A stretch of DNA of 50,392 nt from the NCBI GenBank assembly GCA_017631635.1, contig JAGBSX010000031.1, forward strand, positions 1 through 50,392, in the 5' to 3' direction. This DNA is from Clostridia bacterium (GTDB taxonomy: Bacteria; Bacillota; Clostridia; Christensenellales; RUG350). The position numbers and the translations under genes were made by a program. The notes under the pieces are model-generated. The model was not told where the DNA came from. It worked only from the letters and a program-made list of their open reading frames with translations, and searched no databases. This document shows, one piece after another, positions 1 to 50,392 of the stretch. Every line of letters starts with the position of its first letter. The first letter of the stretch is position 1.

Positions 1-306
1 GTCTGCATACATACCACCTAGGATCTTGTTGGTAGTACCCTTGGTAGTAGCGTGGTCAGTCAAATCTGCGTTCTTGACGTAGGCAGCATCCTGGTATAGG
101 TCTGAGTAAATAATACCCGAGCCATCACCTAGCAAGATGTATCCGTCTGCACCATATGCATCAGACCAGTTGTATACTGTGGTCTCGGTGTCGACAGATG
201 GAGTGTAAACATCTTCGTTCCATCCTGCCAAAGCTACTGCAGAAGCAGATAGTGCCATACATAGAGCAATAGAAATAGCACTAACTTTCTTAAATAACTT
301 CTTCAT
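1..306 (-). CDS. Secreted protein of unknown function, N-terminal part
   Basis: The gene starts with ATG at 306 and runs off the left edge with 102 open codons. A ribosome binding site (AAGGAG) lies about 7 bases before the ATG. The first 28 residues form a clear signal peptide: MKKLFKKV, a hydrophobic stretch rich in Ala, Leu and Ser, and a likely cleavage site near SAVALAG. The mature part seen here is rich in Tyr, Asp, Gly and Thr and contains no motif I recognise. It is presumably exported. The start and signal peptide are clear; the family cannot be named from this fragment. Confidence 0.8.
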   Translation of the reverse strand, partial: MKKLFKKVSAISIALCMALSASAVALAGWNEDVYTPSVDTETTVYNWSDAYGADGYILLGDGSGIIYSDLYQDAAYVKNADLTDHATTKGTTNKILGGMYAD

Positions 307-332
307 AATTTTTCTCCTTTTTTATTAGATTT

Positions 333-392
333 GGTATTATTATATAATACCTGGATGAATACATTATAAAACACACTTACTCCCCAAGTCAA
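333..392 (-). promoter_or_regulatory. Promoter and leader hairpin of the secreted-protein gene
   Basis: On the minus strand TTGACT (392-387) and TATAAT (368-363) are separated by 18 bases. The leader then forms a perfect hairpin, GGTATTAT with loop TAT and ATAATACC (351-333), before the ribosome binding site. The hairpin may stabilise the message. Confidence 0.7.
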
Positions 393-542
393 TAAAAATA
401 TAATAATTTTTTTATTTTGCCAAATATTGAGGTTGATTTTGGACAGTATACAATATATAGTAGTGCGTATCTTCTCATTATTTTTATTATGCGTGAGAGT
501 GGCTACTTCTATGCCTTTGCGAGAGGAGGTAGACCTCCTACA
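393..542. other. Intergenic spacer with a small hairpin
   Basis: I see no convincing gene here. A short open frame starting at 417 runs into the repeat array and has no ribosome binding site or recognisable protein. A strong hairpin, AGGAGGT-AG-ACCTCCT, lies at 524-539, just before the left boundary of the repeat array. Confidence 0.5.
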
Positions 543-890
543 ATCTATCTCTTTTCCTCAACTCGCCGACAGGCGAATATAACTTGTCGTCAGACAAATA
601 TAACTTGTCGCAGACAAATATAACTTGTCGTTAGACAAATATCACTTGCCCTTAGGCAAATACAACTTTGCACCAGCAAAATATAACTGCGTAGCAATAT
701 CACTTTGCGCTAGCAAAATATAACTGCGTAGCAATATCACTTTGCGCTAGCAAAATATAACTGCGTAGCAATATCACTTGCCGTTAGGCAAATATCACTT
801 TGCGCCAGCAAAATATAACTGCGTAGCAATATCACTTTGCGCCAGCAAAATATAACTGCGTAGCAATATCACTTGCCGATAGGCAAAATA
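543..890 (+). repeat. Tandem mini-hairpin array 1
   Basis: About 17 units in tandem. Each is a small hairpin (stem 3-5 bp, loop 3-4 bases), separated by a nearly constant linker of the form AATATMACT. Stem pairs vary but always match: TTGTC/GACAA, TTGCC/GGCAA, TTTGC/GCAAA, TGC/GCA and TCGCC/GGCGA. Loops are mostly of the form GNNA (GTTA, GTCA, GATA, GCTA, GCCA). The left boundary (AATCTATCTCTT, then CCTC and ACTCGCC) is shared with the array at 1608. The array lies between the queH terminator and the spacer upstream of the secreted-protein gene. Confidence 0.85.
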
Positions 891-920
891 AAAATCACGC
901 TGCCTTATAGTTAGCGTGAT
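885..920 (-). terminator. Rho-independent terminator after queH
   Basis: Read on the minus strand, ATCACGCT (920-913) pairs with AGCGTGAT (901-894), followed by a T-rich tract (TTTTTATTTT). It lies 24 bases beyond the queH stop. Confidence 0.75.
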
Positions 921-943
921 ATTCTACTATGTTCAAAGTTTCT

Positions 944-1543
944 CTATCTATCTCTAGTGTATAGGCATCCACAATAACTCTGCCTATATATACCCAACTC
1001 GTTTGACAGTTGCACAGATCTCTGATATCCACCCCTCTTCTTGAAGTCGGCATATAGCCACTCTACTCCGTAGTTCTGCGACAATTTCTCTCCTATGGAG
1101 TTGATGAGAGTAGGATTTTTGTGAGGAGATATACTCAATGTCGTAGCAAAATACTCATAGCCACCATCTCTAGCCACCTGAGCAGTCCTCTCTAGTCGCA
1201 TATCGTGGCAAACCACACATCTCGCTCCACCCTCTCTATCTTCGCTCATCTGCTCGGTGAGAGAGGAGTACCTATCCTCGTCATACTCTCCCTCGATATA
1301 TCCTATCCCCTCGTATCCCTCCATGGTGAGCAGTCTCCTCAACTCACTCGCTCGGCGCAAATACTCGTCCTCGGGTTGGATATTTGGGTTATAAAAGTAC
1401 ACCGTGATATCAAAATGTGGTCTCAATCTCTCTATGACGGCAGTCGCACAAGGAGCGCAACAGGCGTGCAAAAGTAGTCTAGGCTTGTGGTTTAGGCTAC
1501 CAACTTGGTCTATCATCAATTTGTCAAAATTAACGTCGTTCAT
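944..1543 (-). CDS. queH: Epoxyqueuosine reductase QueH
   Basis: Reduces epoxyqueuosine to queuosine in the wobble base of tRNAs; it is the non-cobalamin alternative to QueG. The 199-residue protein has the family's cysteine pattern: HACCAPC at residues 26-32, CVVC at 109-112 followed by HDMRLERT, the SISPHKN segment, and a C-terminal YCGC (Cys191 and Cys193). These cysteines and the conserved Asp are expected to hold the iron-sulfur cluster and adjacent metal. I place the start at the ATG at 1543 (MNDVNFDKL). The frame extends to a GTG at 1576, but those residues do not resemble the family. No strong ribosome binding site is visible at either start. The gene is followed by a terminator and flanked on both sides by mini-hairpin arrays. 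Confidence 0.93.
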   Translation of the reverse strand: MNDVNFDKLMIDQVGSLNHKPRLLLHACCAPCATAVIERLRPHFDITVYFYNPNIQPEDEYLRRASELRRLLTMEGYEGIGYIEGEYDEDRYSSLTEQMSEDREGGARCVVCHDMRLERTAQVARDGGYEYFATTLSISPHKNPTLINSIGEKLSQNYGVEWLYADFKKRGGYQRSVQLSNELGIYRQSYCGCLYTRDR

Positions 1544-1607
1544 AATATAATAACGTGTGCGCCTATGCGACACCACGCAGGTCGTCTTGGGGGGTTTTGG
1601 TTCGAGG

Positions 1608-1780
1608 AATCTATCTCTTCCCCTCCACTCGCCGACAGGCGAATATCACTTGCCGATAGGCAAATATCACTTTGCGCCAGCAAAATATAACTGCGTAGCA
1701 ATATCACTTGCCGATAGGCAAATATCACTTTGCGCCAGCAAAATATAACTTGTCGTTAGACAAATCTAACTGCCGTCAGG
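1608..1780 (+). repeat. Tandem mini-hairpin array 2
   Basis: About eight units of the same kind as at 543-890, with the same left boundary sequence and the same leading unit (TCGCC-GAC-AGGCGA). The units then read TTGCC-GATA-GGCAA, TTTGC-GCCA-GCAAA, TGC-GTA-GCA and so on. The right end runs directly into the stop codon of mscL, which is convergent with the array direction. The array lies between mscL and the start of queH. Confidence 0.85.
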
Positions 1781-2305
1781 CTACTCCTCGCTCTTGGGTG
1801 CATTTGTCTTTAGCAAATCTCTAATATCTCTGAGTATATCGTCGGTGGTCTCCACGACGGTAGGCTCTTGCACCTCTTCCACTTTCTCCTCGACTATCTC
1901 TTCTTCGCCGTCTGGATTAGTCAATTTGTCTATACCTTCTTTTGCCTTGAGAGCAATCTTCTCTAGTCTCTCCCTAAAGTATCTGACTATTCGTAGCGCT
2001 ACGAATATAGTCAACGCTATTATCAAAAAGTCAACTATCGCCTGCAAAAATAGTCCGTACTGCACGGCGTTCTCTGCCTTGACTAGCACTCCTGCCTCGT
2101 CATACACAGCCTCGGATAGTATCCACTTCCAGTCGGCGACGTTCGCCCCACCTGTCAATGCTCCTATGAGTGGCATTATTACGTTTTTGACTAGGGTGTT
2201 GGTGATGGCATTAAAAGCATTACCTATGACTACTGCTACTGCTAGGTCTAGGACGTTGCCTCTAGTGATAAAAGCCTTGAAATCTTCCCAAAATTTCTTA
2301 AACAT
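1781..2305 (-). CDS. mscL: Large-conductance mechanosensitive channel MscL
   Basis: A homopentameric membrane channel that opens under membrane tension to release solutes during osmotic downshock. The 174-residue protein begins with the family's amphipathic N-terminus (MFKKFWEDFKAFITRGN), then transmembrane helix 1 (VLDLAVAVVIGNAFNAI, about 18-40), a periplasmic loop, helix 2 (FLQAIVDFLIIALTIFVAL, about 85-105) and a charged cytoplasmic helix. The C-terminus is about 30-40 residues longer than in short homologues and very acidic (EEEIVEEKVEE). It lies 8 bases after the DUF4886 gene and is probably co-transcribed from the promoter at 3163-3191. Confidence 0.97.
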   Translation of the reverse strand: MFKKFWEDFKAFITRGNVLDLAVAVVIGNAFNAITNTLVKNVIMPLIGALTGGANVADWKWILSEAVYDEAGVLVKAENAVQYGLFLQAIVDFLIIALTIFVALRIVRYFRERLEKIALKAKEGIDKLTNPDGEEEIVEEKVEEVQEPTVVETTDDILRDIRDLLKTNAPKSEE

Positions 2306-2313
2306 ACTTACTC

Positions 2314-3138
2314 CTATATCTCTATATCCTGCCTGTACTCTGGTCTCAATTTCCTCACGTGGTCAGGTATGTGCTTGAGACTCTTGACGGTATCGTGAGC
2401 CACTCTCTTGACTATAGATATAGCCTCCTCATCCACTACCTCTATGCCTAAAGGCATAGGCATATAGTCGTTGGATAGGATATTCGCTCCAAACAACTTC
2501 TCGTACCACACGCTAGCCACTAGCAGTCTGCCGTACACGAGATGCATATGAAATCCATCTCTACACACACTCATACCACCATTTGGGTAGTCAAAAAACT
2601 TCTCTTTTCGCAAGTTTTGGACGGCAAGCCCAGAGGGTACTATCTCGTCAAATCCAAACATATACATCTTGCGTGAGGACTTGAGTATACCATCCCACAT
2701 TATCTCTTGGTCACAGCCGTATTTCTCAAAATGAGAGTGCGCGCTATCCACCTCGTACGCCCAAGTCTGATGCCACCAGAGTTTCGCATTTGGCAACTTT
2801 AGGCGAATATGGTCTATTAGTTTTTGCAAATAAGGGTGATAACTCTCGTACACTCCACTAAATCCACTCGCTTGCTGTAAAGATATGATATCCCAGTCTT
2901 GTAGGTCTAGCGCCTCGTCTATGGTGAGTTTGCCCACGGACTCTTTGCTCAAAAACTGCGCGTCGTATTTCGTACCCTCGACCAAGTTGCACCAATGTCT
3001 CTCTAGCGAACATCCACCTACGTATAGATTGAGATTGTAGAGTTTGTACCCACCTGCTACGGCGAGATCCTGCAAATAATAAAATGCGTCCTGCGAAAAA
3101 CTATTGCCTATCGCTAGCACTTTTAGTGTATCCTTCAT
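2314..3138 (-). CDS. DUF4886 family SGNH-type hydrolase
   Basis: A 274-residue protein with the GNSFS block (residues 11-15, Ser13 as likely nucleophile) and a C-terminal CRDGFHMH block holding the expected Asp-x-x-His pair. Together these mark the SGNH/GDSL fold as found in DUF4886. Members are thought to be esterases or carbohydrate deacetylases, but no substrate is known to me. There is no signal peptide (MKDTLKVLAIGNSF is the first strand of the fold), so it is probably cytoplasmic. A perfect AGGAGG ribosome binding site precedes the ATG. It is the first gene of a two-gene unit with mscL; I see no functional reason for the pairing. Confidence 0.85.
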   Translation of the reverse strand: MKDTLKVLAIGNSFSQDAFYYLQDLAVAGGYKLYNLNLYVGGCSLERHWCNLVEGTKYDAQFLSKESVGKLTIDEALDLQDWDIISLQQASGFSGVYESYHPYLQKLIDHIRLKLPNAKLWWHQTWAYEVDSAHSHFEKYGCDQEIMWDGILKSSRKMYMFGFDEIVPSGLAVQNLRKEKFFDYPNGGMSVCRDGFHMHLVYGRLLVASVWYEKLFGANILSNDYMPMPLGIEVVDEEAISIVKRVAHDTVKSLKHIPDHVRKLRPEYRQDIEI

Positions 3139-3162
3139 ATTTCTAGCCTCCTATTGACACTA

Positions 3163-3191
3163 ATTATACACTCCCTCTGTGATATTGTCAA
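3163..3191 (-). promoter_or_regulatory. Consensus promoter for DUF4886-mscL
   Basis: Minus-strand TTGACA (3191-3186), 17 bases, TATAAT (3168-3163): a perfect sigma-A consensus, followed by AGGAGG and the ATG at 3138. Confidence 0.85.
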
Positions 3192-3199
3192 GATAATGC

Positions 3200-3228
3200 T
3201 TGATTTTAACTATTATAAATGATATAAT
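3200..3228 (+). promoter_or_regulatory. Promoter for the ABC-F gene
   Basis: TTGATT (3200-3205), 17 bases, TATAAT (3223-3228). Transcription would begin only about 10 bases before the ATG at 3246, so the leader is barely long enough for the CGGAGG ribosome binding site. It is divergent from the promoter at 3163-3191, with the -35 boxes only 8 bases apart. Confidence 0.7.
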
Positions 3229-3245
3229 CTCTCCCGGAGGATACT

Positions 3246-5156
3246 ATGCTCATCAATCTCACCAACGTATCATACGGATATGACGACACCCTCGTATTTT
3301 ACGGCGTCAACGCCACCATCAACGAAGGGGATCGTATAGGCCTAGTCGGTATCAACGGCGCAGGCAAGACCACTCTCATCAACGTACTTCTCAAAAATCT
3401 GGAGTGCGTAGACGGTGATGTCTTTCACAAGTCAAATCTCCGTATAGGATACCTCGCCCAAAATAGTGGACTGGAGGGCGCGAACTCCGTGTACGAGGAG
3501 ATGAGCGAAGTGTACAGGGATATAGACGACCTCATATCTCGTATGCAAAAGACTGCCTGCGACATGGCTCTCTACCCTCACGATAGCCACGAATATCGCA
3601 AACTTTCTCACGATTACAATTCTCTATCTGCGCGCATAGACGCCGTGGACGGATACAACAAGGACGTGCGTATCAAGACTGTGCTAAATGGTATGGGCTT
3701 TACGGACAATTATCACCAAATCATATCTACTATGAGTGGTGGAGAGAAGACTAGACTCAAGATAGCCAAACTACTACTAGAGAGTCCAGATATACTCATA
3801 CTCGACGAACCTACCAATCACCTAGACTTTAGGACTCTAGCGTGGCTAGAGAGTTATCTATCTACCTACAAGGGGGCTCTACTCATAGTCTCTCACGATA
3901 GATACTTCCTCGACAAGACTGTGTCTAGGATATGGGAGATAGAGGACTGTACTTTCACTACCTACAAGGGTAATTATACCAAATACAGAGTGCTAAAGCG
4001 TGAGGCTACTACTACTCGTATGAGAGAGTATATTCGCCAAAGTGAGAAAATGCTCGCTATGAAGGCATTTGCCGAGAGAAATATACACCGTGCGTCCACC
4101 TCGGGTATGGCGAAGAGTAGGCTAAAACAACTAGAGCGTATAGAGCCTATCTCCAAACCTCGCACTTACCAAAAGCCACCTTCATTTTCATTTGAATATA
4201 CGGGAGATGAGCCAGAGAAATTTTCTCTCACTATCTCCAAACTCGACCTCTACGGTGGAGATAAAAAACTACTAAACCACGCCGACCTACAACTGCTCGC
4301 TCACGACAGAGTCGCCATACTAGGTCCAAACGGCGCAGGCAAATCTACACTACTACGCACGATACTAGATAGGGGCAATCCTCACGTCAAGTGGGGCAAG
4401 CACACTACCCTATCCTACTATGACCAAGAGAACCTCAACCTCAACTTTGACAACACCGTCATAGATGAACTATGGGGCAGATACCACCGAGAGACGCAGA
4501 CTTATATACGAAATATACTAGGTAGAGTAGGTCTCACGGAGGAGGATATCTACAAAAAGGTCTCTATGCTATCAGGTGGAGAGAGGGCTAGATTGGGACT
4601 AGCGATAATGATGGCTGATAGGGCAAACACTCTCGTACTAGACGAGCCGACCAACCACCTAGACTTACTGTCTATGGAGGCACTAGAGAGAGCGCTCGCC
4701 AAGTACAAAGGTACTGTGATATTCGTATCCCACGATAGATACTTCATCAACTCTGTAGCCACCAAGATAGTAGAGATAGAGGGGCAGACTCTCAATATAT
4801 TTGAGGGCAACTACGACGAATACCTAGATTACAAAAAGGCTCTCGCCGAAGAACAACTAAGAGAGCAAGAGCGAGCCAAAGCATCTGCTCCTATCACCAA
4901 GAAAGTTGCGCCCAAATCCCCCTCGCACAAGACCAAGGACGAGAGACGTGACGACGCCAAGCGACGTCAATATATATTTGACCTAGAGAACGAAATCAGC
5001 ACACTCGAAACACTAGAGAAGAGTCTGCTAGAGAGTATGTCCTCTCCAGAGGCTAGCCAAGATTATGAACTACTCAAAGACCTCTCTCAACAACTCGAGG
5101 ACACTCGCCACCGTATAGACGAACTCACCCTAGAGTGGGAGAGACTATCCGAATAA
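3246..5156 (+). CDS. ABC-F family ATPase (Uup/YdiF-like)
   Basis: A soluble tandem ATPase of the ribosome-associated ABC-F family; members act at the ribosomal E site in translation quality control or antibiotic protection. The 636 residues contain domain 1 with Walker A GINGAGKTT (35-43), signature MSGGEKTRL and Walker B LILDEPTNHLD. A charged linker follows, then domain 2 with GPNGAGKST, LSGGERARL and LVLDEPTNHLD. After a basic low-complexity stretch, a C-terminal coiled coil (about 570-636, YIFDLENEISTLETLEKSLLE) resembles that of Uup/YdiF. There are no membrane segments. It is monocistronic, ending at the composite repeat. Whether it is housekeeping or protective cannot be told from sequence alone. 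Confidence 0.92.
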   Translation: MLINLTNVSYGYDDTLVFYGVNATINEGDRIGLVGINGAGKTTLINVLLKNLECVDGDVFHKSNLRIGYLAQNSGLEGANSVYEEMSEVYRDIDDLISRMQKTACDMALYPHDSHEYRKLSHDYNSLSARIDAVDGYNKDVRIKTVLNGMGFTDNYHQIISTMSGGEKTRLKIAKLLLESPDILILDEPTNHLDFRTLAWLESYLSTYKGALLIVSHDRYFLDKTVSRIWEIEDCTFTTYKGNYTKYRVLKREATTTRMREYIRQSEKMLAMKAFAERNIHRASTSGMAKSRLKQLERIEPISKPRTYQKPPSFSFEYTGDEPEKFSLTISKLDLYGGDKKLLNHADLQLLAHDRVAILGPNGAGKSTLLRTILDRGNPHVKWGKHTTLSYYDQENLNLNFDNTVIDELWGRYHRETQTYIRNILGRVGLTEEDIYKKVSMLSGGERARLGLAIMMADRANTLVLDEPTNHLDLLSMEALERALAKYKGTVIFVSHDRYFINSVATKIVEIEGQTLNIFEGNYDEYLDYKKALAEEQLREQERAKASAPITKKVAPKSPSHKTKDERRDDAKRRQYIFDLENEISTLETLEKSLLESMSSPEASQDYELLKDLSQQLEDTRHRIDELTLEWERLSE

Positions 5157-5197
5157 CGCATCATCATACGACCAATCAAAAAAGCGACGATATTAGT

Positions 5198-5513
5198 GCG
5201 TCAGTAATAGGGATTATTGCTGACGCGCTAGTTATATTTGCCTATCGGCAAGTTATATTGCTAAAGCAGTTATATTTTGCTACGCAAAGTTATATTTACC
5301 CACAGGGTAAGTTGTGGCAAATATAATATAACTTTTTCGAGAGAAATATAAGAACCTGCTAAAGCAGAACCTTGAATTTTTCTCTCGAAAAATATCACGC
5401 AAGATACTTGCATATCACTTTTAGCCATAGGGCTAAAAATATCACTTAAATCTTTAATTTTTGTGGATAAGAAAAGCACACTACGTTTCACTTTTAGTGA
5501 AGTATAGTGTGCT
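5198..5513. repeat. Composite repeat element, copy A
   Basis: Fills the gap between two convergent genes. Parts in order: a hairpin GCGTCAG...CTGACGC (5198-5226); reverse-orientation mini-hairpin units with AGTTATATT linkers (stems TTGCC/GGCAA, TGC/GCA, TTTGC/GCAAA, TTACCC/GGGTAA); a core beginning GTTGTGGCAAATATAATA; a 14-bp inverted repeat TTTTTCGAGAGAAA with its complement; forward linkers around hairpin TTTTAGCC-ATAG-GGCTAAAA (5419-5438); TGTGGATAA (5462-5470, a perfect DnaA-box sequence); and a terminal hairpin at 5475-5513 (AGCACACTA...TAGTGTGCT). The same parts in the same order recur at 29193-29528. From 5514 to 5605 I see nothing further. Its two ends could serve as terminators for the convergent genes. 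Confidence 0.8.
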
Positions 5514-5605
5514 ATAATTTATTATGGACTAAAAATCCCTATGGAACTCGGCTTCTCGTCGCTTTTATCGTGATTTTATTGTCAATCAATGATAGTCAAC
5601 CTCTC

Positions 5606-6823
5606 CTATCTTCTCTTTCGGAGTATATCTCCTGCATTTAGAGGTATGGCGGTGTAGAGGTATAATCTCTGCTGGACGTATTTGCAATCTTCTATCTTCT
5701 CACCCTCTAGTGTCTCCACCCTATCTACTACTATCTCCTTGAGAAAACTATCGCTAGGGGATAGTACCTCTAGGACGTCTCCTACTACAAATCTATTTCG
5801 CATCTCTATCTCGGCGTAGCCCTCGTGTCCCTCTATGACCTTGGCTACGAAGATACAGTCTCCGTCTAGTTGCGAATTGTCATAAGTGACGGTACTTAGG
5901 TTGTCTCCGTCGGCATAAGCCTCCGTATAATCCCTATGAGCAGCAGCCTCCAATTCTCCCTTGACGATAGGGGAGAGTGTATACTCTTCGCCACTCTCGT
6001 AGTATTCGTCTATAGCGTGGCGATACGCATTGACCACCGTCGCTAGGTAATATTCGCTCTTCATCCTGCCCTCTATCTTCATAGATACTACGCCTGCTCT
6101 CACCATATCGTGTATGCGAGCAGACATATTGAGGTCCTTGGAGTTGAAGATATAAGTACCTCTCTCGTCCTCCTCCATCTCTAGATAAGTGTCCTCGTGG
6201 CGTGTGACTTCTCTTATCCTAAAGTTCCACCTGCACGCCTGCACGCACTCACCTCTATTGCTATCACGGTGAGTGAGGTAATTGCTCATCAGACACCTTC
6301 CACTATAAGATATGCACATAGCCCCGTGTACAAAAGCCTCTATCTCCACCTCAGGGTTTTGCTCGTGCATCTGGCTTATCTCCTCTAGGGTGAGTTCTCT
6401 AGCGACTACCACTCTAGCCACTCCTTGACTAGCCCAAAATCTCATACTATAACTATTGGTCGTGTTGGCTTGGGTAGATAGATGTATCTCTAGCCCCTCT
6501 ACCTCGCTACGTATCAGAGATATCACTCCCGGGTCGGAGACTATCACGGCATCTACACCTATATCTCGTAGATACTTACAGTACTCTCTGATTTTGTCAA
6601 AATCCTTGTTCTTGGCGAAGATATTTACTGTGACGTAGAGTTTCTTGCCGAGTGCGTGAGTGTACTCTACTGCCTCTCTGAGTTCGGCATTGTCAAAGTT
6701 GTCTGCACTCGCACGCAAACTAAAAGCCTTGCCTCCTACGTACACGGCGTCTGCACCAAAATATAGCGCCGTCTTTAACTTGTCCATATTGCCTGCTGGC
6801 GCTAATAGTTCTATTTTCTTCAT
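5606..6823 (-). CDS. U32 family protein, TrhP-like tRNA hydroxylation
   Basis: A 405-residue member of the U32 peptidase family. Although named for collagenase activity, characterised members of this type (TrhP/YrrMNO-type) work in prephenate-dependent hydroxylation of uridine 34 of tRNAs, and this is the likely role. It has the N-terminal ELLAPAGN motif, a TIM-barrel-like first half, and the family signature EAFVHGAMCISYSGRC near residues 165-180 with further cysteines (GECVQACRW) that may bind iron-sulfur. I choose the ATG at 6823: it has GAGGAG upstream and overlaps the ROK stop by four bases (ATGA). An in-frame start at 6844 lies inside the ROK gene. The gene is co-transcribed with, and probably coupled to, the ROK gene; TrhP versus another U32 subgroup is not certain. 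Confidence 0.85.
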   Translation of the reverse strand: MKKIELLAPAGNMDKLKTALYFGADAVYVGGKAFSLRASADNFDNAELREAVEYTHALGKKLYVTVNIFAKNKDFDKIREYCKYLRDIGVDAVIVSDPGVISLIRSEVEGLEIHLSTQANTTNSYSMRFWASQGVARVVVARELTLEEISQMHEQNPEVEIEAFVHGAMCISYSGRCLMSNYLTHRDSNRGECVQACRWNFRIREVTRHEDTYLEMEEDERGTYIFNSKDLNMSARIHDMVRAGVVSMKIEGRMKSEYYLATVVNAYRHAIDEYYESGEEYTLSPIVKGELEAAAHRDYTEAYADGDNLSTVTYDNSQLDGDCIFVAKVIEGHEGYAEIEMRNRFVVGDVLEVLSPSDSFLKEIVVDRVETLEGEKIEDCKYVQQRLYLYTAIPLNAGDILRKRR

Positions 6824-7998
6824 ATGACTGCTCCTCTTCGACAAAAATCTTCTATGACTAATTCGGTAGCCACCCTGAGGTGTCCCTCGCTAATAGTCGA
6901 ACCTCTCACCTGTATACTACTGGCGCTAGTTAACCTTCTCTTCTTAACTCTATCGCTAATGGCACGCATTAGTTTGGCTGATTTGGAGATAGGTCCGTGA
7001 AATATAACGGTGTCTATACCTAGCATATTGATAGCGCACACTGCTATCGCAGATAGATACTCTGCCTCTCTCTCTATCACCTCTATCGCCTTTGGCTCTC
7101 CTCTCTCTGCTAGTACCAATATAGTCTTCCAGTCTACAAATCTCTCGTCTATTTGGCTAGCCCACTTGACCATATTCTTGGCGCTGGCGTATAGTTCGGC
7201 GCACCCTATATTGCCACAACTACACCTCTCGCCATTGACCTCTACGGTGATATGTCCTATATTTGACGCTAGACCTATAGCGCCTAGGTATAGTTCTCCA
7301 TTTAGCACGGCTGCGCCTCCTATACCGGACTCGTCTACCACTATCGAAAAACTATTGACGCTATCATTGTCGGGAGACGCCAGTTCGGCTAATGCTAGAG
7401 CATTTGAGTTGTCGTCCACTCGCACAAAGGTGTCGTACCTCTTAGACAGATATTCTCCTATCCCCAAGCCCCACCACTTGTCTAGATTTGGGGGATTGAG
7501 TATGACTCCCCTCTGTCTATCCACAGGGCCTGGAGTCGCCACTCCTATACCCAGTAGTTTGCCTTTGCCAACCTTGGATACGTATTTGTCTAGTATCGAG
7601 CAAGCCTCCTCCATTACCTTGAGAGAGTCGTCATCCTTGTCAAAAGGTATGACCGTCTTGTCAAATGCCACCCCTGCGAAGTCGGTCAACCCTACCGTGA
7701 TAGAATTTCTAGTGAGGTACACTCCACCCACCACGTAGCACGAGGGTACTACGGCTAGAGGTGTGGGCGTCCTACCCTTGACTCCTATGCCGACCATCTT
7801 GTGATTTGACGCCTCTTTGATGATGCCTTGGGAGATGAGTTCGTCTACTATCGAGGTGATGGCAGGTCTAGTCAACCCTGTAAGGCTAGCGAGGTCTGCT
7901 CGCGAATAATACCCCTTGCGCACCCAGCCAAGCACCTTGGATTTGTTGTCACGGCGCATATGTTCTAGGTTGATATTTTTGCTCTCTTGCTTACTCAT
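6820..7998 (-). CDS. ROK family transcriptional repressor (XylR/NagC-like)
   Basis: A 392-residue regulator with an N-terminal winged helix-turn-helix (about 18-65: GYYSRADLASLTGLTRPAITSIVDELISQGII). A ROK sugar-binding domain follows, with GIGVATPGPVD and the zinc motif CSCGNIGCAE. It presumably senses a sugar or sugar phosphate. It is divergent from the glycyl-radical/kinase operon, which is its most likely target by the usual repressor-next-to-operon arrangement. The promoter at 8005-8033 puts transcription start at or within a base of the ATG, so the message may be leaderless; no ribosome binding site precedes the ATG. It is not annotated as a kinase because the helix-turn-helix is clear. 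Confidence 0.9.
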   Translation of the reverse strand: MSKQESKNINLEHMRRDNKSKVLGWVRKGYYSRADLASLTGLTRPAITSIVDELISQGIIKEASNHKMVGIGVKGRTPTPLAVVPSCYVVGGVYLTRNSITVGLTDFAGVAFDKTVIPFDKDDDSLKVMEEACSILDKYVSKVGKGKLLGIGVATPGPVDRQRGVILNPPNLDKWWGLGIGEYLSKRYDTFVRVDDNSNALALAELASPDNDSVNSFSIVVDESGIGGAAVLNGELYLGAIGLASNIGHITVEVNGERCSCGNIGCAELYASAKNMVKWASQIDERFVDWKTILVLAERGEPKAIEVIEREAEYLSAIAVCAINMLGIDTVIFHGPISKSAKLMRAISDRVKKRRLTSASSIQVRGSTISEGHLRVATELVIEDFCRRGAVI

Positions 7999-8004
7999 AA
8001 TTTA

Positions 8005-8033
8005 AATATATTTTATTTAGCATAATTTGTCAA
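8005..8033 (-). promoter_or_regulatory. Promoter of the ROK-U32 operon
   Basis: Minus-strand TTGACA (8033-8028), 17 bases, TATATT (8010-8005). Only six bases separate the -10 box from the ATG at 7998, predicting a leaderless transcript. Confidence 0.75.
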
Positions 8034-8195
8034 CTCAAACGCTATACATTTTCCCTTTTTTGAAAAAAGCATTTTTCTAAAAAACCAAAAAAATCACAGG
8101 TTTTTTGGCAAAATACGGCTGTTTTGGACAGTTTTGTTGTATTTAATTAATTTTGCTACTTAATTTTTGACAAAAGTAGTTTTTTTGAAAAACAA

Positions 8196-8224
8196 TTGAC
8201 TTGCGCTCGCGCGTGCGATATCCT
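8196..8224 (+). promoter_or_regulatory. Promoter of the glycyl-radical operon
   Basis: TTGACT (8196-8201), 17 bases, TATCCT (8219-8224). The spacer (TGCGCTCGCGCGTGCGA) is entirely GC-rich and largely alternating purine-pyrimidine, in sharp contrast to the AT-rich flanks, so it may also be an operator. Transcription would start near 8231, after the first in-frame ATG at 8227. The rest of the divergent gap (8034-8195) is A/T-rich with runs of A and T and the small inverted repeat AAAAAACC/GGTTTTTT (8080-8106). Confidence 0.65.
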
Positions 8225-8241
8225 AAATGTCAGAGGTGGAT

Positions 8242-8997
8242 ATGTTATTATTTCAAAAAGGTCTCAATTATTCTCAAGACGGCCGTGGCAATCGTATGGT
8301 GTACCATTTGGTCGGTTGCAATATGCGTTGTCCGTGGTGCGCTAACCCCGAGGGTATCAAGGCAGGTGGCACTATCCTGACCAAGGGTGGTATCCCTAGA
8401 CGCAGTTGGCACGAATATAGCGTAGACCAACTGATAAGCGAGGCCGTATCGCTAAAAGATATGTTTTTTGACGGAGGTGGAGTCACTCTCACAGGTGGCG
8501 AGCCTACGCTATGGACAGATGAGGCGCTCTCTCTACTAGACGGGCTACGCCGAGAGGGCATACACACCACCGTAGAGACAAATGCGACCTCTCCTATATT
8601 TGACAAGTTCGTAGCCTCTACCGACTGTATGATTATGGATTTCAAAACGCCAAACGCTCACAAACACCTCGCCTACACGGGTGTCGACGTGGAGATAGTC
8701 AAGAAAAATATATCTTACGCACTAGACAATCACCCAGACGTGCTCATACGCACCCCTTTGATAAACGGCGTCAACACGAGCGACGAGGATATGAGAGAAT
8801 TTGTGAAGTTCTATACCTCGCACGACACGTCTCACGCTAGATTTGAATTTCTCAAATACCACGACTACGGCGCAGTCAAGTGGGCAGAATGCTCACTACC
8901 CTACACTATGCCACCAGACTCCTTTGTGAGTGACGAAGTGGTAGAAAAATTTGCAAAATATTATATAGACCACTCACTCGTGGTCATACGTACTTAA
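8242..8997 (+). CDS. Glycyl-radical enzyme activase (radical SAM)
   Basis: Generates the glycyl radical on the partner enzyme using S-adenosylmethionine and a 4Fe-4S cluster. The cluster motif is Cys26-x3-Cys30-x2-Cys33 (GCNMRCPWC), followed by FDGGGVTLTGGEPT with the SAM-contacting GGE. At 251 residues it is the short pyruvate-formate-lyase-activase type, without the extra ferredoxin-like insert of many glycyl-radical activases. I prefer the ATG at 8242 to the one at 8227. The promoter places transcription start between them, AGAGGTG precedes 8242, and MLLFQKGLNYSQDG matches the family N-terminus. It lies 24 bases before its presumed substrate enzyme. Confidence 0.9.
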   Translation: MLLFQKGLNYSQDGRGNRMVYHLVGCNMRCPWCANPEGIKAGGTILTKGGIPRRSWHEYSVDQLISEAVSLKDMFFDGGGVTLTGGEPTLWTDEALSLLDGLRREGIHTTVETNATSPIFDKFVASTDCMIMDFKTPNAHKHLAYTGVDVEIVKKNISYALDNHPDVLIRTPLINGVNTSDEDMREFVKFYTSHDTSHARFEFLKYHDYGAVKWAECSLPYTMPPDSFVSDEVVEKFAKYYIDHSLVVIRT

Positions 8998-9021
8998 TAT
9001 GTATATTAGGAGGAGAACACC

Positions 9022-11382
9022 ATGAACAATATCTCTACTCACTACACCGAGATAGCAAAAAAACTTTTTTTAGAAGAAAGGGCAATCAAGAGACTCGACG
9101 GCTGGTTTATCATCAGAGAAGAGGCTCTAAGGTACGAGGCTGAACACCAAGACGAGCCTGTCGCCATTAGGCAAGCCAAGGGCATACAGTCTGCCATAAG
9201 GGTATTGCCACTATTTATATCCAAAAATTCTCTCTTTGCAGGTACGGAGAGAGATGCTTTCGCCAAGTCGTACGCTCTAATCAACCCCAACTTCAAGGTG
9301 AGCACCTTTAACGGCTATTGTGATCCTACTGCCGTATTTGGAGACATAGAGCCAAACGAAGAGTTTAGTGTGGAGCGCATCCAAAAAGTGCGCGCTATGA
9401 CGGAGCAAACTCCCTACGTCTCCCAACTCAAGCAGGTATATGAGAGTTGCGAAATGGATACTTGTGAAGTAGCGTATTTCGTCGAACAAGTCACAGGTCA
9501 CCTCATACCTGACGTGAGAGATATACTATCTCGTGGTACTGACGCGCTCAAGGTAGATATAGATACCAAAATGGCTAACGCAAGCGAAGAACAAAAGATA
9601 AACTACGAGGCTATGAAGATAGCGCTAGACTCGGTGGTATTGCTCGCATCTCGATACGCATCTATCGCTAGAGACATGGCTAGCACCCTAGAGGGAGAGG
9701 AGAGAGAAAGATTTACTCGTATGGCAGACACCCTAGATAGAGTGCCTAGACTACCTGCCACCTCTCTATACGAGGCTGTGCAGAGTTTCATGATGATATG
9801 GCAAATGATGAATATAGAGCAAGCCCCAAATCCATTTGCTTTCTCCGTAGGTAATGCCGACCGTATATTTGAGCCATATAGACAAATGTCAAATGACGAT
9901 AGAGACCTCACGGCATCATACTTCAAGCATTTGCTCGTATTCTTCAACGTAGCAGATAGGAGTTGGGCAATATCCCAAAACCTAATCATAGGTGGTAGAG
10001 ACGAGGCTGGCAACGACTTGACCAACCTCTGCTCCTATGCGCTAATGGACGCATACTACGATATGAACTGTCCTCAACCTATACTCTCGGTCAAGTTGCA
10101 CAAGAATACTCCCGACCAAGTGTACGAGGAGATGGCTAGATTTTTCTTCACGCCGGGCGTCCTCACACCTTCGCTATTTAACGACGACAGTATGTTTGCC
10201 ACCTTGCGTAGAGCAGGTGTCAGGGAGGAGCACCTCAAAGATTATTCTATCGCAGGTTGCCAAGAGCCTCTCATCATGGGCAAGGACAACGCCAATACCA
10301 CCAACACTTGGCTAAATCTCCCCAAGATACTCGAACTCACACTCACCGACGGAGTGTCTCTCATCACAGGCAATAGACTAAAAGCCCCTGATGAAAATCT
10401 AGTCGGCAAGGATAGCAAATTTATACTTGAAAATATCCGTGCGCTATTTTATCGCAATCTAGTGTCCTACGTGACCTCTATGGCCAAGGCAGGCAACGGC
10501 GCTAGCAAGGCTCTATCAAATCTACGCGTACCATTTTTGTCTACCATGATGGGTGGTATCGAGAGTGGATACGACACTCGTGATACTATGCACCAAGGTA
10601 CTCAGTACAATGGTAGTGGCTGTCTAATACACGGTCTAGCCATACTGGCAGACAGTTTCGTAGCGATAGACGATTTGCTAGCCGAGAGACCTGAGGACGC
10701 AGATAGACTAATGGAGGCGCTTAGGACCAACTTCGCTAACGATCCCGAACTCCGTGGCTATCTGCTAGATAGAGAAAAATTTGGCAACAACTCTCCTAGA
10801 GTGGATGCCGAGGCGAAGGAGATCGCTAGCGTAGTATCAGACCTCATCTCAAATACTCGCAACTACCTATCCAATCCTTTCCGTGCCGACTGGAGTTCTC
10901 CTACCACACACCTACTATACGGATATTGGGTAGGCGCTACCCCTGACGGTAGACTATCTAGAGAAATGCTAGGCTACGGCGTAGACCCTCTATACGGTAG
11001 CGCTACGGGTGGTTTTGGACTACGAGTACTGTCTCAGAGAAAACTACCATACCTAAAGTTTAGCGGTGGATACGCATCTCATATAGGACTAGACCCCAAA
11101 TATTTCAATGCCGACACCATAGAGGCCAAGGGACTACAACTACGAGACAAGATACTCTCGCCTCTATTCTTCTACCAAGAAGAAGACGCTCCATACTACG
11201 TATATTTCAACGTGACCACTCCCGACACCTTGCGCAAGGTACTCGCTAATCCCAAGAAGTACGCGCCTAGTGGAGTGTACATCATGCGTATACACGGTAC
11301 TTTCGTCAACTTCCTCGACCTATCCCCAGACGTACAAGAGGATATCATCAAGAGACTAGACCTAGGCTCTACTACTTGCTAA
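9022..11382 (+). CDS. Divergent glycyl radical enzyme, substrate unknown
   Basis: A 786-residue member of the pyruvate formate-lyase/diol dehydratase superfamily; it would use a glycyl radical and a thiyl radical to split or dehydrate its substrate. The thiyl cysteine is Cys413 in AGCQEP, with Glu415 two residues on as in C-O lyases and dehydratases (not the CysCys of pyruvate formate-lyase). The C-terminal domain has WVGATPDGR and a glycyl loop with Gly759. That loop reads MRIHGTFVNF rather than the usual RVSGYSxxF, although the following LSPDVQEDIIKR fits the family. Upstream is its activase; downstream are a sedoheptulokinase-like kinase and a phosphomannose-isomerase-like protein, suggesting a sugar or sugar-phosphate substrate. 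An AGGAGG site precedes the ATG. The superfamily is certain; the reaction is not. Confidence 0.9.
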   Translation: MNNISTHYTEIAKKLFLEERAIKRLDGWFIIREEALRYEAEHQDEPVAIRQAKGIQSAIRVLPLFISKNSLFAGTERDAFAKSYALINPNFKVSTFNGYCDPTAVFGDIEPNEEFSVERIQKVRAMTEQTPYVSQLKQVYESCEMDTCEVAYFVEQVTGHLIPDVRDILSRGTDALKVDIDTKMANASEEQKINYEAMKIALDSVVLLASRYASIARDMASTLEGEERERFTRMADTLDRVPRLPATSLYEAVQSFMMIWQMMNIEQAPNPFAFSVGNADRIFEPYRQMSNDDRDLTASYFKHLLVFFNVADRSWAISQNLIIGGRDEAGNDLTNLCSYALMDAYYDMNCPQPILSVKLHKNTPDQVYEEMARFFFTPGVLTPSLFNDDSMFATLRRAGVREEHLKDYSIAGCQEPLIMGKDNANTTNTWLNLPKILELTLTDGVSLITGNRLKAPDENLVGKDSKFILENIRALFYRNLVSYVTSMAKAGNGASKALSNLRVPFLSTMMGGIESGYDTRDTMHQGTQYNGSGCLIHGLAILADSFVAIDDLLAERPEDADRLMEALRTNFANDPELRGYLLDREKFGNNSPRVDAEAKEIASVVSDLISNTRNYLSNPFRADWSSPTTHLLYGYWVGATPDGRLSREMLGYGVDPLYGSATGGFGLRVLSQRKLPYLKFSGGYASHIGLDPKYFNADTIEAKGLQLRDKILSPLFFYQEEDAPYYVYFNVTTPDTLRKVLANPKKYAPSGVYIMRIHGTFVNFLDLSPDVQEDIIKRLDLGSTTC

Positions 11383-11392
11383 GGAGAATATT

Positions 11393-12697
11393 ATGTACAG
11401 TATAGGATTAGATATAGGTACTACCTCTATATGCGGTATACTAGTGGGCGAGGACAATGCGATAGTCAAGAGTATCACTCTAGACAACGATTCGCATTAC
11501 TCCTCCTCACTCCCTTACGAAAGATTGCAAAACCCTGAGAGGATAGTAGAGATATGTGAGAAGATATACCTCTCTCTCAAGGAGATAGCCTCCTCCCCCT
11601 GCGCTGTGGGAGTGACAGGTCAGATGCACGGCATACTCTACGTAGACAAAGAGGGTATGAGCGTCTCTCCTCTATACACTTGGCAAGACGGTCGTGGAGA
11701 CCTACCTCTAGGAGAGGATACTTATGCGAGCAGACTCACATCTCAATCAGGCTACAAGGTAGCCACCGGCTACGGTATGGTCACTCACTACTACAACTCA
11801 CTCAACGACCTCGTGCCAGATGGCGCTACCAAACTAGCCACTATCCAAGATTACGTAGTGATGAGGCTATGCGCCATGAACGAACCGATACTCCACCCCT
11901 CCAACGCCGCATCACTAGGACTATACGACCTAGAGAAACTAGAGTGGGACTACGAGGCTATAAAGATAGCAGGTATAGACTCCTCTATACTGCCCAAGGT
12001 CTCTAGCGAGGCTTTTGTGGGGACTACCTCTCTAGGAGATAGAGTGGTGGTAGCCATAGGAGACAACCAAGCCAGCGTATACGGTAGCGTGATAGATGAT
12101 GCTATCGTGCTAAATATAGGCACGGGCGCTCAAATATCTGCTATCACCGATTACGTCGAGGTGTCTAGTCCACTAGAACTTCGCCCCTACGTAGATGGCA
12201 AATACATAGTGGTAGGTTGTTCGCTATGTGGTGGACATAGTTATTCGATACTCAACGAATTCGTATCATCTGTGCTAAAAGCCTTTGGAGTGGACAAATC
12301 AAAAGATGAGGTGTACGAGGTGCTAGGCTCTCTAGCCTACGGAGTGCGCTCTACTACTACCCCTATCAAAGCGACCACCACCTACAGAGGTACTAGACAA
12401 GACCCTACCAAGAGAGGTAGCATAGAGGGTATCAGCGACAAAAACTTTGACGTCTCTCACCTTGCCTTGGCTGTGCTAAACGGTATAATAGACGAACTAC
12501 ACGATTTCTTCACGCAAATCCCTCCCTCACAAGTAGCAAATATTCGCTACGTGGTTGGCTCGGGTAATGCTATCAAGAAAAATTCACTACTCCAATCAAT
12601 AATCGCAGAAAAATTTAACGCAGAGGTAGTAGTACCCACTATCCAAGAAGATGCTTGCTACGGAGTAGCCAAAATCGCTAGAAAACTAGGAGAATAA
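11393..12697 (+). CDS. FGGY carbohydrate kinase, sedoheptulokinase-like
   Basis: A 434-residue ATP-dependent sugar kinase. The first domain starts with SIGLDIGTTS, then GVTGQMHG, TWQDGR and VATGYG, and IQDYVVMRLC with NAASLG. The second domain has AIGDNQASVYG (Asp is the likely catalytic base), LNIGTGAQIS and VVGSGNAIKKN. These blocks follow animal sedoheptulokinase (SHPK/CARKL) more closely than xylulokinase or glycerol kinase, as far as I can judge from memory. It probably phosphorylates a ketose of five to seven carbons or a related polyol. It starts 10 bases after the glycyl radical enzyme, with AAGGAG upstream, and ends four bases before the isomerase, so it is part of one operon. Confidence 0.85.
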   Translation: MYSIGLDIGTTSICGILVGEDNAIVKSITLDNDSHYSSSLPYERLQNPERIVEICEKIYLSLKEIASSPCAVGVTGQMHGILYVDKEGMSVSPLYTWQDGRGDLPLGEDTYASRLTSQSGYKVATGYGMVTHYYNSLNDLVPDGATKLATIQDYVVMRLCAMNEPILHPSNAASLGLYDLEKLEWDYEAIKIAGIDSSILPKVSSEAFVGTTSLGDRVVVAIGDNQASVYGSVIDDAIVLNIGTGAQISAITDYVEVSSPLELRPYVDGKYIVVGCSLCGGHSYSILNEFVSSVLKAFGVDKSKDEVYEVLGSLAYGVRSTTTPIKATTTYRGTRQDPTKRGSIEGISDKNFDVSHLALAVLNGIIDELHDFFTQIPPSQVANIRYVVGSGNAIKKNSLLQSIIAEKFNAEVVVPTIQEDACYGVAKIARKLGE

Positions 12698-12700
12698 CAT

Positions 12701-13759
12701 ATGAATATCGACAAGAAATATGCGCAAGAACCTATATTTTTTGAGAGAAATAGAGTGTACAGAGTATACAAGGGTGGCAAGGGCTTTCACACCTTCTTCG
12801 GAGATGAGGATATAGACGGCAATCTACCAGAGGAGTGGATGGCGTCCACCGTCAAGGCTCTCAACAAGGTAGTGTACACCGACCACGACGGTCTGTCTGT
12901 ACTCAGAGGTACGGATATATTGTATCGTGATTTGCTCGAGACTTATCCAGATGAGATACTAGGAGAGGGTGGCAACTTTGACGTGCTAGTCAAGATGCTA
13001 GATAGCGCCATACGCCTACCTATACAGGCGCACCCAGACAAACCTTTTAGTCGCAAATACTTCGGTAGTGACTTTGGCAAGACGGAGTGTTGGATTATCA
13101 CAGCCGTGAGAGAAAATGCCAAACTCTACTTTGGATTTAAGGAGGATATGACTAGAGAAGAATTTGAGAAGTACGTGACTATGTCTGATGAGGACAAAGA
13201 TTGTATGACCTCTATTCTCCACGAGATAAACCCAAAAGTAGGCGACGTCTATCTAATACCTGCCCTATGCGTACACGCCATAGGATACGGTTGTCTACTA
13301 CTAGAGGTGCAAGAGCCTACCGACTTCACTATCCAACCAGAGAGATGGTGTGGAGACTATAGACTATCCGACTATGAGATGTATCTAGGGCTAGACAAAG
13401 AGGTGGCGCTAGATTGCTTTGACTACTCGGTATGTGGTGACGAGGCAGAAAAACTCACTCGCAGACTACCTCGCACAGTTCTCGAGAACGATAGTGTCAA
13501 GATAGAGACACTCATAGGCGAAGAGGACACCCCTTGTTTCGGTGCGAAGAAGTACACCGTCCACACCTCCTACACTCTCGACTCTGCTCCATCGCTATAC
13601 GTAGTGATGAGCGGTGACGCTGTGATAGAGGGAGACGGATACTCAAAGGATATTCGCCAAGGCGACTACTTTGTACTACCTCACTCTGCCATAGGCAAAT
13701 ACACCGTGACTACCTCTAGCGAGGTGCAACTAATAGAGTGTATACCACCCAAAAAGTAG
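12701..13759 (+). CDS. Class I mannose-6-phosphate isomerase family protein
   Basis: A 352-residue zinc-dependent cupin isomerase of the phosphomannose isomerase type. The metal-binding residues are in QAHPDK (His), KTECW (Glu) and CVHAIG (His), as in ManA. The C-terminal cupin half is present (SGDAVIEGDG...GDYFVLPHSAIG). It probably interconverts an aldose and ketose phosphate. As the last gene of the activase-glycyl radical enzyme-kinase operon, its substrate may be the product of that pathway and not mannose 6-phosphate. The gene starts four bases after the kinase stop and is followed by a strong hairpin terminator. The family call is secure; calling it manA would be an inference. Confidence 0.88.
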   Translation: MNIDKKYAQEPIFFERNRVYRVYKGGKGFHTFFGDEDIDGNLPEEWMASTVKALNKVVYTDHDGLSVLRGTDILYRDLLETYPDEILGEGGNFDVLVKMLDSAIRLPIQAHPDKPFSRKYFGSDFGKTECWIITAVRENAKLYFGFKEDMTREEFEKYVTMSDEDKDCMTSILHEINPKVGDVYLIPALCVHAIGYGCLLLEVQEPTDFTIQPERWCGDYRLSDYEMYLGLDKEVALDCFDYSVCGDEAEKLTRRLPRTVLENDSVKIETLIGEEDTPCFGAKKYTVHTSYTLDSAPSLYVVMSGDAVIEGDGYSKDIRQGDYFVLPHSAIGKYTVTTSSEVQLIECIPPKK

Positions 13760-13783
13760 CGTCTGCATAAAACTGAAAAATAA

Positions 13784-13810
13784 AAAAGTGTATCGCCGAG
13801 ATACACTTTT
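13784..13810. terminator. Bidirectional terminator between convergent genes
   Basis: AAAAGTGTATC (13784-13794), loop GCCGA, GATACACTTTT (13800-13810): a perfect 11-bp stem with T-rich sequence on both strands. It serves the isomerase gene (plus) and the antiporter gene (minus). Confidence 0.9.
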
Positions 13811-13833
13811 ATTTTATTTGTTTTATTTGCGTT

Positions 13834-15114
13834 TTATTTGTCTAGTGGTGGTTGACCTACTCTGTCGTACATACCTTGAATACGACCGTTCTCCATTTTG
13901 TCCTTTTTGCCAAATAGCAATTTTAGCCCTATCGGTGCGAGCAAAGAAGTGGTGACTATGAGTAGTATGGTAGGCAAGGTAGGGTCTATAATACTGCCCT
14001 CAAATACGCCTGCGCTTAGCACCTTGTTGCACACTACTAAGGCTACCTCACCTCTAGCGAGCATACCTACTCCTGCTATGAGAGAATCGGTATTGTCAAA
14101 CTTGAAACACTTGGCTAGACCTGCGCAACCTACTACCTTGCCGATAATACCCATCAAAGCGAAGCACAACGCAAATAGCAGTACGCTAGCATCTATCGTG
14201 ATAGAGGTGGTGAGACCTATGGATGCGAAGAATACTGGGCTAAATAGCATATAACTATTGATACCTATCTTCCTGTCTATATACGAGGTGTCCTTGACGT
14301 TGCATAGTACTATACCTGCTATATATGCGCCCGTGATGTCTGCTATACCAAATAGTCTCTCTGCACAAAAGGCATACAAAAAGCACACTATCAATCCAAA
14401 TATAGGTATACGTCTCTTGTGGTCGTACTTTTGAGACAATTTCTTAAATAGCATATTGATAGGTATACCCAAGCCTATAGCGCATACGAAGAATAGTACG
14501 GTCATCAGCAAGGTGTGTCCTACGTCTGCTCCTCCTCCACTGATGGAGAGTACCACCGATAGTACCACTATACCTATGACGTCGTCTATGATAGCGGCAG
14601 ATAGTACCGTCTGACCTATCTTGGTGTTTAGTTTGCCCATTTCTTTGAGCGCTTCTACCGTGATACCTACGCTAGTGGCTGTGAGTATGATACCTACGCA
14701 TAGACATTGTATCAATACCTCTGGATCTGCTAGCATAGAGACTCCTCCCAAAAATAGAGAAGTCACCACCGTACCCAATACTAGTGGTACGAATACTCCT
14801 GCTAGCGCTATGCCTGTGGCTGCAGCACCAGTTCTCTTGAGTTCTTTGAGGTCAGTCTCTAGTCCTGCAGAAAATAGTATCATGACTACACCTATCTCGG
14901 CTAATACTTTGATAGCGTCGATAGTACCGTCTGCGAGTGGATTGACTAGCACCATGAAGTCCAAGCCTAGTCCTGGCCATATGGCAGGGCCTATGAGTAG
15001 ACCTGCTAGTACTGCTCCCACCACTTGAGGCAAACCTAGTCGTCTGGCTATCATGCCTAGGGCTTTGGTCGCGAATAATATGATTGCCAAGTTCAATAAA
15101 ATCTGAGTGGTCAT
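13834..15114 (-). CDS. CPA2 family cation:proton antiporter (KefB-like)
   Basis: An integral membrane antiporter of about 12-13 helices, 426 residues, matching the Na+/H+ or K+/H+ exchanger domain. Visible landmarks are RLGLPQVVGAVLAGLLIGP at the N-terminus, VMILFSAGLETDLKELKRTG, the GITVEALKEMGKLNTKIGQTVLSAAIIDDVIGI block with the ion-binding AspAsp, and GMLARGEVALVV near the C-terminus. There is no RCK/TrkA-N regulatory domain, so it is a membrane domain only. The start is the ATG at 15114 with AGAGGA upstream; the open frame continues to 15195 but reads through the promoter. The leader contains a hairpin AGGGCTATTAGCCCT beside the ribosome binding site that could tune translation. The transported ion cannot be told. 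Confidence 0.9.
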   Translation of the reverse strand: MTTQILLNLAIILFATKALGMIARRLGLPQVVGAVLAGLLIGPAIWPGLGLDFMVLVNPLADGTIDAIKVLAEIGVVMILFSAGLETDLKELKRTGAAATGIALAGVFVPLVLGTVVTSLFLGGVSMLADPEVLIQCLCVGIILTATSVGITVEALKEMGKLNTKIGQTVLSAAIIDDVIGIVVLSVVLSISGGGADVGHTLLMTVLFFVCAIGLGIPINMLFKKLSQKYDHKRRIPIFGLIVCFLYAFCAERLFGIADITGAYIAGIVLCNVKDTSYIDRKIGINSYMLFSPVFFASIGLTTSITIDASVLLFALCFALMGIIGKVVGCAGLAKCFKFDNTDSLIAGVGMLARGEVALVVCNKVLSAGVFEGSIIDPTLPTILLIVTTSLLAPIGLKLLFGKKDKMENGRIQGMYDRVGQPPLDK

Positions 15115-15160
15115 TTTGTCCTCTAGGGCTAATAGCCCTCTAAAAAATTTTGTCCTACTA

Positions 15161-15189
15161 ATTATATGCAAATCGCCCGTATAAGTCAA
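15161..15189 (-). promoter_or_regulatory. Promoter of the antiporter gene
   Basis: Minus-strand TTGACT (15189-15184), 17 bases, TATAAT (15166-15161), followed by a leader of about 40 bases carrying a GGGCTATTAGCCC hairpin. Confidence 0.8.
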
Positions 15190-15306
15190 CGGCAATTAGG
15201 TAGATTTAGAACCTTTTTTTACATTTTTCGTACAAGTCTCTCCACCTCTTGATTTTTATACCCCTCTGATAGCGCAAAAGTATTACTTTTGGTATTCAAA
15301 AAATCG

Positions 15307-15335
15307 TTGTCAATCTCTTTTGCTTGTGCTATAAT
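15307..15335 (+). promoter_or_regulatory. Promoter of tilS and the ABC importer operon
   Basis: TTGTCA (15307-15312), 17 bases, TATAAT (15330-15335), about 35 bases before the tilS ribosome binding site GGGAGGA. Confidence 0.8.
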
Positions 15336-15375
15336 TGTTTTGACAATCGTCTAGACTTTTATTTCGGGAGGATTT

Positions 15376-16659
15376 ATGAAGATAGACACCACTCACCTAT
15401 CAGGCAAAGTCGTCGCCGTCGCGCTCAGCGGAGGAGTTGATTCGGTAGTACTACTACACTCTCTACTCTCTCTAAAGGACACGGTGGGCTTTGAACTAAA
15501 GGCGATACATATCGAGCACGGCATCAGACCTGTGGATAGTGTAGAAGATATGCAGTTTTGCATATCTTTGTGTGATGAGTGGAATATCCCCCTCACTTGC
15601 AAACAATTTGAAATAGGTCAATATAGACATCTAGGCGATACCCTCGAGCAAAGCGCTAGAGAACTGAGATACTCTTGCTTTGAGCAGTTGCTAGAGGAGG
15701 GATATTGCGATCTTATCGCTACGGCTCATCATCTAGCCGACAATAGCGAGACGGTGCTGATGCGTATATTTAGAGGTACTGGTATATCTGGACTAGGGGG
15801 TATCGCTCCTATGAGGGATAGATACGTCAGACCTCTTATCGACGTGAGTAAAGAGGAGATAATCTCCTATGCCAAAGACAACTCTCTCTCCTATCGTGAA
15901 GATTACACAAATCTAGATACGTCATACACTCGCAATTTTATTCGTCAAGAGGTGCTCCCTCTCATCAGAGAGAGATATCCCCAAGTGGACGAGTCTATCA
16001 GGAGACTATCCATATCTAGTAGCCAAGATGATGAGTACCTAGTAGATGTGGCTAGAGGTCTCGTGAGGTCAGAGGGGGAGGTGGCTTTCGTACTATACAA
16101 AGGCGCGCCACTACCTCTACTAAAGCGCGCTATTAGACTAGCATTTGAGAGTATCGGCGTGAGGGTAGATATAGAGGATAGACACCTGTCTATCATACTA
16201 GACGCTCTTCGCGACCCTAGACCTATCACACTAGATATGCCTTATATGACCAAGGTGTCTATAGAGGGAGATAGACTAGCCGTATATCGCCCCACCCCCA
16301 AGGACGAGACCGTCGTCAACCTATCAGGCGAAGGTATCTACCATATAGGTGGATATAGAGTAGTCCTCTCCAAAGTGGAGAGTATGCTAGTCAAAGGGGC
16401 TCTATATATAGACGCCCAGTATCTAGAGGGCGCTACCTTACGCACCAGGAGGGACGGAGACGTATTCACACCTTTTGGTAGTGGTCGCAAAAAACTCAAA
16501 GATTATCTAATCGACAAGAAGATACCTCTGCGTATTCGAGACAATCTACCTCTCATCACACTAGGAGGAGAGGTGCTAGTGGTCACCACCCACGAGATAA
16601 GCGACACCGTCAAGGTGACCGAGAATACCACTACTATATATAGGATACAAATATTGTGA
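15376..16659 (+). CDS. tilS: tRNA(Ile)-lysidine synthase
   Basis: Converts cytidine 34 of the CAU-anticodon isoleucine tRNA to lysidine so that it reads AUA codons. This is an essential step, and this genome uses AUA heavily. The 427-residue protein has the PP-loop ATP motif ALSGGVDS (residues 16-23), the IEHGIRP block, and TAHHLADNSETVLMRIFRGTGISGL. Its C-terminal TilS domain ends with RRDGDVFTPFGSGRKKLKDYLIDKKIP. The length and domain order are normal. It is the first gene of a four-gene overlapping operon with an ABC importer; in other Firmicutes it is usually near ftsH and hpt, so this neighbourhood is unusual. Confidence 0.95.
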   Translation: MKIDTTHLSGKVVAVALSGGVDSVVLLHSLLSLKDTVGFELKAIHIEHGIRPVDSVEDMQFCISLCDEWNIPLTCKQFEIGQYRHLGDTLEQSARELRYSCFEQLLEEGYCDLIATAHHLADNSETVLMRIFRGTGISGLGGIAPMRDRYVRPLIDVSKEEIISYAKDNSLSYREDYTNLDTSYTRNFIRQEVLPLIRERYPQVDESIRRLSISSSQDDEYLVDVARGLVRSEGEVAFVLYKGAPLPLLKRAIRLAFESIGVRVDIEDRHLSIILDALRDPRPITLDMPYMTKVSIEGDRLAVYRPTPKDETVVNLSGEGIYHIGGYRVVLSKVESMLVKGALYIDAQYLEGATLRTRRDGDVFTPFGSGRKKLKDYLIDKKIPLRIRDNLPLITLGGEVLVVTTHEISDTVKVTENTTTIYRIQIL

Positions 16660-17633
16660 AAAGACTACTCCCACTACTATTATCTATCGCGCTGTGTCTA
16701 CTAGCAGGGTGCACACACTCTAGCGACACTATCAGGGTATATATGCCGGACGGCGCTCCTAGCATAGCGCTTGCTCATACTATGCACGACGACTGCATCG
16801 AGGGTGTAGAATATCACGTAGTATCTCCTACCACTATCGTATCTACCGTGAGTGGAGGTGATCCTCTCGCAGACGTGTGTATATTGCCTATCAATAGCGC
16901 CGTCAAACTACTAGGAGAGGGCGACACCTACCGACTACTAGGTACGGTGACTCACGGCAATCTATACCTACTAGGATACACCGACGAGGTCATCAACTTA
17001 GGAAACATCTCCTCTCTAATCGGAGAGCGAATAGGAGTACTCCAACTAAACGCCGTGCCAGGTCTCACACTCAAAGCGATACTTACTGACCTATCTATCC
17101 CCTACAACGAGGTGAGCGTAGGCTCTATAGACCGACCTGATAGTATCAATCTACAAAATATAGACGCTTCTATGGTAGGTATGCTAGAGGGAGTGAATTA
17201 TTACCTACTAGCCGAGCCTGCCGTGAGTGTCAAATGTTCTATCCCCTCACTATCGCTACGAGTAGTAGGCTCATTGCAAGATATGTATGGCGAGAATGGA
17301 TATCCCCAAGCAGTGATAGTCGCCAAGGGCTCTATACTATCAAACCACTCTTCTCTATCCAAAGTACGACAAATAGTGAGTGGTATAGATAGTGGGGTAG
17401 AGTGGGCAAAGCAAAACACCTCTCTCACCGCAGAGGCTATATCCTCTCACCTACCAGACGATTATACCCCTAGCATACGAGCAAATTTTCTCACGCCAGA
17501 CACCATAGATAGGTGCAACGTGCGATATATACCTGCTGAGAGAAATTCTCTCAACGCATTTTTGACTAAACTAAACTTTGTGTCTACTACCCCTTGGGGA
17601 TATATAAGCGAGGACTTTATCTACTCATTATGA
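16656..17633 (+). CDS. ABC importer substrate-binding lipoprotein
   Basis: A 325-residue lipoprotein with signal sequence MKRLLPLLLSIALCLLAGC; Cys19 would carry the lipid anchor. The mature part resembles periplasmic binding proteins of the SsuA/ThiY/NMT1 type (substrates such as sulfonates, nitrate or thiamine precursors), judged by overall pattern (VSGGDPLADVCILPINSAVKL, IGVLQLNAVPGLTLKAIL). No substrate can be named, and I see no riboswitch upstream. The start is a GTG overlapping the tilS stop (GTGA), with no separate ribosome binding site, so translation is probably coupled. A permease and an ATPase follow. Confidence 0.8.
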   Translation: MKRLLPLLLSIALCLLAGCTHSSDTIRVYMPDGAPSIALAHTMHDDCIEGVEYHVVSPTTIVSTVSGGDPLADVCILPINSAVKLLGEGDTYRLLGTVTHGNLYLLGYTDEVINLGNISSLIGERIGVLQLNAVPGLTLKAILTDLSIPYNEVSVGSIDRPDSINLQNIDASMVGMLEGVNYYLLAEPAVSVKCSIPSLSLRVVGSLQDMYGENGYPQAVIVAKGSILSNHSSLSKVRQIVSGIDSGVEWAKQNTSLTAEAISSHLPDDYTPSIRANFLTPDTIDRCNVRYIPAERNSLNAFLTKLNFVSTTPWGYISEDFIYSL

Positions 17634-18391
17634 AAAAATCCGCTATAGCCTCCATCATCTATCCTGTCATCACCTTGCTACTACTATGCCTAATATGGAC
17701 GGTGGTATCCGTGGCGACAGACAATCCACAACTAGCGCCATCTATCCTAGAGGTGCTATCTAGTATCCCAAAGATATTGCAAAAAGGAGACTTTTATCTC
17801 TCCTTGGGCGCTACTTTGCTACGAGTGGTGGTAGGTGTAGTGATATCTCTACTCATATCCTCATCTTTGGGGTATATATCTATCCTCAATCCAGTCGGCA
17901 AAAAAATCATATCTCCTATCATCACTATATTGAGGGCTTTGCCTACACTAGCGATTACCCTAGTGCTATTGTCGTGGCTATCTCCTAGGATAGCCCCCGT
18001 GGTGGTAGCCGTGCTAGCATTAGTACCTCTATTTTATCTAAACGTCATCACGCCGATAGATATGCTAGAGGGTGGGGCTACTCGCCTAATCAAATGCTAC
18101 CAAATCTCACCTAGACAAGTGGGCAAGGCGTATCTATCCCAAATCGCGCCATACTTCTTGCTAAACGTAGGGGCAAATATATCCTTTTGTATCAAAGTCG
18201 TCATATCTGCCGAAGTGCTATCTGCTACCTACGTGTCTATAGGTGGTATGATGAGTGAGCAAAAGTTGTATCTAGACGTAGCATCTATGGTGGCTATGAG
18301 TATATTCGCTATCCTACTAGCCTTGCTGATAGAGTGGCTATGTTCCCTCGTGTACAAAAGTTATATGCGCCGTAGAGGAGTGTGCCTATGA
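17630..18391 (+). CDS. ABC importer permease (SsuC/TauC-like)
   Basis: A 253-residue membrane protein with about six helices of the binding-protein-dependent transport family. The cytoplasmic coupling loop (EGGATRLIKCYQISPRQVGKAYLSQIAPYF) is recognisable as an EAA motif but degenerate. The true start is the ATG at 17630, which overlaps the preceding stop as ATGA; an earlier in-frame start at 17594 would lie within the binding-protein gene. It forms the channel of the importer with its neighbours. Confidence 0.87.
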   Translation: MKKSAIASIIYPVITLLLLCLIWTVVSVATDNPQLAPSILEVLSSIPKILQKGDFYLSLGATLLRVVVGVVISLLISSSLGYISILNPVGKKIISPIITILRALPTLAITLVLLSWLSPRIAPVVVAVLALVPLFYLNVITPIDMLEGGATRLIKCYQISPRQVGKAYLSQIAPYFLLNVGANISFCIKVVISAEVLSATYVSIGGMMSEQKLYLDVASMVAMSIFAILLALLIEWLCSLVYKSYMRRRGVCL

Positions 18392-19038
18392 AGATATCCA
18401 ATCTATCTTTTTCATACCTAGACAGAGTGATATTTGAGGACTTTTCACTCTCCGTAGAGAGTAATGGTATCACTTGCATACTAGGAGAGAGTGGCGTGGG
18501 CAAAAGTACTCTGCTAGACCTAATCGCAAGGCTACGAGTACCTACTAGTGGAGATATAGAGAGGGTAGATTGCTCGTATATGTTCCAGTCTCCTACCCTC
18601 TTTGACTATCTCACGGTATACGACAATCTAGCCCTACTGGGCGCTAACGAGGGGAGTATCGATAGAGTGCTAGAGGAGGTAGGTATCTCTCACCTAAAAT
18701 ACGCTTATCCTATCACCCTGAGTGGTGGAGAGAAGTCGAGAGTGTCTCTATGTAGAGTATATCTGCACGACAAGGGAGTGTGGCTACTAGACGAACCGTT
18801 CTCCTCAGTCGATTTGTCGCACAAGGTAAAATTGTTGACCTCTATGAGAGACAAGCGCCTCGGTAGGTGCGTACTATACGTCACTCACGATATAGACGAG
18901 GCTCTATATATAGCCGATAGGCTAATCGTACTCAGAGACGGTGTGATATCTCACGACGTCACCATACAGACGCGTGAAGATTATGGCAAAAGCACCCTAC
19001 GAAGTAGCATAATTGACCTAATGCTAAACGGCGACTAA
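18388..19038 (+). CDS. ABC importer ATPase subunit
   Basis: A 216-residue ATPase that powers the importer. It has Walker A GESGVGKST, a Q-loop in YMFQSPTLFDYLTV, signature LSGGEKSRV, Walker B VWLLDEPFSSVD and the switch histidine in VTHDIDEAL. It resembles SsuB/TauB-type subunits and lacks any C-terminal regulatory domain. The start at 18388 overlaps the permease stop as ATGA; an in-frame ATG six bases earlier is less likely. It is the last gene of the tilS operon and is followed by a terminator. Confidence 0.92.
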   Translation: MKISNLSFSYLDRVIFEDFSLSVESNGITCILGESGVGKSTLLDLIARLRVPTSGDIERVDCSYMFQSPTLFDYLTVYDNLALLGANEGSIDRVLEEVGISHLKYAYPITLSGGEKSRVSLCRVYLHDKGVWLLDEPFSSVDLSHKVKLLTSMRDKRLGRCVLYVTHDIDEALYIADRLIVLRDGVISHDVTIQTREDYGKSTLRSSIIDLMLNGD

Positions 19039-19153
19039 TACACCAAAGACCGATATCTCCAAAATATAAATCTCTAGCCTCACCACAGGCGACGGTTTTA
19101 TCAACTATAATATTTCACTCGACTATCCAGCCGTTGACTAACTATTAGACGAT

Positions 19154-19186
19154 AAAAGACCACCGATCTTTCGGTGGTCTTTTTGT
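19154..19186 (+). terminator. Terminator after the ABC importer operon
   Basis: AAAAGACCACCGA (19154-19166), loop TCTT, TCGGTGGTCTTTT (19171-19183), then TTTGT: a perfect 13-bp stem with a T-tail. From 19039 to 19153 I see no gene. Confidence 0.92.
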
Positions 19187-19235
19187 GTTTTTAATTATTT
19201 GCCTTCGTCTATCGCGGTTAACTATTTACTCCTCA

Positions 19236-19311
19236 TATGGAACATTATACTTGTTTTTCGGAACAATGTCAAGTGGCGTTCGGAATAATATTTGTATGTT
19301 TGCGGAATAAA
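19236..19311 (+). repeat. Four helically phased CGGAA repeats
   Basis: Four copies of a motif of the form TTCGGAAYAAT start at 19236 (TATGGAACATT), 19257 (TTCGGAACAAT), 19279 (TTCGGAATAAT) and 19301 (TGCGGAATAAA). The spacing is 21, 22 and 22 bases, about two turns of the helix. They lie between two convergent terminators. Confidence 0.6.
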
Positions 19312-19336
19312 AGGCGTGGTTTTCACACCACGCCTT
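19303..19336 (-). terminator. Terminator of the suf-type operon
   Basis: On the minus strand AAGGCGTGGTGT pairs with ACCACGCCTT (19336-19311), followed by TTATTCC. It lies about 50 bases beyond the last gene of the minus-strand operon. Confidence 0.8.
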
Positions 19337-19388
19337 GACTTGTTTATTTGACCGTGCAATTTGTCGCATAGTCTATACGACTATTTTT

Positions 19389-19586
19389 TTACTTCTCTTT
19401 GTAATACAGTCTACAATGGCAGTACCCTTCGTAATCGGGGTCTTTTATCTGCGCTTTGAACTCTTCGCACATACATTTATTCTCTGGGGTGCGAGCCACT
19501 CTGCAAGGACAATATCCTCCCGTCCTCTCTAGTCCCTCTTGTATCATCTTGACTACCGTCTCGTCTTGATTGAACCTTACTCTCAT
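19389..19586 (-). CDS. Ferredoxin-thioredoxin reductase catalytic-domain protein
   Basis: A 65-residue protein made almost entirely of the catalytic-subunit fold. Three Cys-x-Cys pairs are visible: CPC at 26-28, CMC at 38-40 and CHC at 56-58, which bind a 4Fe-4S cluster and form the redox disulfide in the family. The spacings (9 and 15 residues between pairs) differ from the plant enzyme (16 and 8), as in short bacterial homologues. It may pass electrons to thioredoxin-like proteins or assist cluster assembly. It is the last gene of the minus-strand operon, nine bases after the sufB-like gene, which argues for an iron-sulfur connection. Confidence 0.85.
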   Translation of the reverse strand: MRVRFNQDETVVKMIQEGLERTGGYCPCRVARTPENKCMCEEFKAQIKDPDYEGYCHCRLYYKEK

Positions 19587-19594
19587 ATAGCCTC

Positions 19595-20509
19595 CTATGA
19601 TAAGAATCCTTTGATAATCAAATCCTCTGCCTCACTCTCGTTGAGCCCTAGAGTCATTAGTTTGGTGAGTTGTTCTCCTGCTATCTTGCCTATGGCGGCC
19701 TCGTGTACTAGTGTAGCGTCTACGTTGCGCGCCTTGATACGAGGACTACTGTCCACTACGGCGTTGCCTATGAGTATAGCGTCGCACTCTACGTGTCCAA
19801 AGCACTCACTCTCTCCTACCACTAGGGAGTCAAAGGCTTGATAACTCTCGTCTTTGGCTACGCTACGGCTAATCACCTCTACGCTAGCACCCTCTCCACG
19901 TAGTACCACGTCAAACTTGGTCTTGGCTATCTCCTCGCCCTCGGTGAGTATCTTCTCTTTGATGACGAGAGTCGCGCCTGCATCTAGTTTTGCCATAGTA
20001 TCTCTCTTGGAGTAGGTGACACCTCCTAGTTGGGTAGTCTCCATCTCCATAGATGCTCCCTCTCTCAGATATACTCTAGTCACGGGATTGAGCACCTTGC
20101 CTGCTCCCGTGCCTTTGCCTAGGTGCTTTTCGATATACTTGACCTTGGCCCCTTTGCCTACGTAAAAGGTGTGTATGCCGTCATGTCTAGAGGTCTTGTC
20201 TCCGTCATTGTGTATGCCACAGCCTGCCACTATCACGACGTCTGCTCCTGCTTGGATATAAAAATCATTGTACACACTCTCCTCTACTCCACTCTTGGTG
20301 AGTATGACGGGGATATGTACCTGACCTTTAGTACCCTTTTTGATACGGATATCTATGCCGTTTTTCTTTGCCTTGGGGGAGATAGTTATCTTCTTGCTAC
20401 TGCGTCTGTCGATACTCTCTCCGTCCTTACGAATATTAAACGCCTCTGCATCTTGGCTATGATAATCTGTGATGAGGGACAATAGTCCTTTGTCTATATC
20501 TTTTATCAT
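19595..20509 (-). CDS. SufB/SufD family Fe-S scaffold protein
   Basis: A 304-residue member of the SufB/SufD beta-helix family, which with SufC builds iron-sulfur clusters. It is shorter than full SufB (about 460 residues) and matches the minimal two-protein version (SufBC without SufD, SufS or SufU; called SMS in recent literature). The core is recognisable as GKGAKVKYIEKHLGKG, the beta-helix repeats and the C-terminal VDSSPRIKARNVDATLVHEAAIGKI. It overlaps the sufC stop by four bases. No cysteine desulfurase or sufU gene is adjacent. Confidence 0.88.
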   Translation of the reverse strand: MIKDIDKGLLSLITDYHSQDAEAFNIRKDGESIDRRSSKKITISPKAKKNGIDIRIKKGTKGQVHIPVILTKSGVEESVYNDFYIQAGADVVIVAGCGIHNDGDKTSRHDGIHTFYVGKGAKVKYIEKHLGKGTGAGKVLNPVTRVYLREGASMEMETTQLGGVTYSKRDTMAKLDAGATLVIKEKILTEGEEIAKTKFDVVLRGEGASVEVISRSVAKDESYQAFDSLVVGESECFGHVECDAILIGNAVVDSSPRIKARNVDATLVHEAAIGKIAGEQLTKLMTLGLNESEAEDLIIKGFLS

Positions 20510-21207
20510 TTGTCCCCTCCTAGTCTAGCGCAAGTACGAGATACGTATAGCGATTTCATTATCTCGCTAGTCTCTCCTACTCTGTCCACCTTGCCCTGAG
20601 ACAATACTACTATACGGTCGGCAGTCGCTATGACTTTCTCTTGGTGAGAGACTATCACTCTAGTCTTGTCTCCTAGTGCGTCAAATACCGACGTTAACTC
20701 CTCAAAACTCCACAAATCTATGCCAGCCTCAGGCTCGTCAAATAGGTAAACTTCGCCACCTTTCGCCATAGCCATAGCAATCTCTATACGCTTGAGTTCT
20801 CCTCCAGACAAGGTATCGTCTAGTTCTCTATCTATATAATTCTTGGCGCATAGTCCCACCTTGGATAGATAATCACACACGTCGCTCACGTTGTTGGAAT
20901 GAGAGGTGGCTGTATCTATGAGGTTCTTGACGGTCAAGCCCTTGAATTTGACAGGTTGTTGAAATGCTATGGTCAATCCCCTCTTGGCTCTCTCGTATAT
21001 AGGCAAATCGGTGATATCTTCACCGTTTAGATATATATTGCCACTAGTAGGGGTGATTATACCCATTATTATCTTGATGAGAGTGGACTTGCCACTACCA
21101 TTGTGACCGGTGATGACTACACTCTCTCCAGCCTCTATGGTGAGGTCTATGGAGGAGAGGATATCCTTGCCGTCTACTGTGTATGATACGTTTGATAGTC
21201 TTAACAT
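20506..21207 (-). CDS. sufC: SufC-type Fe-S assembly ATPase
   Basis: The cytoplasmic ABC ATPase partner of SufB; ATP binding drives the conformational change for cluster assembly. It has Walker A GHNGSGKST, a Q-loop in IAFQQPVKFKG, signature LSGGELKRIEIAMAMA, Walker B VYLFDEPEAGIDLWS and a switch histidine in VSHQEK. These follow SufC more than transporter ATPases. I place the start at the ATG at 21207 (MLRLSNVSYTVDGKDIL, 233 residues). The open frame extends to 21336, but that part overlaps the glycosyltransferase-like gene. Only two bases separate it from that gene, so the two are coupled. Confidence 0.92.
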   Translation of the reverse strand: MLRLSNVSYTVDGKDILSSIDLTIEAGESVVITGHNGSGKSTLIKIIMGIITPTSGNIYLNGEDITDLPIYERAKRGLTIAFQQPVKFKGLTVKNLIDTATSHSNNVSDVCDYLSKVGLCAKNYIDRELDDTLSGGELKRIEIAMAMAKGGEVYLFDEPEAGIDLWSFEELTSVFDALGDKTRVIVSHQEKVIATADRIVVLSQGKVDRVGETSEIMKSLYVSRTCARLGGDK

Positions 21208-21209
21208 AA

Positions 21210-21872
21210 TTAATCCTTGTTGATGTATAGTGTAGTGAGCATATCTATATATTTGTCTATGCTCTTGTTTTCTTTGTACGTGTGCTCTCCTATCCTCTCT
21301 CCCTCTAGGGCGAGGGTGGAGTTTGCCTTTCTCCAAGGAGGTATGACTACTATCTTGGCAGTCGCTACCCCTGCTCGGAGCAAAGTTTCTCTCTCTAGTT
21401 CGCTACCCACGACTACTCTGTCGCAATAGCGCCATATCTGCTCTGCTTTGAGTAGAGCATATCTCTCTCGTAGAGAAGTTTTGTCCTCTCCTCTTATTAT
21501 CGGCGAGGATAACAAATCGCATACTATAGGGGCTTTGATATGAGTGGATAGCCACTTGTACACCTTGTCCACGTAGCCGTAGCCTCTCACGATTATCATA
21601 TCCACACCCACGTCTAGTAGCGCTATATCCCTGATGCGCTTGAGGATACTCCCTCTACGCAGTAGGCTTATTAGCCCCGTACCAAAGACTACCCCTAGGT
21701 CAACCTCTCGCACGGTAGCGTACCCACCGTGAGACACCTGCGCCTCTCCCTCTCTTTCGGTGACTATGGATAGATACACACCTTTGAGAGATAGCGCATC
21801 TATCAAATCGTTGTCCTCAGTGCTTTGCAAGGGCGCTATTTGGTAGTCTGGTGTGAGGTATAGTATCTTCAT
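21210..21872 (-). CDS. Half glycosyltransferase (GT4 N-terminal domain only)
   Basis: A 220-residue protein resembling only the N-terminal, acceptor-side Rossmann domain of GT4-family glycosyltransferases (MKILYLTPDYQ at the start, DMIIVRGYGYVDK, PIVCDLLSSPI, CDRVVVGSELERETLLRAGV, IVVIPPWRKAN at the end). The C-terminal nucleotide-sugar-binding domain with its E-x7-E motif is absent, so classic transferase activity is unlikely. It sits immediately upstream of sufC in the Fe-S operon and starts two bases after the stop of the interrupted membrane ORF. It could be a truncated relic kept for coupling, or a repurposed protein. Confidence 0.65.
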   Translation of the reverse strand: MKILYLTPDYQIAPLQSTEDNDLIDALSLKGVYLSIVTEREGEAQVSHGGYATVREVDLGVVFGTGLISLLRRGSILKRIRDIALLDVGVDMIIVRGYGYVDKVYKWLSTHIKAPIVCDLLSSPIIRGEDKTSLRERYALLKAEQIWRYCDRVVVGSELERETLLRAGVATAKIVVIPPWRKANSTLALEGERIGEHTYKENKSIDKYIDMLTTLYINKD

Positions 21873-21873
21873 A

Positions 21874-22047
21874 TCATAGTCCTATATAGCCAAATATTAT
21901 CGCCAGTAGCATACTGGGGATTAGGGTGGCAGTCTTGATTTTGTCTGGGAACAAGAAGTTGATACTAGCGAGAATATAGTAGAGAACCTGTCATAGATAG
22001 ATAAGTAAGGCTATCGGCGACAAAAACTCTCCCGCTATCACTCCCAA
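21874..22047 (-). pseudogene. Small membrane-protein ORF interrupted by a stop
   Basis: Between the promoter at 22069-22097 and the half glycosyltransferase, one minus-strand frame reads as a 57-residue hydrophobic protein except for a TGA at 21993-21991. Part 1 reads GVIAGEFLSPIALLIYL; part 2 reads QVLYYILASINFLFPD, then KIKTATLIPSMLLAIIFGY. A good ribosome binding site (AAGGAG, 22062-22057) precedes a TTG start at 22047. The frame ends at 21874, two bases before the next ATG. TGA here could be a TGG-to-TGA mutation. Alternatively the first 18 codons are a short leader peptide. It has no family I recognise. Confidence 0.55.
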
Positions 22048-22068
22048 GAGTAAACACTCCTTGGTGAC

Positions 22069-22097
22069 ATTATACAAGTTTTTTTGACTAATTGCAA
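22069..22097 (-). promoter_or_regulatory. Promoter of the suf-type operon
   Basis: Minus-strand TTGCAA (22097-22092), 17 bases, TATAAT (22074-22069), with AAGGAG seven bases further on. Confidence 0.75.
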
Positions 22098-22183
22098 GAA
22101 AAAACCCAGCATACTTACGCATTTACCACACGTGAATTTGCTAAAAGCAAAAAAAATATATACTACCTGCCAATTCATCAAAG

Positions 22184-22211
22184 AAAAAGGACTGTGTGTA
22201 CAGTCCTTTTT
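22184..22211 (-). terminator. Terminator of the F420-ligase-like gene
   Basis: AAAAAGGACTG (22184-22194), loop TGTGTA, CAGTCCTTTTT (22201-22211): a perfect 11-bp stem with T-runs, three bases after the stop codon at 22214. It could work in both directions. Confidence 0.9.
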
Positions 22212-22213
22212 TA

Positions 22214-23407
22214 TTAGTCGTTGGTGTAGTTGTCAAAGTATCCTTGTACTAGTACGATAGGAGTACCCTTGTCTCCACTACCAGAGGTGAGGTCACATAG
22301 AGAACCTATGAGGTCGGTGAGTCTGCGAGGAGTAGTACCCTGAGACTCCATACTGCCTACTAGGTCGCTACCCTTGGTCTTGATACGACCTTCTATCGCT
22401 TTGCGAAGTTCTTCGCCCTTGAGTCCTGCGAAATCGTTGTCGGCTAGGTACTTGAGTTTTATCTCGTTTGGAGTACCCTCTAGTCCTGGGGTGTGTGCTG
22501 CAGATACGCTAGGGTCTGCTAGTTCCCATATCTTGCCTACTGGATCTTTGAACGCGCCGTCTCCGTATACCATGACCTCTACGTGCTTGCAGGTGCGAGT
22601 CAAGAACTCTGATTGGATATCCATCACCAAATCGGTGCACTCCTTGGGGAATAGTTTGATTTTGTTCTCGGTAGACTTGTTTGAGCCTAGTAGTCCAAAT
22701 CTCTCGTTGTATCCACTACCATTTATAGGTGCATTGAGTATATCGTCTAGACCACATACCACCTCTGCGCCTGCGTCCTTGAGTATGCGCTTGGTACGGG
22801 CTCTAGTGTGTATGTCGCAAGTGAGCACTCTCTTGGTATAGGATAGTATAGTGCGAGGATTGTTGGCAAAGATAATCTCCACGTCGCATCCACACTCTTT
22901 GATGATATCTCCGTAGTACTCTACGTAATCTACCCCTGTGAAAGGGTGAGCATTGACGCCAAATAGTTCTCTATATCTCTCTAGGGACAACACGTCGCTA
23001 TATGGATTGACTCCTGCACGGTCTATATTGTCTAGTGACACTAGTTCGTTGCCCACCTCGTCGCTAGGGTACGATAGCATAAGCACTATCTTCTTAGCGC
23101 CCTTGGCTATACCCCTTAGGCATATAGCAAATCTATTTCGTGATAGTATAGGGAATATGACGCCTATGGTCTCTCCACCTAGTTTGGCTCGGACACAAGT
23201 GGCTATATCGTCTATGGTAGCATAGTTGCCTTGGGCTCTAGCGACTATAGACTCGGTGATAGCGATGACGTCTCTATCTCTTAGTTCAAACTCGTCACTC
23301 TCGCTAGCCTCTAGCACGCTGTCTACCACTATCTTGACTAGATCGTCCCCTTCTCTGATAATAGGACATCTAATACCTCTAGAAATCGTACCTACGTTTC
23401 TTGACAT
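22214..23407 (-). CDS. Coenzyme F420:glutamate ligase-like protein
   Basis: A 397-residue protein that resembles the CofE/FbiB family, which adds gamma-linked glutamate to F420-0 in archaea and actinobacteria. Visible features are the N-terminal RDRDVIAITESIVARAQGN, the SRNRFAICLRGIAKGAKKI segment and a C-terminal VEVMVYGDGAFKDPVGKIWELADP metal-site-like block. Clostridia generally do not make F420 and no other F420 gene is nearby, so it may ligate glutamate to something else. It is preceded by AGAGGTAAT and followed by a strong terminator; it appears monocistronic. Confidence 0.8.
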   Translation of the reverse strand: MSRNVGTISRGIRCPIIREGDDLVKIVVDSVLEASESDEFELRDRDVIAITESIVARAQGNYATIDDIATCVRAKLGGETIGVIFPILSRNRFAICLRGIAKGAKKIVLMLSYPSDEVGNELVSLDNIDRAGVNPYSDVLSLERYRELFGVNAHPFTGVDYVEYYGDIIKECGCDVEIIFANNPRTILSYTKRVLTCDIHTRARTKRILKDAGAEVVCGLDDILNAPINGSGYNERFGLLGSNKSTENKIKLFPKECTDLVMDIQSEFLTRTCKHVEVMVYGDGAFKDPVGKIWELADPSVSAAHTPGLEGTPNEIKLKYLADNDFAGLKGEELRKAIEGRIKTKGSDLVGSMESQGTTPRRLTDLIGSLCDLTSGSGDKGTPIVLVQGYFDNYTND

Positions 23408-23508
23408 AAATTACCTCTTTGACCTGATTGGTCCACATTTTTTGACACTTTATTATATACCAAAATGTTTGATTTTTCAAGGATTTTGATATATGTTTTT
23501 GCAAAATA

Positions 23509-24375
23509 TTAGTCCACGTCTTTTTTCACTTCGCTAGGGTCTAGTTTTTTGGTGAGCACATATGGATTGCGCATAAAGGATTGGAATAGTCGTAGGCTAT
23601 TTGCCCAATACAGTCCGTCGGTGGTACGCTCGTCCATATTGACACCTATGTTCATTATCTTGGCAGGGACTATCTCGCCTGTGGTAGAGACTACAGGTTG
23701 CATACTCTCCTTGCCCATAGCGAGAAATAGAGAAGTCGTGCCGAAGTCGTATAGGTGATGATATACGTAATCACACTTGATAGACTTGAGGTTGGTGATA
23801 AATGCAGAGGAGTGAAATGGACTATTCTTTAGCACCGAACCTGGTATCAAGCCGTGCTTGTCAGCCCACTTGAGCAATCCTATACCTGCTTTGACTATGG
23901 TATTTGGACCGGAAGTAAATATCTTCATCAGAGTATCCGTGCCGTTTTTCTTAGTGGCGACCTTGTTCTCTCTGACTATGTCCTCTATCATCTTCTTGAC
24001 CTCTGCGATACTCTCCGTACCGTCAAAAGTTAGTTTGACTGTGGTGTCTACACTCTCGTCGGTGAGTCCTCTCTTGATGACGAAGGCTAGTTGGATATTG
24101 TGTCTCTTGTATATCCTACCGTTTACCACAAATCTATTGATATATGGTCTCAATGCAAACATACGCACGGTAGCAGAAAATAGTATATCCATATAACTAT
24201 ACACCACTCCCGTCTCTTCTCTCATCTTCTTGACGAATTCATCTAGATATTTGCAATCTACCTGTACCTTATGGATATTTTGGGCGTCGTGACGAGCTTT
24301 CATTATGTGAGGTATTATCTTGGTATAAGGGCTTATACTCTTCAACCTCTTTCCGTCGGGTCTGTGTCCAAACAT
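23509..24375 (-). CDS. E2-type acyltransferase-domain protein, altered active site
   Basis: A 288-residue protein resembling the catalytic domain of 2-oxoacid dehydrogenase E2 subunits and chloramphenicol acetyltransferase, without lipoyl or subunit-binding domains. It shows YSYMDILFSATVRMFALRPYINRFVVNGRIY and a C-terminal NMDERTTDGLYWANSL. The latter corresponds to the catalytic His-x3-Asp-Gly motif (DHRxxDG), but the histidine is Glu here, so normal acyl transfer is doubtful. Stand-alone homologues of this type occur in Firmicutes with unknown role. No E1 or E3 genes are nearby. GGAGAG lies 6 bases before the ATG. Confidence 0.75.
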   Translation of the reverse strand: MFGHRPDGKRLKSISPYTKIIPHIMKARHDAQNIHKVQVDCKYLDEFVKKMREETGVVYSYMDILFSATVRMFALRPYINRFVVNGRIYKRHNIQLAFVIKRGLTDESVDTTVKLTFDGTESIAEVKKMIEDIVRENKVATKKNGTDTLMKIFTSGPNTIVKAGIGLLKWADKHGLIPGSVLKNSPFHSSAFITNLKSIKCDYVYHHLYDFGTTSLFLAMGKESMQPVVSTTGEIVPAKIMNIGVNMDERTTDGLYWANSLRLFQSFMRNPYVLTKKLDPSEVKKDVD

Positions 24376-24396
24376 ATTTTTCTCTCCTGTATTTAT

Positions 24397-25260
24397 TTAT
24401 TTTTTAACGACTATATCTGCTCTTGCCATATCGTCGTCTATGATTATCTCTCCTACTCCGTCTGCTACTATCTTGCCTAGATAAGGGTTTTTGATAGAGA
24501 GCACATCTCCCACTATCTCTGCAGTCACCTCGCTCCTCTCAAAGGATAGGTCGGTGTCTATCATACGACAGTTATTGAGAGTTAAATTTTTGCAATAACA
24601 CAAAGGTTGCGTGCCTATGATAGTACAATTTATTAGCGTCAATCCGTCCGAATACCATCCTAGATACTCTCCCTTGACCACACTATCCTCGACAGTCACG
24701 TTCTTGGCGTGCCACCACGCGTCCTTGGTGTCAAATTCACAATTTCTAAAGGTGGCGTTCTCTACGTATTGAAAGGAGTATTTGCCACTCATCTTCACGT
24801 TGTCAAACTGCACGTCTCTAGCCATGAGTAGACAATACATGCTGTCTATAGTGCTATCTTTCATCTTGACCCCACGAGAGCGCCACCCCCACTCGGGAGA
24901 TACTATATCCGTACCAGTGATATCTACTCTCTCGCACTCTCGCACGGCCTTGATACCGTGTAGGCGACTATTCTCTATCTTGACGTCCTCACTATACCAT
25001 AGACTAGCACGGCAATTTGAGGTCATCTCGCTACCTACTATCCTGACTCCCTTCACGTGCCATAGTGGGTATCGTAGGTCAAAAAAGGTGTCGTAGACAG
25101 TCACGTCCTCGCACTCCTTCAGGGCGCTCTCTCCGTCCTCTACTCCCTCAAACCTACACTCTCTCAACTCCAAGTGTCTAGCACCGTACAATGCTCTTTC
25201 TTGTGGAAAGGTTTCTTTTGATATGATAGTGATATTAGTATTTTGAGCCATATTGTCCAT
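24397..25260 (-). CDS. DUF3737 family right-handed beta-helix protein
   Basis: A 287-residue protein of repeated strands (RALYGARHLELRECRFEGVEDGESALKEC, WYSDGLTLINCTIIG, CYCKNLTLNNCRMID) forming a parallel beta-helix like pectate-lyase folds. The pattern matches DUF3737, which is widespread in gut Firmicutes and Bacteroidetes and has no established function. It has no signal peptide, so it is cytoplasmic. The start could be the ATG at 25260 or the one at 25251; neither has a strong ribosome binding site. It ends 21 bases before the E2-like gene, so the two are probably co-transcribed. Confidence 0.85.
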   Translation of the reverse strand: MDNMAQNTNITIISKETFPQERALYGARHLELRECRFEGVEDGESALKECEDVTVYDTFFDLRYPLWHVKGVRIVGSEMTSNCRASLWYSEDVKIENSRLHGIKAVRECERVDITGTDIVSPEWGWRSRGVKMKDSTIDSMYCLLMARDVQFDNVKMSGKYSFQYVENATFRNCEFDTKDAWWHAKNVTVEDSVVKGEYLGWYSDGLTLINCTIIGTQPLCYCKNLTLNNCRMIDTDLSFERSEVTAEIVGDVLSIKNPYLGKIVADGVGEIIIDDDMARADIVVKK

Positions 25261-25353
25261 ATTATTATGATATATGATATGCCGTCATTTGTCAATCACT
25301 TTGTATATTTGAGCGATTTGTGGGTATTTTTGACAAGATTAACGGTAAAAACA

Positions 25354-25382
25354 AATACCCACCTCCTTAGGAAGGTGGATAT
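25354..25382 (-). terminator. Terminator of the cvpA-like gene
   Basis: On the minus strand ATATCCACCTTCC pairs with GGAGGTGGGTAT around a short loop, followed by TTGTTTTT. It lies 10 bases beyond the stop at 25393. Confidence 0.8.
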
Positions 25383-25392
25383 TATAGATACG

Positions 25393-26169
25393 TTATCCTA
25401 TCATTAGTTTAAATGCCTCTGGTAGTGAAACGATAGCGTTGCCTAGCGTAGTGGCGACGTCTCCACCACTCGCCAACGCGGTGATTATGTTGTTGTCTAG
25501 CACCCACGCTAGTAGAGGGGCATCTTGTGCCAAATCTACAAATATGCCTAGTTGAATAACGTCGGCTACTATCCAGCAGACTGCCATTATTATCACAGTA
25601 CCTATCGCGAAGTTCACCACCATACCTAGTAGCGAACTGATTAGTTTGGTGATGACAAATTTTCTAAACACCTTGTCTAGTATTTTGCATATGCTACTCA
25701 CTATTACGCAAGATAGTATGAGTATGAGTATAAACGCTACTACCTCCACTATGATACGAGTGAGAGCAGTGGCTACTATAGTAGATAATAATAGTCCTGG
25801 TGTAGCGACTACTATAGCCTCTACGTTGGCGCTAAAACTAGGAGATATTATACCAGCCAAAAAGTCTGGCACACCTGCGCCTGTGAGGGCAGTCGCCAAC
25901 GCTCCGTTTGGTATATCTGCCATAGAGTTGACTACGATATCCAACGTTCCTAGTGATTCGGCTATGGGGGCGGCAGAAGATGTGACGCTATCTGCCACAA
26001 ATCCCAAATCCATCAAGAAATCTGCCAAAAATCCTAGTAGTAGCGAAGATATCACCACGCACGCTACAAATCCTAGTGCTCCACCTAATATTTTGAAAAC
26101 TCCCTTGAAAATACCTGTCAGTATAAATATAACTAGTACTACAAGTATGACAATGTCTGCTATTGACAT
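25393..26169 (-). CDS. CvpA family membrane protein
   Basis: A 258-residue membrane protein with the CvpA start (MSIADIVILVVLVIFILTGIFKGVFKILGGALGFVACVV) and four or more helices. CvpA proteins are linked to colicin V export and purF-linked functions in enterobacteria; in Firmicutes the role is unclear. It is longer than the usual 160-180 residues because of an extra middle segment rich in small residues. I choose the ATG at 26169; the open frame goes on to 26292 through the origin region. A TATAAT box lies on the minus strand at 26217-26212. The gene is divergent from dnaA across the putative origin. Confidence 0.82.
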   Translation of the reverse strand: MSIADIVILVVLVIFILTGIFKGVFKILGGALGFVACVVISSLLLGFLADFLMDLGFVADSVTSSAAPIAESLGTLDIVVNSMADIPNGALATALTGAGVPDFLAGIISPSFSANVEAIVVATPGLLLSTIVATALTRIIVEVVAFILILILSCVIVSSICKILDKVFRKFVITKLISSLLGMVVNFAIGTVIIMAVCWIVADVIQLGIFVDLAQDAPLLAWVLDNNIITALASGGDVATTLGNAIVSLPEAFKLMIG

Positions 26170-26280
26170 AATATAATAACTCCTCAAAAGGTAATTTTTA
26201 ATCGTACAATGATTATAACATAAAATATTACACTTTTCGCAATAAATTTCAAACTTTTTTAAAAATTTTTTATTTTTTTT

Positions 26281-26402
26281 GTTTTTATCCATATTTTTAC
26301 CTAGATTGTGGACAAAATAAACAATTTTTTCTTCTGTTTTTCTTTTTTTGGTGTAAAATTAAAAATAAAATTTTATTTTATCCACACTCTAAAGTTTTTT
26401 TC
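26281..26402. other. oriC: Putative replication origin upstream of dnaA
   Basis: In the AT-rich gap between cvpA and dnaA there is one perfect DnaA box (TTATCCACA, 26378-26386). Two one-mismatch boxes lie at 26285-26293 (TTATCCATA) and on the minus strand at 26315-26307 (TTGTCCACA). Between them is an A/T-only tract (about 26355-26380) that could unwind. Gene direction switches here: minus to the left, plus for all genes to the right end. More box-like sequences lie between dnaA and dnaN. Placement is by these signs only; GC skew was not computed. Confidence 0.7.
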
Positions 26403-26431
26403 TTGTGTTTTTTTTAAATTAGTTGTATAAT
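26403..26431 (+). promoter_or_regulatory. dnaA promoter
   Basis: TTGTGT (26403-26408), 17 bases, TATAAT (26426-26431), about 60 bases before the chosen dnaA start. Confidence 0.7.
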
Positions 26432-26490
26432 GTATCTAGCATATTATTTTGGTAATTATGCATTTTTTTGGGGAGAGTGCTATAGTACTT

Positions 26491-27852
26491 ATGATAAATA
26501 TTGATAACATATGGAATTTGGCCAAAAGCAAACTCAGTATAACTATGCCTAGCGTAGGTGCTTTTGACGTGTGGATTCAGAGTCTAGAGCCTGTGTGTAT
26601 CACGGATGGCAAACTAGTACTCGCCGCCCCTACCAAAATGGCCAAAGACCTAATCAATCGTAATTACAAAGAAATCATAGACCAAGCCGTATCTGAGACA
26701 CAACTCACTATACGCGGTACTGTGATAGTATTAGAAAGCGAGATAGAGTCATACGTATCAAATAGCGAGGTTATACTAGACGACCAACCTGTCGTCAAGA
26801 TGCCCAAAGAAGACGCTCCTATCTTCACTTCAAAATACACTTTTGAAAATTTTGTCGTGGGAGATAGCAACCGTTTTGCAGTAGCGGCAGCACACGCCGT
26901 CGCAGAGAATCCTGGCAAGAAAAATCCTCTATTTTTATGGGGAGGAGTAGGTCTAGGCAAGACTCACCTTATGCACGCTATAGGCAACTATATCCGTACG
27001 TATTCTCCAAATCTCCGTATACAATACGTGACTACTGCCGAATTCACCAACGAACTAGTAGATTCTATTCAAAAGAGTAAAAATAATCGTGACGTCAACG
27101 GTGCTTTTAGAGAAAAGTACTACAACTGTGACGTGCTTATGATAGACGACGTTCAATTTTTGGCAAATCGTAGTGGTACTCAAGAGGCTGTATTTAATCT
27201 ATTTAATTCATTATATATCAATGGCAAGCAGATTATACTATCATCTGACCGTCACCCAAAGGAAATAGAGACTCTCACAGAGAGATTAGAATCTAGATTT
27301 TTGAGTGGTATCACGGCAGACATTAGAGAACCAAATATAGAGACTCGTATCGCTATACTTCGTAGTAAGTGTCAAGAAGAAAATTATAACGTAGAAGACG
27401 AAGTACTTCACTATATAGCATCACTTTGTTCTTCAAACGTGAGAGAATTAGAAGGATTACTCTCAAAAGTAGCCCTATATGCCGACCTGATGGGTATCAG
27501 GATAGTAGATATGGAACTAGCATCCGAGGCGCTAGGAGACTACACTTATAAAGATAAGGAAATAATAGATATAGACCGTATCATAGATACCACTTGCGAA
27601 TATTTCAAAATTTCTCGTAAAGATATCGAAGGTCCTAAGAGAAATAGAGAATTTGCCTATCCTCGTATGATATGCGTATATATCATAAATAACCTACTAT
27701 CTATTCCTCTCAAGGTAATAGGAGAGGCTTTGGGTGGTAGAGATTATACCACTATCATACACTCTAGAGACAAAATTTCTCAACTAATGCAAAAAAATGA
27801 AAGTATTAAAAAGAGTGTTAATGATATCAAAAATATTTTGCTCGGCAAATAA
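26491..27852 (+). CDS. dnaA: Chromosomal replication initiator protein DnaA
   Basis: Binds DnaA boxes and opens the origin. The 453 residues contain domain I (MINIDNIWNLAKSKLSITMPSVGAFDVWIQSLEP), a short linker, and the AAA+ domain with Walker A LWGGVGLGKTH, Walker B VLMIDDVQFLANR and SSDRHPKEI. Domain IV carries the DNA-binding signature GEALGGRDYTTIIHSRDKI. The usual sequence there is GGRDHTT; the His that contacts the box is Tyr here. I choose the ATG at 26491 by similarity of the first residues to other DnaA proteins. In-frame starts also exist at 26449 and 26458, and the ribosome binding site (GGGGAGAG) is rather far upstream. dnaN follows. Confidence 0.97.
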   Translation: MINIDNIWNLAKSKLSITMPSVGAFDVWIQSLEPVCITDGKLVLAAPTKMAKDLINRNYKEIIDQAVSETQLTIRGTVIVLESEIESYVSNSEVILDDQPVVKMPKEDAPIFTSKYTFENFVVGDSNRFAVAAAHAVAENPGKKNPLFLWGGVGLGKTHLMHAIGNYIRTYSPNLRIQYVTTAEFTNELVDSIQKSKNNRDVNGAFREKYYNCDVLMIDDVQFLANRSGTQEAVFNLFNSLYINGKQIILSSDRHPKEIETLTERLESRFLSGITADIREPNIETRIAILRSKCQEENYNVEDEVLHYIASLCSSNVRELEGLLSKVALYADLMGIRIVDMELASEALGDYTYKDKEIIDIDRIIDTTCEYFKISRKDIEGPKRNREFAYPRMICVYIINNLLSIPLKVIGEALGGRDYTTIIHSRDKISQLMQKNESIKKSVNDIKNILLGK

Positions 27853-28049
27853 TTAGGATAAGTTGATTTTATCAATATATATTCTATCTTTATCCTATTA
27901 GTTATTATACTTTTAAAATCAATCCTTTGGGTTTATCTTGGATATAAATACTATATATAGTGGTGTTTTGTACTTATCAACATATCCACATTACTTATTA
28001 TTATTGTTATTTTCTAATTAAAGATTTATATATTATTAGGAGGCTAAAT
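27853..28049 (+). promoter_or_regulatory. dnaA-dnaN spacer with DnaA-box-like sites
   Basis: AT-rich spacer. It holds adjacent one-mismatch DnaA boxes TTATCAACA (27974-27982) and ATATCCACA (27982-27990), and a palindrome ACTATATATAGTGG (27950-27963) that recurs upstream of rpmG. It ends with a strong AGGAGG ribosome binding site for dnaN. Confidence 0.5.
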
Positions 28050-29156
28050 ATGAAATTATATTGTTCAGGGTTGGAGTTGAGTGAAGCAGTACTTCGCGTT
28101 AGTAAGGCTATGCCTATTAAGAAGACTATGTCTATACTTGAAGGTATCAAATTGTCTGCTATAGGATCTACTCTCACTATCACAGCCACCGACCTAGAAT
28201 TGGCTATAGAAAGAAAAATAAGAGCAGATATAAAACTAGAAGGAGAGGCAGTAGTACCAGGTAAATTTTTCTGTGAATTTATCAAAAAACTATCTAACGA
28301 AGAAATAGAAATATCTACTCACGACAACAAAATGTCTATCAAGTATGGAGATAGTGTAGGAGAACTACAATGTCTCAATCTAGACGAATTTCCTCCTATT
28401 AGAAAGGTAGAAGAGGATACTTTCTTCACTATATCTCAACGTAAGTTTATGAAACTCATAGACCGTACTATTTTTTCTGTATCAAATGAAGATTTGAGAC
28501 CTATTTTGAAGGGATGTCTAATAGAGATAGATAGTAATCTACACAACGTCAGAGCAGTAGCCCTAGACGGATTTAGACTAGCAGTATGTGAAGAAGAGAT
28601 ATTATCTACCGGTAAAGATATATCCGTGATAATACCTGCTAGATCTTTGGCAGAGATATCCAAGATAATAGAAGATGAAGATATACCATGTACGTTGTAT
28701 ATACAAAACAACTACGTAATGCTAGATTTGGATCACACAAAGATAACCTCAAGATTGATAGAAGGTGACTTTATACAATACAAAAAAATAATACCTAGAG
28801 AATTTAATACTTTAATCACAGTCAACAAATCTCAAATGGAGACAGGACTAGAGAGAGCATCATTAGTATCAAGAGGAGATAAGAACAATCTCATCAAACT
28901 AGATATAAAAGAAAAGAATATGTCTATCACTAGTAATAGCGAACTAGGTAATATAAATGAAAACGTAGTAATATCTCTAAATGGAAAAGATATAAGTATA
29001 GCATTTAACGTAAAATACTTCACAGAAGCATTTAGAGTGATAGAAGATGAATTTATACAACTAAATATGTCCTCTTCGACTGCTCCTTGTATAATAAAAC
29101 CAATGGAGGGAGAAAAATATCTATATATGATACTCCCAGTTAAAATGCTCGGCTAA
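28050..29156 (+). CDS. dnaN: DNA polymerase III beta subunit (sliding clamp)
   Basis: The ring-shaped clamp that tethers the polymerase to DNA. The 368-residue protein starts MKLYCSGLELSEAVLRVSKAMPIKKT and has the three-domain clamp pattern: GKFFCEFIKKLSNEEIEI; LDGFRLAV; and ending APCIIKPMEGEKYLYMILPVKM. The ATG at 28050 has AGGAGG eight bases upstream; the open frame extends to 27960 through the spacer. Codon use is more A/T-rich than in most of the window. It is not followed by recF, gyrB or gyrA but by a repeat element and the gene desert. Confidence 0.97.
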   Translation: MKLYCSGLELSEAVLRVSKAMPIKKTMSILEGIKLSAIGSTLTITATDLELAIERKIRADIKLEGEAVVPGKFFCEFIKKLSNEEIEISTHDNKMSIKYGDSVGELQCLNLDEFPPIRKVEEDTFFTISQRKFMKLIDRTIFSVSNEDLRPILKGCLIEIDSNLHNVRAVALDGFRLAVCEEEILSTGKDISVIIPARSLAEISKIIEDEDIPCTLYIQNNYVMLDLDHTKITSRLIEGDFIQYKKIIPREFNTLITVNKSQMETGLERASLVSRGDKNNLIKLDIKEKNMSITSNSELGNINENVVISLNGKDISIAFNVKYFTEAFRVIEDEFIQLNMSSSTAPCIIKPMEGEKYLYMILPVKMLG

Positions 29157-29192
29157 TAAAAATTAAACTAAAAAATAAACATACCTGCAAAA

Positions 29193-29528
29193 GCCGAGTC
29201 CCTACTAGGGATTCGGCAACTAAATAAATCCTTACGGATTTGTGATATTCGCCTGACGGCAAGTGATATTACCTATCGGCAGTTATATTTGCCTACGGCA
29301 AGTTATATTGCTTACGCAGTTATATTTTGCTAACGCAAAGTTTTATTTTCCCTTTCGTGAAAGTTGTGGCAAATATAATATAACTGCGACTGCAAGTCGC
29401 AATCTAACGCAAAACTTATGTGCATATCACTTTTAGCCACAAGGCTAAAAATAAAACTAAATAATTTTAATCTTTTATGGATAATAAAAGCCCACTATAC
29501 TTCGCTTTAAGGCGAAATATGGTGGGCT
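29193..29528. repeat. Composite repeat element, copy B
   Basis: The second copy of the element at 5198-5513. It holds hairpin GCCGAGTCCC...GGGATTCGGC (29193-29217), hairpin AAATCC-TTAC-GGATTT (29226-29241), and reverse-orientation mini-hairpins (GCC/GGC, TTGCC/GGCAA, TGC/GCA, TTTGC/GCAAA). The shared core beginning GTTGTGGCAAATATAATA follows, then hairpin TGCGACT-GCA-AGTCGCA and hairpin TTTTAGCC-ACAA-GGCTAAAA (29431-29450). Next is TATGGATAA (29476-29484, a one-mismatch DnaA box) and the terminal hairpin AGCCCACTAT...ATGGTGGGCT (29489-29528). It lies just after dnaN and may help terminate its transcript. Confidence 0.8.
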
Positions 29529-29625
29529 ATATTTTTATATTAAATTAAAAATCACTTATAAGATATCCATAAAATAGGTATGTTTTTTTATTATCATAAT
29601 ATAAAAAAAGTAAGATAAGAAAAAG

Positions 29626-29655
29626 TTATTAAATATATATATATATATTTAATAA
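29626..29655. repeat. Perfect 30-bp AT palindrome
   Basis: The half-site TTATTAAATATATAT is followed directly by its exact reverse complement. It contains only A and T and could extrude as a cruciform or act as an unwinding element. Confidence 0.85.
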
Positions 29656-30003
29656 AATAAAGATAAACAAACGTTATAAAAAAATACAGCAAAACAGGGT
29701 GGAGTAAGAAAAAATAAAAAAAACGTATAAAAAGAAAAAATATAGAAAAAAAAATAAATTTTCTATGCGCCACCATATATTTATAATAAAATTATACAAA
29801 AATATCAGCACTCTCAAAATTAAAACGCAAAAAATATAATATATCATAGTGCATAATTATAATAGTTTCACAAAAACAGTAAAAAACGGCTCAAAAAAAT
29901 TTAGGAGAAAGAAAATATACTTTCTTAACAATCTATAAAAATAAATAAAAAATTATAAAAATATATATGCACCTATATAAAAATTAGTAAAAATACGCAA
30001 AAA

Positions 30004-30050
30004 AGTTTCACGTAGAACAATTTTTAGATTAAAAAGTTTTTCGTGGAACA
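30004..30050. promoter_or_regulatory. Pair of parS-like 16-mers
   Basis: AGTTTCACGTAGAACA (30004-30019) and AGTTTTTCGTGGAACA (30035-30050) match the parS consensus TGTTTCACGTGAAACA at 13 and 12 of 16 positions by eye. They start 31 bases apart, about three helical turns. No parA or parB gene is in the window. Confidence 0.45.
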
Positions 30051-30750
30051 TATAATTTTAGGTGTCTTTATAAAATATTAAAAAAATAGTATTATAGTAG
30101 TAGTGCAAAGGATAAAAATAAATAAAACTATTCTCTAATTGAAAATGTAAAAAAAAAGAATATTAAAGAAATAAAAAAATACAACGTAATAAAAAAAATG
30201 AAAGCAAAGAGTGTACTTTTTTAATATAATGCTAAAAATAAATAATATCACTAGTCGCAGTATAAATAATATTGCACTTATTATTATATAAAAAACAAAA
30301 CGTAAAAGTGTAATTTTTAGCCAAGCATCAGGTATGAACGAAGATAAGAGCCTTTTAATATAGTGAGGATACTAAAAATGTAAGAAATAAATAAAAATAA
30401 AAAATCAAAGCGAGAAGATAGATAAAAAAAAGATAGGTGATAAATAAAAGAAGATTGTGAAGTGTTAAAATAAAAAACAATCTATCTCCTTAGTTGGTTG
30501 ACAAAAAGAGGGATAGAGAGTAATATATAATGGTTGGTATAAATATATATTTATAAATCGTATTATATAAAATCCAAAAAATTAAAAGTAGTACCCTATT
30601 AAGTAATAAAAAAGAAGCAGTAGTACAAAAAGAAAAGTAAATTGTAAAAAAATAAAAACATAAGTTTTTAATAAACAAAGTTATAGAATTAAACTACTTT
30701 GATTAAAAATTAAAAAAACGTGCCTAGTAGCAGATAAAAAAAGAGGTAAG

Positions 30751-32031
30751 ATGACAAATATACTTGTCAAAAACAAAATACTAAGAGGTAAGGTAGAGGC
30801 GATTCCCTCTAAATTTGTAGGACAGAGGGTACTCATACTTTCGGCATTTTCGCAAGTAGACAAGATAGTGCGTATCAAGGGAAGAATAGATAGCGACGAT
30901 ATGTTGGCGACTATAGAGTGTCTACGCTCTCTAGGGGCAAGGATAGACGATTTAGCAGACGGATATCTAGTATTTCCTATCATGGGATATAACAAAGGGG
31001 CTGTGTTAGATTGTAGAGAAAGTGGCGCGACGCTACGATATCTACTTCCTATCGTTTGCGCACTAGGTATCGAGTGTACCTTTGTCGGTGGAGAAAAACT
31101 AACCTCCAGACCTATCAACGATTTGCTCAAGTGCCTACGAGATAGGGGTGCGTCCTTTGATAGCGATAGACTACCTATCACCGTCTCAGGCAAGTTAAAG
31201 AGTGGCGCATATCGTATCAGAGGAGATATCACCTCTCAATTTGTGAGTGGTATGTTGATGGCTATGGCTCTGATAGACGGCAAGAGTACTCTCACCGTCA
31301 CTACACCTATAGAGGCTGTGGACAACGTGAACGTCACTATGCAGTCTATGCAAAATTTTGGAGTACATATAGTCAAACAAGGAGACGGTGGCAAAAACAC
31401 TTCATTTACTATAATGCACACCGAGAGATACCGTTCGCCACTAGATATCACTATAGATGGAGATTGGGCTAGTAGTGGTACGTGGCTAATAGCAGGGGCT
31501 ATATGTGGCAACGTAGAGGTGAGTGGTCTAAATCTAGAGTCAAATCAAAGTGATAAAAATATCATAGATATACTAGACAAAATGGGAGCGAATATAAGAT
31601 TTGAGGGCAAATATATATGTAGTATATTGTCCAACCTAAACGCGATAGATTATGATGCTCGTACCACTCCCGACCTCGTGCCTATATTGTCGGTAGCGTG
31701 CGCCGTAGCAGAGGGGACGTCTAGGATTAGAAACGTGGCGAGACTGCGTAGTAAAAATGGAAATAGACTAAACGGTGTGATTAAAGCCCTTAATTCGGTA
31801 GGTATAAAAGCCTACGAAGAAGGGGACGACCTAGTCGTAGAAGGTGGTCTAGTAGAGGGTGGTAGAGTGTCTACCCAAGGAGACCATAGACTAGTGATGA
31901 TGGCTCTACTGCTAGGTATAGTCAGTAGGGACAATATAGCCATAGAGGGCGTGGGAGCAGTAGACAAGGTGTATCCTAGATTTTTGGAGGACTTCGTATC
32001 CCTAGGTGGCAAATACACCGTTGAGAATTAA
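30751..32031 (+). CDS. aroA: 3-phosphoshikimate 1-carboxyvinyltransferase (EPSP synthase)
   Basis: Transfers the enolpyruvyl group of phosphoenolpyruvate to shikimate 3-phosphate in aromatic amino acid synthesis. The 426-residue protein has the expected blocks: RIKGRIDSDD, LDCRESGATLRYLLPI, GGEKLTSRPI, GDITSQFVSGMLMAMAL, the catalytic Asp in TTPDLVPILSVACA, and the C-terminal STQGDHRLVMMAL. The Glu-Ser in DCRESGAT replaces the common Asn-Ser (RNSGTxxR), a variation seen in some clostridial enzymes. No other shikimate gene is close. It starts after the gene desert and is the first gene of a run that goes on without a strong terminator to the P-type ATPase. Confidence 0.93.
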   Translation: MTNILVKNKILRGKVEAIPSKFVGQRVLILSAFSQVDKIVRIKGRIDSDDMLATIECLRSLGARIDDLADGYLVFPIMGYNKGAVLDCRESGATLRYLLPIVCALGIECTFVGGEKLTSRPINDLLKCLRDRGASFDSDRLPITVSGKLKSGAYRIRGDITSQFVSGMLMAMALIDGKSTLTVTTPIEAVDNVNVTMQSMQNFGVHIVKQGDGGKNTSFTIMHTERYRSPLDITIDGDWASSGTWLIAGAICGNVEVSGLNLESNQSDKNIIDILDKMGANIRFEGKYICSILSNLNAIDYDARTTPDLVPILSVACAVAEGTSRIRNVARLRSKNGNRLNGVIKALNSVGIKAYEEGDDLVVEGGLVEGGRVSTQGDHRLVMMALLLGIVSRDNIAIEGVGAVDKVYPRFLEDFVSLGGKYTVEN

Positions 32032-32033
32032 AC

Positions 32034-32201
32034 ATGGCTACTAAGAAATCAAAGTCAACTAGAGTAAAAAACAACGAAAACATGGCTGTCAAGCGCTATG
32101 AAAGCACAGCCAAGGGAACAATAATCCTAGGCAAATTGACGGAAAAACAACTAATAGAATTGGACCTAATCAAAGAGAAAAAATCTAAAGACAGAGGATA
32201 A
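32034..32201 (+). CDS. Small basic protein, unknown
   Basis: A 55-residue open frame beginning MATKKSKSTRVKNNENMAVK and ending KEKKSKDRG, tucked between aroA (two bases upstream) and malQ (three bases downstream). Nearly a third of the residues are Lys or Arg. Its tight fit, sensible codons and lack of an alternative explanation for the gap suggest it is real, but there is no strong ribosome binding site before the ATG; translation may be coupled to aroA. No family is recognised. The middle, TIILGKLTEKQLIELDLI, could form a small helix-turn-helix. Confidence 0.6.
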   Translation: MATKKSKSTRVKNNENMAVKRYESTAKGTIILGKLTEKQLIELDLIKEKKSKDRG

Positions 32202-32204
32202 ATT

Positions 32205-33632
32205 ATGCGAAGAAGTGGAGTGTTGATGGCTATATCAAGTTTGCCTAGCGGATATTCGATAGGCAATTTTGGTATGGAGGCTTATCGCTTTGTAGATAGG
32301 CTAGCAGAGGGAGGATTTGGCGTGTGGCAGATACTACCCTTATCCCCTATAGACGAGTGTCACTCTCCCTACAAGTCCACCTCTGCCTATGCTATAGATC
32401 CGTACTATCTAGACCTAGAGGATTTGTATCGCAGGCTACTCATATCCATAGACGAACTGGAGTATAGTAGAGAGAAAGACGAATACCTCTGCGAATACGA
32501 GAGACTAGGAGAGGAGAGATGGGCGCTACTCAAAAAGGCTAGCGCTAGAGTGGTAGATAGGAGCGAGTATCTATCACAAATATCCTCTCTACCCAAACTA
32601 TACGAGTACTGCAGATATATGTCCCTCAAAGAACTCAACGAGGGTAAGCCTTGGTACGAGTGGACAATAGGAGAGGTAGATGAGGAGAGGACGTGGCCAT
32701 ATATATTTGTGCAAGTCACTCTCTACAATCAATGGTTATCTCTCAAATCATACGCCAACTCAAAGGGTGTCTCTATCATAGGAGATATGCCTATATACGT
32801 GTCTCACGATAGCGCAGACGTGTGGGCAAATAGAGAGTACTTCCAACTAGACAAGAGGGGTATGCCTACCGCCGTGGCTGGAGTGCCACCAGATTATTTT
32901 TGCCAAGACGGACAACTGTGGGGCAATCCTCTATACGACTGGAGCAAGATGAAAAAAGACGGCTATGCCTGGTGGAGAGATAGACTCTCGCACGCATTGT
33001 CTCTCTACGACGGAGTGAGGATAGACCATTTTAGAGCGTTTAGCGAATATTGGTCCGTACCCTCTAGCGCTACCACAGCCAAAGAGGGCAAGTGGCGAAG
33101 AGGCCCTGGCAAGAGTCTCATAGACGCTATAGCAGACATCACTAGAGGTAGACTAGTCATAGCAGAGGACCTAGGCGATATAGACGACAAGGTGATAGAA
33201 CTACTAGAGTATTCGGGATACCCAGGTATGAGGGTGTGGCAATTTGGATTTTTGACAAAAGGAGATAGCGTACACCGACCTCACAATTATACGGAGAACT
33301 GCGTAGCGTACACGGGGACTCACGACAACAATACCCTGCTAGGATACGTGTGGGAGATGGATAGTGGTATGAGAGATAATATGCTATCCTACATAGGATA
33401 CACGGATGCCAACTGGGACAGGTGCTACGACAGTATCGTCAAGATACTATATATGTCTAGGGCAGAGACGGTGATACTCCCTCTCCAAGACCTACTAGGA
33501 TATGGAGCAGACACGAGGTTAAATATACCGGGACAAGCAGGCGGCAACTGGAGATATCGTGCCACCAAGAGACAAATAGAGAGTATCGACATGGACAAGT
33601 TTAGGACGTTTGGCAAAACGTACAATAGATAA
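32205..33632 (+). CDS. malQ: 4-alpha-glucanotransferase (amylomaltase)
   Basis: Transfers maltosyl units between alpha-1,4-glucans in glycogen, starch or maltodextrin use. The 475-residue GH77 protein has the family start (RRSGVLMAISSLPSGYSIGNFG), LPLSPIDECHSPYKSTSAYAIDP, GDMPIYVSHDSADVWAN, the nucleophile block GVRIDHFRAFSEYW, the acid-base IAEDLGDI, and YTGTHDNNTLLGY with catalytic Asp. Its length is typical of the bacterial short form. It starts three bases after the small basic ORF. There are no other glycogen genes in the window. Confidence 0.95.
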   Translation: MRRSGVLMAISSLPSGYSIGNFGMEAYRFVDRLAEGGFGVWQILPLSPIDECHSPYKSTSAYAIDPYYLDLEDLYRRLLISIDELEYSREKDEYLCEYERLGEERWALLKKASARVVDRSEYLSQISSLPKLYEYCRYMSLKELNEGKPWYEWTIGEVDEERTWPYIFVQVTLYNQWLSLKSYANSKGVSIIGDMPIYVSHDSADVWANREYFQLDKRGMPTAVAGVPPDYFCQDGQLWGNPLYDWSKMKKDGYAWWRDRLSHALSLYDGVRIDHFRAFSEYWSVPSSATTAKEGKWRRGPGKSLIDAIADITRGRLVIAEDLGDIDDKVIELLEYSGYPGMRVWQFGFLTKGDSVHRPHNYTENCVAYTGTHDNNTLLGYVWEMDSGMRDNMLSYIGYTDANWDRCYDSIVKILYMSRAETVILPLQDLLGYGADTRLNIPGQAGGNWRYRATKRQIESIDMDKFRTFGKTYNR

Positions 33633-33642
33633 GGAGTGAATT

Positions 33643-34095
33643 ATGATATTTGACAAGATAGACAACCTCTCTACATATAGAGGTATTAGCAAGAATTTGG
33701 ACACGGCTATAGAGTATCTACTCAATACCAATTTTGAAAAGGTGGCTGACGGCAAGTACGAGGTGGACGGCAGAGAAGTGCACGTGACTATCTCTACCTA
33801 CGAGACCAAGGTCGAGGCTGACGCCAAGACGGAGACACACGACAATTATATAGATATCCAGTATATCATAGAGGGAGAGGAGTGTATGAAATATGCTCCC
33901 AAGAGCGAGTGTCTACCACTAGTGCCATATAATAGCGACAAGGACGTGGAGTTCTTCACCTGCGAAGAGATGCTAGAACTCAAAGTAAGTGCTGGCAAGT
34001 ACGCTATATTTTTCCCTCAAGACGCTCACAAACCTGCATACAACCACGAGACCACCAAGGTACGCAAAGTACTAGTTAAGATAAAAATAAATTAA
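33643..34095 (+). CDS. YhcH/YjgK/YiaL (DUF386) family protein
   Basis: A 150-residue cupin-like protein of the family that includes NanQ, TabA and EbgC, which act as anomerases or sugar-processing helpers. Recognisable blocks are EVDGREVHVTISTYETK, THDNYIDIQYIIEGEE and GKYAIFFPQDAHKPAYN; the metal-binding His and Glu are in the latter two. It probably processes a sugar or N-acetyl sugar, but the substrate is unknown. It lies 10 bases after malQ with AGGAGTG upstream and precedes the beta-lactamase-family remnant. Confidence 0.9.
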   Translation: MIFDKIDNLSTYRGISKNLDTAIEYLLNTNFEKVADGKYEVDGREVHVTISTYETKVEADAKTETHDNYIDIQYIIEGEECMKYAPKSECLPLVPYNSDKDVEFFTCEEMLELKVSAGKYAIFFPQDAHKPAYNHETTKVRKVLVKIKIN

Positions 34096-34108
34096 CGAAG
34101 GATTATCT

Positions 34109-34501
34109 ATGAACTTTAGTAAATTAGACGAATTTTTGGACAATGCTATCAATATGACGGGAGTGCCAGGCTCTCATATCGTCATACACCGAAAGGGAGA
34201 GAAGATATACGAGAAGAAGACTGGCTATAGCGATATAGAGAAGAAAATACCTATAGTAGGCAACGAGACCTACGATATGTATAGTTGCTCCAAGATGCTC
34301 ACTTGTATCACGGCGCTCACACTACTAGAAAAGGGTGTGTATCACCTAGACGACCTTGTGTCTACATATCTACCAGAGTGCGACGTCACGGTATTTTATG
34401 CGCAACAGCAACTACATCAACAAGGCAACGCACTCCACTCCAAGATGATGAATATACTAATGGCAGCCCTAGAACACGAGGGATATATCAAAATAAAGTA
34501 A
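34109..34501 (+). pseudogene. Beta-lactamase-family protein, truncated
   Basis: The first 90 residues match the start of class C beta-lactamase-type serine hydrolases: GSHIVIHRKGEKIYEKKTGYSD, then the active-site Ser-x-x-Lys in MYSCSKMLTCITALTLLEKGVYHLDDLVSTYLPE. The following TyrxAsn and HisThrSer elements, normally over the next 200-250 residues, are missing. The sequence changes to CDVTVFYAQQQLHQQ and ends with MAALEHEGYIKIK after only 130 residues. This is best explained by an internal deletion. The short end just upstream of the P-type ATPase start may have been kept for translational coupling. Confidence 0.75.
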
Positions 34502-34503
34502 TC

Positions 34504-36888
34504 ATGGCAAAACAAATATCAAAAAAGCAAATAAATAGGGTACAAGCCCCCTTAGGCGAGGGACTCAACCAAGAGCAGGTCAACGAGAGGGTGCTAGCAG
34601 GGTGGACAAACGTAGCAGGTAAGACGGCAGGCAAATCTTATCTAGAGATTATCTGTTCAAACGTCTTTACGCTATTCAATTTCTTGTGTCTACTCATGGC
34701 AGGAGTCATCATAGCAGTAGGCAGACCTGGCGACGCGCTATTTAGCGTGATATATCTAGCCAATACTCTCATAGGTATCATACAAGAGATAAGGGCAAAG
34801 AACCAAGTGGAGAAATTGTCTCTAATGACAGCCCCCTCAGCCACCGTCACCAGAGGTGGAGAGGATATCACTATACCAGTCACAGACGTGGTGGTGGACG
34901 ATATCGTGCTATATAGAGCAGGAGACCAGATAACCATAGACGGTATAGTACTATGCGAGGGGCTAGAGGTCAACGAGTCTCTACTCACAGGCGAGAGCGT
35001 CCCCGTTCGCAAGAAGGTAGGAGACGTCATATACGCAGGCAGTTTCGTGTCTAGTGGTAGAGGATATTGTAGAGCAGACAAAGTTGGCGAAGACAAGTAC
35101 GTAGAGGGACTCACTCGCAAGGCTAGACAGTACAAAGCCCCCAAGAGTCAACTATTTGTCTCTCTCAAAAAACTCATCAACATAATCACTATGATACTCA
35201 TACCTCTAGGAGTCGTGCTATCTATCAGCAATTACAATCTAATCGTAGGCACGGGAGAGGGAGATATAGCAGACCTAGTCACACGCACGGCAGGCGCGCT
35301 AGTAGGACTAATACCTGCAGGTATGTTTTTGCTAACCTCTACGGCGCTAGCAGTCGGAGTCATCAATCTCTCTAGGAGAAAAACGCTAGTGAGAGACCTG
35401 TACTCTATAGAGATGCTAGCGAGAGTAGACGTGCTATGTCTAGACAAGACGGGTACTATCACCGACGGTACTATGAGAGTAGACGAGGTGATAGGCGATA
35501 TAGACGAGGTGGAGATAAAGTGTCTATGTAGATCCTTGATAGATGCGACCAAGGACGACAATCCTACAGCGAGAGCCATACTCAAATATTCTAGCGACGC
35601 CGAGTGTCGTAGTTGTGTGAAATATATGGCATTTAGTAGCGAAAAGAAAATGTCGGCAGTATCTCTATCAGACGGCTACACCTATATACTAGGAGCAGAA
35701 GAATTCGTGATAGGTACTAGTCACCTATCTACCTCTTACGCCGAGAAAGGCAAGAGAGTAGTGGTGCTAGCCAAGGCAGAGGGAGTCATAGGAGATAGTG
35801 GAGAGATACCACTAGATAGACGCCTTGTCGCCACCATAGTCATAGAGGATAATATCAGAGATACGGCTATAGAGACTATAGAGTGGTTTAGACAAAACAG
35901 CGTAGAGGTCAAGATAATCTCTGGAGACAATCCCCTCACGGTATCACGCATAGCCGAGCAAGTAGGAGTAGAGAACGCCTCTAGGTACATATCACTAGAC
36001 GGTATGAGTGAAGACGAAGTGAGAGACGCCGTTGACAAATACACCGTATTTGGCAGAGTGAGTCCCGAACAAAAGTACTTCATCATCAACCAACTCAAAA
36101 AGCAAGGTCGTACCGTAGGTATGACAGGAGACGGTGTCAACGATATACTAGCATTTAAGGAGGCAGACTGCTCGGTGGCTATGGCAGAGGGTAGTGACGC
36201 TGCCAAGGCTGTGGCTACGGTCGTGCTAACAAATAGTGATTTTGCCTCTATGCCCAAGGTGGTAGAAGAGGGTAGGCGAGTAGTCAACAATATCGAGAAG
36301 AGTAGTTCGCTATTTTTGATGAAAAATATATTCACAATGCTATTTACTATAGTGATGATATGCGCAGGCTCGGCTTATCCACTCACTCCGTCCAAGGTGA
36401 TGCTATACGAGGTGTTCGTCATAGGACTACCTTCGTTTGTGTTGGCGCTACAGCCCAACAAAAAACTCATCAAAGGAAATTTCTTGTTCAACGTGCTATC
36501 TAGGGCAATACCTTATGGACTACTATTCTTCTTATCCGTATTGTCTATCTACCTCATAGCCCCAGCCGTAGGTCTAGAGGCGCATTGGGAGCAGATGGTA
36601 GTGTACACCCTCACTTACGTAGGATTTGTGTCGCTATTCAATCTATCCCGTCCGTTCAACAAGTTGAGAACTGCTATGGTGATAACTTGTTTCGTGCTAT
36701 CAGTAGTGGGATTTGTAGTATTGCCATCTATATCCTTCGCAGGCAAGCCTATGCTAGATATGTCCCCTATACCACTAGAGGGATACGGCATAGTAGGAGC
36801 GATAGTGCTAGTGGCGATACCTCTAATGTATCTATTTAACTATCTCACCGACAAGGTGGTAGAGCGTATAACCAAAGCGAGAAGTTAA
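34504..36888 (+). CDS. P-type cation ATPase (CtpE-like)
   Basis: A 794-residue membrane pump. Visible are the A-domain LLTGESVPV, the phosphorylation loop LCLDKTGTITDGT, the hinge GMTGDGVNDILAFKEADCSVAMAEGSDAAK, and about eight to ten helices. The N-terminus (LGEGLNQEQVNERVLAGWTN) resembles CtpE-type ATPases, proposed to move calcium in mycobacteria; the ion here is not certain. There are no metal-binding CxxC domains, which argues against copper or zinc. The start is the ATG at 34504, two bases after the remnant's stop, without a good ribosome binding site. An earlier in-frame start at 34285 would read through the remnant out of frame. Confidence 0.92.
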   Translation: MAKQISKKQINRVQAPLGEGLNQEQVNERVLAGWTNVAGKTAGKSYLEIICSNVFTLFNFLCLLMAGVIIAVGRPGDALFSVIYLANTLIGIIQEIRAKNQVEKLSLMTAPSATVTRGGEDITIPVTDVVVDDIVLYRAGDQITIDGIVLCEGLEVNESLLTGESVPVRKKVGDVIYAGSFVSSGRGYCRADKVGEDKYVEGLTRKARQYKAPKSQLFVSLKKLINIITMILIPLGVVLSISNYNLIVGTGEGDIADLVTRTAGALVGLIPAGMFLLTSTALAVGVINLSRRKTLVRDLYSIEMLARVDVLCLDKTGTITDGTMRVDEVIGDIDEVEIKCLCRSLIDATKDDNPTARAILKYSSDAECRSCVKYMAFSSEKKMSAVSLSDGYTYILGAEEFVIGTSHLSTSYAEKGKRVVVLAKAEGVIGDSGEIPLDRRLVATIVIEDNIRDTAIETIEWFRQNSVEVKIISGDNPLTVSRIAEQVGVENASRYISLDGMSEDEVRDAVDKYTVFGRVSPEQKYFIINQLKKQGRTVGMTGDGVNDILAFKEADCSVAMAEGSDAAKAVATVVLTNSDFASMPKVVEEGRRVVNNIEKSSSLFLMKNIFTMLFTIVMICAGSAYPLTPSKVMLYEVFVIGLPSFVLALQPNKKLIKGNFLFNVLSRAIPYGLLFFLSVLSIYLIAPAVGLEAHWEQMVVYTLTYVGFVSLFNLSRPFNKLRTAMVITCFVLSVVGFVVLPSISFAGKPMLDMSPIPLEGYGIVGAIVLVAIPLMYLFNYLTDKVVERITKARS

Positions 36889-37043
36889 AATCAAAAAAAA
36901 CGAATTTTTCAAAACGATATAGTCAAAATGCTACCAACACTTTACAAATGAAACAAATGGTTGGTTTAATGTACGAAACAACTCTGATATAATACAATTG
37001 TTCACAGCGAACGAACAAAGAAATTATATTTGGAGGAATTAGT

Positions 37044-37550
37044 ATGGAAAAGCAATTTGTAGCATACGAGTACAAAGAAGTGGTAGTTAGCAAGGCAAGA
37101 GCCGAGATGGTGTCGGATTTGGTGGAGAACTTTGGTTGGGAAATCACCTCAAAGGTAGTAGGCATTGGCAAAGTGACATATTCTCTCAAGCGCGCGTACA
37201 ATATATCTAATAAAGAAAAAGTAAGCGCCCTAGAGAAAGAGTTTTTTGACAACTTGGCACAATTGGAAAAGGTCAACTCTACCAAGTTTGACAAGGGTGG
37301 CACAGTTGCCCTCACCGTAGGACTAGTAGGTACTGCATTTGTAGCAGGTGCAACCTTTAGTTATCTAGGAGGTCTCATAGCCTTGATGGTAGGACTAGCA
37401 GTACCAGGATTTGCCATGTGGGGACTAGCACCTTATCTCAACAAAAAGATTAACCAAAAAAATAGTGAAATCGCTGACCGTGAGAGCGCTATACTACTAG
37501 ACAAGATTTACAAAATAGCGCTAGATTCGTTTAATCTAATCAAGGCATAA
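37044..37550 (+). CDS. Two-helix membrane protein, unknown
   Basis: A 168-residue protein with a charged N-terminal part (about 1-85), two adjacent hydrophobic helices (about 88-130: VALTVGLVGTAFVAGATFSYLGGLIALMVGLAVPGFAM) and a charged C-terminal helix. This looks like a small membrane protein with cytoplasmic ends; I do not recognise the family. GGAGGA lies seven bases before the ATG. A TATAAT box is visible near 36988 but lacks a good -35. It is 14 bases before the XRE-regulator gene and probably co-regulated with it. Confidence 0.75.
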   Translation: MEKQFVAYEYKEVVVSKARAEMVSDLVENFGWEITSKVVGIGKVTYSLKRAYNISNKEKVSALEKEFFDNLAQLEKVNSTKFDKGGTVALTVGLVGTAFVAGATFSYLGGLIALMVGLAVPGFAMWGLAPYLNKKINQKNSEIADRESAILLDKIYKIALDSFNLIKA

Positions 37551-37564
37551 TAGGAGTGAGACAC

Positions 37565-38176
37565 ATGACGCTAGGAGAAAAACTAAAGTATCTGAGAAAG
37601 CAAAAGAATATCACTCAGACACAGTTCGCAGATATGCTATACGTCACACGCCAGGCTGTACAAAAATGGGAGAGTGACCTATCTGCGCCAGATTTGAGCA
37701 AACTCCCCGATATCAGCAAGACGTTGGGGATATCTATAGATATGCTCCTTGACGAAAGTGTAGACGAAACGGCGCTCATTAGAGAGTTGACAAAAGGAGA
37801 GTCTACTCAGGAGCAGACGATAGTGTCCTCTGCCAAGAGTAGGTCTATGCTAGATTATCTACTGATGATACCTATAGGGCTAGGAGTAGCCGTGGTTATA
37901 GGTATGGCGTACCTCATGGGTGCGATAGCAGTAGGTCTGCTATTTGGCGTAGCCGTGGGCAGTATAGGCTACGGTCTATTTTCGATAGCAAATATATTTC
38001 TAAACGCATCTATAGGCACGGGCGCTATACTCATATCCGTATCTTTTGCGTTGATAGGTATAGGGATATCCTATCCTGCATACCTACTAGGTAGATGGTG
38101 GCTAGCCAAGTACTTGGCGCTCATACCAAAACTCAACGGTTTGGTCAGACGACTAGTCAAAGGAGTAAGATTATGA
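37565..38176 (+). CDS. XRE-family regulator with a membrane C-terminus
   Basis: A 203-residue protein with an N-terminal helix-turn-helix of the XRE type (MTLGEKLKYLRKQKNITQTQFADMLYVTRQAVQKWESDLSAPDLSKLPDISKTLGISIDMLL, residues 1-62), a linker, and a C-terminal membrane part with about three helices. Membrane-tethered XRE proteins of this kind often sense membrane stress and regulate adjacent genes. The start is the ATG at 37565 with AGGAG upstream; the GTG at 37556 is less likely. The stop overlaps the next gene as ATGA. Confidence 0.87.
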   Translation: MTLGEKLKYLRKQKNITQTQFADMLYVTRQAVQKWESDLSAPDLSKLPDISKTLGISIDMLLDESVDETALIRELTKGESTQEQTIVSSAKSRSMLDYLLMIPIGLGVAVVIGMAYLMGAIAVGLLFGVAVGSIGYGLFSIANIFLNASIGTGAILISVSFALIGIGISYPAYLLGRWWLAKYLALIPKLNGLVRRLVKGVRL

Positions 38177-38289
38177 AAAGCAAATGGTTATATCTATCAT
38201 ACGCGTTGATAGCCATGGGGCTGATAGTCTTTTTGGTGGGTTTATCACTAGGAGGGCTAGTAGGATTTAGTTATTTCCCTAGCGTATGA
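38173..38289 (+). CDS. Small 38-residue membrane protein
   Basis: A 38-residue open frame (MKSKWLYLSYALIAMGLI at the start, GGLVGFSYFPSV at the end) that is hydrophobic throughout and would span the membrane once. It overlaps the preceding gene by four bases (ATGA) and the following gene by four bases (ATGA). Exact overlap at both ends, with sensible codons, is strong evidence that it is translated. GGAGTAAG lies upstream. No family is recognised. Confidence 0.75.
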   Translation: MKSKWLYLSYALIAMGLIVFLVGLSLGGLVGFSYFPSV

Positions 38290-38930
38290 AGATAATAGAA
38301 AAATATAGACAAATGACGGTAGAAGAACGCGCCATACTGCTAAGTACGTGTACGGGGTTGTTCAATATGGTATGGGCGATAGTACAGATAGTATTTGGTA
38401 TCGTGTACGACGCCCATTTTCTAATAGCGTCGGGATTGTTTTCGGCATGTATGAGCGTGATCAGAGGGCTAAATGCGTATTCGCTCAAGAGAGAGGATGT
38501 GTCCCTCGAGAAAAAAGTCGTGCGTATCACCTCCGTACTCATATCTTTGGCAGGGTTGTGTTATGCAATATATATGCTTAGGTTGCTCGGAGGCGCTAAG
38601 CCTATGGATTTTGGACTGATACCCTCTATCACGATAGCGCTATTTTCATTTGTCAGCATCACGATAGCCATTATCAATTTGTTTAAGATGAAAGGGCGTA
38701 GAGCGAGCCTAGGGACTATTAGACTCGCGTCGTTGGTCTCGGGACTCACCAATATCATGCTCACCCAAATGGCACTACTAATGACGCAAGTGCCCGATAT
38801 GAATCAGGAGTACAACTTTTATTTTGGGCTATTTGTGGGATTGGTGACGATAGCGCTAGGCATACTAAATATCCTCCACGACCGAAAGGTTCGAACTACT
38901 AGCAAAAACGATACGGATACTCACGATTAG
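38286..38930 (+). CDS. Multi-spanning membrane protein, unknown
   Basis: A 214-residue protein with about six helices: TCTGLFNMVWAIVQIVFGIVYDAHFLIASGLF, ITSVLISLAGLCYAIYMLRLLGG, PSITIALFSFVSITIAIINLF, LASLVSGLTNIMLTQMALLM, FYFGLFVGLVTIALGILNIL. The C-terminal tail is charged and hydrophilic (LHDRKVRTTSKNDTDTHD). I do not recognise the family. Last gene of the translationally coupled XRE operon, so probably a target or partner of the membrane-bound regulator. Confidence 0.75.
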   Translation: MKIIEKYRQMTVEERAILLSTCTGLFNMVWAIVQIVFGIVYDAHFLIASGLFSACMSVIRGLNAYSLKREDVSLEKKVVRITSVLISLAGLCYAIYMLRLLGGAKPMDFGLIPSITIALFSFVSITIAIINLFKMKGRRASLGTIRLASLVSGLTNIMLTQMALLMTQVPDMNQEYNFYFGLFVGLVTIALGILNILHDRKVRTTSKNDTDTHD

Positions 38931-38940
38931 CCAAAATACG

Positions 38941-38980
38941 TGCGTGGGCGCATGCGTATACGATATGCGTATACAATAAT
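38941..38980 (+). repeat. GC-rich purine-pyrimidine repeat after the XRE operon
   Basis: ATGCGTATAC occurs twice (38952-38961 and 38965-38974), 13 bases apart, in a mostly alternating purine-pyrimidine stretch set in an otherwise AT-rich spacer. Between 38981 and 39103 the spacer contains the palindrome CACTATATATAGTG (39054-39067), then the rpmG promoter; I see no gene there. Confidence 0.55.
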
Positions 38981-39103
38981 ATATATTATAGGCGAAAAAC
39001 TTGCAAAAATAGTGATTTTACTATGCAAAATAGTGTGTCAATCTGTCAATATACACTATATATAGTGGCTAAAAAATATCCTCAAAAAACCACTAAAAAA
39101 CAG

Positions 39104-39132
39104 TTGACATATTTGTCCTTTGATGATATTCT
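39104..39132 (+). promoter_or_regulatory. Promoter of rpmG-secE-nusG
   Basis: TTGACA (39104-39109), 17 bases, TATTCT (39127-39132). Confidence 0.78.
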
Positions 39133-39179
39133 ATATACGCACCAAAGAAGAGGTGTATTTTTTATGGAGGTGTTTAGTA

Positions 39180-39341
39180 ATGGCAGCAGACGCTAGAGTA
39201 AGAATCACTTTGGCTTGTACAGAGTGTAAGCAAAGAAATTACGACACAAAGAAAAACAAGAAGAACGATCCAGACAGACTAGAACTCAACAAATATTGTC
39301 CTTTCTGTAAGAAGACTACAGTACACAAAGAGACAAAGTAA
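39180..39341 (+). CDS. rpmG: 50S ribosomal protein L33
   Basis: A 53-residue protein, the zinc-binding (C+) form: Cys-x-x-Cys pairs in [11 protein letters not shown] and [11 protein letters not shown]. The start is the ATG at 39180 ([13 protein letters not shown]) with GGAGGTG upstream; the open frame runs back to 39120 through the leader. First gene of the conserved rpmG-secE-nusG block. Confidence 0.96.
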
Positions 39342-39360
39342 GGTCTCAAGGAGGCTTATA

Positions 39361-39591
39361 ATGGATAAGAACACACCTAATCAAAAGACTAAGAAAAAAG
39401 AAAAGAAGCCTGGCAAGATAGGTACTTTTCTAAAAGAGACCAAGTCCGAAATCAAGAAAGTGACCTGGCCTACTTTTGCTAAGGTTGTCGCACAGACAGG
39501 CGTAGTGCTTGCCGTAGTGGTAGTATTTATGCTAGTGTTATTTGGCATAGATTCGGGACTTGGAGCATTGCTCAAGCTCATCACCGGCTAA
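39361..39591 (+). CDS. secE: Preprotein translocase subunit SecE
   Basis: A 76-residue single-spanning subunit that clamps the SecY channel. It has the characteristic FLKETKSEIKKVTWPTFAKV followed by one helix (TGVVLAVVVVFMLVLFGIDSGLGALL). AAGGAGG is upstream; the position between rpmG and nusG is typical. Confidence 0.96.
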   Translation: MDKNTPNQKTKKKEKKPGKIGTFLKETKSEIKKVTWPTFAKVVAQTGVVLAVVVVFMLVLFGIDSGLGALLKLITG

Positions 39592-39606
39592 ACGGGGAGA
39601 TAGAAT

Positions 39607-40143
39607 ATGGCTGATAATACTCAAGCAAAGTGGTACATCATCCACACATACTCGGGTTATGAGAAGATGGTGCAAGTCAATCTTCAAAAACTCGTAGAAA
39701 ACAACAATCTCGGTGATTTTATCTTTGATATCGTAGTACCTATGGAGGACGACGTCGTTGAGAAGGCTGACGGCAAGAAGAAGGCTATCCAACGCAAGAG
39801 ATTCCCTTCATACGTATTCCTCAAGATGATATATAGCAACCACATATGGTTCTTGGTCACCAACACTAGGGGCGTCACGGGATTCGTAGGCCCTGCAGGT
39901 AGACCTCAACCATTGAGCACCGACGAGATTAGACGTATAGGACTAGAGAATCTAACCCTAGAGGATATAGGCATAGAGGTCGGCGACACCGTCAAGGTCA
40001 TCAGCGGAGCATTTACCGATTTTGTCGGAGAGGTCAAGGCTATAGACGTCGACAAGCAAAAGATGCAAGTATCGGTATCTATGTTTGGCAGAGAGACTCC
40101 AGTAGAACTAGCGTTTAACGAAGTGGAGAAGTTCAACGCATAA
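39607..40143 (+). CDS. nusG: Transcription termination/antitermination factor NusG
   Basis: A 178-residue elongation factor that binds RNA polymerase. The NGN domain is at about 1-125 (AKWYIIHTYSGYEKMVQVNL, FPSYVFLKM, NTRGVTGFVG) and the KOW motif follows (VGDTVKVISGAFTDFVGEVKAID). It lies 15 bases after secE with a good GGGGAGA site. Length is normal. Confidence 0.97.
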   Translation: MADNTQAKWYIIHTYSGYEKMVQVNLQKLVENNNLGDFIFDIVVPMEDDVVEKADGKKKAIQRKRFPSYVFLKMIYSNHIWFLVTNTRGVTGFVGPAGRPQPLSTDEIRRIGLENLTLEDIGIEVGDTVKVISGAFTDFVGEVKAIDVDKQKMQVSVSMFGRETPVELAFNEVEKFNA

Positions 40144-40172
40144 TTAATATGTTAATCGCGCTCGAGAGGGCG

Positions 40173-40222
40173 TACGTGGGAGAGATGCAAAAATCTTTAA
40201 TTGTATCTTGTTTGACCACTAG
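40173..40222 (+). promoter_or_regulatory. Leader hairpin of the rplK-rplA operon (L1-type site)
   Basis: GTGGGAG (40176-40182) pairs through GTGG with CCAC (40216-40219), enclosing a 7-bp stem AGATGCA with TGTATCT. The arrangement GTGGGAG...TTTGACCAC just before the rplK ribosome binding site resembles L1 autoregulatory sites as I remember them. Confidence 0.55.
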
Positions 40223-40236
40223 GAGGTATAAATAAT

Positions 40237-40668
40237 ATGGCACCACCCAAGAAGATTAAGGCAGTTGTAAAACTACAACTCCCAGCGGGTAAAGCAACCC
40301 CAGGACCACCAGTTGGTTCGTCCCTTGGACCTCACGGTATCAACATACCAGGATTCACCAAGGACTTTAACGACAGAACTGCTAAGCAAGCAGGCCTCAT
40401 CATACCAGTCGTAATGACTATATATGAGGATCGTAGTTTTGAATTCGTACTCAAGACTCCACCAGCAGCAGTCCTAATCAAGAAGGCAATAGGCATAGAG
40501 TCAGGTTCTGCTCGTAGCAACCGTGACAAAGTAGGCACTATTACCAAGGCACAAATCAAAGAGATAGCAGAACTAAAGATGCCTGACCTAAATGCAGGTT
40601 CTCTAGAGGCTGCCATGAGCATGATCGCTGGCTCTGCTAGAGCTATGGGCGTAGTCGTAGTGGACTAA
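40237..40668 (+). CDS. rplK: 50S ribosomal protein L11
   Basis: A 143-residue protein of the GTPase-associated centre ([37 protein letters not shown]). Full length, with AGGAGG upstream; followed 10 bases later by rplA. Confidence 0.98.
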
Positions 40669-40678
40669 GGAGGGCGTT

Positions 40679-41362
40679 ATGAAGAAAGGTAAGAAATATA
40701 TAACTGCACTCTCCAAGGTAGAGAACGTCGCTTACGCACCAGTAGACGCTATGGCCAAGGTCGTAGAGATAGCATCTGCTAAGTTCGACGAGACAGTAGA
40801 ATTGCACGTTAAGTTGGGTGTAGACCCACGTCACGCTGACCAACAAGTCAGAGGCGTGTGCGTACTACCTCACGGTACAGGTAAGACCCTCAAGGTATTG
40901 GTTATCGCCAAGGGCGCTAAGGCAGACGAGGCTCAAGAGGCTGGTGCTGACTTCGTAGGCGCTGAGGAGATAGTAGCCAAGATCCAAAAGGAGAATTGGT
41001 TTGACTTTGACGTCTGCGTGACCACCCCTGATATGATGGGCTTGGTAGGTAGACTAGGTAAGGTACTCGGTCCTAAGGGACTCATGCCTAACCCAAAGAG
41101 TGGTACTGTGACCATGGACGTTAAGAAGGCTATCGCTGAGATTAAGTCTGGTAAGGTAGAGTACCGTGTAGACAAGAGCGCTATCATACACGTCGGTATC
41201 GGCAAGGTATCATTTGGCGCTGACAAACTAGTAGACAACTTCAACACCGTAATGGAAGCCGTAGTTAAGGCTAAGCCATCTGCTGCAAAGGGACAATACC
41301 TACGTAGCATCACCCTAGCATCTACTATGGGACCTGGTGTCAAGGTAGACTACAAGATCTAA
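40679..41362 (+). CDS. rplA: 50S ribosomal protein L1
   Basis: A 227-residue protein of the L1 stalk and probable translational repressor of its own operon ([60 protein letters not shown]). Full length. Confidence 0.98.
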
Positions 41363-41525
41363 ACTAAAAAACTAAATCGTACCCAAGACCACAAGGGGCT
41401 ATTCTTAAAAATCTTGTGCAGGTATAGAGCAATACAATCGTAGTATTTTGCCTCCGTACTTGTCAAGTGCGGAGGTTTTTTTGTGGCGAGGGTATACCCA
41501 AATCTATAAAGGAGGTTTGAGAAAA
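41363..41525 (+). promoter_or_regulatory. L10 leader with attenuator hairpin
   Basis: This leader ends in a perfect 11-bp hairpin (CCTCCGTACTT, loop GTC, AAGTGCGGAGG, 41451-41475) with a T-tail (41476-41482), 43 bases before rplJ. This is the position and form of the ribosomal-protein L10 leader attenuator, which is controlled by the L10(L12)4 complex. An upstream helix with AAGACCACAAG and CTTGTGCAGGT could be the antiterminator or L10 site. Confidence 0.75.
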
Positions 41526-42029
41526 ATGGCAGACAAGAAGATTTCTGATGCAAGAATTGCAAAAGAAGGCGTAGTAGAAGAGATCAAAGCCCGTATTCAA
41601 AAGGCAGAGTCTTTCGTAATCGTTGACTACAAGGGACTCACCGTGGCTCAAGATACCGAACTACGTGCAGAATTTAGAAAAAATGGCGTAGAGTACAAAG
41701 TACTCAAGAACCGTCTAGTTGCTATCGCACTCAAGGATCTAGGATACTCTGATGAGTTCATCAAGCATCTCGAAGGACCTAGTGCTATCGCATTTACTTA
41801 CGAAGACCCTGCAGCAGCAGCACGCATAGTACTAGCCGGCACCAAGAAGTTTGACAAACTCACTATCAAGTGTGGTATGTTGGACGGAGATTATCTAGAT
41901 GAGAAGGCAGTCAAAGACTTGGCAAAACTCCCATCAAGAGAGGTTATGCTCTCTATACTCGTGGGCACACTCCAAGCACCTATCTCTGCACTCGCTAGAG
42001 CAGTCAAGGCAGTATCTGAGAAAGAATAA
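41526..42029 (+). CDS. rplJ: 50S ribosomal protein L10
   Basis: A 167-residue stalk-base protein that carries L7/L12 dimers (VVDYKGLTV-like segment VIVDYKGLTVAQDTELRAEFRK, KVLKNRLVAIAL, C-terminal helix). The start is the ATG at 41526 with AGGAGG upstream; the open frame extends back to 41448 through the leader. Confidence 0.97.
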   Translation: MADKKISDARIAKEGVVEEIKARIQKAESFVIVDYKGLTVAQDTELRAEFRKNGVEYKVLKNRLVAIALKDLGYSDEFIKHLEGPSAIAFTYEDPAAAARIVLAGTKKFDKLTIKCGMLDGDYLDEKAVKDLAKLPSREVMLSILVGTLQAPISALARAVKAVSEKE

Positions 42030-42144
42030 TATCCTAGATTTATTCGAGATTTTCCGTCGAGGAAAACGTGCGTGGAGACGCTTCACTCAGGGTGAGCACT
42101 ACCCCAAGTGCAAAAAATAAAATTATCAAAAGGAGAAATTAAAA

Positions 42145-42519
42145 ATGGCTGATATAAAGGCAATGATCGATATGATCAAAGAGATGAAAGTTACAGAACT
42201 AGCTGAGCTAGTTAAGGCAATCGAAGAGGAATTTGGTGTTACCGCTGCTGCTCCAGTTGCAGTTGCTGCTGCACCTGCTGACGGTGGCGCTGCTGCTGTA
42301 GAAGAGAAGAGCGAGTGGACTGTTATCCTAAAGTCTGCTGGTGCTTCCAAGATGAACGTTATCAAGTTGGTTAAGGATATCGCTGGCCTAGGTCTAATGG
42401 AGGCTAAGGCTCTAGTTGACGGTGCTCCTAAGGCTGTCAAGGAGAACGTGTCCAAGGATATCGCTGATGACGTAGCTAAGAAGTTGACTGAGGCTGGCGC
42501 TGAGGTTGAGGTTAAGTAA
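42145..42519 (+). CDS. rplL: 50S ribosomal protein L7/L12
   Basis: A 124-residue stalk protein: N-terminal dimer domain, alanine-rich hinge ([20 protein letters not shown]) and C-terminal factor-binding domain ([33 protein letters not shown]). It is followed by a strong terminator and not by rpoB. The spacer from rplJ (42030-42144) contains short inverted repeats and no gene. Confidence 0.98.
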
Positions 42520-42540
42520 TTTAACTCTACTAAAATCCCA

Positions 42541-42574
42541 AAACTTTCCCGACAAAATCGGGAAAGTTTTTTTG
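42541..42574 (+). terminator. Terminator after rplL
   Basis: AAACTTTCCCGA (42541-42552), loop CAAAA, TCGGGAAAGTTT (42558-42569), then TTTTTG: a 12-bp stem with a T-tail. Confidence 0.93.
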
Positions 42575-42767
42575 TGCAAAAAAATTAAAAAGGTGAGGAG
42601 GACACAAGATTTTGGACTAGAGGGAGATGTCTATCTCGAGCAGTCGTACACACTAGATATTTGCAAAAAAGAGTGAGAGAGGATATGTTTTTTGGTAGAA
42701 TTATACACAAATGCAAATATAGTGCAACAAATTGCCTTTTTAGCAAAGAGATATGCTTTTAATTCGT
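42575..42767. other. Spacer between rplL terminator and transketolase promoter
   Basis: AT-rich; I see no gene, RNA or clear repeat in it. Confidence 0.5.
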
Positions 42768-42797
42768 TTGCAATATTATATTTAATTATGATATAAT
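42768..42797 (+). promoter_or_regulatory. Promoter of transketolase-mtnN
   Basis: TTGCAA (42768-42773), 18 bases, TATAAT (42792-42797). Confidence 0.6.
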
Positions 42798-42832
42798 TAA
42801 TTAAAAAATAAATACCCACTATGGAGGTTATT

Positions 42833-44878
42833 ATGAATAAAGATACACTTGCTATCAACGCTATTAGAGTTTTGTCCGCTGAGGCTATCGACAAATCCAA
42901 GTCTGGTCACCCAGGTCTACCCCTAGGCTGTGCACCTGTGGCATACGAATTGTATGCGCATCACATGAAGTTTAACCCACTCAATCCTGATTTTGCCAAT
43001 CGTGATAGATTCGTGCTTAGTGCAGGACACGGTTCAATGTTGATGTATTCGCTACTACACCTATTTGGTTTTGGTTTGACCAAAGAGGATTTGATGAACT
43101 TTAGACAAGCAGGCTCACTCACCCCAGGACACCCAGAGTATCGTCATACCAAGGGAGTAGAGACCACCACCGGCCCTCTAGGACAAGGTGTGGCTAATGC
43201 CGTAGGTATGGCTATAGCAGAGAGTCACCTCGCTGCTATCTACAATCGTGAGGGATATCCTGTAGTAGACCACTACACCTACGCACTATGCGGAGACGGT
43301 TGTATGATGGAGGGTATAGAGAGCGAGGCTGCATCACTAGCAGGTACTCTCAAACTAGGCAAACTTATCGTACTATATGACGACAACGGTATATCCATAG
43401 AGGGAGATACCGACACAGCCTTTACCGAGGACGTAGGCGCGCGCCACGAGGCTCAAGGTTGGCAAGTTATCTACGTAGATGACGCCAACGACGTCTCTGC
43501 TATTGCCAAGGCTATCGAGAGTGCCAAGGCAGAGACAGAGAAGCCATCTCTCATAGTATTCAAGTCAGTCATAGGATACGGCTCACCTCTAGCAGGCAAC
43601 GCAGATTGCCACGGTTCACCACTAGGAGCAGACAACACCAAGGCGCTCAAGGAGTTCTTGGGTTGGACTTGCGAGCCATTTGAAGTGCCAGCAGAGGTCA
43701 AGGCTATCGCTGGAGAGTATGCCGACCTAGGCGCTAAGGTTGAGAAAGACTGGAATGATATGATGTCTGCTTACGCCAAAGCGTATCCAGACCTATACGA
43801 TAGTTACCTCAAGGCTATGAACGGAGAGTTGCCAGACCTAGAGAAGATAGAGGATTTGTGGACTTTTGAAAAGGATGATGCTAGCCGTGGATACAGCGGT
43901 ACAGTCCTCAACAAACTATACAATTACGTACCTACCCTAATGGGTGGTAGCGCAGACCTAGCACCTAGCAACAAGTCAAATATCAAGAAGGCAGGCTACT
44001 ACGGTGCTGATTCTAGAGAGGGTATCAATATGCACTTCGGTGTCAGAGAGCACGCTATGGGCGCTATCGTCAATGGTATGCAACTACACGGTGGAGTTAG
44101 AGCATATTGCGCTACGTTCTTCGTATTTGTAGATTATATGAAACACGCTATCAGACTAGCGTCTCTTATGAAACTACCTATCACCTACGTACTCACTCAC
44201 GATTCTATCGGTGTAGGTGAAGACGGTCCTACTCACGAACCTGTCGAGCAACTAGTATCATTGCGTTCTACCCCAGGTGTCAAGGTATTCCGTCCAGCAG
44301 ACGGTATAGAGACCACCGCAGGATACATCAGCGCTATGACTGGCGACGGTCCTACTGCTCTAGTACTATCTCGTCAAACCTTGCCACGTATAGAGGGAGA
44401 GGGCAGACGTGAAGGAGCATTGAGAGGTGGATACGTCCTACGTGATTGCGAGGGAGATCCAGACGTAATACTAATGGCAAGTGGTAGCGAAGTCGGTCTA
44501 ATACTCAAGGCTTACGAGAAGTTGACCGAGTGTGGCGTGCTAGTCAGAGTAGTATCTATACCTTGTATGGAACTATTTGATAGCCAAGACCCAGAGTACA
44601 TAGAGAGCGTACTACCATACCACGTCAGAGCAAGAGTAGCCGTAGAGGCAGGTAGCAGTTATAGTTGGTACAAGTACGTAGGTATCGACGGCGAGATGGT
44701 GACTATGGATACCTTCGGCGCATCTGCTCCAGCAGGCGTACTATTCGAGCAATTTGGATTTACCGTAGACAACGTGGTAGACAAGGCGTTTAGCGCTATC
44801 GCCAACAACACCTACTTTGATGAAGATTGCATAGGCGAGTGTAGTGCTTGCGACCTAGATTGCCCTACTAGAGAATAA
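42833..44878 (+). CDS. tkt: Transketolase
   Basis: Thiamine-diphosphate enzyme that moves two-carbon units in the pentose phosphate pathway; sedoheptulose 7-phosphate is one of its substrates. The 681-residue single-chain form has the thiamine motif [25 protein letters not shown]...[13 protein letters not shown], the pyrimidine domain with [19 protein letters not shown] and [19 protein letters not shown], and a C-terminal domain. The C-terminus ends in an unusual cysteine-rich tail ([14 protein letters not shown]). The start is the ATG at 42833 with GGAGG upstream; 42821 is an alternative in-frame ATG before that site. mtnN follows one base later. Confidence 0.97.
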
Positions 44879-44879
44879 T

Positions 44880-45572
44880 ATGAGTACTTATCAAAAGATA
44901 GGCATGGTCGTCGCTATGGCCAAGGAGTTGTCTCCTATGCTAGCCTCCCTTGGACAAAAGGTAGGCGTAGTGGACAAAGATTGCTTTAGGGCAGAGGTGT
45001 ATAGGCTAGGCGATAGAGAGATTTACGTGTGTGAGTGTGGCATAGGGCAGATATCTGCCACTATCGCTACACAAATGCTCGTGAGTTTTTGCCAGGTAGG
45101 ACTTGTTATCAACTTTGGAGTAGCAGGTTCGCTCAACGCCAGTTTTGATATAGGCGACATAGTGCTAGCAGAGGGAGTAGTGCATACGGATAGAGACTTG
45201 TCTCCTATAGACCCCGTCAAGCCTGCTCAATATGGCGAGTACGACAGTGTGGTCATACCTACTACGCAGAGCCTAGTAGAGGTAGTCAAGTCCATACAAG
45301 ACGTGCCTGTGGGCATAGTGGCTAGTAGCGAGAAGTTCGTAGCCGATAGCACCACCAAAGATAAGTTGGTGGCAGACTACGGTGCAGACCTATGCGATAT
45401 GGAGAGCGCAGGAGTGCTACTCACCTCTAATCGCAACTCAATACCAGTCATTATCATCAAGGCTGTGTCTGACAAAGCCGACGATAGTGCCGTGATGGAC
45501 TACAATAATATGGCAAAAATCGCCTCAAAAGCATACGTAAACCTAATAACTATGTTATTAGAGGTGTTGTAA
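44880..45572 (+). CDS. mtnN: 5'-methylthioadenosine/S-adenosylhomocysteine nucleosidase
   Basis: Cleaves methylthioadenosine and S-adenosylhomocysteine, releasing adenine, in SAM by-product salvage. The 230-residue protein has MVVAMAKELSPML, FGVAGSLN (phosphate/ribose binding), the catalytic region DMESAGV, and KAVSDKADDSAVMDYN with the catalytic Asp. Starts one base after the transketolase stop, without its own strong ribosome binding site, so it is likely coupled. Confidence 0.93.
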   Translation: MSTYQKIGMVVAMAKELSPMLASLGQKVGVVDKDCFRAEVYRLGDREIYVCECGIGQISATIATQMLVSFCQVGLVINFGVAGSLNASFDIGDIVLAEGVVHTDRDLSPIDPVKPAQYGEYDSVVIPTTQSLVEVVKSIQDVPVGIVASSEKFVADSTTKDKLVADYGADLCDMESAGVLLTSNRNSIPVIIIKAVSDKADDSAVMDYNNMAKIASKAYVNLITMLLEVL

Positions 45573-45585
45573 GGCGAAAAAATGT

Positions 45586-45614
45586 TTGACACATTTAAAC
45601 TTTTTGTCTATAAT
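45586..45614 (+). promoter_or_regulatory. Promoter of rpmH-rnpA
   Basis: TTGACA (45586-45591), 17 bases, TATAAT (45609-45614): a perfect consensus, about 55 bases before rpmH. Confidence 0.88.
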
Positions 45615-45670
45615 ATACAAATGCGAAAGTACGCACCAATTTAAAAAATAACTAATGTGAGGACATAAAT

Positions 45671-45805
45671 ATGAAGAGAACTTACCAACCTAAAAAGAGA
45701 CAAAGAAGCAAAGTAAACGGTTTTCGCAAGAGAATGAGAACCGTAGGCGGACGCAACGTTATTCGTCGTAGACGCAATAAGGGTAGAGCAAGACTATCTG
45801 CTTAA
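45671..45805 (+). CDS. rpmH: 50S ribosomal protein L34
   Basis: A 44-residue very basic protein, [20 protein letters not shown] at the start and ending [13 protein letters not shown]. Typical size; GTGAGGA upstream. The conserved order rpmH-rnpA-yidD-yidC-jag-mnmE follows. Confidence 0.97.
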
Positions 45806-45861
45806 TCTAGGAGGCTGATGGAGACATCAGCCATATCCATTTTATAAGGAGTTAGGGGTAT

Positions 45862-46206
45862 ATGCAGAGAAAATACCGTCTGAAAAACACACGTGCTTTT
45901 TCGTACATATACCGCAAAGGTACTGCCGTCAAATCTCAAAATATGGTGCTTATGACTGCGCCTACCAAGTATCCTATGCAGATAGGACTATCCGTCAGCA
46001 AGAAGGTAGGAGGCGCTGTAGTGCGCAACCGTGTCAAGAGACTTTTGAGAGTGGCGTTTGGACAATGCTTGTCCTCTATGGACAACAAGTTCAATTACGT
46101 ACTCATAGCCAGACCTTCGATAGTAGGTCGCAGTTGCCTAGAGGTATGTAGCGAACTCAAGTCCGTGCTATATCGAGCAGGCAAGATAGGTGACGCAGAT
46201 GCGTAA
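45862..46206 (+). CDS. rnpA: Ribonuclease P protein component
   Basis: A 114-residue protein that assists the RNase P RNA in tRNA 5' maturation. It starts [20 protein letters not shown] and has the RNR motif in [20 protein letters not shown] is upstream; it overlaps yidD by eight bases. Confidence 0.96.
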
Positions 46207-46447
46207 AGTATTTGTATCCCTCATACGCTTTTATCAAAAGCATATCTCACCTGCATTTCCAGGCAAGTGTAGGTATCAGCCTACTTGTTCGCAGTACGGT
46301 ATAGAGGCCATAGAGAAACACGGTGCTATCAAGGGTGGATTACTCACCATTTGGCGCATACTCCGTTGCAATCCTTTCTCCAAGGGTGGATACGACCCCG
46401 TACCAGAGCCCAAGAGAAAAACTAACTCATCAATCAAAGAGGATTAA
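46199..46447 (+). CDS. yidD: Membrane protein insertion efficiency factor YidD
   Basis: An 82-residue protein that aids YidC-mediated insertion. The family block [31 protein letters not shown] and [14 protein letters not shown] is complete. The start is the ATG at 46199 inside the end of rnpA; an open frame start at 46190 is less likely. Confidence 0.95.
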
Positions 46448-46448
46448 T

Positions 46449-47459
46449 ATGACTATATCATTTTTGGATTTTATCCCTCAGGGAGTACAATTACTTATCG
46501 AGTGGTTGTTGCAAGCAGTCACATCCAATTACGGTTGGGCTGTAGTGCTATTTACAGTCATTATCAAGTTGGCGCTATCACCTCTAGATATATGGCAGAG
46601 AGTATCTATGGCTAGCAACAATCGCAAGATGAAACGCATCAAGCCACAGTTGGACCAGATTAGCAAGAAGTATGCTAACGACCAACAAATGATGTATGCT
46701 AAGCAAAACGAACTATACAAGAAAGAAAATATCAAACTAATGGGTGGATGTCTACCTATGATACTTACTTTGATTATATTCTTCTCTGTGTTTAGTGGAT
46801 TTAACCAAATGACTCGCAATCAGGCTATTGATGCTTACAACGAGGTGTATATTACCTACACCCAAGCATACAACGAGGCTATGGCTACCACCAACGACGT
46901 GGTAGTAGGATATAGAGCAGGCGAAGATGCCGTACTAGCCAAAGACGACGAAGATCCTTTCTTCAAGAGTTGGCTACACATAGGCAATATATTTGTCAGC
47001 GATACCCCTTGGAGTAGCAAACTCCCCACCTACGACACCTACACAGGTACAGGTATGGGATCACTAGGTATCAAGGATACCGACTTTGCAGAGGGAGTAG
47101 TATTTTCTGCTGATGAATACAACAAGGTAATGAAAGCCCTAGAGGAGAAGTACGCAGGTCAAGTCAACGGATATTTGATATTGCCACTACTAGCAGTAGC
47201 ATTGAGTTGGCTATCCCAATGGCTATCACGCAGAGGTCAACCTCAAGTAGAGGGTGCTGCAGGATCAGGCAAGGGTATGCAAATCGTAATGGTAGGTATG
47301 ATGGGTGTATTTGCCCTATTCTACAGTTCAGCATTTGCTATATATATGGTAGTCAGCCAAATATATTCTATCATTTTGCAAGCGATATTCAATGTTGTCA
47401 ACAAATATCTCGACGACAAAGAGCAAGATAGGATAATGAGTACTACCTTCAAGAGATAA
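46449..47459 (+). CDS. yidC: Membrane protein insertase YidC
   Basis: Inserts and folds membrane proteins, with or without Sec. The 336-residue protein has the Oxa1 core: LLQAVTSNYGWAVVLFTVIIKLALSPLDIWQRVSM with its conserved Arg region, MKRIKPQLDQISKKYANDQQMMYAKQNELYKKENIKLMGGCLPMILTLIIFFSVFSG, and later helices. A large soluble insert (about 130-230) separates helices 2 and 3. It lacks a lipobox, so there is no signal lipoprotein start. The start is the ATG at 46449, directly after yidD. Confidence 0.95.
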   Translation: MTISFLDFIPQGVQLLIEWLLQAVTSNYGWAVVLFTVIIKLALSPLDIWQRVSMASNNRKMKRIKPQLDQISKKYANDQQMMYAKQNELYKKENIKLMGGCLPMILTLIIFFSVFSGFNQMTRNQAIDAYNEVYITYTQAYNEAMATTNDVVVGYRAGEDAVLAKDDEDPFFKSWLHIGNIFVSDTPWSSKLPTYDTYTGTGMGSLGIKDTDFAEGVVFSADEYNKVMKALEEKYAGQVNGYLILPLLAVALSWLSQWLSRRGQPQVEGAAGSGKGMQIVMVGMMGVFALFYSSAFAIYMVVSQIYSIILQAIFNVVNKYLDDKEQDRIMSTTFKR

Positions 47460-47472
47460 TTAGGAGAAAGTT

Positions 47473-48069
47473 ATGGAGAGATTACAGCAAACAGCCGACA
47501 ACGCCGTAGCGTTTTTGACAGGTCTTATCGACAAGATGGGACTAGAGTGTTCGGTGACTGTCACTAGTAGCGAAGACAATAGAGTGAGAGTGCGTATCAC
47601 AGGCAAGGACAATAGTGCCGTGATAGGTTATCGTGGAGAGACCTTGGACGCTATTCAATACCTCACTTTGCTATCTGCCAACAAGGGCGAAGAAAATTTT
47701 GTCAACGTGGTGCTAGACACCGAGAATTATAGAGAGAAGAGGACCAAGGTTCTCACCGATTTGGCAAATCGCCTAGCAGACAAGGCGTATCGCACAGGCC
47801 GTAGGGTGGAACTAGAGCCTATGAATCCATTTGAGCGCAGGATAATACACTCTGCTTTGCAAGGTAGCACCAAGGCTACCACCGAGTCGGAGGGAGAGGG
47901 AGACAATCGTCACGTAGTCATCATACCTCTCAACGTCAACAATGAGGACGTATACGATCCATATGCACCTGCCGACGGTTATGAGAAGAAGCCTATCACT
48001 TCTAGCGAGTTCAAGCGCAATGGCTTTGGTAAGATGAAGAGATTTGGCTACAAGAGAGGCGAGAGATAA
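47473..48069 (+). CDS. jag: RNA-binding protein Jag/KhpB, without Jag-N domain
   Basis: A 198-residue RNA-binding protein with a KH-II domain (about 25-85: SVTVTSSEDNRVRVRITGKDNSAVIGYRGETLDAIQYL) and an R3H domain (about 90-150: MNPFERRIIHSALQG). The usual N-terminal Jag-N region, about 50 residues, is missing; the protein starts directly with MERLQQTADNAVAFLTGLID. It has a 40-residue low-complexity C-terminal tail. AGGAGA is upstream. In relatives it controls cell division and elongation with KhpA. Confidence 0.93.
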   Translation: MERLQQTADNAVAFLTGLIDKMGLECSVTVTSSEDNRVRVRITGKDNSAVIGYRGETLDAIQYLTLLSANKGEENFVNVVLDTENYREKRTKVLTDLANRLADKAYRTGRRVELEPMNPFERRIIHSALQGSTKATTESEGEGDNRHVVIIPLNVNNEDVYDPYAPADGYEKKPITSSEFKRNGFGKMKRFGYKRGER

Positions 48070-48082
48070 TAGATGTTTTGAG

Positions 48083-48111
48083 ACAGGTTGGCGTAGGTCA
48101 GCCTGTTTTTT
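48083..48111 (+). terminator. Terminator or attenuator between jag and mnmE
   Basis: ACAGGTTG (48083-48090), loop of 8, CAGCCTGT (48099-48106), then five more Ts. The T-run ends 12 bases before mnmE and overlaps the leader that carries its ribosome binding site (GGAGG, 48114-48118). Confidence 0.7.
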
Positions 48112-48122
48112 ATGGAGGTACT

Positions 48123-49436
48123 ATGAGCAGTATAGTTGCGATATCTACACCCCAAGGTATAGGTGGTATTAGCATAATACGATTGAGTGGAGAAGACTCG
48201 TTGAGTATCGCTAGTCGTGCTTTTGAGATGGCTACTCCCACCGACGTACAGCCACGCAGATTTTATCTGGGCTACGTAGGAGCAGAGGAGAGGATAGACC
48301 AATGTCTAATGGTTTATTTTAAAGCACCGTTTTCTTATACTGGCGAGGACGTGGTGGAGTTTCATTGTCACGGCAATATGCTCATAGCACGTAGAGTGGT
48401 AGAGTTGCTAGTAGACCTGGGGGCTACTATGGCTGATAGGGGCGAATTTACCAGGAGAGCATTTCTCAATGGCAAGATGAATTTGGCGTCCTGCGAGGGT
48501 ATCGCCGATATGATTAATGCCGATAGCGACGCCTCTTTGCGAGCAGGATATAGATTGATGAGAGGAGAGTTGTCTACCACCGTGAGTGAGATGCAGGAGA
48601 TACTCACAGAAGTACTCTCTGCCATAGACGGTGCGCTAGACTACCCCGAGGAGTTGTATGACGACGTGTACGAGGACACCCCTATTAGGCTAGAGAGGGT
48701 GAGCGATACTCTATATAGATTGATATCTACCTATAGAGAGGGACGTATGCTTCGCGAGGGTGTGAGCGTAGCCATAGTAGGGGAGCCAAATACTGGCAAA
48801 TCATCTTTGCTCAACCGTATACTTAAGTACGATAGAGCCATAGTCACCGACGTGGCAGGCACTACTAGAGATACCTTGACGGAGAGTGTGCTATATCGTG
48901 ACGTCAAACTCAACTTTACCGACACGGCAGGAATTCGAGAGGGTGAGGATATAGTAGAGATACAAGGTATCGAGAGGTCCAAAGAGGCCGCCCAAGGTGC
49001 AGACCTAGTAGTAGTTTTGCTGGACGCTACCAAAGAACTGGGAGCAGAGCAAAGACGATTGATAGACGAATATGCTAATAGACTGCATGTAGTAGCCGTC
49101 AACAAGACGGATTTGAATAGAGATTTTGAGATAGAGGACGCTATGTATATTAGCGCCAAGACTGGTGAGGGTGTAGACGAACTATTGGACAAGATAGTAT
49201 CCCTCACGGTGGGTAGAGGAGACGGCGAAGTCGTCACCCACGTTAGACATCTAGACGCGCTCAAGAGGGCGTACGCATCTATCCGTTCTGCGATAGATAG
49301 TTATGATTTGGCGACTATCGACGTCACGGCTATAGATATCAAAGATGCTTGGTCGGCACTAGGCGAGATCACCGGTACTACCGTGAGCGAAGAAATCGTA
49401 GCCAGTATATTTAGTAGATTTTGCGTGGGCAAATAG
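48123..49436 (+). CDS. mnmE: tRNA modification GTPase MnmE
   Basis: With MnmG, makes the carboxymethylaminomethyl group at uridine 34 of tRNAs. The 437-residue protein has the N-terminal tetrahydrofolate domain (IVAISTPQGIGGISIIRLSG, TGEDVVEFHCHGN), a G domain with GEPNTGKSS, TTRDT, DTAG and NKTD, and the C-terminal FCVGK with catalytic Cys. The start is the ATG at 48123 with GGAGG upstream. mnmG does not follow; a DUF4250 gene and rRNA do. Confidence 0.96.
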   Translation: MSSIVAISTPQGIGGISIIRLSGEDSLSIASRAFEMATPTDVQPRRFYLGYVGAEERIDQCLMVYFKAPFSYTGEDVVEFHCHGNMLIARRVVELLVDLGATMADRGEFTRRAFLNGKMNLASCEGIADMINADSDASLRAGYRLMRGELSTTVSEMQEILTEVLSAIDGALDYPEELYDDVYEDTPIRLERVSDTLYRLISTYREGRMLREGVSVAIVGEPNTGKSSLLNRILKYDRAIVTDVAGTTRDTLTESVLYRDVKLNFTDTAGIREGEDIVEIQGIERSKEAAQGADLVVVLLDATKELGAEQRRLIDEYANRLHVVAVNKTDLNRDFEIEDAMYISAKTGEGVDELLDKIVSLTVGRGDGEVVTHVRHLDALKRAYASIRSAIDSYDLATIDVTAIDIKDAWSALGEITGTTVSEEIVASIFSRFCVGK

Positions 49437-49444
49437 AGGTGCAT

Positions 49445-49621
49445 ATGACTTTACCACAAGATACGTTTATACTGCTTAGTACCATCAACACTTGGCTTAG
49501 AGACGAGTACGATAGCATTGAGAGTCTATGCGAAGACAAAGGCGTGGAGCGCATAGAGATAGAGAAAAAATTGTCGCAGATAGGATACGTGTATGACGCC
49601 AATCTCAATAGGTTTGTATAA
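49445..49621 (+). CDS. DUF4250 domain protein
   Basis: A 58-residue protein (MTLPQDTFILLSTINTWLRD at the start, IEKKLSQIGYVYDANLNRFV at the end) matching the short Firmicute family DUF4250, function unknown. It starts nine bases after mnmE with AGAGGTG upstream and is probably in the same transcript. Confidence 0.85.
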   Translation: MTLPQDTFILLSTINTWLRDEYDSIESLCEDKGVERIEIEKKLSQIGYVYDANLNRFV

Positions 49622-49629
49622 CACAACCT

Positions 49630-49663
49630 CGCGTGCGCGCGCATACGCGTATATATATGTATA
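49630..49663 (+). repeat. 34-base alternating purine-pyrimidine tract
   Basis: Perfect alternation of purine and pyrimidine, starting with GCGTGCGCGCGC, then ATACGCGT and a TA-rich end. Such tracts can form Z-DNA. It follows the DUF4250 stop by nine bases. Confidence 0.75.
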
Positions 49664-49695
49664 AGAGAGAGTACCACTCTCACGATTGATAGTAT

Positions 49696-49739
49696 ATAGA
49701 TAAGGCTGATTTATCTCGCTTTATCTATTTTCTTTTTTT
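49696..49739 (+). terminator. Likely terminator of the mnmE-DUF4250 transcript
   Basis: ATAGATAA (49696-49703) pairs with TTATCTAT (49721-49728), followed by TTTCTTTTTTT. The loop is long (17 bases), with its own small inverted repeat. Confidence 0.5.
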
Positions 49740-50174
49740 GCGAGATTTTCACCAATACTATGAATTTTTGGCGAAAAACCAAAAAAATAAAAAAATTTTC
49801 AAAAATTTTTCAAAAAATTTTTCAAAAATTTCTCCCAAAAACGAAAATTTTTCGACCTAATTTCCAAAAATATCTCACACCACCACCCCTAGTGGTCAAA
49901 AGGTGAGGAGCAAACTATATTTTGTGTTTTTTGCTATAGGTTTTTCTTTTTGATGACTTTTCGTCAGTAGTAGTGCTCTACTTTTCAAAAGCACCTATAT
50001 ATAGGGTGAAGTACGTGTGTTTGACATCTATATTTTGTGGTAAATAGGGTATCAAAATACTATATCCTCTGCACACGCGTCCGTCTGTGTCAAATGTTAA
50101 AAAACGCTAGATTTTACTGGGTTTTTTGGCAATTTTTTTGTCAAAAAATTTTTTAAAAAAGTTGCAAAAAACAG
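49740..50174. other. AT-rich region upstream of the rRNA operon
   Basis: No gene seen. It includes a short tandem of AAATTTTTC-like units (about 49794-49840) and the inverted repeat CCTATATATAGG (49993-50004). It may act as a UP element or bending region for rRNA transcription, which is inference only. Confidence 0.4.
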
Positions 50175-50206
50175 TTGACTTATATTTTACCTTATGGTAA
50201 TATAAT
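50175..50206 (+). promoter_or_regulatory. Ribosomal RNA promoter
   Basis: TTGACT (50175-50180), then either TAATAT (50198-50203, 17-base spacing) or TATAAT (50201-50206, 20-base spacing). The leader to 50363 contains a boxA-like TGCTTTAAGACA (50299-50310). Confidence 0.7.
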
Positions 50207-50363
50207 CAAGCACTCGCAAAGAGCGAGGGCGAGTACATTAACAACTAAATAGAGAGAAATGAGAAGCGAAGTGTAGAACGAAAAGTAAACTACAATAATG
50301 CTTTAAGACATCGAATTTTACGCAAGTTTGAGATGACAAAAGCGTTTTTAGATAGTCAAGATC

Positions 50364-50392
50364 GAACTTAAGAGTTTGATCCTGGCTCTGGA
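50364..50392 (+). rRNA. rrs: 16S ribosomal RNA, first 29 bases
   Basis: AGAGTTTGATCCTGGCTC at 50371-50388 is the universal 5' part of 16S rRNA; the gene is cut by the right edge. The next bases read TGGA where nearly all bacteria have AGGA, a single substitution at about E. coli position 26. The 5' end is inferred by counting back from the E. coli numbering. Confidence 0.93.

Follow-up and report, generated by a model that had tools for sequence, protein, structure and literature searches.

Gut-1 was reported in 2010 as an ncRNA candidate, rated as a likely RNA without cis-regulation and listed as 'Human gut only' (Weinberg et al., 2010; PMC2864571). In Rfam, the Gut-1 model (RF01706) is a fixed, ncRNA-like RNA of three hairpins from the human gut only. 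Another type of dispersed hairpin is represented by the REP and BIME elements associated with RAYT (Y1) transposases. These are short dispersed intergenic palindromes located behind genes or between convergent genes, often as inverted pairs, and their stems are conserved. The double-hairpin elements of fungal and sponge mitochondria, which are not bacterial, are mobile-looking hairpins with compensatory changes, and to our knowledge they do not form arrays with constant linkers. At the chemical level, DNA mini-hairpins with a GNA or GNNA loop and a closing G-C pair are extraordinarily stable and resist nucleases (PMC4686876). The stable mini-hairpins d(GCGNAGC) of Hirao and Yoshizawa are, however, a chemical motif and not a genetic element, and none of the papers found describes natural arrays of them.

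The window is the whole stretch of 50,392 nucleotides analysed here (contig JAGBSX010000031.1 of a Clostridia bacterium). Arrays A and B are located on the two sides of queH (944–1576, minus strand; Pfam QueH). Array A (563–886, plus strand) consists of 17 mini-hairpins with ATATMAC linkers between them, and its C-GN(N)A-G loops are on the plus strand. Array B (1629–1781, plus strand) consists of 8 mini-hairpins and abuts the mscL stop codon (1781–1783, minus strand). The two arrays have a common boundary, ATCTATCTCTT.CCCTC.ACTCGCCGACAGGCGAATAT, at 543–562 beside array A (D side) and at 1609–1628 at array B, both on the plus strand; the arrangement around queH with a shared boundary, described in the initial annotation, was thereby confirmed. 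On the plus strand, each unit of A and B is ordered as linker ATATMAC, stem, loop and stem, with rare linker variants ATACAAC and ATCTAAC. The linker had been given as AATATMACT. Its constancy was reproduced, but its extent was not, as AATATMACT takes in one stem base per side. The stems are of six types (TCGCC, TTGTC, TTGCC, TTTGC, TGC and TGCC), all complementary as previously claimed, and 23 of the 25 hairpins have a GNA or GNNA loop with a C-G closing pair, in agreement with the mostly GNNA loops noted before. Fixed-copy units are frequent inside the window, where a 37-bp TTTGC-TGC dimer is repeated. The stem variety is compelling only in the comparison across genomes.

Two more arrays, C and D, go beyond those listed in the initial annotation. 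Array C is an inverted pair, with the left half (5231–5311, minus strand) located 3' of an ABC-F gene (3246–5156) and the right half at 5378–5458 (plus strand). Array D (29243–29340, minus strand) is directly 3' of dnaN and has a Gut-1 match at 29217–29313 (plus strand). In the interval from queH to array A, a hairpin resembling a terminator of this gene (890–926, minus strand; ATCACGCT...AGCGTGAT then TTTTTATTTT) was read from the sequence; it was not detected by the consensus terminator scan. An array of intrinsic terminators does not fit, as the sequence after each hairpin is ATATMAC, GTTATAT or GTGATAT and not a T-run, and the terminator scan gave one weak match among the 25 window hairpins. 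Long perfect hairpins without T-runs, conserved across species, are often located directly before arrays (e.g. TGCGTCAGTAATA...TTATTGCTGACGC), as at 5190–5225 and 5480–5515 of the window and on the U sides of the arrays in the genus labelled g64. Spurious ORFs of 61–68 residues arise from arrays (417–623 and 1505–1748; e.g. ...ADRQISLCASKI), and automatic annotation may call them genes. An ordinary ribosomal protein L10 leader (RF00557) is present at 41364–41490 (plus strand).

The initial annotation stated that no named element of this type is known. This statement does not stand, because the arrays match the Gut-1 covariance model on the minus strand with 57.8 bits at 1696–1772 and 50.1 bits at 692–763, the gathering cut-off being 50 bits. 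Weaker matches tile the remainder of the two arrays, so that the minus-strand matches lie at 572–647, 692–763, 766–821 and 824–896 over array A and at 1617–1693 and 1696–1772 over array B. The arrays share with Gut-1 both the linkers and the serial arrangement of hairpins. In contrast to the fixed three-hairpin model, the Gut-1 match here is a unit of arrays of 3–17 hairpins, which occur in 41 of 125 genera of the order, and the structure signals are found on the complementary strand. Rfam therefore already contains the arrays under the name Gut-1, although it treats them as an RNA from the opposite strand. A full-text literature search found no paper on these hairpin arrays. Our best explanation, to which we assign a probability of about 0.5, is that Gut-1 is a dispersed chromosomal element of single-strand DNA hairpins and not a sense RNA.

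Such runs, for which a search of the own and related genomes had been suggested, were found in both. The genome of the window (G000; 1.32 Mb in 59 contigs) has 58 Gut-1 matches, 18 of them over the cut-off. Many of its contigs start or end within an array (C2, C5, C18, C24, C30, C51, C53 and C54), and thus the copy number is probably underestimated. Within the host order, matches were detected in 75 of 297 genomes (41/125 genera). A pattern scan of named genomes gave more than 100 contigs among the matches listed, from uncultured Clostridia and Firmicutes MAGs, and these are mostly from animal gut where a source is given. No viral contig and no plasmid with arrays was found in the viral and plasmid records, apart from one weak 70-nt phage match, and a phage or plasmid origin was rejected. 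In g64 (41 genomes), four genomes have 46–55 copies, three have 1–14 and the others have none. The linker in this genus is mostly ATTTCAY, and 73 of its 123 arrays (at least three hairpins) have 4 hairpins, the rest having 3 or 5. A second subfamily, with the linker ATGATAT and tandem TTTTGC/GTTGC hairpins, is present at loci L300 (G329:C1, about 704682), L332 (G316) and L341 (G329), where relatives hold the ATTTCAC type or none. Another abundant dispersed repeat of g64, GGAGATCCTTCGACTGCGCT...GCTCAGGATGACA, interrupts or adjoins arrays (L299, L204 and L212).

In linker-defined segments taken over all loci, the outer three pairs are Watson–Crick in 80.8%, vs 35.0% with the arms shuffled (s.d. 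0.8%). According to the alignment of 100 distinct 17-nt hairpins of g64, 99.1% of the cells are paired and double changes are present at 7 of 7 pairs, whereas no column is invariant. The covariation score of these stems is 0.776, vs 0.193 after shuffling (0/500) and no more than 0.146 after sliding. The same features were followed at individual copies by 18 comparisons of orthologous arrays among three close g64 genomes. Linkers differ at 1 of 483 letters (0.2%; p = 2e-7 vs flank), and one-sided stem differences, which leave a base unpaired, amount to 2 of 1091 (0.2%; p = 3e-15), against 210 of 5221 letters (4.0%) in the flanks, a yardstick that includes gene ends and is not purely neutral. 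Loops differ at 13 of 246 letters (5.3%; p = 0.32 vs flank); their middle letters drift, whereas the outer letters are mostly kept. Linkers and pairing are thus about 20 times more constrained than the flanks, and the loops are as free as the flanks. Six further stem-letter differences form three compensated pairs, such as AAGTGTC..GACACTT vs ATGTGTC..GACACAT and ATTCGTC..GACGAAT vs ATTTGAC..GTCAAAT. Given this rarity of linker and one-sided stem changes, the pairing and the linker must be maintained copy by copy, whether by selection or by a process of equivalent effect. The initial annotation had proposed that the structure is selected or generated with compensated stem changes, and would have given this up if stems mutated without compensation or if units were simply fixed blocks. 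The orthologue comparisons and the 100-stem covariation support the proposal. The two conditions mostly fail: uncompensated change is rare as described above, and units are not exclusively fixed blocks, though block copying occurs (37-bp dimers; 53 of 170 units recur in genome G283). The arrays also turn over: at one intergenic site, the four hairpins in G283 are unrelated to those in G316, G329 and G096, and eight relatives have none.

The strand that folds is indicated by the loops. Among 456 distinct short hairpins (stems of 3–7 bp, loops of 3–4 nt), C-GN(N)A-G loops were counted 276 times on the strand of the ATWTMAY linker and 3 times on the complement. Control hairpins from the same loci have the loop motif in 12% in either orientation, vs 54% for array hairpins matched in stem length. 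The loop rule applies to about 63% of hairpins with stems of up to 5 bp and to 18% of those with stems of at least 8 bp, as expected if the loop must stabilize a short stem. GNYA loops (68) outnumber GNRA loops (54), and therefore the rule is not that of the RNA GNRA tetraloop. Single mismatches on the C-GNNA-G strand are G.T in 28 cases and A.C in 8 (25 vs 8 when clustered, p = 0.005), with the same direction in each group; this excess would mean that wobble is tolerated on the C-GNNA-G strand and not on the Gut-1 strand, although the counts are small and mutation bias could produce them. As the ViennaRNA tables for RNA and DNA lack a bonus for GNA and GNNA, the energy comparison of the strands gives no independent support. 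The arrays have the same loops and the same C-G closing pair as the mini-hairpins of Hirao and Yoshizawa. The loops, the wobble and the stability of such mini-hairpins favour folding of the C-GNNA-G strand, with DNA as the simplest reading and an antisense RNA of this strand as a possible one.

Orientation was related to replication in g64, where GC skew defined the arms of three complete chromosomes and the rRNA operons run with these arms. Because dnaA of g64 lies away from the skew switch, the origin rests on skew and rRNA direction. Read in the Gut-1 sense, the arrays follow the leading strand in 106 out of 123 cases (p = 7e-17), in 40 of 45 in G283 alone, and in 44 of 47 between convergent or divergent genes, which impose no direction. 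Therefore, the C-GNNA-G strand serves as template for the leading strand and is equal to the nascent lagging strand. The replication bias was demonstrated only in g64. For other genera, local skew gave no agreement (52/112; 33/71 for single arrays), where local skew (6–20 kb) is a poor proxy of replication and many arrays are symmetric pairs. Loop, wobble and replication orientation together point to the strand opposite to that of Gut-1 in Rfam. Arrays A, B and D of the window are consistent with the leading-strand rule. The window also includes the chromosome origin region (26378–30750), with dnaA (26449–27852), dnaN (27960–29156) and a perfect DnaA box at 26378, where GC skew switches from minus to plus at dnaA/dnaN; array D is right behind dnaN. 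Perfect or near-perfect DnaA boxes (TTATCCACA) are found at the edges of several arrays, at 5462 (minus strand) of the window and at L175 near 1258–1530 and 6952.

The arrays are intergenic. Most of them lie just after a stop codon or, when they form inverted pairs, in the space between convergent genes. In g64, the upstream gene is on the same strand for 84 arrays, and 79 of these lie between −40 and +75 nt relative to the stop codon of that gene (median 12), whereas the gene at the opposite end is at a median distance of 151 nt. Some linkers (AGTGAAAT) even provide the stop codon TGA. All 24 inverted pairs are convergent in the Gut-1 sense, mostly between convergent genes. This placement is explained if Gut-1 is what it is annotated to be, a sense RNA (a 3' UTR element or ncRNA) whose tandem hairpins present GUGAAAU or GUGAUAU linkers to an RNA-binding protein or protect mRNA 3' ends. 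The RF01706 match is on the gene-sense strand, the likely-RNA rating of Weinberg et al. (2010) agrees with such a function, and the structural constraint at each copy fits RNA as well. However, the loop G..A and the wobble asymmetry lie on the other strand, and the upstream gene is on the opposite strand in 38 of 122 arrays. Where gene direction and replication disagree, in lagging-strand gene pairs of g64, the arrays side with replication in 12 of 16. Array A, moreover, is beyond the terminator-like hairpin of queH. A sense RNA is therefore considered unlikely. Among the three options of the initial annotation, a DNA-structure target agrees best with these observations and a sense-RNA domain agrees least.

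The third option, hairpin-templated expansion, is insufficient alone because it leaves the conserved linkers and loop G..A unexplained. As a neutral process, the nascent strand would fold, one arm would be copied onto the other (quasipalindrome correction), and slippage would add units. Double changes without intermediates in orthologues, the identical 37-bp dimers in the window and the identity of the stable-hairpin strand with the nascent lagging strand all agree with it, but the linker conservation (1/483), the loop G..A with a drifting middle and the g64 arrays of 3–5 hairpins, most often 4, do not, and we regard it as very improbable. Spread without benefit to the host is also improbable. 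The arrays would then be a mobile repeat like REP/BIME or MITE, spread by an enzyme acting on single-stranded hairpins, and the conservation would reflect recent spread and conversion between copies. Consistent with it, four of the 41 g64 genomes carry about 50 copies and the others fewer or none, orthologous sites have the array, a different array or nothing, whole units are gained and lost, and some units are common to several arrays. IS608 is a single-strand transposon with replication-oriented insertion, so that the orientation of the arrays would also fit. On the other hand, no target-site duplication was seen, and orthologous copies with diverged flanks retain linkers and pairing, which dead copies should not. 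Y1 transposase (PF01797) is absent from seven array-bearing genomes (G000, G265, G013, G135, G264, G057 and G278) and reverse transcriptase (PF00078) from eight (G000, G283, G096, G316, G329, G135, G057 and G278). Thus, neither enzyme is required for the arrays, and spread driven by RAYT/Y1 or by retroelements (group II intron, DGR or retron) was ruled out. REPs are also different in that they conserve the stem; here 100 distinct 17-nt stems were found with constant linkers, and the genome of the window has no Y1 transposase.

The single-strand DNA element that we prefer starts from structure, linker, strand, placement and, in one genus, orientation, all demonstrated above. Its working unit would be a constant 7-nt linker (ATWTMAY) and a mini-hairpin with a C-GNA-G or C-GNNA-G loop on one DNA strand. 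This strand would fold whenever it is single-stranded, be it at the replication fork or where the DNA is unwound, and a putative protein of the host or of the element may recognize the linkers exposed between stable hairpins. The units would spread as blocks, and new stems would arise through compensated changes or through copying templated by the hairpin. Fork-coupled insertion may account for the orientation bias, or else the deletion of those copies in which the more stable strand is the template of the lagging strand. The arrays would presumably benefit the host and be kept by selection at individual copies. We tentatively extend this reading, with rather low confidence, to a genome-wide, replication-oriented structural code of single-stranded DNA, in which the putative protein would read 7-nt linkers between mini-hairpins that are free to vary, on the nascent lagging strand (leading-strand template), and so mark gene ends or the passage of the fork.

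A fixed linker with a free stem is the reverse of ordinary dispersed palindromes. The strand signals suggest that the Gut-1 candidate RNA was put on the wrong strand, and perhaps assigned to the wrong molecule. If the structural code is real, a family filed as ncRNA would be a DNA element. If the hairpins act as single-stranded DNA, the arrays would be a natural and abundant system for DNA folding at the fork and for compensatory evolution without RNA.

Follow-up and report, generated by a model that had tools for sequence, protein, structure and literature searches.

Copies A and B, two structured elements in the window (the whole stretch of DNA analyzed here, 50,392 nucleotides), are likely short non-autonomous members of a mobile family that inserts precisely in the hairpin loops of intrinsic terminators, with a protein of the IVP/S23 family, encoded by longer versions, as the putative driver of movement. 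The family is real and structured, and it is probably mobile. The best reading is that the element is a variant of the IVP/IVS-type elements that is aimed at terminator loops, which leaves a wholly new class of mobile element possible. A first-pass annotation of the window from the sequence alone had described a composite element and missed the main points, i.e., the insertion in terminator hairpins, the IVP/S23 and passenger genes, and the match to Gut-1 RNA.

Copies A and B belong to a high-copy family with two arms

The source genome is of the gut Clostridia type, has a size of 1.32 Mb, and contains at least 25 core-bearing copies, including copies A and B. With up to 3 mismatches allowed, the core was found at 25 places in this genome compared to 0 for a reversed-pattern control, and copy A had 78 BLAST places; therefore, this is a high-copy family, and the previous label of a two-copy element was wrong. 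We note that all genomes in this study are draft MAGs and that many element copies are located at contig ends. The two copies were also annotated too short: copy A extends from ~5191 to 5555 and copy B from ~29187 to 29575, each inside the arms of a host terminator (Table 1). Neither contains a gene.

Left of the core, each GTTATATT/GTGATATT linker is followed in turn by a mini-hairpin, and these hairpins vary in sequence; the linkers reverse direction at the core, and those on the right are of the AATATAAC/AATATCAC type. A hairpin with AGGGATT in its loop or close to it forms the left end, while the right end consists of AATCCCTA followed by 12 to 20 bases. These observations support the earlier proposal of a composite element with two arms oppositely directed around a core, and all parts named at that time (mini-hairpins, core, the TTTTAGCC/GGCTAAAA hairpin, a GTGGATAA-type 9-mer, and the terminal hairpin) are present at the places described in both copies. 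In the two window copies, the loops of the TTTTAGCC/GGCTAAAA hairpin are ATAG and ACAA, and the terminal hairpin has a length of 39 to 40 nt.

The ORF at positions 27960 to 29156 reads as dnaN, which encodes the DNA polymerase III beta clamp; copy B follows it directly and precedes a very AT-rich intergenic stretch (about 29530 to 30680). Elsewhere in the window, positions 41364 to 41490 on the + strand match L10_leader in Rfam (49.2 bits).

Table 1. Positions of element and host terminator features in the window
Feature	Positions	Strand	Basis or remark
Left arm of host intrinsic terminator around copy A, AAAAGCGACGA	5180..5190	+	pairs with 5556-5566
Copy A left terminal hairpin TTAGTGCGTCAG...CTGACGCGCTAG, AGGGATT in loop	5193..5231	+	
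Copy A left arm, Gut-1-like array of mini-hairpins with four GTTATATT linkers	5231..5310	+	Gut-1 model matches on sister arrays
Copy A core GTTGTGGCAAATATAATATAAC, linker direction flips here	5311..5332	+	25 genomic copies, 0 in control
Copy A right arm, three hairpins parted by AATATCAC linkers, including TTTTAGCC/GGCTAAAA	5333..5438	+	
Copy A DnaA-box-like 9-mer TTATCCACA, probably not essential	5462..5470	-	16/24 short copies
Copy A right terminal hairpin with compensatory changes	5475..5513	+	covariation
Copy A right end AATCCCTATGGAACTCGGCTTC, complementary to AGGGATT of left hairpin	5534..5555	+	
Right arm of copy A host terminator, TCGTCGCTTTT	5556..5566	+	flank-pairing tests
Left arm of host terminator around copy B, AAACATACCT, downstream of dnaN	29177..29186	+	
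Copy B left terminal hairpin, GCCGAGTCCC/GGGATTCGGC type	29193..29217	+	
Copy B left arm, six GTKATATT-type linkers with mini-hairpins	29242..29362	+	
Copy B core GTTGTGGCAAATATAATATAAC	29363..29384	+	genome core search
Copy B right arm	29385..29450	+	covariation
Copy B right terminal hairpin	29489..29528	+	covariation
Right arm and T tract of copy B host terminator, AGGTATGTTTTTTT	29576..29589	+	
Core-less left-arm array with a Gut-1 RNA match at 692-763	541..900	-	Rfam model
Second core-less left-arm array with a Gut-1 RNA match at 1696-1772	1600..1775	-	Rfam model

Pairing of the element stems is under selection

Selection for pairing had been claimed based on compensatory differences between copies A and B. 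Across 24 copies, the helices contained 49 cells changed on both sides compared to 17.2 in shuffles; because some differences look like the exchange of whole hairpin modules, these cells do not represent 49 independent events. The covariation score was 0.192 for the 24 copies compared to 0.090 when shuffled, while slid structures scored at most 0.043. The pair 192/226 in the terminal stem is CG in 14 copies, AU in 9, and GC in 1, and the inner pair 204/214 is GC in 14 and AU in 10. Relative to shuffled sequence, copies A and B as RNA had fold z scores of about -10, as did the other strand of copy A and copy A as DNA. These results support that pairing of the element stems is under selection, and both compensatory changes noted earlier are among those found over the 24 copies.

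The elements nest in the loops of intrinsic terminators

In 19 of 25 copies with both ends resolved, the two flanks form a duplex enclosing the element, with a T tract after it, compared to 8% for swapped flanks (0/20,000 permutations). The mean flank-duplex energy was -18.1 kcal/mol, while that of swapped flanks was -12.0 +/- 0.7 (0/10,000 permutations). The two tests were performed on partly overlapping sets of 25 elements, and the 19/25 derives from the stricter score, which seeks a T tract on the right only and on its own is no proof of orientation, though the printed sites agree. Together, these data show that the elements nest in terminators in one orientation. The flanks of most long versions (see below) also pair as terminators.

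Empty sites were identified at several loci; except for L076 and L096, they come from diverged species. The terminator stem CCGCCGA/TCGGCGG around L076 is present around a short loop in the sister genome G311, and the sites orthologous to L062 and L065 in sister species contain plain terminators. At L096, the terminator that holds the element has an identical empty counterpart nearby on the same contig, although this pair may represent a local duplication or an assembly effect; the comparison places the insertion inside the 10-nt loop CCGTTTAAGA, with an ambiguous overlap of 2 to 3 nt at the junction. L063 was left out of the empty-site evidence because its flanks do not pair and its right side is rearranged. 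Distant IVP loci (mostly below 60% identity) have inverted arms, but their terminator nesting was not above the swapped control; therefore, we limit the claim of nesting to this element family.

Long versions encode an IVP/S23 protein and differing passengers

Long versions are organized in the order left arm, core, right arm, a gene for an IVP/S23 four-helix-bundle protein, usually a passenger gene, and right end. The IVP, a protein of 117 amino acids of the 23S_rRNA_IVP/S23 family that matches PF05635 (3.4e-29) and the solved structure 2rld, is intact to the right of the core in L073, L078, L096, L097, L102, L112, and L179. For 12 IVP genes, mean dN was 0.050, mean dS was 0.832, and the median ratio was 0.06, and therefore, IVP is under strong purifying selection. 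Two copies have a broken IVP (a frameshift in L063 and a stop in L037), a pattern that fits decay but would also fit a dispensable gene. Just beyond the decayed IVP-bearing copy L037, an ORF starting ~540 bases to the right of the core reads as an integrase-like (rve-type) transposase.

L096 and L112 encode IVP alone, while most long versions carry a passenger, each a different one. The passengers of L073 and L078 are proteins without known identity; that of L097 is an Ltp lipoprotein; that of L179 is apparently, by reading only, a methyltransferase; and L057 has a HIT domain protein alongside an IVP remnant. L102 has two passengers, i.e., a DUF6150-like protein (below the family cut-off) and a GIY-YIG protein that matches PADLOC UzuA (7.7e-52). 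Four other passengers had no match in the defence library.

An intact IVP and its cognate arms are located at C3:35638-35940 in the source genome. Inverted repeat arms enclose 17 of 32 IVP loci from diverse genomes of the order, compared to 1/32 for distant flanks and 4% for swapped pairs, and therefore, the two-armed design is common to IVP genes. Many IVP genes, including those at L110, L116, L117, L118, L186, L190, and L194, have simple tandem-repeat arrays (e.g., AGTGGTCAGTGGTC and GAATTCGGAATTC) on one side and the inverted arrays on the other. L121 and L122, at the starts of contigs C52 and C46 of G000, are tRNA-linked contig ends with identical starts and have different IVP genes at the same position, each after hairpin arrays with a different linker.

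The family is patchily distributed across gut Clostridia

Other gut Clostridia-type MAGs contain exact cores in 43 stretches. Within the order, the element occurs in 8 of 396 genomes from several families, i.e., patchily. The best identity between copies of G000 and those of G149, a genome from a different family, is 0.91, while the gene flanking L062 has 76 to 83% identity within G149's own genus; this difference fits horizontal spread, although strong constraint could contribute. Carriage by phages was rejected, as no exact core match was found in viral contigs. We also noticed that the left flank of L064 in G149 contains another dispersed repeat family, present at roughly 30 places.

A candidate mechanism and its alternatives

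We suggest that IVP, a ring-forming protein related to Avd of diversity-generating retroelements (DGRs), would bind the arms of linkers and hairpins, either as RNA or as single-stranded DNA, and drive integration at single-stranded hairpin loops with the help of host enzymes. In this scheme, IVP would mobilise the short copies in trans. Insertion in a terminator loop would leave both stem arms in place and, therefore, spare the host gene. No catalytic recombinase or nuclease was found to be shared by all copies. Among 11 carrier genomes, reverse transcriptase (RT; RVT_1) was undetected in 7, including G000 and G149, and the IS200/IS605 transposase (Y1_Tnp) in 8, including the 25-copy genome and G149. 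Thus, neither is an obvious universal helper, and both were rejected as such because they are missing from most carrier genomes.

A more far-reaching interpretation is an unrecognised class of mobile gene cassettes that have the IVP/S23 ring protein only and no known recombinase, integrate in the loops of terminator hairpins by recognising their single-stranded structure, and carry exchangeable passengers, including defence-like ones; it would explain both Gut-1 and the function of IVP. We regard it as a serious contender while leaning somewhat against it. In integron cassettes with attC hairpins, an exchangeable passenger gene similarly lies beside a structured recombination site. By contrast, the copies described here are scattered at terminators rather than arrayed and carry their own IVP gene, and no integrase was seen in the long versions read.

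Conventional MITEs mobilised in trans by a DNA transposase such as IS200/IS605 TnpA, with IVP as a mere passenger, would likewise be short, multi-copy, structured, and non-coding, and the subterminal hairpins, the AGGGATT/AATCCCT pair near the ends, and the strong fold as single-stranded DNA are in agreement with this explanation. Nevertheless, we consider it unlikely given the distribution of Y1_Tnp described above, the fact that neither fixed terminal inverted repeats nor a constant target duplication was apparent at the junctions read, and the observation that IVP is strongly constrained, common to the long versions, and the sole gene of L096 and L112.

An RNA-level retro-element, in which the Avd-like IVP cooperates with a trans-acting RT and the folded RNA is copied into cDNA that enters terminator loops, is also improbable. 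Avd of DGRs is a reported homologue of the IVP fold (PMC10053308), group IIC introns target intrinsic terminators (PMC4424553), and the fixed orientation relative to the terminator and the strong fold as RNA point in the same direction. On the other hand, RVT_1 was undetected in those 7 of the 11 carrier genomes, which also distinguishes the element from DGRs, although the assemblies are incomplete and movement may have occurred in another host. Group IIC introns themselves insert after the terminator motif (PMC4424553), whereas the element inserts within the loop, and they are ribozyme retroelements with an RT, neither of which was seen for the element: there was no Rfam intron match at the gathering threshold in the window or the loci and no RVT_1 in G000 or G149.

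Element arrays match the Gut-1 RNA

Gut-1 (RF01706) has been described as a candidate non-coding RNA known exclusively from human gut sequence (PMC2864571). The mini-hairpin arrays of the element match its covariance model. However, Gut-1 covers only a stretch of the left arm of the element and was presented as a free-standing non-coding RNA. The gathering threshold was reached only by the two stretches within core-less arrays listed in Table 1 and by L007, the single further match among 20 element loci searched with Rfam; copies A and B were below it. The two core-less arrays come after two genes and resemble remnants or expanded forms of the element.

The listing of Gut-1 in Rfam, together with compensatory changes that demonstrate selection on structure, is compatible with a host-functional regulatory RNA or enlarged terminator that is immobile and multiplied because it is useful. 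The flanks and genes are, however, unrelated at each copy, the occurrence is patchy across families, sisters have empty terminators, and versions with passenger genes exist, all of which make this explanation very unlikely. A DnaA-titrating or replication-linked repeat can be dismissed almost entirely: the perfect 9-mer in 16 of the 24 short copies, i.e., its conservation in most of them, and the position of copy B just after dnaN are in its favor, but copy B and seven further copies have lost the box, it was not seen in those long versions that were read, the copies are dispersed over many contigs, and the DnaA-box reading proposed in the first-pass annotation gained no further support.

Relationship to rRNA intervening sequences and implications

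Returning to the preferred interpretation, a variant of IVP/IVS-type elements aimed at terminator loops, the closest parallel lies in the 23S rRNA intervening sequences (IVS) of, e.g., Coxiella and Leptospira, which encode S23p/IVP, replace hairpin loops, and have long been proposed to be mobile (PMC4990558). Likewise, the long versions, as opposed to copies A and B, encode a PF05635 four-helix-bundle protein, and the loop of a transcribed hairpin is replaced. Different from the IVS, the element resides in intrinsic terminators of protein genes rather than in a helix loop of 23S rRNA, has two arrays of linkers and mini-hairpins, reaches up to 25 copies per genome, and includes passenger genes and short non-autonomous versions. 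In the literature searched, we found no prior description of terminator-nested or IVP-carrying mobile elements.

To our knowledge, IVP/S23 proteins, familiar for decades from rRNA intervening sequences, still lack an agreed function, and these sequences have been guessed, but not shown, to be mobile. The clear ends, defined target, empty sites, and IVP-only and cargo-bearing versions of the family described here make the question of IVP function and mobility testable. The family also offers an explanation of the Gut-1 RNA, and it suggests that terminator loops are safe landing sites through which passenger and defence genes could move among gut bacteria.
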